Assembly: GCA_012730045.1 (NCBI GenBank)
Contig: JAAYBR010000075.1
Span: 1 to 56,024 of the forward strand
Source of the DNA: Candidatus Hydrogenedentota bacterium
GTDB lineage: Bacteria > Hydrogenedentota > Hydrogenedentia > Hydrogenedentales > CAITNO01
Length of the DNA: 56,024 nt
Direction: 5' to 3'
Shown: one piece after another, positions 1-56,024 of the stretch
How positions within the stretch are numbered: position 1 is the stretch's first letter
How the letters are laid out: every line of letters starts with the position of its first letter
Notes under the pieces: model-generated
The model's database searches: none
What the model was told of the DNA's origin: nothing
The model's input: the letters and a program-made list of their open reading frames with translations, nothing else
Made by a program: the position numbers and the translations under genes

Positions 1-29
1 CTTTGCCGCCGCGCTGGAGGATGCGTGTC

Positions 30-1472
30 ATGCAACTGATCTTTGAGAAAAGCCGCCCCGGCCGCCGCGCCCTCACCCTGGACCCTTTGGATGTTCCGAA
101 GGCGGAGCTTCCCGCAGGGTTTTGCAGGGAGACGCCGCCCGCGCTCCCCGAGGTCGGCGAGTTTGACGTCGTTCGGCATTTTACGCACCTGTCGCGCCGC
201 AACTTCGGGCTGGACAGCCATTTCTACCCCCTCGGCTCCTGCACCATGAAATACAACCCCAAGGTTTCGGAGCTGGTCGCCGCCGATCCGGGGTTTGCGG
301 CGCTGCACCCGCACCTGTCCAGTGCGCCGGCCTACTGGGGCGCGTGCCAGGGCGCCCTGGAGCTGGTCCATGATCTGGAGGGCATTCTGGCGGAGGTCGG
401 CGGCATGAAGGCCGGCTGCCTCCAGCCCATGGCCGGGGCGCACGGTGAACTGGCCGGAACGTTGCTCATCGCCGCGTACCACCGCGACCGGGGCAACACG
501 CACAAACGGGTAGTGCTGGTGCCCGACTCCGCCCACGGCACCAACCCGGCGAGCGCCGCCATGGCGGGCTTCGACGTGGTCCAGATTCCCTCCGCCCCCG
601 ACGGGCTGGCGGACCTGGACCGTTTCCGCGAGGCCATGAACGACAATGTGGCGGCGGTCATGCTGACCTGCCCGAACACCCACGGGCTCTTCGAGCCGCA
701 GGTGGCGGAAATCGCCAAAATCGCCCACGCCGTGGACGCCCTCATGTACTACGACGGCGCGAACCTGAACGCCATCGTGGGCAAGTGCCGCCCCGGCGAC
801 CTCGGGTTCGACGTGATGCACTTCAACCTCCACAAGACCTTCGCCACCCCCCATGGCATGGGCGGACCCGGGGCCGGCGCCATCGCCGTCGGGGACCGGC
901 TCCTGCCGTACCTGCCCGGGCCGCGCGTGGAGAAGACGGCGGACGGCTTTGTCCTGTCCCAGCCGCCCAAATCCATCGGGCGCATGGCGCCGTTCTTCGG
1001 CAATTTCCTGATCGCCGTGCGGGCATACGCCTTCCTGCTGCGCTACGGCGGCGACGGGCTCGCCGCCGTGGCGGAGAGCGCCGTGCTGAACGCGAACTAT
1101 GTTCTGGCGCGCCTGCGCGGGGCCTACCACCCCGCGTTTGACGGGTATTGCATGCACGAGTGCGTGTTCTCGGCGGCGGCCCAGGCGGAGAAGGGCGCCC
1201 GCGCCCTGGACATCGCCAAGGCGCTGCTGGAGCGGGGCTGCCACGCCCCGACGGTGTACTTCCCCCTCACGGTGAAAGAGTGCCTGATGATCGAGCCGAC
1301 GGAGACGGAGTCCAAGGAGACGATGGACGCCTTCTGCGACGACATGCTGGACATCGCGCGGATCGCCGAAACAGCCCCGGAGACGCTGAAGGACGCGCCC
1401 CGCGGCCTGCCCGTCACCCGGCTGGACGAGGTGAAGGCCGCCAAGGACCTCAACTGTGCCAGTCTTGCCTGA
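30..1472 (+). CDS. gcvPB: Glycine dehydrogenase (decarboxylating) subunit 2
   Basis: This is the PLP-binding half of a two-subunit P-protein of the glycine cleavage system. It decarboxylates glycine and passes the aminomethyl group to lipoyl-GcvH. The PLP lysine lies in the motif NLHKTFATPHGMGGPGAG (about residue 268), and the family's SHGTNPAS-type stretch appears as AHGTNPASAA. The open frame reaches the window edge, but GGAGG at 16-20 sits nine bases before the ATG at 30, so 30 is preferred over the ATG at 21. The length of about 480 residues is normal for this subunit. gcvPA is expected just upstream, outside the window. The 3' end overlaps a lipoate ligase gene, which fits because GcvH needs lipoate. 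Confidence 0.95.
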   Translation: MQLIFEKSRPGRRALTLDPLDVPKAELPAGFCRETPPALPEVGEFDVVRHFTHLSRRNFGLDSHFYPLGSCTMKYNPKVSELVAADPGFAALHPHLSSAPAYWGACQGALELVHDLEGILAEVGGMKAGCLQPMAGAHGELAGTLLIAAYHRDRGNTHKRVVLVPDSAHGTNPASAAMAGFDVVQIPSAPDGLADLDRFREAMNDNVAAVMLTCPNTHGLFEPQVAEIAKIAHAVDALMYYDGANLNAIVGKCRPGDLGFDVMHFNLHKTFATPHGMGGPGAGAIAVGDRLLPYLPGPRVEKTADGFVLSQPPKSIGRMAPFFGNFLIAVRAYAFLLRYGGDGLAAVAESAVLNANYVLARLRGAYHPAFDGYCMHECVFSAAAQAEKGARALDIAKALLERGCHAPTVYFPLTVKECLMIEPTETESKETMDAFCDDMLDIARIAETAPETLKDAPRGLPVTRLDEVKAAKDLNCASLA

Positions 1473-2208
1473 GACGGGCGCGCTCCGGCTCATCGCATCC
1501 GAAGGCCTGGGGCCGAGGGAGCACCTGGCCCTGGATGAGGCGGTGCTGGACGCCGTGGAGACGGGGGATTCCCCGTCCACCCTGCGGTTGTGGGAGGCGG
1601 ACGTTCCTTTCGTGGTGATGGGGTCCGCGCAGAAAGCCGCGCGCGAGGTGCGTCTGGAGGCCTGCGCGGCGGATGGTGTTCCGGTGCTGCGGCGCTGCAC
1701 CGCCGGGGGGTGTGTGCTCCAGGGGCCGGGAAGCCTCAATTTCAGCCTGGCGGTCCGCTATGACGACTGGCCGGGCACCCGCGACCTGCGTCCATCCTAC
1801 TGCCTCCTCCTGTCGCGGGTCACGGAAGGTTTGAAAGGCCTCGGGCTGGCGGCCTCGCAGGAGGGGGTGTGCGATCTGGCCGTGGGCGGGCTGAAAGTCT
1901 CCGGAAACGCCCAGCGCCGCCGCAAGCACGCCTTTCTCCACCACGGCACACTGCTCTACCGGCCCGACTATGCGGGCATGGCCCGCTACCTCGCCGAACC
2001 CGCGGACCGTCCGGAGTACCGGGGCGGACGCAGCCATGCCGAGTTCGTGGGCGCGGTGAATGCTGATCCGGAACGCCTGCGGGACATGCTGCGCGGCGTC
2101 TTTGGGGCGCGGCCTCCCGCCCAACCGCCCTCCCCGCGCGAAATGGAGGCCATGCACCGTCTGGTGGGGGAGAAATACCTGCTGGATGCCTGGAATCTCC
2201 GGCAGTAG
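1456..2208 (+). CDS. Lipoate-protein ligase A family protein
   Basis: A 250-residue member of the biotin/lipoate A/B ligase family, which attaches lipoate or octanoate to carrier proteins such as GcvH. It has the family's substrate loop in the form RRCTAGGCVLQGPGSLNFSL and the later KVSGNAQRRRK segment with the catalytic-type lysine, followed by HHGTLL. The GTG start lies inside the end of gcvPB (17-nt overlap), so the two are probably translated together. This context points to lipoylation of the glycine cleavage H-protein. Whether it is a ligase (LplA) or an octanoyltransferase (LipM-like) cannot be told from the motifs alone. Confidence 0.85.
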   Translation: MPVLPETGALRLIASEGLGPREHLALDEAVLDAVETGDSPSTLRLWEADVPFVVMGSAQKAAREVRLEACAADGVPVLRRCTAGGCVLQGPGSLNFSLAVRYDDWPGTRDLRPSYCLLLSRVTEGLKGLGLAASQEGVCDLAVGGLKVSGNAQRRRKHAFLHHGTLLYRPDYAGMARYLAEPADRPEYRGGRSHAEFVGAVNADPERLRDMLRGVFGARPPAQPPSPREMEAMHRLVGEKYLLDAWNLRQ

Positions 2209-2234
2209 GCCGGGAAACGCCGCCGCGTTCCTCT

Positions 2235-2242
2235 GGTATACT
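2235..2242 (+). promoter_or_regulatory. Extended -10 promoter of the PKD lipoprotein gene
   Basis: TGG followed by TATACT at 2237-2242 makes an extended -10 element (TGnTATACT). It lies 41 bases before the ATG at 2284, which has its own ribosome site (AAGGGA). No good -35 hexamer is present, as is usual for extended -10 promoters. It is the only AT-rich patch in the gap. Confidence 0.5.
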
Positions 2243-2283
2243 GGAAAAGGACCACAACGGCCCCGGCGGGCGAAGGGATCGGC

Positions 2284-4323
2284 ATGGCAGGACGGTTTGC
2301 ATGGGTGATGGCGGTCGGGGCGGCTGCATTGCTGGGCGGGTGCAGTCTGGGCCGTCCGGTGCCGGGATTCACCTTTTCCCCCGAGAGCGGCGCCGCGCCG
2401 CTGTCGGTGCAGTTCACCAACACCTCCACCGGCGGCGGGCCCTTCGCCGTGGCATGGTCCTGGGATTTCGGTGACGGTTCCCCGGCGGACACGGCGGAAA
2501 GCCCCGTCCATGTGTACGCGGCCCCGGGGGAATACTCCGTCACCCTGACCATGAAGACTTGGCGCGGGGACCGTTCCACAGTGGGTGGGCCGGTGTCGGT
2601 GGGGACGGCTCCGGATTCAGTCCCGGTCTTTACCGTGGATTTCTCCGTCTCCCCGACGGTGGGCGCCGCCCCTCTGGCGACGCAATTTGCCAATAAGACC
2701 GTGTTCTCCGGAAAATGCGATGCCATCTGGTCGTGGGACTTCGGGGACGGGTCCGCCCTGTCCGCCGAGGTGTCGCCCGCCCATGTCTACGCCACACCAG
2801 GCACCTTTACGGTCCGGCTGACGGCGCAGGTGGGGCCGGCTGTGCAGACGAAGGAAAAGGCGGGATATGTGGTGGTGACGGAGACACCCGATCCGGGCGC
2901 CGGGCCCGTGCTGGAGCGGACGGTGTCGCCGACGGCCTACACCCCCGGCGCGGCGGTGACGGTCACGCTGCGAATTCTCTACACGGGCACCGGGGAAATC
3001 ACGGCGCTGGGCATTCAGGAGACCCTGCCCGACGGCTGGACCTATGCCGGCTTCTCCGGGGGCGGCGCGCCGCCGGTGTCTCAGCAGACAGAGGGCGGCG
3101 GCACCCTGGACTTTGCCTATATCACGGTTCCCGGATTCCCCGCGGCGTTTTCCTATCTTGCCCTGCCCCCGGTATCGGCTTCCGGCACGGCTCTCTTCAC
3201 CGGGCAGGTGCTTTATCGGACCTCTGGCGGCGAGCAGGTATCGCAGCCCTGTGTGACCGACATGCCCCCTGCGGGCGGCGGCGAAGGGGAGGGCGAAGGC
3301 GAAGGCGAGGGTGAAGGGGAAGGAGAACCGGCCCTGACTCAGGTCCCCGATCTTCTGGATCGTCCCGTGGAGGAGGTGGCGGGGCTTCTGGCCGACAGCG
3401 GGCTTGTGCAGGGGGGAATCACCGCGGTGTGGTCGGAGACTGTGGACATCGGACGCATCGTGGCGCAGGATCCTGCGGCGGGGGAGATGGTACCGGTGGG
3501 CTCGGCGGTGGCGGTGAGCCTTTCGGAATATGCGCAAGCAACGCTGCTTCACCTGTCGCGGTCCAGTGAGGCGACTGCGGGATATGTGCAGGGCGGTCAG
3601 GCAAGCGTCACAGTGACGCTGGACCGTACGGGGGCCAAGCCTGTATCCCAGCTCGATGTTTCGGAAACCCTGCCCGCCGGATGGACCTATGCCGGATGGT
3701 TGGACGGGGAGCCGCCCGACAGCGCCCCCCTGCCGGGGGACACCGCCTCCCTCGCCTTTTCCTGGGAGGCCCCGCAAATGTTTCCCCTGACCTTTTCCTA
3801 CCTCCTGAACGTTCCCGCCGACGCGGCCGGAACCGCGCAACTGTCCGGAAAGGCGCTCTATGAGGCGGGCAACGGGATGCTGGAGTCAAACACCGAAACC
3901 ACGCTCCTTTTTCCGCCGGGCACCGGCGGGCTGGTGCTGGACCGGACCATTGGCGGTGAGGGCGTGTGGCGGCAGGGAGAGCCCGTGGAGGTCACCCTGA
4001 GTATTTCCGCAGTGGGAGGGTTCACCGGGACGGTCACCGCGTTTGGACTGGAGGAGGCGCTTCCCGAAGGATGGGTCTTTGACGGTGTGGTCTCCTCGCC
4101 CACGGCGCCGGCCGGCGCCGGGGTTCCGGAAGGCGCCTCTACCCTTGGCATCCTTTGGATTACCCCGCCCCCCCTTCCGGTCACAGTGGTCTACCGCCTG
4201 ATTCCGGGCGGGGACAGCCCGGTGGCCTGTTTGCAGGGGGACGCCATCTATCGCGTAGGGAGCGGCGGTGAGCAGCGCAGCAACACGGAGGTGAGCTGCC
4301 TGCCGGAGGGTCTTGCCCCGTGA
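2284..4323 (+). CDS. Surface lipoprotein with two PKD domains, (Gly-Glu)n linker, PASTA domain and three DUF11-like repeats
   Basis: A 679-residue predicted lipoprotein: a hydrophobic N-terminus ends in the lipobox LLGGC with Cys20 as the acylation site. Two PKD domains follow (about residues 25-95 and 115-185), each with the hallmark WSWDFGDGS. Next is an Ig-like or DUF11-like repeat (210-320), a low-complexity Gly-Glu linker (about 328-347), a PASTA-like domain (VPDLLDRPVEEV to VGSAVAVSLSE, about 350-415) and two more copies of the repeat (415-525, 545-660). Each repeat carries an LPEGW or LPDGW type motif. It probably acts at the outer surface in adhesion or polymer binding. Its function is unknown, and it ends one base before a convergent gene. 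Confidence 0.8.
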   Translation: MAGRFAWVMAVGAAALLGGCSLGRPVPGFTFSPESGAAPLSVQFTNTSTGGGPFAVAWSWDFGDGSPADTAESPVHVYAAPGEYSVTLTMKTWRGDRSTVGGPVSVGTAPDSVPVFTVDFSVSPTVGAAPLATQFANKTVFSGKCDAIWSWDFGDGSALSAEVSPAHVYATPGTFTVRLTAQVGPAVQTKEKAGYVVVTETPDPGAGPVLERTVSPTAYTPGAAVTVTLRILYTGTGEITALGIQETLPDGWTYAGFSGGGAPPVSQQTEGGGTLDFAYITVPGFPAAFSYLALPPVSASGTALFTGQVLYRTSGGEQVSQPCVTDMPPAGGGEGEGEGEGEGEGEGEPALTQVPDLLDRPVEEVAGLLADSGLVQGGITAVWSETVDIGRIVAQDPAAGEMVPVGSAVAVSLSEYAQATLLHLSRSSEATAGYVQGGQASVTVTLDRTGAKPVSQLDVSETLPAGWTYAGWLDGEPPDSAPLPGDTASLAFSWEAPQMFPLTFSYLLNVPADAAGTAQLSGKALYEAGNGMLESNTETTLLFPPGTGGLVLDRTIGGEGVWRQGEPVEVTLSISAVGGFTGTVTAFGLEEALPEGWVFDGVVSSPTAPAGAGVPEGASTLGILWITPPPLPVTVVYRLIPGGDSPVACLQGDAIYRVGSGGEQRSNTEVSCLPEGLAP

Positions 4324-4324
4324 C

Positions 4325-4966
4325 TTACCTGCGGGGCGGGGCTTCGCCGCAGGGGCCGGGAGGGGCGGCGCGCAGGGGCGTGTTCCGCCGCTGCTCCTCC
4401 GAGGTGACCCCGATGACCATGTCCAGCGTTCCGTCCTCGCTGAGGCCGTAGTTCATTCCCCCCACAGGCAGGGATTCGACGGCTCCGCGCAGGGTACGGC
4501 CCCGGTCGGTCAGGTAATGCACCCGCTGGTTCCCCGACCCGGCCAGGGGGTGGGTCTGCGGGAGGTCGCACCGGTAGGGGCCGTCCACCAGAATGTCCAC
4601 AAGGCGCAGGAGTTTTGCCGTCTCCTCGCGCGGTTCCAGTTCTCCGAGCAGATAGCCGGTATACAGGAGCGCGTTCCAGTCGGGCCGGGTCTCCCGAAGC
4701 GCCTCCAGCAGCCCGGCGAGGGGTTCCGCCTGGTCGAAGGGCTCGCCGCCCGAGACGGTCACCCCCGAGAGCGGCGCCTCGATCCGCAGAATGCGCTCCG
4801 CCAGCACCGGAACAGGCACCTCCCGTCCCGCGCTGGCGGGCTGCATTTCGGGGCTGATGCAGCCGGGACAATTCCTCCCGCACCCGGCCACCCAGAGCAC
4901 GAGGCGGTTCCCGGGGCCCAGTGCGGTCACGGGCCAGGACAGGGCGAAGAGCCGCAGGGAGCTCAT
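4325..4966 (-). CDS. NrdG-like radical SAM 4Fe-4S protein
   Basis: A 213-residue single-domain radical SAM protein of the type annotated as anaerobic ribonucleotide reductase activase. The cluster-binding motif CGRNCPGC (Cys29, Cys33, Cys36) has the CxxxCxxC spacing, and VSGGEPF (71-77) is the SAM-binding GGE element. No class III reductase (nrdD) is nearby. Instead the ATG overlaps the stop of an AAA+ ATPase gene by 4 nt, so the two are translationally coupled. A function with that ATPase rather than in nucleotide reduction is therefore likely. This is inference. Confidence 0.8.
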   Translation of the reverse strand: MSSLRLFALSWPVTALGPGNRLVLWVAGCGRNCPGCISPEMQPASAGREVPVPVLAERILRIEAPLSGVTVSGGEPFDQAEPLAGLLEALRETRPDWNALLYTGYLLGELEPREETAKLLRLVDILVDGPYRCDLPQTHPLAGSGNQRVHYLTDRGRTLRGAVESLPVGGMNYGLSEDGTLDMVIGVTSEEQRRNTPLRAAPPGPCGEAPPRR

Positions 4967-6966
4967 GGATCCTCCACCCGCACCACAAGCTCCACGCGCG
5001 TGCCCGTCTCCTCGCCGTGGACCAAAAGGTCCAGCACGCGCACCCGCCTGCCCATCTCCACGTTGTTGTCAAAGAGATACCGGCTGAGGGGGTTGATCAG
5101 CGTGGCGTCCACGGCGTTGCGGATGCCGCGCCCGCCGTGGTGGAGCTGTTCCCGCGCAAGGGCCACCAGCTTCTCCCGCGCCGGCGGATCCAGTACCACC
5201 GGGGTCTTGCGCGTTTCCCGCGTGGCCTTGTCGAGCTTCGACAGGAGCAGGTCCACGATCTGCTCGTCCAGCGGCGGCTTGATGAAGTCGAAGACGACGA
5301 AGTTGTCGCCGAACCGGTTCAGGATTTCCGGACGGCCCAGGGTGAAGTTGAAGTGGTCCCGGATGGCGTCCAGCACGACCCCGCGCATTTGCGGATAGGG
5401 CATCTCCGGAGTGACCAGAACTTTCGACCCTGTCTCCTCGGTCCGCGCCACGGTGCCGAGGTTGCTGGTGAAGATGATGATGCACTCGGAGAAGTAGACC
5501 GTGTCCCCCTTGCTGTCCGTGATCCGTCCGTCGTCGAGGATTTGGAGGAACTTGTCAAAGATGCTCGGATGCGCCTTCTCAATCTCGTCGAACAAAAGGA
5601 CGGAGAAGGGGTTCTTCTTGACGGCGTTGGTGAGCTGTCCGCCCTCCTCGTAGCCGATGTAGCCGGGGGGCGCGCCGAGGAGCCGCTGGTCCGCCTGCTG
5701 CACGGAATACTCGCTCATGTCGAAGCGGATCAGGCGCTCCTCGCGCCCGAAAAGCAGCTCGGCGAGCGCCTTGGCCATTTCCGTCTTGCCGACGCCCGTC
5801 GGCCCCGCGAAGAAGAGCACGCCGCGCGGGCGGTTCGTGCGCTTGGTGTCGCCCGCCGCGATGCCGATCTTGGCGCGCTTCACGATGTCCAGCACCCGGG
5901 CCACCGCCGCCTCCTGTCCCTTGATGCGCCCGCGCACGAAGTCCTCCGCGTTGCTCAGGCGCTTCGGGTCCATCTGGTCCCACTCGCTCACGGTCACACC
6001 GTACTTGTACATCTCCGAGATGCGCCGGACATTGGAAACGCCGGTGAGCTCGTCCACCACGGGGATGCGCTCGCGCATGGAGAGGCTGAGCAGGCTGCGC
6101 ATTTCATAGTTCGACAGCCCCTCGGTGAAGTCCACGAAATCCGACACCACCGCCGTCGGCGCCGCGGGGGCGCTGTCGCCGCGCGGCGCGCCGTAGAAGT
6201 ACCGGTAGTAGCGCGTGATGAAGCGGGCGCGCTCGTCCCGGTCCGGCGGCTCGACATGGATCGAACGCGCGCGCGGGTTGTTGAGGTAGAGGAACGCGGG
6301 CAGGTCGTTCAGCTTTTCGCAGATGAGGATGAGCAGGTTGTTCCACCGGCCCTTCTCGCGCACCACCTCGCGGGAGGCCAGGCTCGCCTTGAGCATGCGC
6401 GTGAGCAGCATGCGCTCGTCGCGCGGCATGCGGTCCGGCGTGGAGGTGAGGCGGGACGCGAAATCCACGATGAACGCGCAGGGCACCTGCGGGTTCTGCA
6501 GCGCGATGCCGATGCGGTGGATGACGGTGTCCCAGTCCACGGGACGGGGACGGATGCCCCGGACGCGGTCCGCCATGCGCGCCGCGGCGCCCTTCTGGTC
6601 CGGTGTGCCCAAAGAGCGGCCCGCCTCCAGCTGCGGGTGCCGGTCGGCCTGCTCTTCCGGGTCCGCGCAGGCTCCTGTGCCGCGGAGCACCTTGTCGAAA
6701 AGGGCCTCCATCTCCGGGGTTAGAAAGGAGAGGTCTTCCAGCGGGTCGGCCCAGCCCACGATCTCGTACTTCAGCCCCATGAGCCAGCGGCGCAGGAATC
6801 CGGGCAGGTCGCTCTCCGACCAGCGGGGCTCCTCCTCCCCCTCGCCCTGCACGGGGAAGGAGACCAGGTCGTAGGTGTTTCCGTAGAGGAAGAGGACGTT
6901 TTTAATGCTGCTGAAGCGGGCCAGCTCGCGCAGCCAGCGCTGGGATTCCTCGTTGATGACGATCAT
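4963..6966 (-). CDS. Clp/HSP100-like AAA+ ATPase with a degenerate first ATPase domain
   Basis: A protein of about 667 residues. The C-terminal half is a ClpA/ClpB D2-like AAA+ module: Walker A GPTGVGKT (about 385-392), Walker B LLFDEIEKAHPS (about 454-465), sensor 1 FTSNLG, arginine-finger region GRPEILNRFG (about 542) and the GGRGIRN small-domain motif. The N-terminal half (about 1-310) looks like an AAA fold too: YGN at the P-loop position, FIVDFASR at Walker B and ICEKLNDLP at sensor 1. It lacks a Walker A lysine. I chose the ATG at 6966 because GGAG lies nine bases upstream; a GTG at 6993 is possible. There are no ClpP-binding or N-domain repeats. It is coupled to the radical SAM gene downstream. 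Confidence 0.8.
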   Translation of the reverse strand: MIVINEESQRWLRELARFSSIKNVLFLYGNTYDLVSFPVQGEGEEEPRWSESDLPGFLRRWLMGLKYEIVGWADPLEDLSFLTPEMEALFDKVLRGTGACADPEEQADRHPQLEAGRSLGTPDQKGAAARMADRVRGIRPRPVDWDTVIHRIGIALQNPQVPCAFIVDFASRLTSTPDRMPRDERMLLTRMLKASLASREVVREKGRWNNLLILICEKLNDLPAFLYLNNPRARSIHVEPPDRDERARFITRYYRYFYGAPRGDSAPAAPTAVVSDFVDFTEGLSNYEMRSLLSLSMRERIPVVDELTGVSNVRRISEMYKYGVTVSEWDQMDPKRLSNAEDFVRGRIKGQEAAVARVLDIVKRAKIGIAAGDTKRTNRPRGVLFFAGPTGVGKTEMAKALAELLFGREERLIRFDMSEYSVQQADQRLLGAPPGYIGYEEGGQLTNAVKKNPFSVLLFDEIEKAHPSIFDKFLQILDDGRITDSKGDTVYFSECIIIFTSNLGTVARTEETGSKVLVTPEMPYPQMRGVVLDAIRDHFNFTLGRPEILNRFGDNFVVFDFIKPPLDEQIVDLLLSKLDKATRETRKTPVVLDPPAREKLVALAREQLHHGGRGIRNAVDATLINPLSRYLFDNNVEMGRRVRVLDLLVHGEETGTRVELVVRVEDP

Positions 6967-7001
6967 GCGGCGGTGCTCCCCGGTTGTCGGCACACCCCGG
7001 C

Positions 7002-7030
7002 ATTCTAGCCCCGCGCCGCGCGGTTTTCCA
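7002..7030 (-). promoter_or_regulatory. Possible promoter of the AAA+/radical SAM pair
   Basis: On the minus strand TGGAAA is followed after 17 bases by TAGAAT, ending 35 bases before the ATG at 6966. The -10 is good and the -35 weak. dapF stops just upstream at 7043, so this would give the pair its own transcription. Confidence 0.4.
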
Positions 7031-7042
7031 CTCCGCCGCCGG

Positions 7043-7888
7043 TCAGTCGCCTCCCGGCCACTCCCCGGAGTAGGCCTCCGTGGCCGGCCCCTCCTGGTAG
7101 ACGCAGCCGTCCTCCGCCCACTCGATGCCCAGCGTGCCGTAGACCAGATGGACGTTGACGCGCCGGTTTACCCGGTCCGTGATCATGGCGGCAAGGGCGG
7201 AGCCGCAGGAGCCGCTGCCGCTGGCCATGGTGATGCCGCTGCCGCGCTCCCAGATGCGCATGACCATGTTGTCCCGGTCCACCACGTTCACGAACTCCAC
7301 GTTGGTCCGCTTCGGGAAGGCCGGGTGGTTCTCGATCCGGGGGCCGATGTCCACCAGGTTCACCGCAGCCGCGTCGTCCACGAACACCACGGCGTGAGGG
7401 TTGCCGATGTTGGCGCAGGTGACGCGGAAGACCCGGCCGTCGTCCACCGTCAGCGGCTCCTCGCGCACCTCGCCCGCCGGGCCGGTCATCGGTATGTCGG
7501 CGCGCTCAAACCTGGGGCGGCCCATGTTGGAGCGCACGGTCAGCACCTTGCCGCCGTCCACGGCGAGGGTCACCCGGTTGGGGCCCGCCAGGGTCTCGAT
7601 GGTGAACTCGGTGTCGCGGGTCATGCCTCGCTCATAGACATACTTCGCGAAACAGCGGATGCCGTTGCCGCAGGTCTCCGCCTCGCTGCCGTCCGCGTTG
7701 AAGATGCGCATCTTGAAGGGGTGGGCGTCGCCGGGAAGCACGAGGATGATCCCATCGGAGCCCGCGCCGAGATGGCGGTGGCTCATGGCGCGGGAGAGCG
7801 CCGCCGGGTCGGCCACGGGGTGTTTCGCCGCGTCAATGAACAGGTAGTCGTTGCCCAGACCGTGCAGTTTCGTGAAGGGGATGCCCAT
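7043..7888 (-). CDS. dapF: Diaminopimelate epimerase
   Basis: Interconverts LL- and meso-diaminopimelate for lysine and peptidoglycan synthesis by a two-cysteine mechanism. Both catalytic cysteines are present: Cys73 in ETCGNGIRC and Cys228 in SGSGSCGSA. The open frame extends upstream, but the true start is the ATG at 7888 (MGIPFTKLHGLGNDY, the standard N-terminus), with GAGG nine bases before it. The product has 281 residues, typical of DapF. It follows ddl by 11 bases, giving a small wall-precursor operon (ddl-dapF). Confidence 0.96.
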   Translation of the reverse strand: MGIPFTKLHGLGNDYLFIDAAKHPVADPAALSRAMSHRHLGAGSDGIILVLPGDAHPFKMRIFNADGSEAETCGNGIRCFAKYVYERGMTRDTEFTIETLAGPNRVTLAVDGGKVLTVRSNMGRPRFERADIPMTGPAGEVREEPLTVDDGRVFRVTCANIGNPHAVVFVDDAAAVNLVDIGPRIENHPAFPKRTNVEFVNVVDRDNMVMRIWERGSGITMASGSGSCGSALAAMITDRVNRRVNVHLVYGTLGIEWAEDGCVYQEGPATEAYSGEWPGGD

Positions 7889-7899
7889 GACATGTTTCC

Positions 7900-8910
7900 T
7901 CAGGAGTTCTTGCCCAATTCTACCGCCGCCCGCACGAACAGGTCCATGAGCCGGTCGTAGGAAATGCCTGCCGCGGCCGCCGCCTGCGGGAACAGGGAGG
8001 TCTCCGTCAGCCCGGGGACCGTGTTGACCTCCAGCCAGACGGGGCCGTCCGGCCCGAGGATGAAGTCGCTGCGGCTCCAAAGGCGGCAGCCCAGCGCCTC
8101 ATGCGCCCCCACCGCCGCCGCGCGCACCGTCTCCGCGAGGGGCTCCGGGATCGGCGCGGGGGTGATCTCCTCGCTGGCCCCCGGCGTGTACTTCGCCTCG
8201 TAGTCGAAATACGCGGAGGTCTTTGGACGGATTTCCGTGATGGGAAGAGCGCGGGGCCGCGCGCCAGGTTCGACGTCCAGAACGGCGCAGGTGAGTTCGG
8301 TGCCCGGGACAAACGCCTCGGCCATGAGCCTCCCCTCGACGGCCAGGACCCTCTCAATGTCGTCGGCCAGGGTGTCCCCGGCGCGGCAAATGGCCATACC
8401 GCAGCTCGACCCCTGGTTGGGGGCCTTGATGACGCAGGGAACGCCGATCTCGTCGCGGATTCGGGCAGTCACCGCCTCGGGACAGGCGCGCCATTCGGCC
8501 AGGGTCACGACTGCCTGCGGGGCCACGCGGATGCCGGCCGCCTCCACCACCGTCTTGGCACGGATCTTATCCATGCACAGGCCGCTGGCGGCGCTGCCGC
8601 TGGTGGTGTAGGGCAGTCCCAGCAGTTCGAGGAGCCCCTGCATGCGGCCATCCTCGCCCGCGCCCCCGTGGAGTGCCACGAACACGCAGTCGGGCCGCTC
8701 CTCCGCCAGGCGGGACACGGCCTGCGGCAGGGGCACGGGCGCCGACTCCCCGAAGGACCAGCCGCCGTCCTTGCCGATCGTCACAGGCAGGACCTCGTGG
8801 CCCATGCGCCGCAGCGCGGCCGCCGCACCCGCGCCGGAGCGCAGGGAAACCTCGTGTTCAAGGCTTTCGCCGCCCATCAGGACGGCCACCCGAAAATGCG
8901 TGCTGTTCAT
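7900..8910 (-). CDS. ddl: D-alanine--D-alanine ligase
   Basis: ATP-grasp enzyme that joins two D-alanines for the peptidoglycan stem peptide. Visible signatures include the N-terminal VLMGGESLEHEVSLRSG, LPYTTSGSAASGLCMDK in the ATP-binding region, IKAPNQGSSCGM and the C-terminal LEVNTVPGLTETSLFPQAA. Its 336 residues are normal for the family. It lies 11 bases before dapF, so they are likely cotranscribed. A TACAAT hexamer at about 9003-9008 on the minus strand could be its -10 element. Nothing in the sequence suggests D-Ala-D-Lac specificity, but this was not tested. Confidence 0.95.
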   Translation of the reverse strand: MNSTHFRVAVLMGGESLEHEVSLRSGAGAAAALRRMGHEVLPVTIGKDGGWSFGESAPVPLPQAVSRLAEERPDCVFVALHGGAGEDGRMQGLLELLGLPYTTSGSAASGLCMDKIRAKTVVEAAGIRVAPQAVVTLAEWRACPEAVTARIRDEIGVPCVIKAPNQGSSCGMAICRAGDTLADDIERVLAVEGRLMAEAFVPGTELTCAVLDVEPGARPRALPITEIRPKTSAYFDYEAKYTPGASEEITPAPIPEPLAETVRAAAVGAHEALGCRLWSRSDFILGPDGPVWLEVNTVPGLTETSLFPQAAAAAGISYDRLMDLFVRAAVELGKNS

Positions 8911-9061
8911 CGTCTTAAACCGTTCATGCCCTTGGCGGGGGCAGGGGAGGGTTGAGGGAACGCGGGGGCGGGACGCCGTCGAAACGCCCCCGCACCGCCC
9001 CTATTGTAGTGCATGGGGGGATGGATACGGCAAGTCCCGGGAAAGTTCCCTCGTCGAAGGG

Positions 9062-10144
9062 CTACGTCCGGGACGGCGTCGCCGGTTCTTCGTGGGTGAG
9101 GCAGTGGATGGTGCCAAGTCCCCAGACGAGGTCCACGGCGTGGATGCCGGCGACTTCGCGCCCCGGGAAGCACTCGGCGAGAATGCCGAGGGCCTTCCGG
9201 TCGTTGGGATCGTTGAACGTGGGCACGAGCACCTTGGCGTTCGTGATCAGGAAGTTGGCGTAGCTCGCGGGCAGGCGCATGCCGTCAAAGACAACGGGCG
9301 CGGGCATCGGCAGCTCCACCACTTCCAGGGCGCGGCCGTCGCGCATCCGGACCCCCTGGAGCCGCTCGCGGTTCTCCTCCAGCGGGGCGTGGTTGGGGTC
9401 GTCGCCGTTTGGCTCGCGGCAGAGGACCACCGTGTGCGGATTCACAAAGCGGCAGAGGTCGTCCACATGGCCGTGGGTGTCGTCCCCTGCGATGCCTTTC
9501 CCCAGCCAAATGACCCGGGATATGCCCAGCCACTCCGCGAAGAGGCCCTCGTAGTCCGCGCGGGAGAAGCCCGGATTCCGGCGCTGGGTGGCGGGGTCGA
9601 GCAGGCATTCCTCTGTGACCAGGAGCGCGTCCGCGCCGTTCGGGTCGAGCGCCCCCCCCTCCATGAAGACCGGCTTCCCGTTCCAGCGCGCCTCCACGAG
9701 CCGATGGCCGCGCTTTCGCGCCATGAAGGGCGGCCATTTCGCGTCCAGCCGGTGGTTGTCGTATTTGGCCCACCCGTTGAAGCGGAAGCGGACGGCGGCC
9801 GATTCGCCGGAGGAGCCTTGCACCCACAGGGGGGAAATGTCGCGCATCCACCCCCGGTCGAGGGGGAACACGGCGATCTGGACATTGGACAGGTTCACTT
9901 CCGCCCGGCGCAGGCAGCGCCGCGCCGTTTCGGCGTGGCGCTCTGTGGCGGCTGCCAGGAAGACCTCCTCGTCTGCGGCGATATGGCGGATGATCTCGCC
10001 GACCGCCCAGGGCACCGGCGCGTACTTGCCGGGCCAGTCGGCGGTGTTCACCGGCCAGGCGATGTGCACCGCCCGCTGGGGTTCCCATTCGGCGGGCAGA
10101 CGGGGGGGGAAGGGGAGGGCGGTGTCCGGGACGGCGGGCGTCAT
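9062..10144 (-). CDS. aguA: Agmatine deiminase
   Basis: Converts agmatine to N-carbamoylputrescine and ammonia, the first step of the arginine-decarboxylase route to putrescine. It belongs to the guanidino-modifying (pentein) family. The catalytic Cys lies in GLGTIHCLTHEE near the C-terminus, the catalytic His in DDTHGHVDDLCRF, and FMEGGALDPNG is also present. Its 360 residues are typical. The ATG overlaps the stop of the upstream N-carbamoylputrescine amidase by 4 nt, so the two consecutive enzymes of the pathway are coupled. Confidence 0.95.
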   Translation of the reverse strand: MTPAVPDTALPFPPRLPAEWEPQRAVHIAWPVNTADWPGKYAPVPWAVGEIIRHIAADEEVFLAAATERHAETARRCLRRAEVNLSNVQIAVFPLDRGWMRDISPLWVQGSSGESAAVRFRFNGWAKYDNHRLDAKWPPFMARKRGHRLVEARWNGKPVFMEGGALDPNGADALLVTEECLLDPATQRRNPGFSRADYEGLFAEWLGISRVIWLGKGIAGDDTHGHVDDLCRFVNPHTVVLCREPNGDDPNHAPLEENRERLQGVRMRDGRALEVVELPMPAPVVFDGMRLPASYANFLITNAKVLVPTFNDPNDRKALGILAECFPGREVAGIHAVDLVWGLGTIHCLTHEEPATPSRT

Positions 10145-11043
10145 TCCGGCGATCCGTCCAGCCAGCGGCGGGTCAGGCCGCCGTAGGCGTCCACCCGGCG
10201 GTCGCGGAAGAAAGGCCAGTTTCGACGGACTTCCTCCAGGTGGACCGTGTCCACCTCGGAGACCAGCACCTCCTCGTTGTCGGAGGACGCCTCCGCCACG
10301 AGTTCCCCCTGGGGTCCGGCAATAAAGGAACCGCCCCAGAACTCGATGCCTGGCAGGTCGGCGTAGGGCCGTTCCAGGCCGAAGCGGTTGGGCGCAGCCA
10401 CATAAATGCCGTTGGCCACGGCGTGGCCGCGCTGGACGGTTTGCCAGGCGTTATGCTGGAGCGCCCCATGCTGCTCCTTCTCGGCGGGGTGCCACCCGAT
10501 GGCCGTGGGGTAGAACAGGCTGGTGGCACCGGACAGGGCGGCGAGACGGGCCCCCTCGGGGTACCACTGGTCCCAGCAGATCAGCACGGCCACCCGGCCG
10601 AAGGCCGTGTCAAAGGTCCGGAAACCGAGATCCCCCGGCGCAAAGTAGTATTTCTCGTAATACGCGGGGTCGTCGGGAATATGCATCTTCCGGTACAGCC
10701 CGAGGAGCGCGCCGTCCGCGTCAATGACCGCCGCCGTGTTGTGGCACAGGCCGGGGCCGCGCCGCTCAAAGAAGGGAACAATCACCGCCACTCCCAGTTC
10801 CGCCGCCAGGGTTCGAAACGCCGTCACGGCGGGACCGTCGGCCGGTTCGGCCAGATCGAAGAGGGTGATGTCCTCCTTCTGGCAGAGGTAGGGCCACTGG
10901 TAGAGTTCGGGAAGGCAGATGACCTGGCCGCCTTGGGCGGCGGCCTGACGGACCAGGTCCACAGCGCGCGCCTGATTCTCCTGCTCGTCGGGGCCCATGC
11001 GCATCTGCACAGCCGCAATGCGGTATCCGGTGTTTTCGGGCAA
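10141..11043 (-). CDS. aguB: N-carbamoylputrescine amidase
   Basis: Nitrilase-superfamily enzyme that hydrolyses N-carbamoylputrescine to putrescine, CO2 and ammonia. The Glu-Lys-Cys triad is visible: Glu46 in CLPELYQW, Lys119 in YRKMHIPDD and Cys156 in VLICWDQWYPE, with the family insert YEKYYFAPGDLGF. The start codon is TTG with AGGAG ten bases upstream. A TAGAAT at about 11088-11093 (minus strand) is a plausible -10. It is the first gene of a two-gene putrescine operon with aguA. Confidence 0.94.
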   Translation of the reverse strand: MPENTGYRIAAVQMRMGPDEQENQARAVDLVRQAAAQGGQVICLPELYQWPYLCQKEDITLFDLAEPADGPAVTAFRTLAAELGVAVIVPFFERRGPGLCHNTAAVIDADGALLGLYRKMHIPDDPAYYEKYYFAPGDLGFRTFDTAFGRVAVLICWDQWYPEGARLAALSGATSLFYPTAIGWHPAEKEQHGALQHNAWQTVQRGHAVANGIYVAAPNRFGLERPYADLPGIEFWGGSFIAGPQGELVAEASSDNEEVLVSEVDTVHLEEVRRNWPFFRDRRVDAYGGLTRRWLDGSPE

Positions 11044-11134
11044 CTCGGCGAATCTCCTGGCGGTTATTGGCTGGTTGTGGGGATCATTCTACCGGATTGC
11101 GGGGAATGATTTCGCGGTGTGGCCACAAATAGAA

Positions 11135-11164
11135 GAGGCCTGATACGTTTTCGCACCAGGCCTC
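11135..11164 (-). terminator. Possible terminator after the yhaN-like gene
   Basis: A perfect 8-bp stem (GAGGCCTG/CAGGCCTC) with a 14-nt loop is followed on the minus strand by TTCTATTT. The U-tract is imperfect. It lies in the 258-bp gap between yhaN (ending 11302) and aguB (starting 11043), where it would separate the two units. The rest of that gap holds a 10-bp palindrome (CCACATGTGG, 11171-11180) and no convincing gene. Confidence 0.4.
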
Positions 11165-11301
11165 CGCGGAAGGAGAAACGCCACATGTGGCTCTGACCAC
11201 CAAGATTATACCACACGTTTTTCGGAGAGGCAATAGAAACCGCCCTATCAGGCGCATTTCCAAACAGATAATAACAGCCGCATAAAGACACTTGCGGATA
11301 A

Positions 11302-14300
11302 TCACATCATCGAAATGACCGGCGCGCCCACTCCGACCGCCGCCAGTGCGACATCTTCCCGGCAGGTGAAGACCAGTATCTGGTTCTCCGAGCCTATGTC
11401 TTTCAGGACGCCCATCGCCGCCTTGAGACGCTGGTCGTCGTAGTTGGCGAAGGGGTCGTCCATCAGCATGGGCAGTGTCTCACCGGAGGCGCTGAGGAGC
11501 CGCACCAGGGCAAGACGAAGCGACAGGTACACCTGGTCCAGCGCCCCCTTGCTGAGGCTCTCCGTGGAAACGGCGGGGAGACCGGCATGTTTTGGCCCCA
11601 GACGAATCTCAAACCCCTCGCCGATGGAGACTTCTCCGTGGGCGCCCAGGGTGATGTCACGGAGGAAGCGGGAGGCGTCCCGGGCGATGACGGGGGCGAT
11701 GCGGGCGTGGCGCTGGTTGGCGGCCTCCTCAATGAGGGTGGCGGCGCGGAGCGCCGCCTCGCGCAGCGCCGCAGCTTGGTCGCGCCTGCGCTCCCCGTCG
11801 GCGATCTCCTCCCGGATTTCGGCCAGGGGGCGCAGGTCGGCGGCGCATTCCACGGCGGCCACCTGCAGATGGTTGATCTCAAGCTGAAGCTGCTTGATCT
11901 CGTCGCGCACATGGACGAGGTCCCGCTCCGCCTCCTCCTCCGCCGGGCCGTCCTCCTCCGGTCCAAGTTCCGCGGCGATGCGGCGGAGTTCGGCGAGGGG
12001 CGTTCCGTCCAGCAGAAGGTTCAATTGCTCGGAGAGCGCGGCATGGGTCTGCTGGAGGCTGCGGTATTCCCGCGCCTTCTCGGCGCGGGCCTGCCAGTCG
12101 TCCACAGAGTCCACCCCGGCGGCGTCCAGGAGCCTGCGGAGCTCGGCGGCGCACTGGGCGAGCTCGCGCCGGTCGCTTTCCAGCTGGTCAAGGGTTTCCT
12201 GCATCTGGCGGCGGAGCATTTCAACGCGGCCGCGCGCGGTCTGGCAGGCGGCGCAATGCTCGGAATAGGCGCGCAGGGCGGCGAGGGGGTCCTCCATGTC
12301 GGCCTGGCCGGGGCAGCCGGACTCCCGCATGATGCCCCGTATCTGGTCCTCCACCTGGGCCAGGGCCTTCCGCGTGTTGTCGAGGGCCTCCCCATACTCG
12401 CGCTGGTTCTCAATGGCGGTCTGGAGCTGGTTGCGCAGGTCCGACATGCGGCGCTTCAGGTCACGGTATTCCTGGTAGCGCCCCATGACCCGGTTGACGG
12501 CGGCGGACACGGTGTTCATGTCCTCGAGGGTTTCCCCGGCGGTCTCGAAGGCCTCCCGGATGCGCGCGAAGAGCTTTGGCACGCGCTCCTCGCTTTCCCT
12601 GGCGCGGAGTTCCTGCTGTTCCAGCTCGCTGGCAAAGGTGTCCAGACGCGCGACGGCCTCGCGGTATCCGTCGAAGCGGGCCTCAAGTTCCCGCAGGGAG
12701 TGGCAGTTGGCGCGCTTGCGCAGCACCTCGATGGGCGGGACGGCCCCGGCCTCGGCGGCGTTCAGGCGTTCCATCTCGGCCTTGGCTGCCTCGAATTCCT
12801 GGCGGAGGCGCCGGGCCTGGCCGCGCGCGGCGGCCAGTTGGGCGAGGAAATATCCCAGGGCGAGGAGGATGACGGCGCCGGCGTAGAGCACCGGCGGTTT
12901 TCCCGAGGCGATGAAGACCCCGGCCAGGAGGAGCAGGAACACGCCGCACACGGCGGCCAGCCAGAACATGCCGGGGATGCGCTCGCGCACCTCCTCCAGC
13001 CCGGCGCCCAGACTCTGCTGGAGGCCCTCGGTTTCCGTCTTCCTGCGCGCGGTCTCGCGCATGGAATCCTCAAACTCGCGCAGGCGCTCGGAGAACGAGT
13101 CGCTCTGCCTGAAAAGCTCCGCGTCCGGGGCGATGCGCTGGCGCTCGCGGCGGACAATCTCCCGGAGCCGGTCCCGGTCGGCGCACTCCTTGTCGCGGGT
13201 TTTCAGCGCGAGGGTGAAGGCGTTGGCCAGCTGGCTGATCCACTCCACCGGGTCTGCGGCCACGCGGGAGAAGTCGGGCACCTCGGCGAGGCGCCGCTGG
13301 GTGACCATGACCTGGTCGTTGAACTGCCTTACCCGGGCATCGGCCTCGGTGAAACGCTCCTCATACCGTTCCTCGCGCGCCCGGAGCTCGTGCAGGCGGC
13401 GTTCGGTTTCCTCGGGGATGGGCGCGGGTGGCGGGCCGTCGCCGGGTGCCGCCTGCTCCAGCAGCTCCAGTTCCGGTGTCAGGCGGCGCATTTCGGCCTC
13501 CCGTCGGTCCGTCTGCAGGCGGATGGTCTCCGCCAGCATGTTCAGATGCTGCGCCTCCGAAAGGCCCGCCGTGGACGTGTCCCGGAAAGGAAGCAGGGGG
13601 AACATCTGCTGGGTGACGGCGTCCATCTCCTCCTGGATGCGCTCAATCTCCTGCATGCGCGCCACACGCCTGCGGGCGGAGGCCCGCTCGACGGCGCGTT
13701 CCAGCCGCGCCCGCTCCGTCTCGCATTCCGCGAGGCGGGCGAGGGCTTCGCCGCGGCGGCGGTTAAGGCGCGCCTGCTCGCGGACGGCCCCGCGCGCGGC
13801 GGCAAGCTCCTCGCGGAGGGGGGGCAGGGCCGTCTCGGCGGGGGCGATGCCGTCCCGGTGCAGGGTGTCCAGGAGTTCCTGGAGGGCCTGGAGCGTGCTG
13901 CCCGCGGAGCGGATGCCCGCGCCGGAGTCGTTGATGGCGAGGAGCCGCTCCCGGATGCGGCCGAGGGCCTGCTGGTCCCCCAGCCCGTCCAGGTTCAGGT
14001 GGCCGATGGTCGCCGTGTTGATGAAGACGCCCTTGGACAGGCCCAGATGCGCCTCCGCAAACCCGATCTCCTGATTGGGCATCGCGGGGAACATGCCCGT
14101 GATGTCGCGTCCCGCCTGGTGGTCGCGCAGCAGGACATGCTGCCGGTCGCGGACGAAACTCCGGGTGATCTCGTAGACCCCCCCCCGGTCGAGGGCGTAT
14201 GTCAGGCGGCCGCCGTAGGATTCCGGGTTCTCCCACGGGCGGCGCAGGAGGTTTGCCTCATCGTAGGCCGGCGACCTGAGGTCCCTGCGCTGGCCGTAGA

Positions 14301-14439
14301 ACATGTCGGTGATGAAGGCGCGCAGGGTGGACTTGCCCCGCTCATTCGGGCCGATCAGCACCTGCAACCCGGGGGAGAGGGAGAGGGCGACGTTGCTCAG
14401 GCGGCCGAACCCGTCCACGTGCAGTTCCTGGATTCTCAT
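11302..14439 (-). CDS. YhaN-like SMC/RecN-type ATPase
   Basis: A 1045-residue ABC-type ATPase of the YhaN family, a Rad50-like partner of a Mre11-like nuclease. Walker A is GPNERGKST (about 30-38). The C-terminus carries a signature-like LSKGALDQVY and Walker B LPMLMDDPFANYDD. Between them lie long Glu/Arg-rich coiled coils. Around residues 490-540, two hydrophobic segments form a membrane hairpin, as is typical of YhaN and unlike cytosolic Rad50. The ATG overlaps the stop of the adjacent phosphoesterase gene by 4 nt. Role inferred: membrane-tethered DNA end processing or repair. Confidence 0.85.
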   Translation of the reverse strand: MRIQELHVDGFGRLSNVALSLSPGLQVLIGPNERGKSTLRAFITDMFYGQRRDLRSPAYDEANLLRRPWENPESYGGRLTYALDRGGVYEITRSFVRDRQHVLLRDHQAGRDITGMFPAMPNQEIGFAEAHLGLSKGVFINTATIGHLNLDGLGDQQALGRIRERLLAINDSGAGIRSAGSTLQALQELLDTLHRDGIAPAETALPPLREELAAARGAVREQARLNRRRGEALARLAECETERARLERAVERASARRRVARMQEIERIQEEMDAVTQQMFPLLPFRDTSTAGLSEAQHLNMLAETIRLQTDRREAEMRRLTPELELLEQAAPGDGPPPAPIPEETERRLHELRAREERYEERFTEADARVRQFNDQVMVTQRRLAEVPDFSRVAADPVEWISQLANAFTLALKTRDKECADRDRLREIVRRERQRIAPDAELFRQSDSFSERLREFEDSMRETARRKTETEGLQQSLGAGLEEVRERIPGMFWLAAVCGVFLLLLAGVFIASGKPPVLYAGAVILLALGYFLAQLAAARGQARRLRQEFEAAKAEMERLNAAEAGAVPPIEVLRKRANCHSLRELEARFDGYREAVARLDTFASELEQQELRARESEERVPKLFARIREAFETAGETLEDMNTVSAAVNRVMGRYQEYRDLKRRMSDLRNQLQTAIENQREYGEALDNTRKALAQVEDQIRGIMRESGCPGQADMEDPLAALRAYSEHCAACQTARGRVEMLRRQMQETLDQLESDRRELAQCAAELRRLLDAAGVDSVDDWQARAEKAREYRSLQQTHAALSEQLNLLLDGTPLAELRRIAAELGPEEDGPAEEEAERDLVHVRDEIKQLQLEINHLQVAAVECAADLRPLAEIREEIADGERRRDQAAALREAALRAATLIEEAANQRHARIAPVIARDASRFLRDITLGAHGEVSIGEGFEIRLGPKHAGLPAVSTESLSKGALDQVYLSLRLALVRLLSASGETLPMLMDDPFANYDDQRLKAAMGVLKDIGSENQILVFTCREDVALAAVGVGAPVISMM

Positions 14440-15608
14440 TCCACGCCCCCCGTCGGGGTGTCATGGCGCAGGGGGCGTCCCAGAAACGCCGAGACGCCCA
14501 GATCGCGGGCGCGCTCCAGCCGCAGGCGGTCGTCCGGCGTGGGGGCGTCCTGGATTTCAGCGGCCATGCGGCGCACAAAATCGCCGAGCGCCGTGTCCTC
14601 GGCGGCCCAGGCGTCATGGTCGTCGTCCAGCGTGGTGTGGTCCGTGACCACCAGCGCCTCCAGCCCCTCCCTTAGTCCCGCGAGGGTTCCCGGCATCCCG
14701 GCCCAGAGTTCCGGGCAAATGCGGCCCTTGAGCACGAGGCGCAGCAGCGGGGACAGGTCGGGGCCGGGCAGGCGGGATTTGACCGTGGCGGCGAGGGTCT
14801 CGCCGTTTGGAAAGCCCGTGCAGTCCAGTTCGAGGGACACATGCAGGCGGTTGGAGGCCTGGCGCCGGGTGACGGTGACGGTCCTCCCGCCGCGCGGGCT
14901 GGCCGCGTCGAAGGTGATTTCGAGAAAATAGCCCGGGCCGGAGTCCTCAAAACCGGGCGGTTCCGGCGGGCCGGCGTACCATGCGGCAAAACCGGGGTTT
15001 TCCTGGAGGCAAAGGCACCGGTGGATATGGCCCAGGGCGGCATAGTCCAGACCCGGTTGGAGGATGTCGGACAGGGTGAAGGGGGCGACGGGCTCATACC
15101 CTTCGGGCAGGTGCGCCGTTTCCCCGGCATGGGCGAGGACGATGTGCGTTTTCTCGTCCCGTGGGACACGCAGCCCCGTGAAGGCGCCTGGAGGCGCCGG
15201 ACCGCCCGTGTTCGCGAAGCCGTGCACCACGAGGGGCACCTCCGGCGAGTGCCATGTCCGCCATTCGGACTCGCGGAATATGTGCACATTCTCCGGCCAG
15301 TCCTCCGCCGCATAGGGGGAGCCGGGGGTGTGGGGATCCTTGTTGCCCGGGGCGATCAGGATGGGCACCGGGGCGATGCGGGCGAACTGCTCCCTCACAA
15401 AGGAGAGCGTGTCCCGCGAGAGGTTCTCCGTGTCCATCAGGTCGCCGGCGATGAGCACGGCGTCCGCCTGGCGGTCCCACGCATGGCGCAGGACACCCGC
15501 CAGCGCCTCGCGCTGGCGTTTCCTGCGCCGGGTTCCGACGGCCGGGGGAAAACCCTGGCCGTCAAAACAGTGGTCAAGATGGATGTCCGCTGTGTGCACC
15601 ACCAACAT
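14436..15608 (-). CDS. YhaO-like DNA repair metallophosphoesterase (Mre11 family)
   Basis: A 390-residue calcineurin-like phosphoesterase, the nuclease partner of YhaN. Metal-site motifs visible are ADIHLD (7-12), AGDLMD (54-59) and LGHIHR. The usual GNHD motif reads GNKD (88-91), so the histidine that assists catalysis in Mre11 is replaced by lysine. The open frame extends far upstream, but MLVVHTADIHLD is the normal family N-terminus, so the ATG at 15608 is used. GGAAGGA lies about 14 bases upstream, rather far. The end overlaps the yhaN start by 4 nt. Confidence 0.85.
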   Translation of the reverse strand: MLVVHTADIHLDHCFDGQGFPPAVGTRRRKRQREALAGVLRHAWDRQADAVLIAGDLMDTENLSRDTLSFVREQFARIAPVPILIAPGNKDPHTPGSPYAAEDWPENVHIFRESEWRTWHSPEVPLVVHGFANTGGPAPPGAFTGLRVPRDEKTHIVLAHAGETAHLPEGYEPVAPFTLSDILQPGLDYAALGHIHRCLCLQENPGFAAWYAGPPEPPGFEDSGPGYFLEITFDAASPRGGRTVTVTRRQASNRLHVSLELDCTGFPNGETLAATVKSRLPGPDLSPLLRLVLKGRICPELWAGMPGTLAGLREGLEALVVTDHTTLDDDHDAWAAEDTALGDFVRRMAAEIQDAPTPDDRLRLERARDLGVSAFLGRPLRHDTPTGGVE

Positions 15609-15696
15609 GTATGCGCGTTTCGTCCTTCCTGCCGCAGTGGGGGAACCCCGTATAGTGTGACAAATCCGGCGGCGGAATCCAACTTTGCGCCGGTTT

Positions 15697-16674
15697 CTAC
15701 TCGAAGTCCCGGAAAGGGTCTCCGGGGACGGCGGGTTCCGCAGTGCAGGAAACGGCGGACGGCCACACCGGGGGCGTGCCCGCCGCCTCGTGCGCGAAGC
15801 CCGCATACCGCTCTCTTCGCAGGATGCGTCGGCGCGCCAGGCCGAAGGGACGGTCATCCGGCCGGTGCTCCTCCACGGCGCGCACATAATAGGGCACGAG
15901 CAGCCTGTCCCGAAACCGGGCCCACCACGGCGGCGACAGATGGTAATGGGCCTCGAGTCCCGCCACGTCCATGGCATCCGCGAGGCGGCGGAGCGCCCGC
16001 CCCTCAAAATACAGGCGCCGCCGTTCGCCGGTCAGGGAGCATTCACACCAGATGTGCGCGCGCGCCCCGCCGTCAACAACCGTCCGCAGGTCCAGACGGG
16101 CCGCCCGGAGTCCGAGGTGGATGGCCGCCGTCGCGGGGGAATAGGTCTCATCGAGGCCGCCGAGTTCGGAGAAGACCGCCTTGGGCATGCTCAGATTCTG
16201 CATCCGCCAGACCGCGAAAGGCATGGAATCCTTCACCGGAAGGGGGCGCTCCTCGGGCAGCAGCCACCGGGTGAGCGCCCCGGGACGGAGCCTGGGGTGG
16301 TTGGCCATGCTCCCGAAGACACAGGCGGGGTCCTGTATTTCCGTGTGGGCGGCCAAGTGCCGCTCCACCAGCCGGGGGGAGGGGAGCAGGAGGGTGTCCA
16401 GAAAAAGGAGCATCCGCCCCTTTGCCGTCTTTGCCGCCAAATTGAGCGCGGCAGCCTGCCCCTCCGCGGCGCACTCAACGCAGGTGATGCGCACTGGAGA
16501 TCCCCGGGCGAAACGTTCCGCCTCCTCGAGGGTGCCGTCGCCGCCCGCCTGGCCGGACACCACCACCTCGAACCGGCCCGGGGCGAGGGTCTGGCGCTCA
16601 AGCGCCGCAAGCAGCACGGGCAAGATGCCCGCGCGGCTCCCGGCGGCAATCAGTACGGTGATGTCAGACTGCAC
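15697..16674 (-). CDS. Glycosyltransferase family 2-like protein
   Basis: A 325-residue protein with a GT-A type N-terminus: TVLIAAGSR, then FEVVVSGQAGGDGT and the AAALNLAAKTAKGRMLLFLD block that ends at the usual DxD position. Here the sequence is LDTLL, so the second acidic residue is missing. The C-terminal part is rich in Arg and aromatic residues and has no membrane helix. It follows a secreted glycoside hydrolase gene by 42 bases. It may act in surface polysaccharide synthesis, but neither donor nor acceptor can be inferred. Confidence 0.65.
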   Translation of the reverse strand: MQSDITVLIAAGSRAGILPVLLAALERQTLAPGRFEVVVSGQAGGDGTLEEAERFARGSPVRITCVECAAEGQAAALNLAAKTAKGRMLLFLDTLLLPSPRLVERHLAAHTEIQDPACVFGSMANHPRLRPGALTRWLLPEERPLPVKDSMPFAVWRMQNLSMPKAVFSELGGLDETYSPATAAIHLGLRAARLDLRTVVDGGARAHIWCECSLTGERRRLYFEGRALRRLADAMDVAGLEAHYHLSPPWWARFRDRLLVPYYVRAVEEHRPDDRPFGLARRRILRRERYAGFAHEAAGTPPVWPSAVSCTAEPAVPGDPFRDFE

Positions 16675-16716
16675 AGCAGGCTTTCAAAGGTTGTTTCGCG
16701 CCTGTGGGAACGGCGC

Positions 16717-18726
16717 TCAGTCCAGAACGGTGACACGGCGGGGTTCGGCGTCCGACACGAACACGGGCGCGCCCGCCTTCAGCGGGATTTCCACGGTCCG
16801 CCCTTTCTGGGTGAACGGCGCGGGCTCCCCCATGAGGTTAAGCACCGGGCCGGGCCGCCGGTTAAGGGAGCAGCGCACACGCGCGTCCCGGGAGGCCGAC
16901 CAGATCGCCGTGTTTCCGCCCATGCACAGGGCGAAGATCGTGTCGTCGCCCGTCTCCACGAGGCGCGGCTTCCCGGAGTGCAGGGTGCGGCACACGGAGG
17001 CGAGGGCCCGGTACGCGGGCTTCGGCGCCATGTCCGCGCGGATGACCCCGAAGTTCTCCTCGAAGTAGAAGGGGTTGGTGCCGTCGTCGCGAAAGTCGTA
17101 CCACCCCATGCTGTCCATGACGCCGGACGCGACGGCGCCCAGATAGCACCGCGCCAAAAGCCCGGCCTGCTCCCGCTCGTCCTTTCCGCCGTTAAGATAC
17201 GTGGACCATCCCATCTCGGTGATCCACACCCTGCGGCCGCGGGCCGTTTTGGAGGCCCGCTGGAGCTCCCCCATGAACGCCCGCTCATCCAGCCGGTTGC
17301 GGTAGGGGTGGACGGTGAGGATGTCGTAGCCGGGGGAGAACTCCTCCATCTTCCGGATGAACGTCGTGTCGATGCCGGCGGTGGACATGCCCAGCACCAG
17401 GGCCTCCGGATCCTCCTCCCTGATGACTTTGCCGCACCTGTCCAGCAGGGTCGCGTAGAGGTCCTTGGGTCCGGTCCAGAAGAAGATGTTCGGCTCGTTG
17501 TAGACTTCCCAGTGCCTCACGCGGTCCTTGAAATGGCGCACCAACGCGCGCGCCCAGGCGCAGAAGTCGTCCACGCCTTTTTCGGTGTACGGTTCCGTGA
17601 ACCGCCCCCAGTAGGCCAGCAGCCCGTAGACGCTGATGCCGTTCCGGCGCGCCGTGTCCACAACCTTGTCGTAGTAGGAGAAGTCGTACACGCCGGGCGC
17701 GGTCTCAATGCCCGCCCAGCTGAACTCCTCGCGGGTCCATTTCACGCCCGCATCGCGGGCCATTTCCGCAGCCCGCCCCATGGCCGCGAGCCCCTCCGGG
17801 TGCCCGCCGTAGCGGTACAGGAACACACCCATGCCCCAGGGGGACTCCGGCGCCAGCGCGGCGGAGCCCGCATCGGCCAGGGGACGGGTGTATCCGGCCC
17901 GTGCCGAGGCGGGGGAAAGGCCCGCGGCCTCAAACCGGAAGGAGACATCCGCAAAGTTCCGGTCCTCCGGCACGGTCACGGAAAAGGAGGTGTCGAGGGG
18001 CGTGCCATCGCCGGGCAGGGTCCAGGGCCGGGACTCCTCCTTGAGCACGTTCTTCTCCCAGTCTTGGAAGGACATGACGAGGGTTCCTGCGGCCTCTCCG
18101 CCCGACAGGTTCCAGCCCCTGCACAACGCCGTCATGGCGCCGGGGGCGGCGGGATCGGGGGTCAGGGTGGCATATAGCGTCACCAGATTGGCCGTGGGGA
18201 TGGCCGTGTCGCAGTGGAGGGATTCCAGGGCCACCCTGGGCTCGGCGGGAAGCTCCGCCCCCTTCTCAAGGGAGATGCGCAGGATGCGGAGCGGATAGGA
18301 GAGGGCGCTCTCTTCGGCGCCCGAGTGGGTCCACCCCTCCGGCGGCATGCTGATCTCCAGGGTCTGCGCGCCGCCCTCAAGCACCCCAACCATCCGCTCG
18401 AAGGACTGGAAGTGCGAGCCGATAAGCATCTTCACGCGGAGACCCGGCGCGGCGGACGCCACCTTCAGCAACAGGCGCGTGGGGTGGCCGAATAGGGAGA
18501 GCGAGTGGCCCAGGGAAGGCTCGGAGACGGCGGCGAAATCCGGGGACCACACGCCGCCGGACAGGGATCCCCCGTGGGGGGAGAATCCGGAGGCGTCATC
18601 GAAGACGGTCACGAGATACCGCCCGGAGTGGGTCGCGTCCGCTTCGGGGTCCGCGGCCCACGCGTTCGAGAAAACGGCGGAGAAAAGCAGGAACAGCGCA
18701 GTAGTCAGGAAAAACCGCCAGCCCAT
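16717..18726 (-). CDS. Secreted glycoside hydrolase, GH39/clan GH-A type
   Basis: A 669-residue protein with a signal peptide ending near SNAWA. The first 300 residues look like beta-sandwich material. The second part is a TIM barrel beginning at MGVFLYRYGGHPEG and passing through VKWTREEFSWAGIE. The acid/base Glu is in EVYNEPN (about residue 409) and the nucleophile Glu in WITEMGWSTY (about 503), the clan GH-A arrangement. A C-terminal beta domain follows. The substrate is unknown; similar proteins act on xylan or other plant or algal glycans. It probably shares a transcript with the glycosyltransferase 42 bases downstream. Confidence 0.75.
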   Translation of the reverse strand: MGWRFFLTTALFLLFSAVFSNAWAADPEADATHSGRYLVTVFDDASGFSPHGGSLSGGVWSPDFAAVSEPSLGHSLSLFGHPTRLLLKVASAAPGLRVKMLIGSHFQSFERMVGVLEGGAQTLEISMPPEGWTHSGAEESALSYPLRILRISLEKGAELPAEPRVALESLHCDTAIPTANLVTLYATLTPDPAAPGAMTALCRGWNLSGGEAAGTLVMSFQDWEKNVLKEESRPWTLPGDGTPLDTSFSVTVPEDRNFADVSFRFEAAGLSPASARAGYTRPLADAGSAALAPESPWGMGVFLYRYGGHPEGLAAMGRAAEMARDAGVKWTREEFSWAGIETAPGVYDFSYYDKVVDTARRNGISVYGLLAYWGRFTEPYTEKGVDDFCAWARALVRHFKDRVRHWEVYNEPNIFFWTGPKDLYATLLDRCGKVIREEDPEALVLGMSTAGIDTTFIRKMEEFSPGYDILTVHPYRNRLDERAFMGELQRASKTARGRRVWITEMGWSTYLNGGKDEREQAGLLARCYLGAVASGVMDSMGWYDFRDDGTNPFYFEENFGVIRADMAPKPAYRALASVCRTLHSGKPRLVETGDDTIFALCMGGNTAIWSASRDARVRCSLNRRPGPVLNLMGEPAPFTQKGRTVEIPLKAGAPVFVSDAEPRRVTVLD

Positions 18727-18805
18727 GGCACGGACCTTTCAGTAATGGCACGGTCCGTCCGCCCGCACGCCCCGCCCCTGTGTCGCCGGACCGCGGTTTT
18801 CAGGG

Positions 18806-18952
18806 TCAGTCCTTTTCGAGAATGATCAGGAAATCGTTGTAGCTGCCGCCGTTGTTCGCGGTGATGGACACCACGCGCCACCCTTCGCGGAGCAGGTCCT
18901 CCAGCTCGTTCTTTCCTGAACCGTTCGACTGGATGATCAGCGCTTTTTGCAT
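18806..18952 (-). CDS. 48-residue conserved-looking small protein
   Basis: A short frame starting MQKALIIQSNGSGKNELEDL and ending in NDFLIILEKD. GGAGG stands six bases before the ATG, a strong ribosome site. The layout (beta strand, Asn-Glu-Leu helix, EGWRVVSI strand, FLIILEKD strand) resembles DUF4177-type small proteins with their LN-L--GW-VVS pattern. No membrane segment or cysteine is present. It lies between aroD and the GH39-like gene on the same strand, 30 bases after aroD. The function is unknown. Confidence 0.65.
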   Translation of the reverse strand: MQKALIIQSNGSGKNELEDLLREGWRVVSITANNGGSYNDFLIILEKD

Positions 18953-18982
18953 GACAAGCCTCCTCATGTCCGCCACAGGCGG

Positions 18983-19726
18983 TCAGCCTTCCTTGGAACC
19001 GGCAAACCCGTAAAAAAGGTTAATGTACTTGACCGTGTCCAGGCAATTCAATTGTCCCGGCGCGCTGGGCTCGCCGAGGAATGTGTAGGTCATCAGGGAA
19101 CCCAGCGCGGGAAAGAAGATTCTGGACGTCATCCCGGCGGGCCCCATGCCCATGACGGCCAGGGGGCGGGATGCATGGGCCAGGGTGAACGTCGCCAGCC
19201 GGCGGAGATCCTCCGGCGTGTTGCAGGTGACCGCAACCTTCAGAATGTCCACTCCCGCCTGGTCGGCGGAGACCGCCACCGCCTCCAGCGCGGAAAGGTC
19301 CGGGGTGGCGGTGAAGTCATGGAACGATCCGATCACGGTCTTGCCGGCGGCGCGGGCGGCGCCCACCGCCGCGCCCAGGATTTCCTTGGCGGAGAGCTCG
19401 ATGTCCAGGGCCTCGGCGTGCGGCAGTCCCGCCAGAATGCATGCAAGACGCCCCGCCTCATCACCGCGCCATCCGCCGCCCTCGGCGGCGCACCGGACGG
19501 TCAGCAGCCTGGGCATTCCGGCGAACCGGGCGCATTCCCCGGCGACCGTTTCCGGCGTGGGGCCGGGGAAGAGGTCGGCCCGCAGTTCTATGATGTCCGC
19601 CCCGGAGGCGAGGGCCGCCTCCACCTCGGTCCTGTCCACACCGGCGCGCACCGCCACAACAACGCGGGGCCTGCCGCCCAGGGCGCAGCCTCCGAGGCGG
19701 ATGGTGTTGTCGGGTTGCATTGGCAT
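18983..19726 (-). CDS. aroD: 3-dehydroquinate dehydratase, type I
   Basis: Third step of the shikimate pathway, dehydrating 3-dehydroquinate through a Schiff base. The motifs are IIELRADLF, the catalytic His in GSFHDF and the Schiff-base Lys in DILKVAV, with the late GSLMTYTFLGEPSAPGQ block. The ATG at 19726 has AAGGA ten bases upstream and gives 247 residues, a normal length. The open frame extends 11 codons further but overlaps the promoter. A promoter at 19749-19778 serves it. No other shikimate genes are nearby. Confidence 0.93.
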   Translation of the reverse strand: MPMQPDNTIRLGGCALGGRPRVVVAVRAGVDRTEVEAALASGADIIELRADLFPGPTPETVAGECARFAGMPRLLTVRCAAEGGGWRGDEAGRLACILAGLPHAEALDIELSAKEILGAAVGAARAAGKTVIGSFHDFTATPDLSALEAVAVSADQAGVDILKVAVTCNTPEDLRRLATFTLAHASRPLAVMGMGPAGMTSRIFFPALGSLMTYTFLGEPSAPGQLNCLDTVKYINLFYGFAGSKEG

Positions 19727-19748
19727 CACGTGTTGTTCCTTCGGGAAG

Positions 19749-19778
19749 ATGATACACAAACAGGGTGGGCGTTGTCAG
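19749..19778 (-). promoter_or_regulatory. Sigma70-type promoter of aroD
   Basis: CTGACA, an 18-base spacer and TATCAT on the minus strand, ending 22 bases before the aroD ATG. It lies in the 70-bp gap after the lpxL-like gene. A small GC hairpin just upstream (about 19780-19795) could stop readthrough from that gene. Confidence 0.55.
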
Positions 19779-19796
19779 GGCGGGGCTCTCCCCGAA

Positions 19797-20750
19797 TCAG
19801 TCCCCCTGCTTTTCGGCAGATTCCCGGCGTTCAAGACGGGCCGCCCACTCCCGCTCGAGGCGCTCACGTTTGCGCCAGCGCCGATGGAACCAAAGCCACT
19901 GTCCGGGGCTTCGCCGAACGAGGGTTTCCAGGGCCGCCTGACAGCGCCGGGTGTTCTCCACCAGGTCTGCAAGGGTGTCGTCTGTGTGGACCATTTCGAG
20001 AGGCGGACAAAACTCCAGAACGTACTTGCCCTCGTCGTTGCGCGTCATGGATACGGGATAGACCGGGCATTTTGCCCGTCTCGCCAGCATGACGGGTCCA
20101 ATGGTCGCCCAGGTGTCCACTCCAAAGAAGGGCGCGGGCAGCGCGTTTTCCCGCGGGTTCTGGTCCGCAAGAATCCCGGCGCATATTCCCTGTTTCACCG
20201 CGGTGACCAGGGCGCCCATTGCCGCGTCCTTGTGCACCGTCTCCACGCCCGGAACGCGGCGCACCGCATCCACCATGCGGTCGAGAACCGGGTCGTCAAA
20301 GCCCCGGACAACGATCATGGATTTGATCCCGCAGACAGCCGCAGCCGGGGCGAGCCACTCCCAGTTTCCCAGGTGCGCGCCGACAAAGACCCCCCCCTGC
20401 GCCCGGTCAACATGTTCAAGCCCCGCCACATGAAACAGTTCGCCGGGGGTGGACGACGCAACCCTCGGAATCCATGCGAACTCGGCGGCCACCCGCCCCA
20501 GATTTCTCGCCGCCCCGCGCAGGATGCTTTTCTTCTGAGAGGGGGTCAGCGTGTCGCCGTACGCAAGGTCCAGATTGGCCATACCCACTTTCTTCAGGCG
20601 CGGCAGCACCAGAAGCGCCAGAAGGAAGAAGCGTTCGCCCAACACCCTGGAAACGGTCAGGGGAAGCGCCCCCATGAGCCGGCAGAGCAGGACTGCCGCG
20701 ATGGACTGCGCCCGTTTCAGGGGGGATACTTTTGTCTTGGCGTCGCTCAC
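19797..20750 (-). CDS. Lipid A biosynthesis acyltransferase (LpxL/HtrB family)
   Basis: A 317-residue inner-membrane acyltransferase that adds a secondary acyl chain to lipid A. It has an N-terminal hydrophobic segment, the catalytic HX4E box as HLGNWE in FVGAHLGNWEWLAP, then ILADQNPRENALPAPFFG and PVYPVSMTRND. The GTG start is one base after the stop of the upstream beta-CASP gene. It supports an LPS-bearing outer membrane. LpxL and LpxM cannot be told apart from sequence alone. Confidence 0.88.
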   Translation of the reverse strand: MSDAKTKVSPLKRAQSIAAVLLCRLMGALPLTVSRVLGERFFLLALLVLPRLKKVGMANLDLAYGDTLTPSQKKSILRGAARNLGRVAAEFAWIPRVASSTPGELFHVAGLEHVDRAQGGVFVGAHLGNWEWLAPAAAVCGIKSMIVVRGFDDPVLDRMVDAVRRVPGVETVHKDAAMGALVTAVKQGICAGILADQNPRENALPAPFFGVDTWATIGPVMLARRAKCPVYPVSMTRNDEGKYVLEFCPPLEMVHTDDTLADLVENTRRCQAALETLVRRSPGQWLWFHRRWRKRERLEREWAARLERRESAEKQGD

Positions 20751-20751
20751 G

Positions 20752-22128
20752 TCATGCCTCCAGCGTCACCACCTGCCCGACCTCCGGCATAAAGGTGCGC
20801 CGGCCGGCGCCGGTGTTCTCCTCCATCCACCGGACGGCGTCGGGATCCCCGTGGATGTAGACCACGTTCTCCGGCTGGATGCGGTCCACAACGTCCGCCA
20901 GCTCGGAGCGGGTGGCGTGGGCGCTGAACCGGAACTTCTGCACGTTTTCCAGCACCTTCTCCACGGGCGGCCGGTTCAACTCGAATTGGAGCGGGGCGCC
21001 GACAGGGGCGTGCAGCAGCTTGTATCCGGGGGTGTCCGGGTCGAGATAGCCCGCGAAAAAGATGCCGTGCTGGGTCTGGCGGACCATTTCCTGTGCGAGC
21101 AGGGCGGACGGGGTATTTTCCATCATCATGCCCGAGGTGGCCACAATCACGCAGGGTTCGCGCAGAAGACGCTTCACCTCGCCGGGTTCCCAGAGGTTGC
21201 CGAGGCGCTCGAAGCGCCGCAGCGGGCGCAGCTCTGCGTGGGGCATGAGCAGGTCGGAGTAGGTCTGGTAGACCTCATAGATGGCCCGTCCCAGCCCGGC
21301 GGTGTAGATGGGCGTGAAGGGAATGGCGCCCCGCTCCTGCAAGTCGGCCACAATGTTGGCGATTTCCTGCGTGCGGCCCAGGGCGAAACTCGGGATCAGG
21401 GCGCATCCGCCCCCCTGGAGCGTGGCGTTGAGCGCCCCGCCGAGGCGCTCAATCTCCTCCCGGTAGGTGCCAAAACTGTCATCGTCCGTGGCGCCCTGCG
21501 TGGACTCGATCACCAGGGTGTCCACATGGATGTCGCGGGGCAGGGGGCGGTAGCCCCCCATGAGGTGCTGCCGGGTCTTGCAGATGTCGCCGGTGTAGAA
21601 CACCGTGTGTCCGGGCAGGCGCAGCAGCACGCTCCCGCCGCCCAGCACATGGCCCGCCTCGATGAACATGGCCTCCGCGCCGTCGCCGCAGGGCATTGGA
21701 AAGGGCTTCAGGAAGTCGTGATGCTCCGTTGCGCGCAGGAAATAGCCGACATCCTCATGCTCGTAGAGGGGGTAGTCGCTGATGCCCCGCTCTTTGGAGA
21801 GGGTTTCCATGACGGACACGCTGTTGTGGAGCATGCGGTCCATGATCCGCGCCGTGGCCGAGGTGGCATGCCACTTTATCCCGGGGAACATGCGCGCAAG
21901 ATGGGGGGCCGCGCCGCAGTGGTCCACATGTCCGTGCGTGATGACGCACGCGTCCGGGCGGCGCGAAAGCAGGTCGAAGGCGGGCAGCGCGGCCGCGCCG
22001 TCCTTTTTGGGGTGCGTTCCGCAGTCCAGAAGGACCTGATGCCCGTTGAGGGAAACGAGGAAACTGTTTGCCCCCACTTCGCACCCGCCGCCCAGGGCGC
22101 AGAATTGTATGGTGGAACTCGAAGTCAT
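20752..22128 (-). CDS. Beta-CASP metallo-beta-lactamase ribonuclease
   Basis: A 458-residue MBL-fold protein of the CPSF73/RNase J-like group that processes or degrades RNA. The zinc motif THGHVDHCG and the later AGHVLGGGSVLL and FYTGDI are present. The beta-CASP domain is marked by SFALGRTQE, ATSGMMM and FSAHATRSEL, with VVYIHGDPDA near the end. It is closer to the archaeal/CPSF type than to RNase J. The ATG lies only seven bases after a good -10 hexamer, so the mRNA may be leaderless. A lipid A acyltransferase gene follows after one base. Confidence 0.85.
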   Translation of the reverse strand: MTSSSTIQFCALGGGCEVGANSFLVSLNGHQVLLDCGTHPKKDGAAALPAFDLLSRRPDACVITHGHVDHCGAAPHLARMFPGIKWHATSATARIMDRMLHNSVSVMETLSKERGISDYPLYEHEDVGYFLRATEHHDFLKPFPMPCGDGAEAMFIEAGHVLGGGSVLLRLPGHTVFYTGDICKTRQHLMGGYRPLPRDIHVDTLVIESTQGATDDDSFGTYREEIERLGGALNATLQGGGCALIPSFALGRTQEIANIVADLQERGAIPFTPIYTAGLGRAIYEVYQTYSDLLMPHAELRPLRRFERLGNLWEPGEVKRLLREPCVIVATSGMMMENTPSALLAQEMVRQTQHGIFFAGYLDPDTPGYKLLHAPVGAPLQFELNRPPVEKVLENVQKFRFSAHATRSELADVVDRIQPENVVYIHGDPDAVRWMEENTGAGRRTFMPEVGQVVTLEA

Positions 22129-22135
22129 TGGCGCG

Positions 22136-22165
22136 ATTTTATCCGCGCGGCCCCTGTGATTGCAA
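22136..22165 (-). promoter_or_regulatory. Promoter of the beta-CASP nuclease gene
   Basis: TTGCAA, 18-base spacer, TAAAAT on the minus strand. The -10 ends seven bases before the ATG at 22128, so transcription should begin at or next to the start codon. No Shine-Dalgarno sequence is present. Confidence 0.6.
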
Positions 22166-22209
22166 TGGCAGCACGGGGTTCTCGCGGCGGCTGGGGGCTT
22201 TTCCCCGGG

Positions 22210-24066
22210 CTATTTTGCGTGTTTCCGGCCGATTCCGCCGAAACACAGGGCGAGATGCTCGTCCGACTCGCGTTTGGTGGCCAGGCTGACGACGACGGCG
22301 ACCACTGCGGAGACCGGCAGGGCGACGAACAGCGCCTCCACCCAGTTCCAGTGGATGCCGAAGACGGGCTCCGGAAGCAGGGTCGGCTTGCCGAGGAGAT
22401 AGTTGGACAGAATGGCCGGAAGCGTCGTCTTGGGCATCTGGATGAACGTGATCCAGAAGAAGCCGAAGAGGAACCCCGTGCAGATGCTGGCGACGGCCCC
22501 CGCCCTGGTCATGCCCTTCCAGAACAGGGCGCCGGCATAGGCCGGAAGAAAGGCCGCGGCGCAGAGGCCGAAGAAGATCGCCGTGGCCGCCGCGATGATG
22601 CCCTCGGGAAGCACGAAACAGAGCACCACCGTCGCGACAAGGCCAAGCACGATGCCCAGCCGGGTGATCAGCACGGTGCCCGCGCCGGCTTTGGACCCCA
22701 TGAGGCCCTTCTCGAAGAAGTCGCGCCCGATGGCGGTCCCCATGGTGTGGAACTGGGAGCTGAGCGTGGACATGGCCGCCGACAGCAGGGTGAGCATGAA
22801 CAGCAGGCCGAACCATTTCGGGAGCGCGCCGTTGATGAAGGCGGGGATGATGGAGTCAATGTTGCCCCCAGGCACCGAGGCCAGGGCCACCTTTCCCCCA
22901 TGTTCCGGCATGAGAAACCAGGCGTTGGACAGGGCCCCCGCAGTGAACGCGACGCCCGTCATGGACAGGATGAACACGCTGCCCACGAGCACGGCCCGGT
23001 GCAGCTCCTGGTCGCTCTTCACCGTCATGAACCGGACCGCGAGCTGCGGCTGGGCAAGCACGCCCAGACCCACGCCCATGACGAGGCTGGTGATGAGCGT
23101 GTAGAGCATGGGGGAGTCCTTCTTGGGCATGCGCGTCCATCCCTGGAACCCGCTCTTGGAGAGCTTGGCGATCACGAGCTGGTTCACCAGCTCGGGGTGC
23201 GCCTTGAGGATGCCGCCGACAGCCTTGGCCTCCGGAAGCTTCTCGAAGAAGGCCGCCTTCTGCGCGTCGTCCATGGCGGCGGTCTTCTTCAACTCCTCCG
23301 CCACCCCCGCAAACCAGCCGAGCAGGGCCGCGTCTTCCAGGCCGGCGGGGGCCGCCGCGCGCACTTCCGGAAGCGCCGCCTCCCACTGGGCCGCCGTGTC
23401 CGCCGGAATCACGTCCAGCTTCTTGTGCGCGTCCACCACCCCGCCGAGCTGCGCGTAGGTGTAGAAGATCAGAATGATCATTCCCACGAACATGATGCCG
23501 CCCTGCAGGGCGTCGGTGTACATGACGCCCTTGAGCCCGCCGGCGATGACGTAGGCGGCCACCACGAGGCTGGACACGGTCACGGCGACGGCGAAGTCCA
23601 CCATGAACGTGGACTCGATGTAGCGCGCGATGCCGATCAGCACCGCCGACGCGTACAGGGGCATGAACACGAGGATGATCAGGGCGCAGGCGGCCTGGAT
23701 GAACCGGGAGTTGAAGCGGCGCCCAAGCAGCTCGGGAAAGGTGTGGGCCTGAAGGTGCAGGCCCATGCGGCGCGTCCGCTTGCCAAACACCACAAAGGCG
23801 ATGAAGATGCCCACGAAAATGTTGAACACTGTGAGCCACAGCACCCCCATGCCGTAAACCGCCGCAGCGCCCCCAAACCCGACAATGGCGGAGGTGCTGA
23901 TGAAGGTCGCCCCGTAGGAGAGCGCCATGACCACCGGGTGCGCCTTCCGGCCGGCGACCAGGTAGTCGGCCGTGGTCTGGGTGGCCTTGTAGCCCCGGAA
24001 GCCCAGGTAGGCCACCGCGCAGAGGTAGAGAATCGCGAAAATGGACAAAGTCATGACACTGTTCAT
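22210..24066 (-). CDS. Sodium:solute symporter family transporter
   Basis: A 618-residue SSS-family permease with about 12-13 hydrophobic segments. Typical blocks are [42 protein letters not shown] and [20 protein letters not shown]. Between about residues 215 and 320 there is a charged Ala/Glu/Lys-rich insert that is not membrane-spanning, making the protein longer than PutP-type carriers. The start has AGGA nine bases upstream. A 57-residue single-TM protein is encoded just before it, as in other two-part SSS transporters. The substrate is unknown. Confidence 0.88.
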
Positions 24067-24117
24067 GGATGCGTTTCCTTCCAGATGACGACGTAGAAGT
24101 ATCGGCAGGAACCCGGG

Positions 24118-24291
24118 TTAGAGTTCCTTGGAAATCTTGTCCTCTTCCTCTGCCCACGCGGCCGTGTCGGTGGACAGGTCCGCCTCCCCGCCCTTGTTCC
24201 AGAAGACGAGCCCATAAACCACGGAAACAAGCGTGCTTGCGATGCAGAGCACATAGGCGAGCCAAATCCAGAAATCCGGTATTCCGAGCAT
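24118..24291 (-). CDS. Symporter small accessory protein
   Basis: A 57-residue protein: MLGIPDFWIWLAYVLCIAST begins one membrane helix that runs to about residue 30, followed by an acidic, soluble C-tail ending KISKEL. Small one-helix proteins of this pattern (short N-terminus, W-x-W-x-A-Y-x-L-C-I-A-S) are encoded directly before SSS transporters in many bacteria and are thought to be subunits. AGGGAG lies just before the ATG. It is the first gene after a strong promoter, and the transporter gene follows 51 bases later. Confidence 0.85.
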   Translation of the reverse strand: MLGIPDFWIWLAYVLCIASTLVSVVYGLVFWNKGGEADLSTDTAAWAEEEDKISKEL

Positions 24292-24360
24292 GATGTCTCC
24301 CTCGTTGCCGCGCGCCCTTGACCTGACAAATCTGCCAAAACTCCTCGCACGAACAGGGGT

Positions 24361-24389
24361 ATTTTACAGATTTCGAGAATTCAAGTCAA
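24361..24389 (-). promoter_or_regulatory. Strong sigma70 promoter of the symporter operon
   Basis: TTGACT, 17-base spacer, TAAAAT on the minus strand: close to consensus and clearly AT-rich against the local GC. The predicted 5' leader to the ATG at 24291 is about 60 bases. Confidence 0.75.
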
Positions 24390-24395
24390 CAAAGA

Positions 24396-24414
24396 CGTTT
24401 TCTTGCGGAAAACG
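24396..24414 (-). terminator. Possible terminator after argH
   Basis: CGTTTTC and GAAAACG form a 7-bp stem with a 5-nt loop, followed on the minus strand by TCTTTGTT. The stem is AT-rich and weak. It lies between argH and the symporter promoter, where a stop is expected. Confidence 0.35.
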
Positions 24415-24478
24415 CGGAGACCGCATTCCCCGCTTTTTCGAAAAGAGGAGAGGGGCGGAGAGGGGGGGGGCCGAAGGA

Positions 24479-25855
24479 TCAGGCACCGAGTTCTTTCAGC
24501 ACTTTGCGCAGAGCGGCTTTGACCCGGCGCGGGGAGGTGGCGCCGTGGGTGTCGCGCAGGCGCACCATGGTCTCCGGCGTGACCGCCTCGTAAACGTCCG
24601 GGCCGAAGGACTCCGAATGCCGCGTGTACTCCTCGAGGGAAAGCTCCGGCAGAGAGGTGTCCAGCTCGATGCAGCGGCGGACGATGCGCCCGACCACGCC
24701 GTGGGCCTCGCGGAAGGGCATGCCCTTGCGGACGAGATAGTCGGCGAGGTCGGTGGCCTCCATGAAGCCCAGGCGCAGGGCGCGCGCGACCGCGTCGCGG
24801 CGCACGGAAATGGACGGGATCATGGCGGCGTACACGGCCAGGCAGAGCTGGACGGTGTCGGACGCGTGGAAGACGGGCTCCTTGTCCTCCTGAAGGTCGC
24901 GGTTGTAGGTGAGCGGAAGCCCCTTGATGAGCGTGAGCAGGGCGACGAGGTCGCCGTAGACGCGGCCGGTCTTCCCGCGCACGAGCTCGGCGACATCGGG
25001 GTTCTTCTTCTGCGGCATGATGCTGGAGCCGGTGGTGAAGGCGTCGCCGATCTCGACGAAGCCGAACTCCTGGCTCGACCACAGCACCAGCTCCTCGCTC
25101 AGGCGGGACAGGTGCGCCATCACGAGGGAGCTGTTCGCGCAGAACTCCACCAGGCTGTCGCGGTCCGAGACGGCATCCATGCTGTTTCCGGACAGGGCGT
25201 CGAATCCGAGTTCCTTCGCCACCTGCGCGCGGTCCACAGGGTAGGGGGTGCCTGCCAGGGCGGCGGCGCCCAGAGGCATGACGTTCACGCGCCGGCGCAT
25301 CTGGGTGAACCGCTCCTGGTCGCGGGCGAACATGGCGGCGTAGGCGAGCAAGTGGTGCGCGAGCAGCACGGGCTGCGCGTGCTGGAGGTGGGTGAATCCG
25401 GGCAGGATGACGTCGAGGTTCGCCTCGGCGAACCGGGCCAGGGCCAGGCGCAGTTCCCGCAGGAGGGCGACGACGGCGTCGGTCTGGTCGCGGAGCCACA
25501 GGCGGACGTCGGTGGCGATCTGGTCGTTCCGGCTGCGGCCCGTGTGCAGGCGTTTTCCCGCGTCGCCAATCTTGGCCACGAGGGCCGCCTCGATGTTGGT
25601 GTGCACGTCCTCCAGGGCGGCGGACCACGCCATGCGCCCGGCGGCGATGTCGGCGGCGATCTCCTTGAGACCGCGGATGATTTTTGCCGCGTCCCCCTTC
25701 TGGATGATGCCGCAGTCGCCGAGCATGCGCGCGTGGGCGATGCTGGCCGTGATGTCCCACGGGGCCAGCCGGGCGTCAAACGACACCGACTCGCCGAGCG
25801 TCTCCACCAGCGCGTGCGTTTTTCCCTCGAAACGTCCGCCCCAAAGCTTGGACAT
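24479..25855 (-). CDS. argH: Argininosuccinate lyase
   Basis: Cleaves argininosuccinate to arginine and fumarate, the last step of arginine synthesis. The superfamily signature GSSIMPQKKNPD is intact. The N-terminus MSKLWGGRF, EDVHTNIE, HTGRSRNDQ and TPYPVDR are also typical, and the length of 458 residues is standard. AAGG lies six bases before the ATG. Other arg genes are not in the window. It follows two small genes on the same strand. Confidence 0.97.
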   Translation of the reverse strand: MSKLWGGRFEGKTHALVETLGESVSFDARLAPWDITASIAHARMLGDCGIIQKGDAAKIIRGLKEIAADIAAGRMAWSAALEDVHTNIEAALVAKIGDAGKRLHTGRSRNDQIATDVRLWLRDQTDAVVALLRELRLALARFAEANLDVILPGFTHLQHAQPVLLAHHLLAYAAMFARDQERFTQMRRRVNVMPLGAAALAGTPYPVDRAQVAKELGFDALSGNSMDAVSDRDSLVEFCANSSLVMAHLSRLSEELVLWSSQEFGFVEIGDAFTTGSSIMPQKKNPDVAELVRGKTGRVYGDLVALLTLIKGLPLTYNRDLQEDKEPVFHASDTVQLCLAVYAAMIPSISVRRDAVARALRLGFMEATDLADYLVRKGMPFREAHGVVGRIVRRCIELDTSLPELSLEEYTRHSESFGPDVYEAVTPETMVRLRDTHGATSPRRVKAALRKVLKELGA

Positions 25856-25898
25856 GAGATGCCTTCCCTGGTCGTGCGGTCCCGCGCGCGGGACGCGC

Positions 25899-26090
25899 TT
25901 ATTTCTTGTGTTTTCCGCCCTTGGGCGCGCTTCCGCTTTCCGTCGCCTTCCGGATGATCTCGTCCACCTCCTTCAGGATGGTGGCGTGAATCTCCCTGCG
26001 GTGGTTGTCGGCGACCTTGTAGTGCTGGTTCTGCTCAAGCAGCTCCATGGTGCGCTCCGCGACCTGCCAGGCGAAATCGTGGACTTTCAT
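25899..26090 (-). CDS. Hypothetical 63-residue charged protein
   Basis: A small soluble protein, MKVHDFAWQVAERTMELLEQ at the start and a Lys-rich tail KGGKHKK. It appears all-helical. GGAGGAACGGCC before the ATG is a strong ribosome site, which supports translation. It sits 43 bases before argH. A TATAGT at 26122-26127 (minus strand) may be its -10 element. The function is not recognised. Confidence 0.6.
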   Translation of the reverse strand: MKVHDFAWQVAERTMELLEQNQHYKVADNHRREIHATILKEVDEIIRKATESGSAPKGGKHKK

Positions 26091-26162
26091 GGCCGTTCCT
26101 CCGGGGGTTGGCGGACGCCATACTATAGCGCGGCGGGACGGCGCGGTTCACGCGGCCGCGTG

Positions 26163-26585
26163 TCAGGGGGCGCCGCCGTTGCCGCCGCCGCGCGGCCGGG
26201 GCGGCGCCGTGGGGTTGCGCCGCTCCTCCTCCAGCGCCTTGCGCAGGGCCTCGCGGAAGGCGGGGTCGCCCACGGTCTCCTGGTAGATGTCCCGCGCGCC
26301 AAGGGCGTAGTGCAGACGGATGAAGCGCAGGTCGAGCACAGCGGCGTAGAGGGCCGCCAGCAGCAGGAACAGGAAGACTCCCCAGTACCCGGCGAGCCAG
26401 AGCCAGTGCTGTTTCGGGTCCATTATCATGCCGCCGTACCAGGCCATGATCCCCGCGGCGGTCAGGCAACCCAGGGCGGCGCGCCGCCAGAACTTCTGAG
26501 TCAGATAGGGGGTTCCCTCCGGCGGTATGGTCCTGCCCGGAGGCGCCGCCGCCGGTTCCCGGTCTTTTCGCTGCTTTGGCTCCAC
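26163..26585 (-). CDS. Hypothetical membrane protein, two helices
   Basis: A 140-residue protein with a Pro-rich charged N-terminus and two hydrophobic helices (around LGCLTAAGIMAWYGGMIM and WLWLAGYWGVFLFLLLAAL). A soluble helical tail containing DPAFREALRKALEEER follows, and it ends in a Pro/Gly stretch. The GTG start has GGAGGG eight bases upstream. It is divergent from the FHA-phosphatase-kinase operon, with 201 bp between them. It could be a partner of that operon, but there is no direct evidence. Confidence 0.6.
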   Translation of the reverse strand: MEPKQRKDREPAAAPPGRTIPPEGTPYLTQKFWRRAALGCLTAAGIMAWYGGMIMDPKQHWLWLAGYWGVFLFLLLAALYAAVLDLRFIRLHYALGARDIYQETVGDPAFREALRKALEEERRNPTAPPRPRGGGNGGAP

Positions 26586-26786
26586 GAAGACAACCCTCCT
26601 ATGGCCGCCGGCGTTCCTTTGGCGGAACGTGCGGACCAGCGACCGGCATTATTCCGCAGGCACCGCCCGATGTCAAGTCCCCCCCCTTGTTCAGTGATTT
26701 TCCCCGGGCGCCGGTTTTCTGCATAATGTCTGCGGGCGCGGCGGAAGGACTGCCCGCGGCCAGGGCCCGAATCGGGGACGATTTCG

Positions 26787-27296
26787 ATGCGCTATGTGAA
26801 AGTCTGCCCGCGCTGCGGGGCGGAGAACGACGAGATGGCGGAGATCTGCCTGAGGGACGGCGAGTTCCTCGGCATGGTGCCCGCGACCCCCGCGGCGCCC
26901 CCGCGGCCGGAAGCCGCGCCCCCCGCCCCCGCGGCGCCCGCCGTGGAAGCCGCCCGCGCGGACGGCGAGGATATTGTGCTGTACCTGGAGAACGCCGCCA
27001 CGGGCGAGTGTTATCTGCTGCGGCCGGGGTGGGTGGTCGGGCAGGAGCATCCTGAAAACATGGCGGAGGTGCAGCTCGGGGAGCGGCCGGGCATTCAGTA
27101 TGTTCACCGCAGGCACTGCCGGTTTCTTCACGGGGGGGGCGTGTGGGAGGTGGAGGCGCTGGAGCAGCCGGACTACACGAACCCCACCCTGGTCAACCGG
27201 CGGCGCGTGCCCGCGGGCGGGCGGATGGCGCTGCGCAACGGGGACAGTCTCGCCCTTTCGGGGGTCCAGTTCACGGTGAGGATCATCGCCCCATGA
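26787..27296 (+). CDS. Zinc-ribbon and FHA domain protein
   Basis: A 169-residue protein. The N-terminus has CPRCG and a further Cys in EICLRDGEF, a degenerate zinc ribbon with three cysteines. A Pro/Ala linker (about 33-57) leads to an FHA-like domain (about 62-168) with WVVGQE, VHRRHCRF, NPTLVNRRRV and LRNGDSLALSGVQFTV, a phosphothreonine-reading fold. It is the first gene of a four-gene operon, and its stop overlaps the phosphatase ATG by 4 nt. It probably reads phosphosites made by the kinase two genes downstream. A CATAAT at 26722-26727 could be its -10. Confidence 0.8.
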   Translation: MRYVKVCPRCGAENDEMAEICLRDGEFLGMVPATPAAPPRPEAAPPAPAAPAVEAARADGEDIVLYLENAATGECYLLRPGWVVGQEHPENMAEVQLGERPGIQYVHRRHCRFLHGGGVWEVEALEQPDYTNPTLVNRRRVPAGGRMALRNGDSLALSGVQFTVRIIAP

Positions 27297-28117
27297 AGAC
27301 AGTGCGCCTGTGCGGTGTGACGGATCCGGGCGTGAAGCGCTCCGAAAACCAGGACATGCTCCTGCTCGGGCGCGTGGTGAAGAACGCGGGGTACCTGGAG
27401 ATGTCCTTCGCGGATAACGACGACTTCATGGTCCGCTACGGGTTTCTCGCCGCCGTGGCCGACGGGCTGGGGGGCCACGCCTCGGGCGCCCTGGCCGCCC
27501 GCATCGCCCTGCGCGGCATGGACCAGCAGTTCTACGGCGCCGAGAAGAACGGGCAGTGGCCCCCGACGCTCGCCGCCCTGCGCCAGGGGGGCGACCGGGG
27601 CAATTTCATGGTCCGGCAGGTGTCCGGGGCGAAGCCGGAGCACGCCGGCATGGGGTGCGTGATCGCCGGGGTGTGCATGCTGGGGGCGGAGTATGTGGTC
27701 TTTCACGCAGGCGACAGCCGGGTGTGCCGGTTCCGGCGGGGCGTGCTGCGCCAGCTCACGGAGGACGACACGGTGGTCGGCATGGCAGTCCGGGAGGGAC
27801 AGCTTACGCCGGAGCAGGCTTCCTCCAGCACGATGCGGCATGTCGTGACCAACGGGATCGGCACGGCGTCCTTCACCATGCACGTGTCCGAGCCGCAGAC
27901 CGCGCGGTCGGGCGACGTGCTGCTGGTCAGTTCCGACGGGCTCCACGATGTGGTGTCCATTGAGGACACGGAGCGGGTGCTGTCGGAGCGGGCCCCTCTT
28001 CTGGACCGGGCGAACCGCCTCAAGAACCTCGCCCTGGACGCCGGGGGTCCGGACAACATCTCCATTGTCCTGGTGGAGTACAGCGGCGGCGAGCCGGAAC
28101 CGGAGCCTGAATCGTGA
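27293..28117 (+). CDS. PP2C-family serine/threonine phosphatase
   Basis: A 274-residue metal-dependent phosphatase with all core motifs: RSENQD, VADGLGGHASG, HAGDSRVCRF, SSDGLHD and GGPDNISIVLV. The acidic metal ligands are therefore in place. The open frame begins earlier, but the ATG at 27293 overlaps the FHA stop (ATGA) and yields the standard N-terminus with GVTDPGVKRSENQD. It ends in an acidic tail (EPEPEPES) and overlaps the kinase start by 4 nt. Its likely role is to reverse phosphorylation by the neighbouring kinase. Confidence 0.9.
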   Translation: MKTVRLCGVTDPGVKRSENQDMLLLGRVVKNAGYLEMSFADNDDFMVRYGFLAAVADGLGGHASGALAARIALRGMDQQFYGAEKNGQWPPTLAALRQGGDRGNFMVRQVSGAKPEHAGMGCVIAGVCMLGAEYVVFHAGDSRVCRFRRGVLRQLTEDDTVVGMAVREGQLTPEQASSSTMRHVVTNGIGTASFTMHVSEPQTARSGDVLLVSSDGLHDVVSIEDTERVLSERAPLLDRANRLKNLALDAGGPDNISIVLVEYSGGEPEPEPES

Positions 28118-30666
28118 CCGACGGCGCCGACAAGAGGGGAAACGGGGAGGAACCCAGGTTGACGGAGCGTTTCCCCGAAGAACGCGCCACCGAGCGGTTT
28201 GACGAGCCGCGCGCGACCGCGCGGTTCGAGGAGGCGGCCTCCGCAGACGCCGTTCCCCGGTCCGCGCCCGCACCCGGCGCGCTTGTTCCGGGAGAGACGG
28301 TGGACGGGCGGTACCGGGTGGAGGAGGGCCCCGTCGGCGATCCGTCGGGGGAGGCCATGGTCTACCGCTGCGCCGACCTCGAGGGCGGGGGCGCGGTCGC
28401 GCTGAAGCACTACCACGAGAAGATGTCCCCCAAGGCCTCTGTCGTCACGCAGCTTTTGTCCATCCGGCACCGGGACATAGTGGCCATCCGCGGATGGGGC
28501 GTGTGGGCCGGGCGGGCCTACGAGGTCATGGACTACTGCGAGGGGGGAAGCCTGGCGGACTTCATGCCTTTTGACGAGGAGACGCTGCGGCGGGTGTGCC
28601 GCAGTGTGGTGCGCGGGCTGCACCACCTGCACCAGAACGGGATCATCCACCGGGACATCAAGCCCACGAACCTGTTTTTCCTCGACGCCGGCCGGACCGA
28701 CATCGTCATCGGCGATTTCGGCGTGAGCTCCATGATGGAGTCCGGCGAGCGCGTGCGCAAGACGGCCAGCGCGCACTTCTTCACCCTGGACTACGCCGCC
28801 CCCGAACTGCTCGACGGCAAGGAGGTCGGCCCCAAGACGGACTACTACGCCCTGGGCGTCACGCTGCTGCACCTGCGGGCGGGGCGGTCGCCCTTTCAGG
28901 GCATGGACCGCACCGCCGTGCTCGGCGCGCATTTCCGGGGCCGGGTGCCGCGGCCCGAGGGCATGTCCCCCGCCTTCGCGCGGCTCATCAGCGGCCTGCT
29001 GCGCGTGAGCCCCGAATCGCGCTGGGGCTACGCCCAGGTGCGTGCGTGGGTCAAGGGCGAGCCCGTCTTCACGGACGAGGGGGTTCCCGACCGCGAGGAG
29101 GTGGCCGCCGGCCGCCGCGTTCCCTACCGCAGCCTGCCCGAAATCACCACGCCCCGGGAAATGGCCCGGCGGATGGGCGACTTCGACGTGAAGCGGGACA
29201 TGTTGCGCGGATTTGTCTCCCAGTGGGTCATGCTCTTCGACACCGGCCTCGGGAAAGAGGTCGCCCGCATCGAGGAGCAGTACGCCGACCACCTGGACCT
29301 CGGCGCCTTCAAGCTGAAGTACCTGCTCGACCCGACGCTCCCCCTGGAGTTTGGCGACAGCCAGGCGGTGAACATTGAGCAGCTGGTCACCCTGCTGGCC
29401 GCCCCCTTCCTGTCCAGCCGGGACGAGCTGGTGAAACTGTTCCGCGCGGGATGCATCGAAATCTGGGTGAAGGCCCTGGGGGGCGACCCGGCGGCGGTTG
29501 AAACCCTCGCCCGGCGCATCCGGGACGTCCGGGTCCGCGTGAAGGATTCCGATGTCGCCCTGTTCGCCCTCATGCACACCCTGGACCCCGCCCGGCCGAT
29601 GGCCTTCGGACCCGCGCGCGTCAAGGCCCCCGAGGAGCTTCCGGGGCTGATTCAGGGCAATCCCGCGCAAACCGGCAGGCTGGTCAACCACCTGTTCAGC
29701 GGACGCCTCGCCGAGTGGATGCGCGCGGTGTTTCCGGACCGCGCCGAGGATGCGGCGTTTTTGGACCGCTGCGTCCGGGAGCACACCCGGGCCGACGCGG
29801 AACTGGCGGTCTTCCGCTTCTGCTGCCATTTCGACCCGGAGACCCCTTTCCGTCTGGGCATTTCCACCGCCGCCACGCCCGCCGAGCTCTCCGCCGTCAT
29901 CGCGCGCACGCCCCAGAGCATGCAGGACGGCGCGCGGATGCTGTCCCGCGGCTGGATCCGCGCCTGGCTTGTTGATACGGGGCGCATGAAGGACACAGCG
30001 GCCTTTGACGAGGTGATCGCCGATCCCGTCTCCTCGTGGAGCCGGAAGCTGGAGGCGGTGCTCAAGCTGCTCAACCCCGACATGGGGGGGCCCGTCGTGC
30101 TGGCCGACGCGGAGGAGCTGGACGGCGGGCGGCTCACGGTGGAGGACACGGGGACTGTCCGGGTGAACATTTTCAACGGCGGCCGCGGCCACCTCTCCGG
30201 CACGGTCATCCTCGAGACGGTCTCCGCCGGGTTCGCCATGGCCGATGTGACCATCGAGGGCAACGCCGTCACGGCGGTGGTGCATTTGACGGGGCAGGGG
30301 TTGGAGCCCGGATCCCGGCAGGACGCGCGTATTGTCGCCGAAACCAACGGGGGACGTCTCGTCATCCCCGTCCATTTCGAGGTGGCCCGGCCCGGCTGGC
30401 GCGCCCTGGGAAGAACGCTGCGGTCCGGCCTGGTCGTTGCGGCGGTCATGGGCCTGTTCCGGCTTACCGTCGCCGCGGTGGACCCCGCGCGGAACCTGAT
30501 GGTCGTCCCCTGGCCGCGCGGTGATGAGGTTCTTCGGGGGGACAGGGTTCTTGCGTATCTCGTGCTCCTGATGCTGCTGACCAACGCGGTCATCGTGGGG
30601 GGGCTGTGTCTGATCTCTGTGATCCGCCTGAACCGGTCCGGCGACGGCGGGGAGGGCGGCGGATGA
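28114..30666 (+). CDS. Membrane Ser/Thr protein kinase with tandem middle repeats
   Basis: An 850-residue protein. Residues 15-41 hold three 9-residue repeats with the core [LA]T[EA]RF. The kinase domain (about 64-320) has Lys98 in VALKHY, HRDIKPTN (179-186), DFG (201-203) and APE (229-231); the glycine loop is degenerate (EGPVGDPSGE). Residues about 345-665 contain four degenerate units of roughly 80-90 residues, each ending in a motif like LDPTLPLEFG, LDPARPMAFG or FDPETPFRLG. A beta-sandwich-like domain (about 670-765) and two membrane helices (about 770-790, 812-840) follow. The GTG start overlaps the phosphatase stop. This is a Hanks-type signalling kinase; its signal and targets are unknown. 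Confidence 0.88.
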   Translation: MTDGADKRGNGEEPRLTERFPEERATERFDEPRATARFEEAASADAVPRSAPAPGALVPGETVDGRYRVEEGPVGDPSGEAMVYRCADLEGGGAVALKHYHEKMSPKASVVTQLLSIRHRDIVAIRGWGVWAGRAYEVMDYCEGGSLADFMPFDEETLRRVCRSVVRGLHHLHQNGIIHRDIKPTNLFFLDAGRTDIVIGDFGVSSMMESGERVRKTASAHFFTLDYAAPELLDGKEVGPKTDYYALGVTLLHLRAGRSPFQGMDRTAVLGAHFRGRVPRPEGMSPAFARLISGLLRVSPESRWGYAQVRAWVKGEPVFTDEGVPDREEVAAGRRVPYRSLPEITTPREMARRMGDFDVKRDMLRGFVSQWVMLFDTGLGKEVARIEEQYADHLDLGAFKLKYLLDPTLPLEFGDSQAVNIEQLVTLLAAPFLSSRDELVKLFRAGCIEIWVKALGGDPAAVETLARRIRDVRVRVKDSDVALFALMHTLDPARPMAFGPARVKAPEELPGLIQGNPAQTGRLVNHLFSGRLAEWMRAVFPDRAEDAAFLDRCVREHTRADAELAVFRFCCHFDPETPFRLGISTAATPAELSAVIARTPQSMQDGARMLSRGWIRAWLVDTGRMKDTAAFDEVIADPVSSWSRKLEAVLKLLNPDMGGPVVLADAEELDGGRLTVEDTGTVRVNIFNGGRGHLSGTVILETVSAGFAMADVTIEGNAVTAVVHLTGQGLEPGSRQDARIVAETNGGRLVIPVHFEVARPGWRALGRTLRSGLVVAAVMGLFRLTVAAVDPARNLMVVPWPRGDEVLRGDRVLAYLVLLMLLTNAVIVGGLCLISVIRLNRSGDGGEGGG

Positions 30667-31709
30667 ACTCCTCCCGCCTTCTAGCGCATCTGCTGATCAC
30701 CGGGGGATTGCTGGTGCTGACCGGTGTGCTGACCATTTTCACCGCGGGACTGGACAACGCGGGGAACTACGCCCTGTCCGTGCTGGCCACGGTGGACCGC
30801 GTCCTCGCGTTCCTGACCCCCTTTCCGGCCTTTGTCTCCTGGGCACTGGTCGGACTGGCAATCGGCGCCTTCGCCCACTTCTTCATGTGGGAGGCGCGCC
30901 ACTTCAGCCGGGGGCAGCAGCGCGCCGTGGGCGCGGCGGGGCTTGCGCTGCTGGTGCTCTATTTCATCGCGCTCCCCCTGTTTCATTCCCTCAATCCCGA
31001 GCGCGAATCGCCGAGGGGGCCCTGGTGGCGGGCGGACTCCCGGCGCGCGCCGGGCACGCTCCGCGAATTTGACGGAATCATGTTCGTCTGGGTGCCCTCC
31101 CCGCTGGAAGGCGCGGTGGTGGGAAGCCCGCCGGACGAGACGGGACGCCAGCCGGAGGAGACGCAGAGGCCCGTCTCGTTCAGGCGCGGATTCTGGATGA
31201 GCCGGGACGAAATCACCTGGGAGCAATACTGCCAGATGTGTCCCGAGAGCGGGGAAAGCCTTGTTCCCGGCCGGGAGCAGTTTCCGGCCATCGGCTTGAC
31301 GTTTGAACAGGCGGAGGAATTCGCGCGCAGGCTCTCCCAAAAAGGCGGGGGGAGCTGCCGCATTCCCCGGGAGGATGAGTGGGAGCATGCATGCAGGGCG
31401 GACGCGAGAAGCGCCTATTCGTTCGGTCATTTCCCGAGCGTTCTGGGGGAATACGCCTGGTACCAGGGGAACAGCGGGGACGGCCCCAAAGAGGTGGGCG
31501 GGCTCAAACCAAACGCCTGGAACCTGCGGGACATGCACGGGAACGCCGCAGAATGGTGCGTTCCCATCCTGGCCGGAGCGCAGGTGTACCGGGGCGGGAG
31601 CTGGAAAAGCACGGGAACCCAGTGCCGCTGCGCCGCCCGGGGCCTCTATTCCCCCGGCGAACTGACACTCCCCGATGATGTGGGCATCCGATTGGTGCGG
31701 GATCCGTGA
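30663..31709 (+). CDS. Membrane protein with FGE-sulfatase (SUMF1-like) domain
   Basis: A 348-residue protein. Three N-terminal hydrophobic helices (about 7-30, 45-73, 85-107) precede a formylglycine-generating-enzyme fold (about 130-348) with FWMSRDEITWEQYCQ, FPAIGLTFEQAEEFARRL, RIPREDEWEHACRA, NLRDMHGNAAEWC and YRGGSW. The active-site pair of genuine FGE (CxxxxC before the C-terminus) is absent, so it is unlikely to make formylglycine. FGE-fold modules of this kind often act as binding domains. The ATG overlaps the kinase stop by 4 nt. It is the last gene of the FHA-PP2C-kinase operon. Confidence 0.85.
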   Translation: MNSSRLLAHLLITGGLLVLTGVLTIFTAGLDNAGNYALSVLATVDRVLAFLTPFPAFVSWALVGLAIGAFAHFFMWEARHFSRGQQRAVGAAGLALLVLYFIALPLFHSLNPERESPRGPWWRADSRRAPGTLREFDGIMFVWVPSPLEGAVVGSPPDETGRQPEETQRPVSFRRGFWMSRDEITWEQYCQMCPESGESLVPGREQFPAIGLTFEQAEEFARRLSQKGGGSCRIPREDEWEHACRADARSAYSFGHFPSVLGEYAWYQGNSGDGPKEVGGLKPNAWNLRDMHGNAAEWCVPILAGAQVYRGGSWKSTGTQCRCAARGLYSPGELTLPDDVGIRLVRDP

Positions 31710-31724
31710 CTCTCTGCCCCCCGC

Positions 31725-32753
31725 CTACTTTTCCGCCTTCGTCTTGAAGTGCTCCTCGAAGAAGCGGAGCATGAACCACTGGCAGCGGAGGTTAACCTCC
31801 TTGGCGATGTCCATGGTGTGGGGGTAGCCGTCCAGCCGGTCATAGGTCACGGGCACCTTCAACTCCTTGAGCTTTTCAAAGAGGATGTCGCTCTGGGAGA
31901 CGGGCACGGTGGTGTCTATGGTCCCGTGGAGGATGAGCGTGGGCGGGTCTTTGGGGTCGAGATGGAACCACGGCGAGGCCAGCTTGTACTGGTCGGGGAT
32001 TTCATCGTAGGTCTTGCCCCCGAAAAAGCCGAGCACGGTGGGGTTGCCGCGGTGTTCGGGCAGGGTGATGTCCACGGGGCCGTAGAGGTCCACCACGGCG
32101 TTCACCGCGCTGCTGAACTCCGCGTGGCCGCCGTTCCCCTCCAGTTCCGGCACGCCGGCGGAGTAGCCGAGCATCATGGAGAGGTGGCCCCCCGCCGACC
32201 CGCCGATGGCGGCGATGCGGTTGGGGTCAATGGTGTATTTTTCGGCGTTGGCGCGCATCCAGCGGACGGCGCACTTGGCGTCCTGCACGCAGGCGGGGAA
32301 GACGGCCTCGCCGATCAGCCGGTAGGAGATGGACACAACCACGTAGCCGCGCGCGGCGAAGCGGACGCAGTAGTACTTGTAGTCCTTCTTGCCGCCGTTC
32401 TTCCAGCCGCCGCCGTGGATGAACAGGAGGCCGGGCGCGGGCTTGTCCAGGTTCTTCGGCAGATACAGGTCGAGCAGGAGGGGCCGGTCGCCCACGCGCC
32501 CGTACTCGACATCCGGAATCATCTCCACAGAGTCGGGCACGGGAATCTCCCCGTTGATGTCGAGCAGCGTCAGGAGACCGCCCGCCGCCGCCAGCATGAG
32601 CTGCTTGTCGTCCGTGAACCCCGTGGGCACGGCGGGCGGTTCGGGGGCCGCAAGGACGGCCTCCTCCTGCGGGTCCAGGGCCGTGGCGAGGGGCTGGAGC
32701 AGCAACAGGGCTGCTGCCAGCAGGAGGGCCACAGGAATCGGCATGTTTTTCAT
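31725..32753 (-). CDS. Secreted alpha/beta hydrolase (esterase/lipase type)
   Basis: A 342-residue protein with a signal peptide (cleavage near ATA-LDP). It has the oxyanion motif FIHGGGWKNGG, the nucleophile elbow GGSAGG, the acidic residue in HGTIDTTVP and the catalytic His in GYPHTMD. This layout is that of BD-FAE or xylan/feruloyl esterase-like enzymes, which remove acyl groups from polysaccharides. The ATG has GGAGA eight bases upstream. It is convergent with the FGE gene. It could act with the secreted glycoside hydrolases in the window, but the substrate is not determined. Confidence 0.85.
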   Translation of the reverse strand: MKNMPIPVALLLAAALLLLQPLATALDPQEEAVLAAPEPPAVPTGFTDDKQLMLAAAGGLLTLLDINGEIPVPDSVEMIPDVEYGRVGDRPLLLDLYLPKNLDKPAPGLLFIHGGGWKNGGKKDYKYYCVRFAARGYVVVSISYRLIGEAVFPACVQDAKCAVRWMRANAEKYTIDPNRIAAIGGSAGGHLSMMLGYSAGVPELEGNGGHAEFSSAVNAVVDLYGPVDITLPEHRGNPTVLGFFGGKTYDEIPDQYKLASPWFHLDPKDPPTLILHGTIDTTVPVSQSDILFEKLKELKVPVTYDRLDGYPHTMDIAKEVNLRCQWFMLRFFEEHFKTKAEK

Positions 32754-32789
32754 GTTCTCATCTCCGATGTTGGGAGGAAAGCGGCCTTG

Positions 32790-34043
32790 TTAGACACGGG
32801 CAAGTTCCACGATGGTTTCAAGGTGCGGCGTGTGCGGGAAAAGGTCCACAGCCTCGGCGTCCACCACCCCGTAGGCGGGCGCGAGGAGGGCCAGCTCCGA
32901 AGCCAGCACGCGGGGGTTGCAGGACACATAGACCAGGCGCTCCGGGGCAAGCTCCAGCAGGCGGCGGATGGTCTTGGGGTTCATGCCGCAGCGCGGCGGG
33001 TCGGTGACCACCAGCGCGCCCAACGGCAGTCCGCCGTCCTCGCGGAGCCGGCGCAGGTGGTCCGGCACGGACTCCGTGATAAAGTCCACATTGTCCACGC
33101 CGTTCTCGGCGCAGTTGACGCGTCCGTCCTCGGAGGCGGCGGGCACATTCTCCACCGAGCGCACCCCGCTCACCAGGTCGGCGCAGACGAGGGCGATGCT
33201 GCCCATGCCGCCGTAGAGGTCGTACAGCACCCCGGGGGCCAGCCGGCGCACCCGCGCCCGGATGCGCCCATAGAGGCGCTCCGCGCCCAGCGGGTTGGTC
33301 TGGAAGAAACTCATGGGGGAGATGCGGAAGTCCAGCCGCCGAAGCGGTCCGGGCGCGCACGGGCCGGAAAGATGCTCGGCCGGCGTGGTGCAGGTCCCGT
33401 GACCCGGAGACTCGGCGATCTCCAGCGTTTCCGTGATGTGCGGCGCCCCGTGGAGCAGCTCCAAGGTGTCCGCCTGCGCGTTGTCGGCGGTGCCCTCGCG
33501 GGTGCCCCGCCAGACCGAGCACGGGCCGAAGGCCCCGAGGACCGCCTCCACAAAGGGGGCGGTGTCCATCGGGCCGGAGGCGGTGATGAGCACCACCATG
33601 CGCTCGCCCGACCGCTTGGCGTCGCGGACCAGCAGGGTCTTCAGGAACCCGCCGCCCCGGCGCGTGTCAAAGGCCTGCAACCCGGAGCCCGCGGCCCACT
33701 CCCGCGCGGCGGCGAAGAGCGGCGCCGTGCCCTCAGGCCCGATCAGGCACTCGTCCACCTGCATGGGCCAGAACCACTTGCCCCGGCGCTTGTATCCCAG
33801 CACCGTCTCGCGGACGAAGCTTTCTTCGGGCGGCGTCTCGTACCATTGCGGCGTGAACACCGGGTCTATCTTGTTCCGGTAGTGCCACACCACGGGCGAG
33901 GGCGTCACGGGGAGTTCCCCGTCGTAATGGGGGAGCAGCAGCTCCCGCAGGGCGGCCTGTTTGGCTTCCACCTGTTCGGGATAGGGGACGTCCTGCGCGG
34001 CGCAGCCGCCGCAGAGGCCGAAATGGACGCATTGGGGCGGCAA
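32790..34043 (-). CDS. 23S rRNA/tRNA m5U methyltransferase, RumA/RlmD family
   Basis: A 417-residue SAM-dependent RNA uridine-C5 methyltransferase. The N-terminus begins directly with the iron-sulfur motif CVHFGLCGGCAAQ, so the TRAM domain of RlmD is missing, as in RlmC. The SAM motif is LYDLYGGMGSIAL. The catalytic block is TDPPRCGM, and YVSCNPRVLASEL and FPHTPHLET follow. The TTG start has GGAG six bases upstream and comes three bases after the stop of a small zinc-ribbon gene. RlmC, RlmD and TrmA-like specificity cannot be separated here. Confidence 0.9.
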   Translation of the reverse strand: MPPQCVHFGLCGGCAAQDVPYPEQVEAKQAALRELLLPHYDGELPVTPSPVVWHYRNKIDPVFTPQWYETPPEESFVRETVLGYKRRGKWFWPMQVDECLIGPEGTAPLFAAAREWAAGSGLQAFDTRRGGGFLKTLLVRDAKRSGERMVVLITASGPMDTAPFVEAVLGAFGPCSVWRGTREGTADNAQADTLELLHGAPHITETLEIAESPGHGTCTTPAEHLSGPCAPGPLRRLDFRISPMSFFQTNPLGAERLYGRIRARVRRLAPGVLYDLYGGMGSIALVCADLVSGVRSVENVPAASEDGRVNCAENGVDNVDFITESVPDHLRRLREDGGLPLGALVVTDPPRCGMNPKTIRRLLELAPERLVYVSCNPRVLASELALLAPAYGVVDAEAVDLFPHTPHLETIVELARV

Positions 34044-34046
34044 AGC

Positions 34047-34289
34047 CTACTCCTTCGCCCGGAGTTCTGCAAGGAGTCCGGCGACCGTGCCGGACCAGGA
34101 ACAGTGGGCGCAGTTGATGAGGGTGTCAGCGGACAGGGCGGGCGCGGCGTCGGGCGGGGCGACCCCTGCGGGGCGCCCGGTACTGTCTAGGGAAAAGAAG
34201 ATCATGGTGCCGTTCTGGTTCACGTAGAAGGTTCGCGCCCCGCAAACGGGACAGGAAACGGTGCTTTCTAGGGCGTTCTCTGCGGTCAT
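34047..34289 (-). CDS. Small zinc-ribbon protein
   Basis: An 80-residue protein with two Cys pairs, CPVCG near the N-terminus and CAHC near residue 60, flanking a beta-strand region (TFYVNQNGTMIFFSL). This is the pattern of a zinc ribbon. It has no other recognisable domain. It lies between a HAD hydrolase and the RNA methyltransferase, three bases before the latter, suggesting cotranscription. It may bind nucleic acid or act as an adaptor, but this is a guess. Confidence 0.65.
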   Translation of the reverse strand: MTAENALESTVSCPVCGARTFYVNQNGTMIFFSLDSTGRPAGVAPPDAAPALSADTLINCAHCSWSGTVAGLLAELRAKE

Positions 34290-34337
34290 CGGTTCACCCC
34301 CGCGCGGGCGGAGGTCACCGTGCCGCCGCCGTTGGGA

Positions 34338-35075
34338 TCATACCCCAAGCAGGGAGGCCAGTTCCTCAAGGGCCGTGATGGTCGCATGCGGCGTGAGGTC
34401 GCCGGGCTGCTCGGGAAAATGCTCCGGGGGAATCCACCGGCGGAAATGAACGGCCTGCATGCCCGCGCGGCGCGCGCCCTGCACGTCCGCCAGCCAGTTG
34501 TCCCCCACGAACAGCACCGCTTCCGGCGGCAGGGCCAGCGCGTCGAGCGCGGCCCGGAAGACATCGGGGTGGGGCTTGCACAGGCCCAGGTCGCCGGAGA
34601 CCAGCGCATGCTTCAGAAAGGGGGCGATGCCGGTGTCGTCCAGACTGGCGCGGATGGCGTCGCCATCGGGGTAATTGGACAGCAGGGCCAGACGGTAGCG
34701 GGCGGAAAGCCGGGCCAGCACGTCCAGCACTTGGGGCTCCCCCCGCACCACGCGCACAAACGCCTCCTGGCGCACGGCGATCAGGCGGTCCAGTGTTTCG
34801 GCGGAGGGCTCCCTGCCGTAGACCTCCCGGATGAGCCCGGCGGTCATCTCGCGGACATCGTTTTCGCGGTAGGACGGCGGGTCGCCCTGATAGGGGAACA
34901 TGCGGTCGGCATCCCGGCGGGCCTTGTACTGCGCCGGGTCGGGCGGCCCGAATTCGGCCGTGACCGCCTCCAGCAGCAGGGCGTCAAACTGGTCCACCTG
35001 CTCCCGCCCGAAGGCGATGAGGGTGTTCCCATAGTCAAAGACAACAGCCTTCACAGGGGTGGGGTCAAGCAGCAT
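34338..35075 (-). CDS. HAD-family hydrolase
   Basis: A 245-residue haloacid dehalogenase-type phosphatase. Motif I is VFDYGNTL, motif II LLSNYP, motif III lysine in GLCKPHPDVF and motif IV FVGDNWLADVQGA. The residue two after the nucleophile Asp is Gly rather than Asp, as in the FDxGNTL subgroup. The helical cap lies at about 25-110. The ATG at 35075 has GGAAG just upstream; an in-frame GTG is two codons earlier. It sits 16 bases after nadE, so a role in nucleotide or NAD metabolism is possible but unproven. Confidence 0.82.
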   Translation of the reverse strand: MLLDPTPVKAVVFDYGNTLIAFGREQVDQFDALLLEAVTAEFGPPDPAQYKARRDADRMFPYQGDPPSYRENDVREMTAGLIREVYGREPSAETLDRLIAVRQEAFVRVVRGEPQVLDVLARLSARYRLALLSNYPDGDAIRASLDDTGIAPFLKHALVSGDLGLCKPHPDVFRAALDALALPPEAVLFVGDNWLADVQGARRAGMQAVHFRRWIPPEHFPEQPGDLTPHATITALEELASLLGV

Positions 35076-35097
35076 GGTCACTTCCGGAGGGGTTGGG

Positions 35098-37032
35098 TCA
35101 GGGACGCAGTTCGGCCTGCGCGAGGTCGTCCAGCTCGTCCTGAATGCTTTGGGTCACCGGGAACCGGAACCCCGTCTTCGGGTCGAGGTCCAGCTCCAGC
35201 ACTTTCATGGCCACGGGGTGCTGGTCCCGCTTCCACTGGCTCTGCACAAAGCGCCGCCCGAAGTCCGCCGTCCAGGCCCGAAGCTGGGCCGGTGTGTGGT
35301 CCGGGTGCCTGCGGCAGACAATGCGCCAGCAGTCGGCGAGGGAAAGGCGCTTGCGCGCGTAGAGGTACAGGAGGTCGTCCAGAACGGCGTAGGGCATGAG
35401 GTCCTTCTCGTCCTGCTGGTCCGGGGCGAGTTCGGCACTGGGCGGAATGGCCAGCACCTTCGCCAGCGCCTGGATGCCGTCCCGTTTTGCAAGGTGCTCC
35501 AGCAGCTCCGACACGACGGTCTTGGGCACGTTGGCGATGGGGGAGTAGCCGCCCTGGTTGTCGCCGCCCGTGGTGCTGTAGCCCACGGCCGCCTCGCTGA
35601 GGTTGGAGGTGACCAGCAGGAGGCCGCCCGCGCTGTTGCCCCAGTTGAGCATCATCGCCCCGCGCACGCGGGCCTGGAGGTTCTGCCTGGCCATGGGCGT
35701 CACGCGGTCCTCGTCCCCCGCCATTTCCGCCGCCTTGCGCAGCGCAAGGTCGGCCTCGGAGTTGATGCTGACCACTTTGAACGGCACCCCGAGCTCCTCC
35801 GCAAGGGAGCGGGCCGCGTCGAGGGTCGCGCCGCTGCTGAAGGCCTTGTTCGGCAGATAGACCGTGGCCACCCGCCCGGCGAAGCGCGCGGCCTCGGCGC
35901 CGCCCTTGAGGAGCTTGGCGGCGCGCACGGCCATCAGCAGGCACAGCGCGCTGTCGCGGCCGCCGGAAAGGGCGATCAGGAACCGCTCGAATGCGCCGAC
36001 CTTCTCGAAATAGTCGCGCAACCCCAGCGAGAGCGCGTCAAACAGCTCGTCGAGGGCCGCCTCCCTGCCGCAGGGCCGGCTCGCGGGGAGGGCGGGGAAA
36101 TAGAACGCGCGGGGCATCTGCGCGGCATACTCGTCCACCGGTGCCGGCCTGTGGGGAATGTCCGTGCAGTCCACGAGGTGTCCGTTGGCGCAGGTCAGTC
36201 CCTTGACGGCGTCCTGGCGCCAGGTGGTGTTCTCGGCGCGGGCGCGGACCACATCGTCGAGGTCCACCACGCCGGTCGCCAGCGTGTGGTAGTCGGAGGA
36301 GAGGACGGGGCCCTCGCAGACGAGGCCCTCCGGGGTGGCGACCAGGCCGCCGCCGTCGAAGACCATGCGGCTGGAGTCGCAGCCGAGCAGGTTGGCGTAG
36401 GCGTACACCACCTTCAGCGTGTCCGCCGCGCCGAGCACGAGGCGCTTGCGGGCCTCGTTCTTCAGGGGGGTGAAGGGGGAGGCGCTGGGGTTGCAGATGA
36501 CCTCCGCGCCGAGGCGCGCCCGCTCGCGGCCGGGGGAGTCGGAGCTCCACAGGTCCTCGCAGATCTCCGCCGAGACCAGCCCGAAGGGCATGCGGAACAC
36601 GAGGTCCCCGGCGGGCACGCCGTTGATCTCGGTGACGCCGCCCGGCCAGGCGGTCCAGTTGCGGCCCTCGTAGAAGATGCTGTACGTGGGCAGGTACTTC
36701 TTAAGGACCAGCCCGCGGATGCGGCGGTCGCCCACGAGGGCGGCGGCGTTGAAGTTCATCGCCCCGACGCGGACCGGGAGGCCGAAGAAGACGCTGATGC
36801 CCGCGCACTCCTCGGCCAGCTCCGCCAGGGAGGCCCAGCTGCACCGCGCCACGTCGGGCCAGTAGATGCGGTCCTCCAGGCTGTAGCCGGAGATGCACAG
36901 TTCGGGCAGCGCCAGCAGGTGGGTGCCGCAGGCCTTCGCCTGCCTGACGATCTCGCGCAGCCGCCGGGCGTTTCCGGAGAAGTCGCCCACCTTGACCGAA
37001 ACCGAGGCGACGCCGATCTTTACCAATCTCAT
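35098..37032 (-). CDS. nadE: Glutamine-dependent NAD+ synthetase
   Basis: A 644-residue two-domain enzyme that amidates nicotinate adenine dinucleotide to NAD+. The N-terminal nitrilase-type glutaminase has Glu44 (ALPELCISGY), a Lys at 111-112 and Cys158 (SAEICEDLW). The C-terminal synthetase has the pyrophosphate loop ALSGGRDSAL (356-361) and TTGGDNQGGYSPIA. Both active sites look intact, so it can use glutamine. It lies 31 bases after pncB and completes the nicotinamide salvage set (pncA, pncB, nadE) apart from the adenylyltransferase. Confidence 0.95.
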   Translation of the reverse strand: MRLVKIGVASVSVKVGDFSGNARRLREIVRQAKACGTHLLALPELCISGYSLEDRIYWPDVARCSWASLAELAEECAGISVFFGLPVRVGAMNFNAAALVGDRRIRGLVLKKYLPTYSIFYEGRNWTAWPGGVTEINGVPAGDLVFRMPFGLVSAEICEDLWSSDSPGRERARLGAEVICNPSASPFTPLKNEARKRLVLGAADTLKVVYAYANLLGCDSSRMVFDGGGLVATPEGLVCEGPVLSSDYHTLATGVVDLDDVVRARAENTTWRQDAVKGLTCANGHLVDCTDIPHRPAPVDEYAAQMPRAFYFPALPASRPCGREAALDELFDALSLGLRDYFEKVGAFERFLIALSGGRDSALCLLMAVRAAKLLKGGAEAARFAGRVATVYLPNKAFSSGATLDAARSLAEELGVPFKVVSINSEADLALRKAAEMAGDEDRVTPMARQNLQARVRGAMMLNWGNSAGGLLLVTSNLSEAAVGYSTTGGDNQGGYSPIANVPKTVVSELLEHLAKRDGIQALAKVLAIPPSAELAPDQQDEKDLMPYAVLDDLLYLYARKRLSLADCWRIVCRRHPDHTPAQLRAWTADFGRRFVQSQWKRDQHPVAMKVLELDLDPKTGFRFPVTQSIQDELDDLAQAELRP

Positions 37033-37063
37033 CGTGTCCGTGCTCCCGTGCGCGCGCCGGCGG

Positions 37064-38533
37064 TCAGGCCAGTTCCGGATGCGTCATCATGTGCTCTTTG
37101 AGGGCGCCCAGTTTCTCCGAAAGCAGCACCCGGTAGATCTCCGGGTTCCGCAGGCGCTTGTGCTCCTCCGGCAGGGCGGCCATCTCCCGCTGTGCCCGGT
37201 CGCGGGCCGCCTGGTACCCCCCGGCGGGGGCGGTGCGGCGCCCCTCCGAGAAGACGGTCTCCAGCAGCGGCTCGGTCCGCGCCACGCCCTCAATGGCCGC
37301 GGGGAGGTGCGGATTCTTCTGCCGGCGTCCGGCAACGGTGCCGGAGCCCGGCAGACACTCGTCCTCCAACGCGAGCACGTCGCCCAGCGGGCGGCCCTCG
37401 GCGTCAAAACAGCGCAGGATCTGCTTGCGGCCGGGGTCCGTGGCCTTGTCCGCGTTGGAGCTCAGCTTCATGCGCGGCTGCCACCCGCTGTCGGCGTTCA
37501 TAATCGCCGTCAGCTTGTAGACCCCGCCGAGGGCGGGGCAGTCGAAGGCCGTGATGAGGTGGGTGCCCACGCCCCACGCGTTGATCTTCGCGCCCTGGCG
37601 CTTGAGGTCGGCGATGAGATCCTCGTCGAGGTCGTTGGACGCGACGATAAGCGGGTCGTTCAGCCCCGCCTCGGCCATCATGCGGTGCGCCGTCTTGCTG
37701 AGCTTCGCCAGGTCCCCGGAGTCGAGCCGGATGGCCGGGCGCGCGTTCACGCCCTGTTCCCGGAGTTCCCTGAAAACCGTGATGGCGCTGGGAATGCCGC
37801 TTTTCACGGGGTCGTAGGTGTCCACCAGCAGGATGCAGCGGTCCGGGTACTGCCGGGCGAAGGCGCGGAACGCCTCCAGCTCCGACGGGAAGCTCATGAC
37901 CCAGCTGTGGGCGTGGGTGCCCGCCACGGGGACGCCGTACACCTTGCCCGCGAGGACGTTGGACGTCGAGGCGCAGCCGCCAATGCAGGCGGCGCGCGCG
38001 CCGAGCACCCCGCCGTCGGGGCCGTGGGCGCGGCGCAGGCCGAACTCCATGACCGGCTCGCCCCCGGCCGCCTGGCACACCCGCGCCGCCTTGGTGGCGA
38101 TGAGGGTGGGGTAGTTCATGAAGTTGAGGAGGGCCGTCTCAAGCAGCTGGGCCTCCAGGATGTTTCCCTCCACCTGGACGACGGGCTCAAAGGGGAAGGC
38201 CAGCGTGCCCTCGGGCAGGGCGCGCACCGCGCACTGCGGGGAGAACGCGCCGAGGTACTCCAGGAAGTCGTCGCCGAACACGCCCAGCGAGCGCAGATAC
38301 GCGATGTCCGAGTCCGTGAAGCGGAGGTGTTCGAGAAAGTCGAGGAAGACTTCGAGGCCGGCGGTCACCGCGAACCCCGTGTGGGGGGGCAGCGCGCGGA
38401 AGAAGTAGTCGAAACTCACCCGCTGGCCCGTGCGCCCCTCGCGCCACTGGCCGGCCATCATGGTCAGCTGGTAGAAATCCGTGAGGAGGGCCGTGCCCTC
38501 GCGCCGGAACCATCCCGCGGAGGGGTCGTTCAT
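37064..38533 (-). CDS. pncB: Nicotinate phosphoribosyltransferase
   Basis: A 489-residue enzyme that makes nicotinate mononucleotide from nicotinate and PRPP. Typical stretches are LLTDFYQLTMMAG, FPFEPVVQVEGNILEAQLLE, FGLRRAHGPDGG, GTHAHSWVMSF, IRLDSGDLA and VASNDLDE. The open frame continues upstream through pncA in another frame, but the ATG at 38533 overlaps the pncA stop (ATGA) and gives the normal N-terminus. pncA and pncB are thus translationally coupled. Confidence 0.94.
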   Translation of the reverse strand: MNDPSAGWFRREGTALLTDFYQLTMMAGQWREGRTGQRVSFDYFFRALPPHTGFAVTAGLEVFLDFLEHLRFTDSDIAYLRSLGVFGDDFLEYLGAFSPQCAVRALPEGTLAFPFEPVVQVEGNILEAQLLETALLNFMNYPTLIATKAARVCQAAGGEPVMEFGLRRAHGPDGGVLGARAACIGGCASTSNVLAGKVYGVPVAGTHAHSWVMSFPSELEAFRAFARQYPDRCILLVDTYDPVKSGIPSAITVFRELREQGVNARPAIRLDSGDLAKLSKTAHRMMAEAGLNDPLIVASNDLDEDLIADLKRQGAKINAWGVGTHLITAFDCPALGGVYKLTAIMNADSGWQPRMKLSSNADKATDPGRKQILRCFDAEGRPLGDVLALEDECLPGSGTVAGRRQKNPHLPAAIEGVARTEPLLETVFSEGRRTAPAGGYQAARDRAQREMAALPEEHKRLRNPEIYRVLLSEKLGALKEHMMTHPELA

Positions 38534-39099
38534 AGCAGGTCTTCCGTCACCGGCAGGTCCACGCCCGCCGCCGTGAGTTCCGCAAACACCGCGTCGGACT
38601 GGTCCGGGTTCACCGCCTGCACCGCGTCCCGCACCACCGCCGCGGAGAATCCGAGGCGCACCGCGTCGAGGGCCGTGGACCGCACGCAGTAGTCCAGTGT
38701 CAGACCCGCCACGTACACCCGGGTCACGCCGCGCCTGCGCAGCTCGTCGGCCAGGCGGGTTCCCTCGAAGGCGCTGTACGCCTCGCTGCCGGGATCGTCG
38801 CCCTTGTTGATGAAGATGGCGTCCAGCGGCACGCGCAGGTCGCCGCGGAACTCCGCGCCGGGCGTGTCCTGCACGCAGTGGACGGGCCAGCTCCCATCGC
38901 GGAACTCCGGCGGGAACCCGAAACTGCAGTGGTCGGAGGGGTGCCAGTCGCGGGTGAAGGTCACATGGCGGAACTTGTCCACCAGCCGGTTGATGGGGCC
39001 GACCACCGTTTCGCCCCGGGGCACGGCCAGCGCGCCGCCCGTGCAAAAGTCGTTCTGAACGTCCACCACCAGCAAAGCGTCTGTCTCGAGGGGTTTCAA
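38530..39099 (-). CDS. pncA: Nicotinamidase
   Basis: A 189-residue cysteine hydrolase that deamidates nicotinamide to nicotinate. The Asp-Lys-Cys triad is present: Asp13 in VVDVQNDF, Lys99 in INKGDD and Cys138 in DYCV. The metal ligands lie in DWHPSDH (Asp51, His53, His57). The TTG start overlaps the stop of the NUDIX gene (TTGA) and has AGGAG eight bases upstream. It feeds pncB directly. Confidence 0.94.
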   Translation of the reverse strand: MKPLETDALLVVDVQNDFCTGGALAVPRGETVVGPINRLVDKFRHVTFTRDWHPSDHCSFGFPPEFRDGSWPVHCVQDTPGAEFRGDLRVPLDAIFINKGDDPGSEAYSAFEGTRLADELRRRGVTRVYVAGLTLDYCVRSTALDAVRLGFSAAVVRDAVQAVNPDQSDAVFAELTAAGVDLPVTEDLL

Positions 39100-39554
39100 A
39101 TCTGGGGCTCCTCACTGCGGCATGCAAGGGCATACTCTACAATTTTGAGATGGTCGAACGCCAGCGGAGGGAGCGTGTCCACGGGAAACCACGCCGCCTC
39201 ACGGGCGTCGTCGCCCCCGCGAACCCGGGCCTCCGGAGGGGCTTCGCCGGTGTAGACAACCGAGATGGTGTGGCCGCGCGGGTCGCGGCCCGGGTCGCCG
39301 AAGGCGTGCAGCTGGCGCAGCGCCACGCCCTCCAACCCCGTTTCTTCCGCCAGTTCCCGGGCCGCCGCCGTTTCGAGGGGCTCGTGCTCCTCCACAAACC
39401 CGCCCGGCAGGGCCCAGCGCCCGGCGAAGGGGGCCCGGTCCCGGCGGATCAGCAGAATCTCCGGGCACCCCCCCGCTCCCGGGCGGAACACCACCGCGTC
39501 CACCGTGACGTTGGGCCGGGGCCAGGAATAGGTGTGCGTTTTTCGTTTCTCCAT
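39096..39554 (-). CDS. NUDIX hydrolase
   Basis: A 152-residue protein with the NUDIX box GGFVEEHEPLETAAARELAEETGLE (39377-39451 on the minus strand), which fits GX5EX7REUXEEXGU. PRPNVTVDAVVF and ALPGGF precede it. Proteins of this kind at the head of NAD operons include ADP-ribose pyrophosphatase and the NrtR-related group, but no HTH domain is present here. The ATG at 39554 has no Shine-Dalgarno sequence, and a TATACT -10 ends six bases before it, so the mRNA may be leaderless. It overlaps pncA by 4 nt. Confidence 0.88.
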   Translation of the reverse strand: MEKRKTHTYSWPRPNVTVDAVVFRPGAGGCPEILLIRRDRAPFAGRWALPGGFVEEHEPLETAAARELAEETGLEGVALRQLHAFGDPGRDPRGHTISVVYTGEAPPEARVRGGDDAREAAWFPVDTLPPLAFDHLKIVEYALACRSEEPQI

Positions 39555-39666
39555 GCGGATAGTATAGGACATTGGCGGCGCGCGGCGGCCGGCTGTCACC
39601 GGAAACCGTTCCGGTGGGTCAGAAAGGGGGGCGGGAAACGGACCGAACCCGTTGACGGAGGCTTGC

Positions 39667-41373
39667 ATGGTCGGAGCGTTGTTGCTGTGTGTCGTTGCGC
39701 TGGGAAACGGCGCCCTGACGCCGTTGGATCCCCCGAAAGCCGGGGGCTGGACGGAATTCGAGGTTGGCGGCGTGGAGGCGGGGGAGCAGAACCCCTGCGA
39801 TCCGGACCAAATTGCCGTTGACGTGGTGTTTTCCCCTGAAGGCGCGCCGACGCTGCGTGTGCCCGCGTTCTGGATGCGGATGGGCGAGAATCCCGGCAGT
39901 TGGCGGGTGCGGTGGCAGGCCGAGTCGCCGGGACGGGTGGCGTACACGGTCCACGCCGGCCTGGATGGGGCGGCCTCGGCCACTGTCGGCACCGGGGAGT
40001 TCACGGTGGCCTCCGGAGAGCGTCCGGCGATGCGGCGCGTCCGGGTGGAGCCCACGAAGAGGCGCTGGTTCCAGCGGGACGACGGCACCCCGCTGGTCCT
40101 GCTGGGGGCCAATGTGTGCTGGGGGCGGCTGGAGGACTACGAGACCTGGCTGGACGGCATGGCCGCCGCCCGCATGAACTGCACGCGCCTCTGGATGTGC
40201 CCCTTCGGCTTCGGGATTGAGGACCGGCCCGGCTCCCGGCTGAACTACGATCAGGACAGGGCGACGGCACTGGACGCGGTGCTGCGCTTGGCTGCGGCGC
40301 GGGGCATTTATGTCATGCTCTGTCTGGATTTCCACGGCATCTTCCAGGATGCCCCCGACATGTGGGGCGGCAACGACTTCTGGCCCTCGCACCCGTACAA
40401 TGCCGCAAACGGGGGGCCGTGCGAAGAGCAGAACGACTTTTTCACCCACCCGGAGGCGCGGGCGCTCTACCAGAAGCGGCTCCGGTACATCGTGGCGCGG
40501 TGGGGGGCCTCTCCGGCGGTTTTCGCCTGGGAGTTCTTCAACGAGTACGACAATGTCTTCCCCAAGCTGCGGCGGCCCGACGTGATCCAGTGGCACGGGG
40601 ACATGGCGGCGTTTCTCAAGAGGACAGACCCCTGGCCGCGGCCGGTGACCACCAGCCTCACCGGGTCGTTGGAGGACCAGGGCCTGTGGGCGTTGCCCGG
40701 ACTGGACATTGCCCAGTACCACCTGTATCTGGGCGAAAAGAGCGCCCCCGCGGGGCTGCGAATCCGGGAGATCGTGCGGCGGTTTCATGAGCGGTACGAC
40801 AAACCCATGCTTTTCGGAGAGTACGGCGTGAGCTTCCGCGGACCGGGCACGGAGGAGGATCCGCTTCTGCGTGGCGTCCGGCAGGGGGTATGGAGCGCGC
40901 TGCTTTCGGGCAGCGCGGGCACCGTGTTTCCGTGGTGGTGGAACCATCTTCACCCGCGCGGGGGATGGGGGACATGGGCGGCCCTCGCCCGTTTCCTGGA
41001 GGGGACCGGGGTGGGCGGCCCCGGCTGGGCACCGGTGGAGGGGGCCACGGCGGTCATCGTGGGGCCGGACGGAACGCCGGGGGCGCCATGTGACGTGTTC
41101 GCCCTGGCCAACGGCGCAAGCGCCTTGGCGTATGTGGTGGACCCCGCCTGCCACTATCCGAACGGGGCGACGGCAACAGATCCGGCACCGGTGCGCGCGC
41201 GGCTGTCGCTGCCCATGACGCCCGCGCCCGGCGCGGTGAGGGTGGAGGTATGGGACCCTGTGAAAGGGGAGAGGGTGTCCGGCATCTCCCTGCCGCGCGG
41301 CCCGGAAACGTTGGAGGTGCTGCTGCCCTTCGCCGTGGACTGCGCGGTGCGCGCGCTTCCATCCGACGAATGA
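39667..41373 (+). CDS. Secreted GH5-like glycoside hydrolase with DUF5060-type N-terminal domain
   Basis: A 568-residue protein with a short hydrophobic signal-like N-terminus (MVGALLLCVVALGNGA). A beta-sandwich (about 22-118) with FEVGG and RVRWQAESPGRVAYTV precedes a TIM barrel. The catalytic acids are Glu293 in WEFFNEYDNV and Glu385 in LFGEYGV, the clan GH-A pattern. A C-terminal beta domain ends the protein. GGAGG lies five bases before the ATG at 39667. The substrate is unknown. It is divergent from the NUDIX gene; the gap holds an 8-bp perfect hairpin at 39597-39616 (CACCGGAA/TTCCGGTG). Confidence 0.78.
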   Translation: MVGALLLCVVALGNGALTPLDPPKAGGWTEFEVGGVEAGEQNPCDPDQIAVDVVFSPEGAPTLRVPAFWMRMGENPGSWRVRWQAESPGRVAYTVHAGLDGAASATVGTGEFTVASGERPAMRRVRVEPTKRRWFQRDDGTPLVLLGANVCWGRLEDYETWLDGMAAARMNCTRLWMCPFGFGIEDRPGSRLNYDQDRATALDAVLRLAAARGIYVMLCLDFHGIFQDAPDMWGGNDFWPSHPYNAANGGPCEEQNDFFTHPEARALYQKRLRYIVARWGASPAVFAWEFFNEYDNVFPKLRRPDVIQWHGDMAAFLKRTDPWPRPVTTSLTGSLEDQGLWALPGLDIAQYHLYLGEKSAPAGLRIREIVRRFHERYDKPMLFGEYGVSFRGPGTEEDPLLRGVRQGVWSALLSGSAGTVFPWWWNHLHPRGGWGTWAALARFLEGTGVGGPGWAPVEGATAVIVGPDGTPGAPCDVFALANGASALAYVVDPACHYPNGATATDPAPVRARLSLPMTPAPGAVRVEVWDPVKGERVSGISLPRGPETLEVLLPFAVDCAVRALPSDE

Positions 41374-41389
41374 ACGGGCCGCAGTGCAG

Positions 41390-41419
41390 TTGCACAAATG
41401 GGGGCTTTTCGGGTATGAT
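41390..41419 (+). promoter_or_regulatory. Promoter of the tRNA-Leu gene
   Basis: TTGCAC, 18-base spacer, TATGAT, with the -10 ending 19 bases before the tRNA. It belongs to the chromosome, outside the mobile element's left repeat, so it was the promoter of the original tRNA unit. Confidence 0.75.
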
Positions 41420-41437
41420 AGCGGGTGTCAACCCCCG

Positions 41438-41527
41438 TGCCCGGGTGGTGGAATTGGCAGACACGCTAGACTAAGGATCTAGTCCCTCACGGGGTGCGAG
41501 TTCAAGTCTCGCCTCGGGCACCATTTC
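41438..41527 (+). repeat. attL: 90-bp direct repeat containing tRNA-Leu
   Basis: The 90 bases from TGCCCGGG to CCATTTC are identical to 48846-48935. Identity stops sharply at both ends (preceded by CCG here and TTA there; followed by TTA here and AGA there). This is the left attachment site of the integrated element. Confidence 0.92.
41439..41523 (+). tRNA. tRNA-Leu (anticodon AAG), left copy
   Basis: 85 nt with encoded CCA. The acceptor stem is GCCCGGG/CTCGGGC (one G-U pair) and the D stem GTG/CAC. The anticodon stem is CTAGA/TCTAG with loop CTAAGGA. A long variable arm (CCC-TCAC-GGG) marks a class II tRNA, and the T arm is GCGAG-TTCAAGT-CTCGC. Anticodon positions 34-36 read AAG (codons CUU and, if A34 is deaminated to inosine, CUC/CUA). 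It is identical to the copy at 48847 and forms the left end of the mobile element. Confidence 0.95.
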
Positions 41528-41648
41528 TTATCCCCCCACAGCGTAACGGTTTACAGCTCTTTCACGTTGCGCGGTACTCTCCCCCCTGTTCTACTCCCAG
41601 TAGCCAATAATGCCCAAGAATCGCGCCACAACGCGAAAGGGAAAAGGC

Positions 41649-42662
41649 ATGTTGACTCTATTCAGGCGGGGCGGGGCGTGGTGGTTTCGTCTGCGGCTTT
41701 CAAGCGGCCTCGACATGCGCCGCAGTACCGGGGAAGGGGACAAGGGAAGGGCGGAGCTTGCGGCCTTGCGCATTGTCGCGGGGCTGGAACAGGACGGCCT
41801 CCGGCCCGCGCGCCGTCCCGGCGTCTCCCTCTCCCAGTTGGAGGCAAGGCACGCGGAATGGGCGGCAACGCGCCACACCCCAAAAAGTAGACTGCGGACG
41901 GGATACGCATTTCTTGCCTTGTCCCGGTTCATGCGCGCGGACGTGCTTCCCGCAGACCGTGACGCGCAAGACTTCATTTCAGCACGGGCGCGGGACGTGT
42001 CCCCCATTACCGCAAACGGCGACTTGCGCACCCTGCGGGCCGCGTTCAATGTGGCGGTTTCCTGCGGCTGGATAGCGGAGAATCCTTTCCAGAAGGTAAA
42101 GGCAATCCGAGTCCCCAAGACAGAGCGCGCAACGCTTGACGCCGGGGGCCTCCGGGCGGTTCTGGACATGGCGCGGGACATGGGCGGGGACATGGACATT
42201 GCGGTCCACCTCGCGGGCCTCGCGGGCCTCCGGGCCGGGGAAGTGGCGGCGGCGTCCTGGGATTGGTTCGACTTCACCGCCGGGACAATAACCGTCCGTT
42301 GTGATTCCAGATTCACGCCGAAGGGGAAACGCTCGCGGACGGTCCCCTTGCACCCGGAGCTTGTCGCCTGTCTCCTGCGGCATAGGCGCGACTTGGGCCG
42401 CGTGCTCCGGGCGGAGTCCGTCCCCCGGAAGCCTTGGAAGCTCATACAGGACACCCTCGCGCCCGGTGTGTGCTTTCACGGCCTCCGGCACAGTTGCGCC
42501 TCGTTATGGGCGGCAAACGGCGTCCCGCCTTTCCTGATACAGGCATGGCTTGGGCACAGCTCTATCAGCACAACGGAGGGATATGTGCATTGCGCGGCGA
42601 TTGTTGACCCGCGTTTCAGTTTCGGATTGCCGGAAGCTCCGGCGCAACGCGAAAGGGCATGA
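41649..42662 (+). CDS. Tyrosine-type site-specific integrase
   Basis: A 337-residue tyrosine recombinase that catalyses integration and excision at the tRNA-Leu site. The catalytic residues are Arg195 (AGLRAGEV), His276 and Arg279 (HGLRH), His302 (WLGHSS) and Tyr311 (TTEGYVH), plus a Lys near 225. A short arm-binding-like N-terminus (LFRRGGAWWFRLR) and a SAM-like core domain (about 60-150) precede it. The ATG at 41649 has AAAGGG seven bases upstream; an ATG at 41610 lacks such a site. It lies 121 bases from the left repeat. A 66-residue gene follows after one base. Confidence 0.95.
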   Translation: MLTLFRRGGAWWFRLRLSSGLDMRRSTGEGDKGRAELAALRIVAGLEQDGLRPARRPGVSLSQLEARHAEWAATRHTPKSRLRTGYAFLALSRFMRADVLPADRDAQDFISARARDVSPITANGDLRTLRAAFNVAVSCGWIAENPFQKVKAIRVPKTERATLDAGGLRAVLDMARDMGGDMDIAVHLAGLAGLRAGEVAAASWDWFDFTAGTITVRCDSRFTPKGKRSRTVPLHPELVACLLRHRRDLGRVLRAESVPRKPWKLIQDTLAPGVCFHGLRHSCASLWAANGVPPFLIQAWLGHSSISTTEGYVHCAAIVDPRFSFGLPEAPAQRERA

Positions 42663-42663
42663 C

Positions 42664-42864
42664 ATGGACAAGGCAAGGTTTCAAGAAATGGCGGAAGTGA
42701 CGGGGATTTTCAACGGGGACAGCCTAACAATTGAAGAGGTGCGGGCGTACCTCACAACGGACAACATGTCCGCCATGTTTCCCGGGGAGCCGCCCCGCTA
42801 CACGGAGGCGGAGCTTGCAGGGTTCGCGGCGGAGGTTGTCCGCGCGTGGTGTGTGATAGAATAG
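42664..42864 (+). CDS. Hypothetical 66-residue element protein
   Basis: A small acidic protein (MDKARFQEMAEVTGIF at the start, then TIEEVRAYLTTDNM) with helical character and no recognised domain. It begins one base after the integrase stop with AAAGGG upstream, so it is translated with the integrase. It is followed by a strong hairpin terminator. It could be a regulator of recombination, but nothing in the sequence proves this. Confidence 0.65.
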   Translation: MDKARFQEMAEVTGIFNGDSLTIEEVRAYLTTDNMSAMFPGEPPRYTEAELAGFAAEVVRAWCVIE

Positions 42865-42900
42865 CAGCACCCGCAGGCAGGCCCCCACTTGCACGCGGGA

Positions 42901-42936
42901 AAGGGCGCGGGGTTTGTCAAATGTCCCCGCGCCCTT
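42901..42936 (+). terminator. Terminator of the integrase transcript
   Basis: A perfect 12-bp stem (AAGGGCGCGGGG/CCCCGCGCCCTT) with a 12-nt loop, 36 bases after the stop at 42864. No long U-tract follows (TTGCTA), so it may act in both directions between the two convergent units of the element. Confidence 0.65.
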
Positions 42937-43010
42937 GCTACGTCTGGACGTGTCCACACCACACCCGGCCACCGTTCGGCCCGTGGCGGGCCTGTACGGC
43001 GGCGCAATCG

Positions 43011-43328
43011 CTACCCCTTGCGCCTGATGCTGGGCGTCGCCATTTCTCGCGGTTCTGGCCTGACGCCGTGCGCCTCCAAGTATCCAACGGTCGTATCCGT
43101 CCGCCTAGTCCGCGCGGGGTTGTGTCGCGTTACCTTTACACGCCGTTCCGGTTCCGGTGGCGGCACCTCCCGGAGCACCTCGGCGTTGAACACCTTCCCG
43201 CAGGACAGGCACCGCCTAAATCCCGGTTTGTCATTGACTGCGGCACTGTGCCATGATCCGCAGAAGCACTTGCGCCGGGGGGCCATGCGGACACCCTCGG
43301 CGGTGACGGACTCGGAAGTTTTCAGCAT
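43011..43328 (-). CDS. Small Cys-rich putative zinc-finger protein
   Basis: A 105-residue basic protein. KCFCGSWH near residue 20 and RRCLSCGKVF near residue 40 give two metal-binding pairs (Cys-x-Cys and Cys-x2-Cys) with a His, resembling a zinc ribbon. The C-terminal half is Arg/Pro-rich. The ATG at 43328 has AAGGGG eight bases upstream; the open frame extends further but covers the operator palindrome at 43342-43357. It is the last gene of the element's minus-strand set and is convergent with the integrase unit. Confidence 0.6.
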   Translation of the reverse strand: MLKTSESVTAEGVRMAPRRKCFCGSWHSAAVNDKPGFRRCLSCGKVFNAEVLREVPPPEPERRVKVTRHNPARTRRTDTTVGYLEAHGVRPEPREMATPSIRRKG

Positions 43329-43341
43329 GGGATTACCCCTT

Positions 43342-43357
43342 GTAAAGTGCGCCTTAC
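43342..43357. promoter_or_regulatory. Operator-like palindrome (copy 2)
   Basis: GTAAAGTGCGCCTTAC matches 14 of 16 positions of the perfect palindrome at 48647-48662 in the same element. It lies 14 bases upstream of the zinc-finger gene's ATG, overlapping where a repressor would block expression. Confidence 0.5.
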
Positions 43358-43375
43358 ACAATGGCGGCGCGGTTA

Positions 43376-43567
43376 TCATGGCGTTATGTATACCGTAATG
43401 TCTTTTTGTGTCGGTATGCAAAATGTTTGCGTAGTTGGCAGGGAAAGCCTCTCAGCCCCTCCCCCCCTAGGAAGGACCCGCCATTTTTTCCCAGTGCCCC
43501 AGCAAGGCACCATATAGGCCCATGACGGGCATTTAGTATCTTTTGGGGGTCTGCATACGTCCGGCAT
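43376..43567 (-). CDS. Possible 63-residue protein
   Basis: An open frame with AGGAGG nine bases before its ATG, the best argument for it. The product has four Cys (VCRPPKDTKCPSW, VPCWGTG, TFCIPT), no known domain and unusual composition. It fills most of the otherwise empty 350-bp stretch 43329-43678. The rest of that stretch holds AT-rich patches (ATAAATAGAA and TATAAA on the minus strand, about 43590-43610) that could be its promoter. It could also be chance. Confidence 0.35.
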   Translation of the reverse strand: MPDVCRPPKDTKCPSWAYMVPCWGTGKKWRVLPRGGGAERLSLPTTQTFCIPTQKDITVYITP

Positions 43568-43678
43568 GTTTGCGCGCCTCCTGCGGCTTTATACGGCGTT
43601 CTATTTATCCGGCGGGGGGTTGGACCCCGACCGGGGGAGAGGCATAAAGGGCCTTCCCAGACGAAGCGACTGAAAGCG

Positions 43679-44290
43679 TTAGTTGATGGGCACCGTCGCG
43701 CCTCGCAGGCGCAACACCACCTCATGCAGAAGCGGCGCAGAACCGGGGAGAGATACGCGGGACACGCGGCACCGTGCAATCAGGTCTACGGCGTGATCGG
43801 GCAGCAGCTCGGCCAGCGCGCGGTATTCACTTTCAGCGGCAGCGGTGCGCGGGCTACCGAGTTCGTCCGCGCCGATGGCGGCGGCGCGCTGTAGCAGGTC
43901 CACAGCCTCGCGCACCATGTCACGGCGGGCACCCTCGGCGGCCAGCGCGGCGCGGTGGTCTTCGGTCTGCGCGTCACGGAACGGGCTTCCGGGACGGTGG
44001 GCACCTTCGGCCAGGTCGCGCAGCACGGCGGCAAGGTCGGACTCCAGAAGGGAAACGGCCATGCGCCGGGACTCGCGGTCAGCTTGGGCGGCTTCCCAGC
44101 GGGTGCGCGGCGTCTCCGGGTCTTTCGTGTTCATGCGCAATTCATGCTGATACGCCGTCCACAATTTGGCGGCGTTGGCTTCGGCCTGGGCCAGTAGCGC
44201 GCGGGCGTCTCGGAGGCGGTCGGCGGTGGCGTGGACTTCGGCGGGCATGAAGTGATCAGCGCGGGCGGTCTGTTTGGTCTTAGCGGTCAT
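43679..44290 (-). CDS. Hypothetical coiled-coil element protein
   Basis: A 203-residue Ala/Glu/Arg-rich protein, predicted mostly helical with heptad-like stretches (ADRLRDARALLAQAEANAAK, DRESRRMAVSLLESDLAAVL). It has no recognised motif. AAGGA lies eight bases before the ATG. It follows a 25-bp gap after an 86-residue gene and belongs to the element's minus-strand operon. Scaffold-like or DNA-binding roles are possible but not supported by a motif. Confidence 0.65.
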   Translation of the reverse strand: MTAKTKQTARADHFMPAEVHATADRLRDARALLAQAEANAAKLWTAYQHELRMNTKDPETPRTRWEAAQADRESRRMAVSLLESDLAAVLRDLAEGAHRPGSPFRDAQTEDHRAALAAEGARRDMVREAVDLLQRAAAIGADELGSPRTAAAESEYRALAELLPDHAVDLIARCRVSRVSLPGSAPLLHEVVLRLRGATVPIN

Positions 44291-44314
44291 TGTTAGATTC
44301 CTTTCAGTTGATGA

Positions 44315-44575
44315 TCAGCGGCACAAAAAAATCTTGGCTTCGGCTTCAAGGCACTGGGCACGCGACAGGCGCGGTCGGAACGGCTGGCCATGGATTCCAC
44401 ACCACGGCAGCAGGCGCAGAAACTTTTCCGTTTCCTCCTGGGCGGTCAATTCGCCGTCAAGGTCCAGACCAAACAGACCGGAGGGCGGCGGGGTCGGCTT
44501 ACCAATGGGGCGCGGCCTCGGCGGGTCATTCGGTTGTGGAGGATGCGCGGCAAAATGGGGGTTAGCATGGGTCAT
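44315..44575 (-). CDS. Hypothetical 86-residue element protein
   Basis: A Pro-rich N-terminal third, then a segment GLFGLDLDGELTAQEETEKF and a C-terminal Arg/Cys region. AAGGA stands seven bases before the ATG. Its start overlaps the end of the gene upstream by 14 nt, so it is part of the operon. It has no known domain. Confidence 0.6.
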   Translation of the reverse strand: MTHANPHFAAHPPQPNDPPRPRPIGKPTPPPSGLFGLDLDGELTAQEETEKFLRLLPWCGIHGQPFRPRLSRAQCLEAEAKIFLCR

Positions 44576-44825
44576 TGTGGTTTCCTTTCACGGCTTGCCC
44601 GTTCTGGCCTGTTTCCGGCCCTTGGGGCGTTTTTAGGGTTTCAGCGGATACAGACAAGGCCTCGGAGGTGATCGCGCCTCTACGGGCCTCTGCGGCGGTT
44701 TCTTTTTCCACGCGGCGCGCGACTTCGGCGCGGAGCTGGGCGACAACGGCGCGGACTTCATAGAACGGGCGGCCAGCAGCTTCCATGCGGGCGACTTCGG
44801 CGCGGAGTTCGGTTTCCCTGTTCAC
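44562..44825 (-). CDS. Hypothetical 87-residue helical element protein
   Basis: The GTG start overlaps the stop of the nuclease-like gene (GTGA), with GGAGGTGAG just before it. The first 55 residues are an amphipathic, Glu/Arg-rich helix (RETELRAEVARMEAAG) and the rest is polar. It has no recognised family. The tight coupling to the neighbour suggests a small partner protein. Confidence 0.6.
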   Translation of the reverse strand: MNRETELRAEVARMEAAGRPFYEVRAVVAQLRAEVARRVEKETAAEARRGAITSEALSVSAETLKTPQGPETGQNGQAVKGNHNDPC

Positions 44826-45595
44826 AGCCTCACCTCCAAGACGCGCGCGGACGGACACGCGGCCCGCACTTCGGCGACAGGGACCGGGACGGAGACGGTG
44901 GTGTAATCCGCGTTCCGCGCCAGACGGGCCCCGAAGTGATCAGCCCATTGCAAGCCGTGCTTCCGCCATGCTCCGTAAAGCTCGTGGCCATTGACAGACA
45001 GGCACCTCTTGGGGGTCGGCAAGTAGTACAGGAACACCCGGGCGGGGCGGTCCTGAATCCACCCCGGCCAGACACGGCGCGGGCCGATGTGCGCAAGCTC
45101 CACCAGAACGTCTGACAGCCGTTTCCTGTACGGCCTGATTTTGAGCTGGCACGGGACAAGGCGCGGTTCCCCGGTGACGGCCAGCCAGTAATCAACCCCG
45201 TCTTTATCCTCCCTCAATGTGGCGGGCTTGTACTCCATGAATCCCGGGACCGTTTGCCGGAACAGGCTGGCCAGTTGGCACGGCCCAAGAGTTCCGGCCC
45301 GAAGCTGGGAACCGAAGTCATGGACGGCCCGACAGCCGGACGCCTCCGGCGTCCCGGCGGCGGGGCCTGCCTCCATGTCTTGGGCCGACGGGCGAGACGC
45401 TGAAAGCGTTCGTCCGTCCGGCCCTCTTCCGTTTCCGGAACGGTGCGCCACCTCTTGCGCACCTTCCGGAACAGGGGGGTTCTTAGGGGGGATTTCTCCC
45501 TCTCTCACGTCGTATGCGGTTGCGGTTTCTTTAAGGCCCGCGTACGCCGTTCCGTCTGTATTGTTATACTGATAGGGGTCAGAATGGGCAATCAT
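44822..45595 (-). CDS. Putative PD-(D/E)xK nuclease-like protein
   Basis: A 257-residue protein. The first 100 residues are Pro/Gly-rich and variable. The rest carries KDGVDYW (131-137) and PCQLKIR (148-154), matching the D...(E/Q)xK core of restriction-like nucleases, followed by VELAHIG, PGWIQDRPARVFLYYLP and HELYGAWRK. This order is common in phage and plasmid Holliday-type or recombination nucleases. The ATG at 45595 has GGAGG upstream and overlaps the ATPase gene by 17 nt. The fold is inferred from motif order only. Confidence 0.5.
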   Translation of the reverse strand: MIAHSDPYQYNNTDGTAYAGLKETATAYDVREGEIPPKNPPVPEGAQEVAHRSGNGRGPDGRTLSASRPSAQDMEAGPAAGTPEASGCRAVHDFGSQLRAGTLGPCQLASLFRQTVPGFMEYKPATLREDKDGVDYWLAVTGEPRLVPCQLKIRPYRKRLSDVLVELAHIGPRRVWPGWIQDRPARVFLYYLPTPKRCLSVNGHELYGAWRKHGLQWADHFGARLARNADYTTVSVPVPVAEVRAACPSARVLEVRL

Positions 45596-47162
45596 TGTCC
45601 GCCACCTCCCCCATGCTCTGGAATGTTCCAGTGGGAACAATCGCCTCATAGGCCCTTCCACCGCCCTCCGGTGTCCGCTGTTCCCTGCGGACAAGGCGGT
45701 GAGCTTCGGCGGTTTTGAGAGCTTCCAGCGCGTGCGCGGGTGTCCAGTCCAAAGCGTCTGTCAGTTCCCGGCCAGCGTTGCGCTGGTTTCGGATACCCGA
45801 TTCCGTGACGGCGGCGCGGGGGTTGTCGCGTAGCCACTGGACAAGCTCATGCGCGGCCTGTTCGGCGTTGCGGCGGGTGTCCACCTCAACAAGCGCGCCG
45901 TGCTCCGTCCTTTCCAGCGCGACATGCGCACCGGGTCCGTAGCTGTTTTTCACGATTCCCAGGAACAGGCCTTTTCTGTCCTCACGGGCCAGAAGGGCTA
46001 CCCAACGAGACCGACATGTCAGAGCACTTCCACCACGCGCGGCGTGCTGGTCGGCACGGCCTCCGGCTGCGGCACTAAGTTTGTTGACGTGGTGACTCAC
46101 TACCACGGCGCACCCGGTAGACTCGGCCAGACGCGCCAGCTCCTGGGCTATGGCGTTCATGCTCCCGTTGTCGTTTTCCTGAATCTCCATAATGGACGCC
46201 AGCGGGTCAAGAAAAAGCACGTCCGGTTTATTCTGGCGCACCCATTGCCGGAGCTTTTCGTATGCCGCAGTCTGTACGACGGCCCCGTTTTCCGACAGAG
46301 TGAACAGGGTTCCCATGTCATTGAACACGGCAAGACGGCCCTCATTGAACGCCTCGCGGAGAGCGTTCTGCGGGACGCGGGAGTATGCGCACAAGGTAAG
46401 CAGTCGCTTGCGGACAATCTCGCGCGAATCTTCAGCGGCGACAACGGCGACACGCAACGGACGGGCGGGTGCGAAGCTCGGCCAGACAGTGAAGCCTGTC
46501 GCGCTGGACACGGCCAGCGTTAGAACACAATGAGACTTCCCGAGGCCACTGTCACCTAAGAGCACGCCGAACGTTCCCGGCGGTGGACCGTTCCGGAAAA
46601 GCGGTTCCGGCGGTTCCGGCGCGCCGAGAATGTCAGACGGCACAAGGCCCTCGTCTGCGGACCCGGTGGTGAGTTCCACCACGCGCGCGGCCAGCGCGGC
46701 GGCGTCTGCGGTGTCTCCGTTCCGCAGGCACCCGGCCAGCAACGCGGCGGTCCGTTCGGCGTCACGGGCACGGGCGGCGGCGGCAACGTCCCGCGCGTAT
46801 GCGGGCGCATGGCATGAGGTCGGCGCGGAATCTGTCAGGGCGGACACCTGCTCGGCATTTGGGGCCAGCGGTCCCCCATGCGCCCGGAGGTACTCCGTCA
46901 CCGTGGCGGGGTCAACAGGTTTCCCGGAGTCGGCAAGGTCAACAATCGCGGTCCAGACCTCGCGGTGTTGGCCGACGGCGAAGGGGTCCTTTGTCGCCTC
47001 CAAGATTCCGCGCACCTCCGGCAAGGCGCGGTCCGGGGAGAGTAGCAGGGCTCCCAGCAGGGCGCGCTCAGCCTCAACAGGCGGCTGGCTTTCGGCGGGG
47101 GCGAAACTGGCGCGGACAATCCGCGAAAGGTCTGAATCTTGGGACATTACAGCGGCAGACAT
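45579..47162 (-). CDS. DnaB-N and RepA-like replication ATPase
   Basis: A 527-residue protein. Residues about 28-130 look like the DnaB N-terminal domain (EAERALLGALLLSPD, then DPATVTEYLRAHGG). A RecA/RepA-type ATPase follows: Walker A GDSGLGKS (203-210), VAVVAAEDS, Walker B PDVLFLDPLASI and the motif VVVSHHVNK. A winged-helix-like tail ends it (TESGIRNQRNAGRELTDALD). It most likely unwinds or initiates DNA replication for the element. The ATG at 47162 has GGAGG seven bases upstream and overlaps the ParB-like gene by 16 nt. Confidence 0.8.
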   Translation of the reverse strand: MSAAVMSQDSDLSRIVRASFAPAESQPPVEAERALLGALLLSPDRALPEVRGILEATKDPFAVGQHREVWTAIVDLADSGKPVDPATVTEYLRAHGGPLAPNAEQVSALTDSAPTSCHAPAYARDVAAAARARDAERTAALLAGCLRNGDTADAAALAARVVELTTGSADEGLVPSDILGAPEPPEPLFRNGPPPGTFGVLLGDSGLGKSHCVLTLAVSSATGFTVWPSFAPARPLRVAVVAAEDSREIVRKRLLTLCAYSRVPQNALREAFNEGRLAVFNDMGTLFTLSENGAVVQTAAYEKLRQWVRQNKPDVLFLDPLASIMEIQENDNGSMNAIAQELARLAESTGCAVVVSHHVNKLSAAAGGRADQHAARGGSALTCRSRWVALLAREDRKGLFLGIVKNSYGPGAHVALERTEHGALVEVDTRRNAEQAAHELVQWLRDNPRAAVTESGIRNQRNAGRELTDALDWTPAHALEALKTAEAHRLVRREQRTPEGGGRAYEAIVPTGTFQSMGEVADNDCPF

Positions 47163-48232
47163 TTGAAGCCCTCCGCCTCGAATCCGACAGACACGCGCGG
47201 GCCGTCCGTCCATGACTCAACCTTCTGCCAAAACTCGGAAAGGGCTCCTGTCTCTCGGGTGCTCTGCGGTCCCCCATTGACCCATTCCGGCGCCCCGATA
47301 GGGGCGTAGAAAACAATGTCCGTGTCCGTGGACACGCCGTCCACCTTCACCACGGCCTCGCGCCTAACAGTGAACATGCAGGACGGGGGAACGCCGAACC
47401 AATCACGAAACAGGCAAAGCCCGTCATTCATGCGTTCATTGGGAACCACGACAAAGGCATGGAAGCATTCTTCCGTGTCTGGAAATTCAAGGCGGCGGAG
47501 CGTCTTGTGCTCCATGTTCCAGTCGGGGTAAATCGCCAGAACCCGGAAGTCATAGACGGGTCGCGCGTCCTCTTTTTTCTTTCGTTCCGCCTTCTTCACC
47601 TGCTGGTCAGCGGCGTTCAATGAGACTTCCCCGGCCCTCACCTTTTCCAGAAGCTCGGGGGCCTCCTGCTGGATTTTCTTGGCGGTGGCGACAGAGCGGG
47701 CGGACACACCCAGCATTGCAGCCGCGTCGTCTGCGGCGCGGTGCTCCCTCTCCGTCTCGGGATTGCCTCCGTGCAAATTTGCACTATCCCTATCGGGCGT
47801 CTTTCCAGGCCTTCCCTTGCCTCCGATTGTTGCGCCCTTTTTGGCGCCCTCAACCTTTCTTTCCCGCGCCTCCGGTTCCAGCAGGGGCAAGACGTCTGTT
47901 GCTATTGCGGCCCGCTGTCCGGGGGTGAGGTGGCGGCGGTGAAGGTTCCACGACAGAACGTCTAGGACAGGCTGCGTGCCAACGTAGGACGTGACGCGCG
48001 GTTCCACGTCCGCCAGAAGGCAGGCGCGGTATCTGTTGCGCCCGTCTAGGATTTTCCCCTGGTAGACAACAATGTCCTCGCGCTGGCCGTTCTCGTTTAT
48101 GTCTTTTGCGAGTTCGGCCAGGTCGGCGTCAGACATGAGCGGGAACAGTTCCGCGATTGGGTGGTCCGTGTACTCGTACACGCCACCCCTTTTTTCCTGC
48201 TTGACTTCTTGGGCGTGATCAGTTAGACTCAT
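47147..48232 (-). CDS. ParB-like protein fused to a degenerate MT-A70 methyltransferase domain
   Basis: A 361-residue protein. The N-terminal ParB/sulfiredoxin domain has HPIAELFPLMSDADLAELA and the nucleotide-site motif DGRNRYRAC. An HTH segment (AAMLGVSARSVATAKKI) and a charged helix follow. The last 130 residues resemble phage ParB-MT-A70 DNA adenine methylases: FRVLAIYPDWNM takes the DPPW position, then AFVVVPNERMNDGLCLFRDWFGV. The catalytic DPPW is YPDW, so the enzyme is probably inactive. The start ATG has GGAGG seven bases upstream. Role inferred: DNA binding or partition for the element. Confidence 0.72.
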   Translation of the reverse strand: MSLTDHAQEVKQEKRGGVYEYTDHPIAELFPLMSDADLAELAKDINENGQREDIVVYQGKILDGRNRYRACLLADVEPRVTSYVGTQPVLDVLSWNLHRRHLTPGQRAAIATDVLPLLEPEARERKVEGAKKGATIGGKGRPGKTPDRDSANLHGGNPETEREHRAADDAAAMLGVSARSVATAKKIQQEAPELLEKVRAGEVSLNAADQQVKKAERKKKEDARPVYDFRVLAIYPDWNMEHKTLRRLEFPDTEECFHAFVVVPNERMNDGLCLFRDWFGVPPSCMFTVRREAVVKVDGVSTDTDIVFYAPIGAPEWVNGGPQSTRETGALSEFWQKVESWTDGPRVSVGFEAEGFKCLPL

Positions 48233-48290
48233 TTTGTTACCTCCGTCCCGGGAACGCACAATCAGGGAACCCGGCGACATTCTGGCCTCG

Positions 48291-48506
48291 CTAGTTACAG
48301 CTGGCGGGGCCTTTTCTTTTTGCCCCTGGAGTTACAGCCCCGGAGGCGGATTCAAATCCGACGGCCAGCGCGGCCAGCGCCTCGCGGGATATGCGCAAGT
48401 CGCGCCCAAGACGGACAGCGGCCAGCCGCCCGGAGGCAACCAAGCGGTAAACTGTAACCGGGGAACATTGAAGTTCTTCGGCGACTTGGGCAACCCGTAA
48501 ATACAT
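48291..48506 (-). CDS. Excisionase-like HTH DNA-binding protein
   Basis: A 71-residue protein of the helix-turn-helix type found in AlpA, Xis and MerR-like small regulators: MYLRVAQVAEELQCSPVTVYR, then GRLAAVRLGRDLRISREALAAL. AGGAG precedes the ATG. As the first gene of the minus operon next to the right attachment site, it may direct excision or switch transcription. Confidence 0.8.
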   Translation of the reverse strand: MYLRVAQVAEELQCSPVTVYRLVASGRLAAVRLGRDLRISREALAALAVGFESASGAVTPGAKRKGPASCN

Positions 48507-48646
48507 TTGCTGTCTCCTATTCTGTACTACCTTAGCCTAACATGTCCAAAGTGTATCAGACACCCCCTGTAAAAATCAAGTGACACCAGCCGTTTCAGGG
48601 CCTGATAAAACCCTAAAATTAGGACGTTACCAGACACCCGGGGAGG

Positions 48647-48662
48647 GTAAAGCGCGCTTTAC
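48647..48662. promoter_or_regulatory. Operator-like perfect palindrome (copy 1)
   Basis: GTAAAGCGCGCTTTAC is a perfect 16-bp palindrome ending one base before the -35 hexamer at 48664. A near-identical copy (14/16) is at 43342-43357. This pattern suggests a dimeric repressor. Confidence 0.6.
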
Positions 48663-48663
48663 A

Positions 48664-48692
48664 TTGACACGGGACGGCGGAAACGGTAGACT
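48664..48692 (+). promoter_or_regulatory. Near-consensus sigma70 promoter facing the right tRNA copy
   Basis: TTGACA, 17-base spacer, TAGACT on the plus strand. No gene lies between it and the tRNA at 48847, so it would supply a promoter for the right tRNA copy or make a short RNA. Confidence 0.65.
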
Positions 48693-48845
48693 GAACGCCG
48701 ACAATTGAACAGACCGGGTTGAATGTGTGCCCAAAAAGTGTGCCAAAACAGGCCGAAAACTTGGGCATTATTCACTACTGGCGATAGTTGAATTAGAACA
48801 GGGCGGCATATTCTAAACGCTTGATAATGCGGCGTTTATAACTTA

Positions 48846-48935
48846 TGCCCGGGTGGTGGAATTGGCAGACACGCTAGACTAAGGATCTAGTCCCTCACGG
48901 GGTGCGAGTTCAAGTCTCGCCTCGGGCACCATTTC
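48846..48935 (+). repeat. attR: 90-bp direct repeat containing tRNA-Leu
   Basis: Identical to 41438-41527; sequences diverge immediately outside. This is the right attachment site of the element. Confidence 0.92.
48847..48931 (+). tRNA. tRNA-Leu (anticodon AAG), right copy
   Basis: Identical over all 85 nt to the tRNA at 41439, with encoded CCA and a complete cloverleaf. It lies at the right end of the mobile element and is followed by a strong terminator that belongs to the chromosome. Confidence 0.95.
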
Positions 48936-48944
48936 AGACAATGA

Positions 48945-48979
48945 AAGCCTCCGCAACGCGTTGCGGAGGCTTCTTCTTT
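48945..48979 (+). terminator. Bidirectional Rho-independent terminator
   Basis: AAGCCTCCGCAA, loop CGCG, TTGCGGAGGCTT: a 28-bp perfect palindrome giving a 12-bp stem, followed by CTTCTTT on the plus strand and TTTCATT on the minus strand. It ends the tRNA transcript and also the oxidoreductase operon that stops at 48989. Confidence 0.88.
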
Positions 48980-48988
48980 GCCGGGGGA

Positions 48989-50257
48989 TCACACCGGGTT
49001 GGTGTAGATGCGCGCCGGTCCGGCGTAGGGGTCGAAGACCGTGATGCCGTTCCGGTTGAAGATGGCCGTCACGGGCGCGCCGAGGCCCTTTTCCAGGTAT
49101 TCGTGGTTGCGCCGGACCACCTCGCGGGCGGCGTGCACGATGAGCACGGAGACGCGGGCCTGTTCGGCGTTGGGATAGTGGGGGGCCAGCTCGTCCAGGG
49201 TTTTCCCCAGGAACTTCATTTCCGCCACCTTTTCCACACAGACCACGAGGCTGTCCACGCCGTAGCCGACATAGGCGGGCGGGCCGCTTTCCCGGGGCAC
49301 GTCGCGGGTGAAGTGGGTGTTGGCCGTGCGCATGCCCCCGCCCCGGTGCAGAAAGCGCAGGCCCCGGTACTGGCTGTCGGACTCCACCAGCCCGTCGGTG
49401 CCGAAAAGCTGGCTCTCCTGGTTGACCGGCCCCTCAAAACCCTCCGGCAGGATCCAGCTGTTGATGAAGTCAATGCTCATGCCATTGTCGAACTGGACCT
49501 TCACCTGCACGGCGTCGAACGCGTCCAGGTTGAAGTCGCGGCGGAGCTTCTTTTTCTGGCCGACGGCGTGGAGGGACACGGGCTTGACGCCGAAGTAGGC
49601 GACATAGAGGTCGGTCCAGTGGCAGCCCACATAGCTGAAGGGGTCGCTCTTCCCGGCCCACTTCGCGAAGGCCCCGGTGGACACTGACAGCGGCTCCTCC
49701 AGCACGGCGCGCCCGTAGAGCGGGTCGCCGATGCGGTTTGCGATGTCGTCGCGCAGGCGCAGGTGGTCGGGGTCGTAGCGCTTGTGCATGTCCACGCCCA
49801 CGATGCGGTTGGCCTTCCGCGCCGCCACGAGCACCGCGTCCGCCTCGTTGGCGTCCAGCGTCATGGGCTTTTCCGTGATGACGTGGACGCCGCGCTCCAG
49901 CGCCGCCAGGATGGGCGCCGTGTGCAGGTGGTCCGGCGTGGCCACGGCGAGGATGTCGAGGTCGGGGAAGCCGTTCAGAAGGTCCACCCAGGGGGTCTCG
50001 CCGTGGTACAGGGCGAAGTCCGGGCCGTGCGCGGCGAACTCCTCCCGCTTGCGCAGGCCGCTGGCCTCGGTGTTCGTGGCGAGGGCGACGAAATTCACGC
50101 GGATGTCGCCCAGTTCCCGGGCGCGGTCATCCAGCCCGAGACGTCCCAGCCAGGGTGGCAGGCCGCCGCGCTGGAGCTGGGCATAGGTGCGCAGATGCAC
50201 GTCGCCGCCGAACATGCCGGCGCCGACGAGTCCTATGGTGAGGACACGTTCCGTCAT
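48989..50257 (-). CDS. Gfo/Idh/MocA-family oxidoreductase
   Basis: A 422-residue NAD(P)-dependent oxidoreductase for sugars or sugar derivatives. The Rossmann motif is GLVGAGMFGGDVH, then VATPDHLHTAPILAAL and the family signature TEKPMTL, with DMHKRYDP further on. It is longer than usual because of extra N-terminal residues (about 35-60). The ATG overlaps the parvulin stop (ATGA). The open frame extends upstream but inside the neighbour. The substrate is unknown. Confidence 0.88.
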   Translation of the reverse strand: MTERVLTIGLVGAGMFGGDVHLRTYAQLQRGGLPPWLGRLGLDDRARELGDIRVNFVALATNTEASGLRKREEFAAHGPDFALYHGETPWVDLLNGFPDLDILAVATPDHLHTAPILAALERGVHVITEKPMTLDANEADAVLVAARKANRIVGVDMHKRYDPDHLRLRDDIANRIGDPLYGRAVLEEPLSVSTGAFAKWAGKSDPFSYVGCHWTDLYVAYFGVKPVSLHAVGQKKKLRRDFNLDAFDAVQVKVQFDNGMSIDFINSWILPEGFEGPVNQESQLFGTDGLVESDSQYRGLRFLHRGGGMRTANTHFTRDVPRESGPPAYVGYGVDSLVVCVEKVAEMKFLGKTLDELAPHYPNAEQARVSVLIVHAAREVVRRNHEYLEKGLGAPVTAIFNRNGITVFDPYAGPARIYTNPV

Positions 50258-51285
50258 GGCGCCTCCTTCTTTTCGGGGAGCGGCGGCCTCACATCGGGGG
50301 CCATGTCCCCGGAAAACACCTCGATGTGCGTGACCTTCCTCGCCGAGTCCACCAGGGTCTCCAGCACCTCCTGTTTCTTCCGCGCGAGGACGGCCGCGCG
50401 GAGCCGCTCCGAGGCCTTCTCGTAGGGGACCACCCCCGGCTCGTTCACGCCGTCCACGCGCAGCAGATGCCACGCGCCGCCCCCCTCGAAGGGCTCGGGC
50501 AGCTCACCGGCGGGCTGAAGGAATATCTTCTCGGCGATCAACGGCGGGAAGCCGGCGCCCGACGCCTCAAGAAAACGCCCGCCATGCTCGGAAACCGCGG
50601 GGTCCTCGCTCATCTCCCGGGCGACCTCCTCGAAGGCCTCGCCCGCCAGAATGCGGCTGCGCGCCGCCTCCGCGCGCTCCTTGGCGTGCTGCGAGTCCTC
50701 CGGGGTGTCCCCTTTGACAGTCACCACGAGGTGGGAGACGTCCGCAGTCCGAACGGAGCGGCGCATGAGGCCCTCCGCGCTCAGGGCGTCGTAGTGCGCC
50801 CGGACCTCGTCTTCTGTCACGGAAAGGTTCGCGGTCTTCTGGTCGGAATAGGCGCGGATGGCCAGCCGTGCCCGGATTTCCCGGCGCAGGGTGTCCGCAT
50901 TGACGCCCGTGCGGGTCATCCACTCCTGAAAGCGCTCCTCGGAGGGGAACCCGGCCCGCGCCCGCGCGAACTCCTTCTCGACGGCGGCGTCTTCGATGGA
51001 AACCGAGGCCTCGGCGATCTGCTGGAGAACGACGGCGTCAATCCGCGCGCCCAGCGTCTCGCGGCGGAACGCCCCGTCACGGATCACCGGACGGCCCGTG
51101 CGGGCGGCGAGCTGGCGCGCGCGGATCGTCAAATCCCGCTGGAACTCCTCGCCTGTGATGACGTACTGACCAACCTGCGCGATTTTTTCCGGCAGCGGGG
51201 GGAGTTCAGGCGGCGCGGCTTCCCCGGCCCCCGCAAGGGCGGGGAGAAGAACGGCCCAGACCAGAAGTGCGCCCGCGGCTCTCAC
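50254..51285 (-). CDS. Secreted PpiC/SurA-like peptidyl-prolyl isomerase
   Basis: A 343-residue protein with a signal peptide (cleavage near ALAGAG). A SurA_N-like helical region (about 55-165, with RIDAVVLQQIAEA and EKEFARARAGFPSEERFQEW) precedes a parvulin domain (about 170-290; VSHLVVTVKG, AFEEVAREMSEDPAVSEHGG, WHLLRVDGV). It folds outer-membrane or periplasmic proteins. The GTG start overlaps the stop of one oxidoreductase, and its stop overlaps the start of the other. Confidence 0.85.
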   Translation of the reverse strand: MRAAGALLVWAVLLPALAGAGEAAPPELPPLPEKIAQVGQYVITGEEFQRDLTIRARQLAARTGRPVIRDGAFRRETLGARIDAVVLQQIAEASVSIEDAAVEKEFARARAGFPSEERFQEWMTRTGVNADTLRREIRARLAIRAYSDQKTANLSVTEDEVRAHYDALSAEGLMRRSVRTADVSHLVVTVKGDTPEDSQHAKERAEAARSRILAGEAFEEVAREMSEDPAVSEHGGRFLEASGAGFPPLIAEKIFLQPAGELPEPFEGGGAWHLLRVDGVNEPGVVPYEKASERLRAAVLARKKQEVLETLVDSARKVTHIEVFSGDMAPDVRPPLPEKKEAP

Positions 51286-52328
51286 AGTGTCACCGCCTTG
51301 CCGGTTTCGGCGGATTTGTAAATGGCCTCAATGAGCGCGACGGCGTTGCGGCCCTCGCGCCCGTCAATGTACGCCGGGCGGTCCTTCAGGATGGCCTGGG
51401 CGAAGTCCTCGATCTGGAGCAGGTGTCCCCCGATCTTGAGGCTGCTCAGGGGGTCGCCCGCGCCGGAGCCCAGCTCGGACTCGCAGTTCATCATGGCCGC
51501 CACTTTCTTGTCCACAGCCCGCGCCTTCTTGAACTGCCAGAACTTGATCGCCCCGTCCTCGACATAGGCGCTGCCGTCGGTGCCGTGGACCTCCACGCGC
51601 GCCGGATGGCCCGGCCAGATGGCGGTGCTGCCCTCGATCACGCCGAAGGCCCCGCTCTTGAACTCCAGCATGACCGTCGCCAGATCCTCGACCTCCAGTC
51701 CGGCATGCAGGGCGCGGGTGGTCTGCGCCCGCACCTTCGCCACGGGGCCCATGAACCATTGGAGCAGGTCAATCTGGTGGATGCCCTGGTTCATGAGCGC
51801 GCCGCCGCCGTCCAGTTTTTTCGTGCCGCGCCACGCGCCGCTGGCGTAGTATTCCGGCGACCGGTACCACTTGATGTACGCGTCGCCGAGCACCAGTTTT
51901 CCAAAGCGCCCCTGGTCAATGGCCTGCTTGATGAGGCGGTTTGCCTCGGCGAAGCGGCTCTGGAAAATGCAACCGAGCCGGACCCCCGCCTTTTCCGTGG
52001 CGGCGATGATCTTGTCAATGCGTTTCGTGGTCACATCGAGGGGCTTCTCCGACAGCACGTGTTTCCCGGCCCGCGCGCAGGCCACGGCGATCTCCATGCG
52101 CAGCCCGCTGGGCACGCACAGGCACACCGCCTGGATGTCCTTCCGCTCCAGCAGGCGGTTGTAGTCGGTGTAAAGCTCCACGCCGTATTTGTCCGCCAGC
52201 CGGCGGCCGACAGGCTCAAACACGTCGGAGACCGCGACCAGTTTCGCGGACTTGGAGGCGGCGATGGCCGCCGCGTGCACGGGGCCGATGTTCCCGCAGC
52301 CGATGATGCCGAATCCCACTCGCGCCAT
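51282..52328 (-). CDS. Gfo/Idh/MocA-family oxidoreductase
   Basis: A 348-residue oxidoreductase with FGIIGCGNIGPVHA (NAD(P) motif), CVPSGLRMEIAVACARAGKH, SEKPLDV and GGGALMNQGIHQIDLLQWFMG, in which the His-x2-Asp pair is the usual catalytic element. It is probably a sugar or inositol dehydrogenase. It is the first gene of the three-gene coupled set ending at 48989. No transporter or sugar regulator is adjacent to point to a substrate. Confidence 0.9.
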   Translation of the reverse strand: MARVGFGIIGCGNIGPVHAAAIAASKSAKLVAVSDVFEPVGRRLADKYGVELYTDYNRLLERKDIQAVCLCVPSGLRMEIAVACARAGKHVLSEKPLDVTTKRIDKIIAATEKAGVRLGCIFQSRFAEANRLIKQAIDQGRFGKLVLGDAYIKWYRSPEYYASGAWRGTKKLDGGGALMNQGIHQIDLLQWFMGPVAKVRAQTTRALHAGLEVEDLATVMLEFKSGAFGVIEGSTAIWPGHPARVEVHGTDGSAYVEDGAIKFWQFKKARAVDKKVAAMMNCESELGSGAGDPLSSLKIGGHLLQIEDFAQAILKDRPAYIDGREGRNAVALIEAIYKSAETGKAVTL

Positions 52329-52386
52329 TGGATGTTCCTCCGTTGTCTTGTCATTGCCGGTGGTTCCCGGTGGGGCAGGGGTGGTG

Positions 52387-53448
52387 TTAACGGTCCCACC
52401 GCACGGAGCGCACCAGGGAGAGCAAGTGTACTACATGTTCGTGGGGCGTTTCCCGGAGCAGGCCGTGGCCGAGGTTGAAGACATGGCCCCTGCCGCCGCC
52501 CTGGCGCAGGCACTCCAGCGCCGCCGCGTCCACGGCGTCCAGGGGGCCGGACGCGAGCAGCTGGTTGTCCAGATTCCCCTGCACCACCGTGTTCGCGCCG
52601 AGTTCCGCGCGCGCTTCAGCGACGGACAGTGGGACGGGCAGGCTGAGGACGTCCGCCCCCGCGTCGGCGAGCAGGCGCGGCGGCGGCGCCGCGTCGGGGA
52701 AATGGGCGAAGTGGATGGTCGTGCCCCGGCCCCGGAGGGCGCCGAAGACGCGCTGCTGGAAGGGCAGGGCGAAACGCCGGTACTCCTCCGGCATGAACAG
52801 GTGCGCGGCGGACTCGAAGAGCTGGACCGCCGCCGCGCCGCAGTCGAACTGGTGCCCGAGCCACGCCGCCACAGAATCGGCCAGCACACCCAGCACCGCC
52901 TCGGCGGCGTCGGGGTGTTCCGACAGCAGGGCGCGGGTGCGCGGGATGCCGTCCCGGAAGCCCCGGCCCTCGGCGAGAAAGGCCAGCAGGGTGAGCGGCG
53001 CGCCCGCAAAGCCCAGAACCGGCAGACCATCGGCCTCCTGGAGCACCGAACGGAAGAGCGGCGCCGCATGGGGCATGTCGGCGGCGGGGTCGAGCGGGCG
53101 AAGGGCGAGCAGGGCCTCCGGCCCGTCCAGGGGGTTCTCAATGACCGGTTCGGGCGCGAAGCGGAATGGCGCGCCCATGGGGCCCAGGGGGGTCAGGATG
53201 TCCTGGAAGACAATGAGGGCGTCCACGCCCAGGCGCGCGGGCAGCAGGGTGATTTGCGCGGCGGCCTCCGCGCTGGAAAACAGGTCCTGAAGGGGCAGGG
53301 GATGGGCCTCGCGGAACGCGAGATAGGCCGGGTCGGTGCGCCCCGCCTGGCGCATGAGCCAAACGGGAGTGCGCTCCACCGCGTCGCCGCGCAGCGCGCG
53401 GACCAGCAGGGGGCCCTCTCCGTTGCGGGTGTCCTCGTCCCTTCTCAT
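52387..53448 (-). CDS. hemE: Uroporphyrinogen decarboxylase
   Basis: Converts uroporphyrinogen III to coproporphyrinogen III in haem synthesis. The signature PVWLMRQAGRTDPAY is intact, with FQDILTPLGPMGAPF, GFAGAPLTLLAFL and VVQGNLDNQLL. The C-terminus has FNLGHGLLRETPHEHV. Its 353 residues are normal. The ATG at 53448 comes five bases after the stop of a small membrane-protein gene. Other hem genes are not in the window. Confidence 0.95.
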   Translation of the reverse strand: MRRDEDTRNGEGPLLVRALRGDAVERTPVWLMRQAGRTDPAYLAFREAHPLPLQDLFSSAEAAAQITLLPARLGVDALIVFQDILTPLGPMGAPFRFAPEPVIENPLDGPEALLALRPLDPAADMPHAAPLFRSVLQEADGLPVLGFAGAPLTLLAFLAEGRGFRDGIPRTRALLSEHPDAAEAVLGVLADSVAAWLGHQFDCGAAAVQLFESAAHLFMPEEYRRFALPFQQRVFGALRGRGTTIHFAHFPDAAPPPRLLADAGADVLSLPVPLSVAEARAELGANTVVQGNLDNQLLASGPLDAVDAAALECLRQGGGRGHVFNLGHGLLRETPHEHVVHLLSLVRSVRWDR

Positions 53449-53453
53449 CGGCC

Positions 53454-53630
53454 CTAGTTCCCCGGACGCCGGTTCCACAGGACGATGCCCACGCCGATGA
53501 CGGCGATGCCGATGAGCGGGGTCATGCCCAGGGGAATCTTCTCCAGGAGGTCCGGGGCGATGCCGAAGAACATCATGGCCGCCGGGATTCCCCCGGCCAG
53601 CGCCAGAATCACACCCACCCAGGTCATCAT
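53454..53630 (-). CDS. Small two-helix membrane protein
   Basis: A 58-residue protein with two hydrophobic helices (about 3-24 and 37-51) joined by APDLLEKIPLG and ending in WNRRPGN. AGGAG precedes the first of two ATGs (53630, 53627). Its stop is five bases before hemE, so they are probably cotranscribed. It has no recognised family. Confidence 0.65.
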   Translation of the reverse strand: MMTWVGVILALAGGIPAAMMFFGIAPDLLEKIPLGMTPLIGIAVIGVGIVLWNRRPGN

Positions 53631-53669
53631 GTCTCAGTCTCCTATTGGATGCGCCGGCACGCCGACGGC

Positions 53670-55136
53670 TCAGCCGAAAAGGTCCGCCGCGCCGAACTCC
53701 ATGTAGCCACTGTCCGGGGCGTTGGTCCAGTGGCCGTCCTTGTGAAGGTGCTCAAACCCGAGCCACAGCTTGCCGTCTGTGGGGGCGTACACCACGCTCA
53801 TGACGTTCCAGTCGTTCTCCGCCAGCATCTCCGTATTGTGGGCCACCGTGGCCGCGATGGTCATGGCCTCCTCCGGGCCGATCCTGCGCGGGGCGCCCGC
53901 TTCGACGACTTTCGTGTTCCGCACGGGAAAAATGTATTCCGACCCCGTCTCGTAGGCCCGGATCATGTCGTGCATGGGCTTGTGGCAGGTGGTGTAGGTG
54001 CTGCCCGAGCCGTCCCGGCCCAGCGGGTTCCCCGTGTTCTCCGGGTCGCCGGGGCCGTCGTCCGCCGCCTGAAGCGCGCGGGCCTTCGGCCCGAAGGCCG
54101 TGTCCGCCCGCATCACCGCCTCCGTCAGGGGCAGGCCGTAGGGCGTTTCGCGCCCGTCCGGGGCCTGCCAGACGGCGGCGGCCTCCTTCGGGTCGTTGTC
54201 GAGGAAAACCTCGCAGACCTCGTGGTTGGTCTCGAACGCCGCCGCACGGGGCTGGAACGCCGCCGTGCCGTAGTTCTCCGGGTCGCCGTCGGCGATGAGG
54301 TAGTTGTAGCCGATGGTGTGCCGCGCCGAGGCGATGATGCGGACGGCGTCCTCCAGGCAGGCGGACTCCTCGAGAAGCTGGCGCGCCATGAGCGTCCACG
54401 GCGTGCCGTCCAGCTCCTCGCGCACGCTGAACGCCCCCACCTCGGAGAGCGTGATGCCCCGGGCGTTCATGCCCGCCAGCGCGCCGATGACCCCCGCGTA
54501 GCCCGTGGTGACACAGGGGATGCCGTCCGCCGGGCTGTACACCGTGACCAGGCGCTCCGTGTGCATGCCCGACTGCGACAACCAGTCCAGATTCCGCACG
54601 GAGAACATCTTGCCCCCCACCGTCCGCGCCCCCCACACCGCGAACATGGTGCAGGAAGGGCCCTCCGGCAACTCCGGGGGATTCTGGAGCATCTCAAGGA
54701 TCTCGGGGCTGACAAACTCAAAGGCGCGCTCGTCGCGCTTGTACAGGTCGAGGTTGGTCGCCGCCACAATGCGGAACAGGTCCTCCTCCGCCAGCGAAAC
54801 GCCCGCCTCCGCCGCCCCCTGCGCGATGCCGGTGATTTCCTCCAGGAAACGCTCCGGCGTGTGCGGGAGCATCCGCGCCCACGCGTTGTCCAGAAGGTTG
54901 TGGACCACAAACTCCGGAAGCCCCGCCTCCGTGAAAATGGACACCAGCATGTCCGCGATGCGCCGCACCCGGTCCCCGACCAGAAACCCGTACTGCCACC
55001 CCATCTCCCGCGGCGTTCCCGACACCCGCAGCACCGGGATCGAGGCGAACGGGGTCTCATAGACGGCAAGGCTGGCGGGGCCAAAGGTTTTCAGCGGCCC
55101 CACAGGGACCGCCGGGGCATGGCGCGGCGGGATCAT
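53670..55136 (-). CDS. C45-like Ntn hydrolase (acyltransferase/phospholipase B-like)
   Basis: A 488-residue protein resembling the C45/acyl-CoA:6-APA acyltransferase or phospholipase B-like group. These enzymes use an N-terminal nucleophile exposed by self-cleavage. The candidate is Cys162 in EGPSCTMFAVWG, followed by FSVRNLDW, GYAGVIGALAGMNARGITLSEVG and TIGYNYLIADGDPE. No signal peptide is visible with this start. The ATG at 55136 has GAGGA seven bases upstream; an ATG at 55163 has none. A promoter lies at 55176-55205. Its substrate is unknown. Confidence 0.75.
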   Translation of the reverse strand: MIPPRHAPAVPVGPLKTFGPASLAVYETPFASIPVLRVSGTPREMGWQYGFLVGDRVRRIADMLVSIFTEAGLPEFVVHNLLDNAWARMLPHTPERFLEEITGIAQGAAEAGVSLAEEDLFRIVAATNLDLYKRDERAFEFVSPEILEMLQNPPELPEGPSCTMFAVWGARTVGGKMFSVRNLDWLSQSGMHTERLVTVYSPADGIPCVTTGYAGVIGALAGMNARGITLSEVGAFSVREELDGTPWTLMARQLLEESACLEDAVRIIASARHTIGYNYLIADGDPENYGTAAFQPRAAAFETNHEVCEVFLDNDPKEAAAVWQAPDGRETPYGLPLTEAVMRADTAFGPKARALQAADDGPGDPENTGNPLGRDGSGSTYTTCHKPMHDMIRAYETGSEYIFPVRNTKVVEAGAPRRIGPEEAMTIAATVAHNTEMLAENDWNVMSVVYAPTDGKLWLGFEHLHKDGHWTNAPDSGYMEFGAADLFG

Positions 55137-55175
55137 GCGGCGTTCCTCTTCTTCAGGCGGCATACAACCGGGCGA

Positions 55176-55205
55176 AGTATAGCCGCTCAAGGGGGGGAGT
55201 TCCAA
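55176..55205 (-). promoter_or_regulatory. Promoter of the C45-like gene
   Basis: TTGGAA, 18-base spacer, TATACT on the minus strand. The -10 ends 39 bases before the ATG at 55136, which leaves a short leader containing the ribosome site. Confidence 0.6.
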
Positions 55206-55322
55206 CGCAGGGGGACGTCCGAGGCCCGGGATCAGACAGAGAGAAGGGTCACACCTGTCGGGAAACGACCGGACTGATGGGTGACGTGATGAGGGAGGGG
55301 CACGTCATGATGCTGAAGAAGA

Positions 55323-55413
55323 GGGCGCAGCAAGCAGCGCCCCTACGGTCGCGTGCCGGAGGTCGGACCGATGACCTCGGCCACCTCCAGTAGGGGCGCT
55401 GCTTGCCGCGCCC
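55323..55413. repeat. Large inverted repeat with 24-bp arms
   Basis: Arms 55323-55346 and 55390-55413 are complementary at 23 of 24 positions (core CAAGCAGCGCCCCTAC), with a 43-nt spacer. It may fold as one long hairpin. It is the first of several in this gene-free stretch (55206-56024). Confidence 0.85.
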
Positions 55414-55464
55414 CGGGCTTTCACCACGGCTGTCGCCTTGCACCTGCCCGGTGTCCCGGAATTG

Positions 55465-55513
55465 ACCCCGGCAGCATGCCCGCACCGTAGACGCGCCTTC
55501 CAGGCGCGTTCTT
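55465..55513 (+). repeat. 49-bp direct repeat, copy 1
   Basis: Identical to 55747-55795. It starts ACCCCGGCAGCATGCCCGCA and ends in the palindromic block GACGCGCC-TTCCA-GGCGCGTTCTT. It overlaps the left arm of the inverted repeat at 55487-55558. Confidence 0.9.
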
Positions 55514-55558
55514 GGGACATGCGTTAACCCAAAGAACGCGCCTGGAAGGCGCGTCTAC
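55487..55558. repeat. Nested palindrome with ~30-bp arms (TTCCA type)
   Basis: Arms 55487-55516 and 55528-55558 are complementary apart from one extra T/A, with an 11-nt loop. Each arm itself contains ACGCGCC-TTCCA-GGCGCGT, a 7-bp inner inverted repeat around a 5-nt loop. Confidence 0.9.
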
Positions 55559-55586
55559 ATTTCTTGCGGCGCGCGGCGCGTCTCCC

Positions 55587-55671
55587 CCGTCACTGCGAGC
55601 GCAGCGCGGCAGTCTCGTTCCCGCCGACGCTCTGCGTGCAAGCGATTGCTTCACTTCGTTCGCAATGACGG
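55587..55671. repeat. MITE-like 85-bp palindromic element
   Basis: The ends are imperfect inverted repeats: CCGTCACTGCGAGCGCAG on the left, and the right end read in reverse is CCGTCATTGCGAACGAAG. This resembles the CGTCATTGCGAGCGAAG-type repeats scattered in many bacterial genomes. A second left end begins at 55687, in a 35-bp segment (55682-55716) that repeats 55582-55616 with one mismatch, exactly 100 bp away. Confidence 0.75.
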
Positions 55672-55746
55672 AAACACGCGCCTCCCCCGTCACTGCGAGC
55701 GAAGCGCGGCAGTCTCTTGTCGGAACGGCTTCGGCAGACGCCACAA

Positions 55747-55795
55747 ACCCCGGCAGCATGCCCGCACCGTAGACGCGCCTTCCAGGCGCGTTCTT
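55747..55795 (+). repeat. 49-bp direct repeat, copy 2
   Basis: Identical to 55465-55513 but without the matching right arm, so it is half of the nested palindrome. It is followed by an unrelated stretch (CGGGGCGG). Confidence 0.9.
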
Positions 55796-55932
55796 CGGGG
55801 CGGTGGCGAGCACCCAAAGACAAGGCCGGCGGGACGCCAGCGGTACGAAAGCATCCGGCGGCGCGCCCTTGCCGTACCGCCGGCCTCGTCTTCGCTTCGC
55901 TGCTAATGAAGTAAGTCGGCGAGAACGCCCGC

Positions 55933-56010
55933 AAAGTAGACGCGCCATCTTGGCGCGTTCTTGGGGTTTTCGTTGGCTCAAAGAACGCGCCAAGATGGCG
56001 CGTCTACTTT
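55933..56010. repeat. Nested palindrome with 30-bp arms (ATCTT type)
   Basis: Arms 55933-55962 and 55981-56010 are perfectly complementary over 30 bp, with an 18-nt loop. Each arm contains ACGCGCC-ATCTT-GGCGCGT. It has the same outer sequence as the repeat at 55487-55558 but a different inner pentamer. Confidence 0.9.
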
Positions 56011-56024
56011 CCGGCCCTCCCGCA

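Follow-up and report, generated by a model that had tools for sequence, protein, structure and literature searches.

A four-gene FHA, PP2C, kinase and FGE-fold cassette in Hydrogenedentota as the candidate membrane-proximal half of a seven-protein phospho-signalling system

Results

The window analysed here (56,024 nucleotides) is the whole of one contig (C75; JAAYBR010000075.1) of a 155-contig, 97.5% complete Hydrogenedentota assembly (GCA_012730045.1), referred to below as G000. Four open reading frames follow one another on its forward strand: an FHA adaptor gene (26787..27296; 169 aa; Pfam FHA, 1.3e-5), a PP2C-type phosphatase gene (27293..28117; 274 aa; Pfam PP2C_2, 9e-9), a Ser/Thr kinase gene with a GTG start (28114..30666; 850 aa; Pfam Pkinase, 1e-40), and a gene for a receptor-like FGE-fold membrane protein (30663..31709; 348 aa; Pfam FGE-sulfatase, 7e-22). 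Stop and start codons overlap at each junction, as ATGA at 27293-27296, GTGA at 28114-28117 and ATGA at 30663-30666; the four frames and three 4-nt overlaps lie exactly where a first-pass annotation of the sequence had placed them, and Pfam named all four domains. All of the genes are under purifying selection (dN/dS 0.08-0.29). The annotation had read the overlaps as tight translational coupling with a fixed stoichiometry. All three junctions are 4-nt overlaps only within the genus (G000 and G011); the FHA/PP2C overlap is also kept in G014, G005, G006, G015 and G016 (seven genomes in all), and outside the genus the remaining junctions vary, some having small overlaps and others gaps that reach 34 nt. 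Since only the FHA/PP2C overlap is kept beyond the genus and the other junctions vary, the coupling is real but ordinary; a fixed stoichiometry finds no support, given that conservation fails at most junctions and that the operon of G058 has no PP2C gene. Translational coupling with fixed stoichiometry was therefore rejected as the main point of the locus.

The catalytic domain of the kinase (about 28354-29040, forward strand) carries K98, H179-D181 (HRD), D201-G203 (DFG) and A229-E231 (APE), all of which are invariant across orthologues, and the protein is accordingly predicted from sequence to be an active Hanks-type Ser/Thr kinase. The PP2C residues D57, D215 and D254, which bind metal in phosphatases of this type, are also invariant across orthologues. 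The C-terminal half of the kinase contains three tandem repeats of about 80 aa (29293..30030; F-x-L-x-x-x-LDPxxPxxxG ... LxxGxxxxWL; hhalign 1e-12 to 1e-17) that have no Pfam match, followed by a beta-sandwich at residues about 660-760 (30091..30393; pLDDT about 90), which lies beside a C-terminal membrane anchor of two transmembrane segments indicated by hydropathy (about 30418-30474 and 30559-30615). In its predicted model the beta-sandwich matches solved ASH/SPD-2/MSP domains, with VIA Z of 12.1 (7som_D, 99 residues, 2.1 A), 11.6 (9fh8_A) and 11.2 (7ptb), and is ASH/PapD-like.

The N-terminal tail of the kinase bears a ladder of three T-x-x-F motifs, TERF/TERF/TARF (28162..28227, forward strand), with T17, T26 and T35 spaced nine residues apart. 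Among 13 kinase tails, which are homologous and not independent, 43 TxxPhi motifs were counted, compared to 8.4 +/- 2.6 in shuffled tails (0/5000 shuffles), and hydrophobic residues were enriched only at position +3 (45/78). The ladder reads TRAW/TRGW/TRPF in Thiocapsa; in Clostridial relatives (G539 and Aristaeella) it takes the form TxxN, with 10 motifs compared to 2.0 +/- 1.3 in shuffles. The ladder threonines are predicted phospho-acceptors and candidate docking motifs for the FHA protein. A precedent for a pT-x-x-F ladder is given by the TQXF repeats of MDC1, which are read by the FHA domains of RNF8 and Pellino (PMC11884936); both cases share repeated T-x-x-F motifs as a docking ladder for FHA domains, whereas the ladder described here is predicted, bacterial and located on the kinase itself, and its FHA partner has a pocket that departs from the canonical one at Arg and Ser.

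The FHA protein consists of an N-terminal zinc-ribbon-like segment (CPxCG...C), a proline/alanine linker, and the FHA domain. Its pocket reads GQ rather than GR and VHRRH rather than VSRRH, so that throughout the clade Gln and His stand without exception where a canonical pocket has the Arg and Ser that contact phosphate. GQ and HxxH, in place of the canonical GR...SxxH...N, are found in Hydrogenedentota, UBP4 and Deltaproteobacteria; GR with HxxH occurs in two other lineages, and Thiocapsa, Pelotomaculum and the Clostridial relatives have the canonical pocket. With Arg replaced by Gln and Ser by His, phospho-dependent binding may be lost; nevertheless, the TxxF ladder of the kinase tail fits FHA docking despite the altered pocket. 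Between the Hydrogenedentota and Clostridial types, pocket and +3 ladder residue differ together, which is expected if FHA and ladder are partners, although the match is not strict, as Thiocapsa combines a canonical pocket with an F/W ladder. The genes had been annotated as writer, eraser and reader; co-occurrence, gene order and intact catalytic residues agree with a set of kinase, PP2C and adaptor, whereas in this clade the sequence of the pocket makes the part of phosphothreonine reader uncertain for the FHA protein.

The last gene of the cassette encodes a three-TM stem (30663-30992, forward strand; hydropathy) and a predicted extracytoplasmic FGE-fold domain (about 31122-31700; Pfam FGE-sulfatase). 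True formylglycine-generating enzymes carry a CxxxxC catalytic cysteine pair. All 11 orthologues have the C-terminal motif RGGSW...CRxAxR without CxxxxC; the annotation's description of a membrane FGE-fold protein lacking the catalytic cysteines thus held, with three TM helices predicted, and a formylglycine-generating enzyme was ruled out by motif. The stem is conserved and the outer domain is swapped: it is FGE-fold in Hydrogenedentota, another sequence in a Firmicute, propeller-like repeats in UBP4 (read from sequence; no Pfam match), small in a Rhodobacteraceae MAG, and absent from a paralogue in G043. The outer domain also diverges faster than the stem (68% and 82% identity, respectively). 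The positive-inside rule would place this domain outside, on a topology taken from hydropathy only. Such exchange of the outer domain between phyla, on a three-TM stem, makes a receptor role for the FGE-fold protein probable, which is also the simplest reading.

The C-terminal half of the kinase was found in 11 of the 68 genomes of the phylum, with a patchy distribution. FHA-PP2C-kinase-FGE order was present in 8-10 genomes from two families, others being cut by contig ends; the four-gene order proposed for checking in other genomes thus recurs and is not unique to G000. The FHA protein was present in 10/11 kinase-bearing genomes, and the missing one is cut by a contig end. In G043, two TPR-like membrane proteins are encoded between PP2C and the kinase; a HerA-like ATPase gene lies near a paralogous kinase in the same genome. 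Two further candidates were rejected, namely an FHA match in G048, which is only a zinc-ribbon match, and the PP2C paralogues of genus g2 (L040-L045), which are solitary genes with unrelated neighbours and do not belong to a second cassette.

The genes next to the cassette in other genomes revealed further parts. The gene directly before FHA encodes an NrdG-like radical SAM protein in G045, G043, G058, G015 and G016, and the gene before that encodes an AAA+ protein with a ClpB-D2-like ATPase in G045, G015, G016 and G058. A one-operon order of (coil-)AAA+-radical SAM-FHA-PP2C-kinase-receptor is found in G045, G015 and G016, and partly in G058 and G043. The N-terminal half of the AAA+ protein, which is family-specific, served as query across the phylum and gave matches in 10/11 kinase-bearing genomes, the eleventh being fragmented and 82% complete; one extra match, in G027, lies on a GC-poor contig and is probably foreign. 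The coiled-coil protein was likewise present in 10/11 kinase-bearing genomes among the 68. For AAA+ given kinase, a hypergeometric P of 4e-11 was obtained, a value that overstates the association because the genomes are related, so that the true significance is weaker. Presence and absence of the system alternate among sister genera and are near-identical for its parts.

In G000 these parts lie at three loci and are therefore not co-transcribed there. The AAA+ and radical SAM genes, which the annotation had not counted as part of the set, lie in the same window, 20 kb from the cassette and on the opposite strand, and overlap by 4 nt (4963-4966). The AAA+ gene (4963..6993, reverse strand) encodes 676 aa as called from a GTG, and an internal ATG near 6966 is the likelier start; a family-specific N-terminal half, probably a degenerate AAA domain, precedes ClpB-D2-like AAA_2 and ClpB_D2-small domains. 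The NrdG-like radical SAM gene (4325..4966, reverse strand; 213 aa) encodes the radical SAM signature CxxxCxxC and GGEP, which is also found in the orthologues. Like NrdG/PFL-activase proteins, its product has these motifs and matches Fer4_12; unlike them, it is paired with an AAA+ protein and no glycyl-radical enzyme, and it scores below the NrdG cut-off (G045 orthologue, 97.7 bits; cut-off 126). Since the NrdD of G000 also has its own adjacent activase, identity with NrdG was rejected. The coil protein, a coiled-coil protein of 430 aa that starts MSG or MSS, is encoded on contig C94 in G000. A fold search yielded no Foldseek match below 1e-3, and the VIA matches to the spermine synthase N-domain (Z 10.6) and to KA1 (Z 9.2) do not suffice to assign a function. 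Altogether, co-inheritance and gene order join the two halves, and it appears moderately probable that the cassette is half of a larger seven-protein system.

Outside the phylum, genome contigs were scanned once, and two whole classes were screened, that of Thiocapsa (369 genomes) and that of Pelotomaculum (113 genomes). The order coil-AAA+-radical SAM-FHA-PP2C-kinase-receptor was recovered in full, or almost in full, from UBP4, Deltaproteobacteria, Thiocapsa sp. KS1, a Rhodobacteraceae MAG, Pelotomaculum, and another Firmicute; remoter loci in G274 and G539 contain radical SAM, FHA, kinase, AAA+ and sometimes PP2C genes in shuffled order.

Discussion

These data favour, with moderate confidence, a seven-protein phospho-signalling system in which the cassette is the membrane-proximal half and the AAA+, radical SAM and coil proteins are the other members. 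The exchangeable outer domain of the three-TM receptor (FGE-fold here) would sense an external signal, and the receptor would control the neighbouring membrane-anchored kinase, which may then autophosphorylate the T-x-x-F ladder in its own flexible N-tail. The zinc-ribbon FHA adaptor would dock on the phosphorylated ladder, and PP2C would reset it; docking may recruit or release the AAA+/radical SAM/coil machine, by which a target protein would be remodelled or radically modified. This machine might serve to remodel proteins during envelope stress, or it might act in a conflict response. The seven-part system is apparently undescribed so far: no published description of the whole was found in open-access PubMed Central full text, a search that is weak evidence and leaves subscription papers outside its range. 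In eLife 52696, which covers other AAA/vWA systems and does not appear to describe the present one, the TerY-P triad and PP2C-kinase-vWA sets likewise combine a kinase, PP2C and a third domain and are linked to AAA+ conflict systems; the present system differs from them in having FHA where they have vWA, and in its ClpB-like AAA+ and NrdG-like radical SAM proteins.

Several other readings of the cassette were weighed. The first-pass annotation had likened it to the post-translational regulators of type VI secretion, and the kinase, PP2C and FHA trio is indeed that of PpkA/PppA/Fha (PMC3953482), where these domains are also co-encoded and the FHA protein is likewise expected to read membrane-linked phosphothreonine. 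Regulation of a T6SS is extremely improbable and is refuted within the phylum by the search for VipB/TssC (PF05943), which was absent from G000 and from all 11 system-bearing genomes, was positive in the E. coli control, and was found only in four genomes of one other genus, all of which lack the system. The FHA protein scores 16.1 bits against the TagH model TIGR03354 (cut-off 120), and no T6SS genes occur at any examined locus, in agreement with the annotation's remark that secretion genes are missing. The present system also differs from the T6SS pathway in its membrane kinase with new repeats and an ASH domain, and in the added receptor, AAA+, radical SAM and coil proteins. A cassette that acts alone, with the other three proteins co-occurring merely by common ancestry, would account for halves that lie 20 kb apart on opposite strands in the genus and for the coil gene on another contig; it is quite improbable given the single operon in several Hydrogenedentota and in other phyla, and the near-identical presence and absence among sister genera. 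That the FGE-fold protein is a real enzyme, generating formylglycine or making another modification and switched by phosphorylation, is very improbable: the Pfam match of 7e-22 to a fold family that includes enzymes speaks for it, but the CxxxxC pair is missing, and homologous systems have either lost the outer domain or carry an unrelated one in its place.

A further reading is that the Hydrogenedentota loci are a chromosomally domesticated branch of a mobile anti-phage superfamily, in which coil-AAA+-radical SAM serves sensing and effector activation and kinase, FHA and PP2C regulate it; we consider this rather unlikely. When plasmids were searched by tblastn with the AAA+ N-terminal half, 20 records were returned, with identities of 22-31%. 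On those of Moellerella, Polaromonas, Acinetobacter, Leisingera and Photobacterium the genes follow the order MkoA-like helicase (1e-92 to 1e-102), PIN protein, coil, AAA+ and radical SAM, and the AAA+ homologues beside helicase and PIN cover about 97% of the N-terminal half at 22-29% identity. Homology was confirmed by HMM comparison both for AAA+ (1e-29 to 1e-61) and for radical SAM (1e-34 to 1e-49). The Aristaeella plasmid brings the signalling and the defence-type genes together at one locus, where a DUF4011 helicase that resembles PDC-S37 (E about 0) and is a defence candidate accompanies two kinases, coil, FHA, radical SAM, AAA+ and PP2C. In Rhizobium an AAA+/radical SAM pair precedes a kinase-DUF4011-helicase-REase fusion. 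Patchy distribution (11/68 genomes) and the HerA-like ATPase of G043 point the same way. Against a mobile anti-phage origin stand strong purifying selection and stable synteny in the genus, weak coil homology between the chromosomal and plasmid branches (hhalign 2e-4), PADLOC models that match single components only, and the finding that no helicase, nuclease or other toxic effector lies beside the Hydrogenedentota loci examined. No relative of the AAA+ protein was found in phages, and the kinase C-terminal half was not found on plasmids. An MkoA helicase beside the module, the mark of Mokosh, occurs only next to the remote plasmid homologues and not in Hydrogenedentota operons, and the kinase matches MkoA through its kinase domain only. 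Mokosh (MkoA) and PADLOC PDC-S37/Hhe-type helicases thus adjoin the plasmid coil-AAA+-radical SAM relatives, some with kinases, whereas the Hydrogenedentota system has no adjacent helicase or nuclease. The annotation's likeness to conflict systems is supported indirectly by the remote plasmid relatives of the AAA+-radical SAM-coil core, which adjoin Mokosh-like helicases and PIN nucleases; these relatives suggest a conflict or defence-type output, which for the Hydrogenedentota branch is a lead only.

The preferred reading of a seven-protein signalling system turns a local four-gene set into a conserved multi-protein system across phyla. On a broader view that we offer tentatively, these genes may represent an undescribed class of bacterial system, whose coil/AAA+/NrdG-like radical SAM core would join either a receptor-kinase-FHA-PP2C switch, on chromosomes of several phyla, or helicase and PIN effectors, on plasmids, and a self-phosphorylated T-x-x-Phi ladder would recruit the adaptor, its +3 residue and the FHA pocket changing together. 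The system predicts that the +3 residue of the phospho-ladder is lineage-specific, that the FHA pocket is rewired, and that the outer domain of the receptor is exchanged on a fixed membrane stem. It would place a radical SAM enzyme and a ClpB-like ATPase in Ser/Thr phospho-signalling, a combination of which no description was found in the open-access literature. It also ties a chromosomal signalling system to uncharacterised plasmid operons that resemble anti-phage defence, so that work on either side may help to show what the other does.

Hydrogenedentota copies and the window

Searches for the type VI sheath protein VipB found it in one Hydrogenedentota genus (genomes G034, G035, G036 and G037), and all of these genomes are without the system of coil, AAA+, radical SAM, FHA, PP2C, kinase and receptor. 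The genome collection assigns contig G045:C177 (L070), whose record bears the title 'Nitrospiraceae', to the phylum Hydrogenedentota. Another locus (L066, G027:C142) reads AAA+, radical SAM, zinc-ribbon FHA, PP2C, X and kinase; this contig is GC-poor and was binned in a Hydrogenedentota assembly, where it is probably foreign. Locus L032 (G043:C373) holds a paralogue of the kinase C-terminal half; after it come a membrane protein that consists of the stem alone, another membrane protein that looks similar to one behind the kinase at L081, and a HerA-like ATPase.

Within the window's kinase gene, three tandem repeats of ~80 aa (LDPxxPxxxG ... LxxGxxxxWL; 29293-30030) were matched by no Pfam family. 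ARAGORN predicted two tRNA-Leu genes with anticodon AAG (41439-41523 and 48847-48931), and such a tRNA is unusual in bacteria. Elsewhere in the same genome, on contig G000:C94 (L141, 3843-9545), the genes for NrdD, a class III ribonucleotide reductase, and for the activase of this enzyme are found near the coil gene.

Plasmid operons

On an Aristaeella lactis plasmid (L156, 5063-22925), a single operon combines a DUF4011 helicase resembling the defence candidate PDC-S37, two kinases, coil, FHA, radical SAM, AAA+, PP2C and a DUF6273 protein. A five-gene operon encoding an MkoA-like helicase, a PIN protein, a coil protein, AAA+ and a 4Fe-4S radical SAM protein recurs across plasmids from five proteobacterial genera, Moellerella, Polaromonas, Acinetobacter, Leisingera and Photobacterium (L147, L152, L153, L154 and L155), often adjoined by anti-restriction, integrase or toxin-antitoxin genes. 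This five-gene operon looks like an uncharacterised defence system.

Follow-up and report, generated by a model that had tools for sequence, protein, structure and literature searches.

The 56-kb window analysed here (56,024 nucleotides of one contig from a 4.46 Mb, 155-contig genome) raises the question of why a bacterium should hold two complete and identical copies of a tRNA gene, one standing next to a promoter and the other next to a terminator. ARAGORN found exactly two tRNAs in the window, both tRNA-Leu(AAG) (41439-41523 and 48847-48931), and these are the only copies of that tRNA in the 4.46 Mb searched, the next match being a tRNA-Leu(CAG) at 73%. Each copy lies in a 90-nt block:

41438 to 41527, forward strand: attL, the left att block, with the complete tRNA-Leu(AAG) at 41439-41523
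48846 to 48935, forward strand: attR, the right att block, with the complete tRNA-Leu(AAG) at 48847-48931

The two blocks are 100% identical over all 90 nt, and their flanks diverge immediately on both sides. Between them is a 7.3-kb element, so that the insertion as a whole added 7408 bp; its GC content is a few per cent under that of the flanks, with the minimum at the right end. The original prediction had described two identical 90-bp repeats with tRNA-Leu and an integrase-bearing element between them, and ARAGORN, the repeat identity and the integrase family matches confirmed this. We consider it highly probable that 41438-48935 is an integrated element of a tyrosine-integrase family whose att site holds a complete tRNA-Leu(AAG), and that it inserted in the host's single gene for this tRNA-Leu with the promoter switch set out below. 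The attR-type second copy is complete here, where a fragment is usual. Misassembly at the repeats was also considered and is thought unlikely: an exact 127-nt overlap between two contigs of this genome suggests a final assembly k-mer size of 127, which exceeds the 90-bp repeat and would span it without ambiguity.

What stood at this site before the insertion can be approached through the DNA that borders the element:

41390 to 41419, forward strand: native tRNA-Leu promoter on the host side, TTGCAC-18-TATGAT, of a spacing and place common to most relatives
48945 to 48972, forward strand: tRNA terminator hairpin on the host side, 12 pairs with a loop of 4, cut off from its promoter by the element

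The promoter boxes (TTGCAC 41390-41395 and TATGAT 41414-41419, 18 nt apart) reach a score that is uncommon in this DNA, a value of at least 8/12 occurring in only about 4% of random 70-nt windows. The hairpin is followed by a modest T-run (CTTCTTTG), and terminator-like patterns as such are not in excess in the region (9, vs 10.4 in shuffles). We compared the locus with 25 other genomes of the order that have strong matches to tRNA-Leu(AAG). The match is single in its locus in these genomes, and in most of them a TTGnnn-18-TAnnnT pattern lies 38-51 nt upstream of the tRNA and ends 10-20 nt before it, for example TTGCAT-18-TATGAT in genome G007 and TTGCAA-18-TATCAT in genome G002. The 5' side of the left copy fits this pattern but the 70 nt preceding the right copy do not. 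Conversely, the tRNA of many relatives is followed, at a distance of a few tens of nucleotides at most, by a terminator hairpin, and here it is present after the right copy and absent after the left. Since the tRNA is single in the relatives' loci, with the promoter adjacent in most and the terminator in many, the comparison gives good support to the reading that the element opened one promoter-tRNA-terminator unit, which would measure 175 bp once joined and whose promoter and terminator are now 7.5 kb apart. It thus upholds the original prediction that the left copy has its promoter, and the right copy its 12-bp-stem terminator, outside the element, and that promoter, tRNA and terminator were contiguous before insertion.

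An empty site with these exact flanks, lying between the 39652 gene and the 48989 gene, was not found among the relatives' genomes. The assembly of the same-genus genome is without this tRNA and without the right-flank gene; it does have the left-flank gene, but the match to it breaks off inside the gene, at 41105. The right-flank oxidoreductase is present in the other genomes of the family, the same-genus one excepted, and the left-flank hydrolase in some; this tRNA stands beside neither flanking gene in the stretches examined of the family genomes.

The interior of the element contains an integrase gene on the same strand as the tRNAs and a series of ORFs on the other:

41649 to 42662, forward strand: tyrosine integrase, start MLTLFRRGG (PF00589, E 2.6e-15; phrog_1, E 5.4e-51; aligned starts)
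43011 to 43421, reverse strand: small ORF, 136 aa, no family match
43679 to 44290, reverse strand: ORF, 203 aa, no family match above cut-off
44822 to 45694, reverse strand: ORF, 290 aa, no family match
45579 to 47213, reverse strand: DnaB-N plus AAA_25 (RepA-type) replication ATPase (PF13481, E 3.3e-33; PF00772, E 6.4e-18)
47147 to 48280, reverse strand: ParB-like protein (phrog_21315, E 3e-19; phrog_4715)
48291 to 48506, reverse strand: excisionase-like HTH_17 protein (PF12728, E 2.8e-13; TIGR01764 'excise', above its cut-off)

The integrase start at 41649 is the most likely one, as judged from aligned starts. The HTH_17 protein is a candidate recombination directionality factor. The replication protein has weak matches to phage RepA/primase only and no relatives in viral contigs, and half of the ParB-like protein aligns with plasmid ParB-N proteins at about 40% identity. 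We set aside an integrative and conjugative element, since the main ORFs have no match to conjugation genes (relaxase, type IV secretion) in Pfam, PHROGs or NCBIfam. The DnaB- and ParB-like genes are compatible with a phage satellite (PICI or P4-like); capsid, packaging and capsid-interference genes were not recognised in Pfam or PHROGs, several of the ORFs being without any match.

An alignment search with the integrase gave no match in genome contigs and two weak ones in viral contigs. Close relatives of it were seen here only within the host's own bacterial family, which belongs to Candidatus Hydrogenedentota. The relatives located through a neighbouring gene bear the name of that phylum as well. 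There, four related elements with integrases 46-62% identical occupy tRNA-His, tRNA-Ala(GGC), tRNA-Leu(AAG) and tRNA-Leu(CAA). We refer to the element of the window as E1, to that of G007 as E3 and to those of G002 as E2, E4 and E5; the G002 contigs break inside all three, and we assigned the two ends of each to one another on the basis of the tRNA block they share and of their matching arms. The sites common to the set are, in E1:

41597 to 41620, forward strand: left arm-type site with a AGTAGCCAATAATGCCCAAGAA core, just before int, conserved in the five elements
48664 to 48692, forward strand: right-end promoter, TTGACA-17-TAGACT, also in E2, E3 and E5
48755 to 48781, reverse strand: right arm-type site (AAAACTTGGGCATTATT..CTA) in inverted orientation; the inverted partner of the left arm spans 48760-48781, at 91%

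All five elements have a conserved left arm before int and, at the far end beyond the att block, the inverted right arm, which is weaker in E3 and E4. In E1, E2, E3 and E5 a TTGAC(A/G)-17/18-TAnnCT promoter precedes the right tRNA by 167-205 nt; E4 keeps the -10 only, with no good -35. In E1 this promoter is the best of 5 promoter matches, vs 1.3 +/- 0.9 expected.

With these elements at hand, a different origin of the two tRNAs can be judged, namely an old tandem duplication in which two tRNA-Leu(AAG) genes already stood in a row and the gap was later filled by the element or by ordinary DNA. In its favour, an attL/attR pair does not usually consist of two complete copies, Islander seeking one regenerated gene and one fragment (PMC4383910). 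Yet two tandem copies without an element, the finding that the original prediction itself had named as counting against it, occur in none of the 25 relatives' loci. The copies are moreover 100% identical without sharing each other's flanks (promoter on the left only, terminator on the right only), an integrase and paired inverted arm sites sit exactly at them, and elements of the same plan occupy tRNA-Ala, tRNA-His and tRNA-Leu(CAA). We therefore regard a duplication as very improbable and retain insertion into a single gene.

The related elements also put the complete second copy into perspective. The exact shared blocks measure 90 nt in E1, 103 in E2, 82 in E3, 90 in E4 and 101 in E5 and, in tRNA coordinates, extend from 0 to 89, -58 to 44, -4 to 77, 3 to 92 and 8 to 108, respectively; these 82-103 bp cover the tRNA wholly or almost so, except in E2, where they hold the promoter and the 5' half. 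In E3, whose int is truncated, the tRNA-Ala(GGC) copies on either side are both complete and are separated by 3.2 kb. In E2 (integrase 61%) the left end of the tRNA-His element carries promoter and 5' half, and the right end promoter, complete tRNA and terminator; this right copy, fed by element-side DNA, is the only complete tRNA-His found in the G002 genome. E4 (53%) has its int at the other end of the tRNA-Leu(AAG), the tRNA being flipped relative to int, and its right copy is without the first 2 nt. The right copy of E5, at tRNA-Leu(CAA), is without the first 7 nt of the tRNA and keeps its promoter. More distant integrases of the order also follow tRNAs, most of their contigs ending before the other end; one of them, in genome G054, has an apparent canonical 3' fragment of 51 nt, 84% alike. 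The original prediction that the element carries a whole tRNA copy instead of only a 3' end therefore stands as regards the complete copy, which is real, but this is not peculiar to E1: the att blocks of the set are long throughout and differ in extent, and the whole copy is one extreme among them.

As tRNA positions 8-44 are inside the shared block of all five elements, the anticodon loop and arm are contained in each. This fits, without proving, a crossover at the anticodon loop. With its stem and its loop of 7 nt, the anticodon arm is similar to a core site (PMC8371274), and anticodon-centred att sites are one of the two common classes in Islander (PMC4383910). We infer that the integrase would recombine the att block of the element with the only tRNA-Leu gene of this type in the host, this loop being the probable crossover point. 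Two complete tRNAs would result, the left keeping the host promoter and losing the terminator, the right keeping the host terminator and losing the promoter. In the integrated state the host promoter would then transcribe the left tRNA together with int, and the right tRNA copy could be expressed from the right-end promoter; after excision, in the circle, that promoter would transcribe through the tRNA into int. Among the copies of the tRNA block found in the genome, none was a circle-junction contig.

The right-end promoter can be read in more than one way. It might serve the right tRNA, in an element built to bring in a spare or replacement tRNA as in tRNA-dependent lysogeny: the promoter faces the right copy in E1, E2 and E3, E1 and E3 carry complete tRNAs, and in E2 the sole complete tRNA-His of the genome is the one supplied from the element side. 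However, the far, promoter-bearing end points through att towards int in all five elements, including E4 with its flipped tRNA, and E5 retains the promoter before a right copy that is defective. In tRNA-dependent lysogeny, furthermore, the tRNA gene is separate from att, which is a core of about 10 bp (PMC10865867). We thus think such a carrier role unlikely; given E4 and E5, the conserved target of the promoter is more likely int than the tRNA, and, from its placement across the set, the promoter is best read as the int promoter of the excised circle. The strong promoter that the original prediction had seen facing the right copy is indeed present, but its orientation in E4 makes this other explanation the better one.

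Alternatively, the right copy could be a passive remnant without a role, the att block simply being long enough for an 85-nt tRNA. The blocks measure 82-103 nt whatever the tRNA type, and those of E4 and E5 begin inside the acceptor arm and so leave defective right copies. In E1 and E3, by contrast, the block edges are at most 5 nt from the tRNA ends and the copies are identical, as if completeness were kept, which a recent insertion would explain as well. We hold this quite possible, if somewhat short of probable.

A similar arrangement has been demonstrated experimentally in ICEKp1, where int is driven by the tRNA promoter in the integrated state, with the terminator of the tRNA displaced, and by a 3'-end promoter upon excision; ICEclc and ICEEc1 behave alike (PMC13023037). 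As in these elements, int in the window directly follows the tRNA and shares its strand, the terminator of the tRNA now stands at the far end, and the far-end promoter points at att and int, which in our case is known from sequence only. Unlike them, the window element is 7.4 kb long, has no recognised conjugation genes and uses a whole tRNA rather than its 3' end as att. An attenuator hairpin after the left tRNA, as in ICEKp1, was not supported, the int leader folding not significantly better than shuffled sequences (z -1.42).

Other known systems share part of this anatomy. As in the tRNA islands of Islander, a tyrosine integrase lies inside, and the ends are formed by the complete target tRNA and by another copy derived from the tDNA (PMC4383910). 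That catalogue has 3760 islands with 3' tDNA fragments and 159 with 5' fragments (PMC4383910), whereas the second copy of the window is complete and E1-E5 show both polarities as well as whole copies. E2, which carries the promoter side and the 5' half so that the restored tRNA is fed by the element, resembles the pTN3-like integrases (PMC8371274); those are archaeal, E1 carries a whole tRNA, and the likeness is one of layout. Phages of the tRNA-dependent lysogeny type likewise carry a cognate tRNA (PMC10865867), but here the tRNA is itself the att site, and we rejected that assignment as the 90-nt att block holds the whole tRNA instead of a short core beside a separate gene. Tycheposons, compared here through a second-hand description, also have a tRNA at the border and a tyrosine recombinase; on that description, the window element is without cargo of their type (PMC10872708).

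The kind of element is therefore known, and long, sometimes whole-tRNA att cassettes are a variant of it; the new part is that whole-copy att blocks and mixed polarity occur within one set of related elements, of which we found no published description in a limited search of the open-licence literature. Little is understood of how an integrase can move to another tRNA target and still leave the tRNA intact. The five elements, all from one bacterial family, have common arms and a common promoter (in E4, its -10 only) around four different tRNA blocks (Leu(AAG) twice, His, Ala and Leu(CAA)) that vary in extent, one of them reversed, so that target switching can be compared directly. Tentatively, and as an idea we would not yet call likely, the family may have exchangeable att cassettes of about 90-100 bp (a whole tRNA, or promoter and 5' half) between fixed arms; excision would yield a promoter-tRNA-int operon, a working host tRNA would be moved from cell to cell, and the target would change by cassette swap. 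The layout also suggests that the circle-promoter logic of ICEKp1 may extend to small elements in a distant, uncultured phylum. For annotation, it follows that two complete tRNA copies can be an attL and an attR.

A further site of the right end may bear on control of its promoter:

48647 to 48662, no strand assigned: perfect palindrome GTAAAGCGCGCTTTAC, a candidate operator just upstream of the right-end promoter

Its half-site TAAAGCG also precedes the promoter in E2 and E5.

Both copies of the tRNA-Leu gene that flank the integrated element E1 carry the anticodon AAG:

41439-41523, tRNA-Leu(AAG), first copy
48847-48931, tRNA-Leu(AAG), second copy

The same anticodon was found in all 29 tRNA-Leu loci scanned (L004-L032), which come from relatives across the order, and it would require A34-to-inosine editing. 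A TadA-like deaminase has a strong match in the window's genome, and in Lactobacillales tRNA-Leu(IAG) is reported to be noteworthy (PMC13249217).

In the window's genome, contigs C83 (L202:1-127) and C100 (L203:10400-10526) end in an identical 127-nt overlap containing a promoter and tRNA-His, the same tRNA that carries the related element E2 in genome G002. At this tRNA-His overlap the assembly graph branches, possibly reflecting a strain with an element inserted there. In G002 itself, one end of E2 holds the promoter and the 5' half of tRNA-His and the other the complete gene (L098:6660-6704, L141). This was the sole complete tRNA-His copy found in that genome, and element DNA now lies upstream of its promoter.

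Immediately 5' of the right-end promoter of E1 (48664-48692, + strand) there is a perfect 16-bp palindrome, GTAAAGCGCGCTTTAC (48647-48662), a candidate operator. Its half-site, TAAAGCG, also occurs 5' of the same promoter in two related elements.

In genome G054 (contig C125, L129), a more distantly related integrase from the order adjoins tRNA-Arg(TCT) and has an apparent canonical 51-nt 3' tRNA fragment (84% alike) 9.9 kb away; this arrangement contrasts usefully with the whole-tRNA family.
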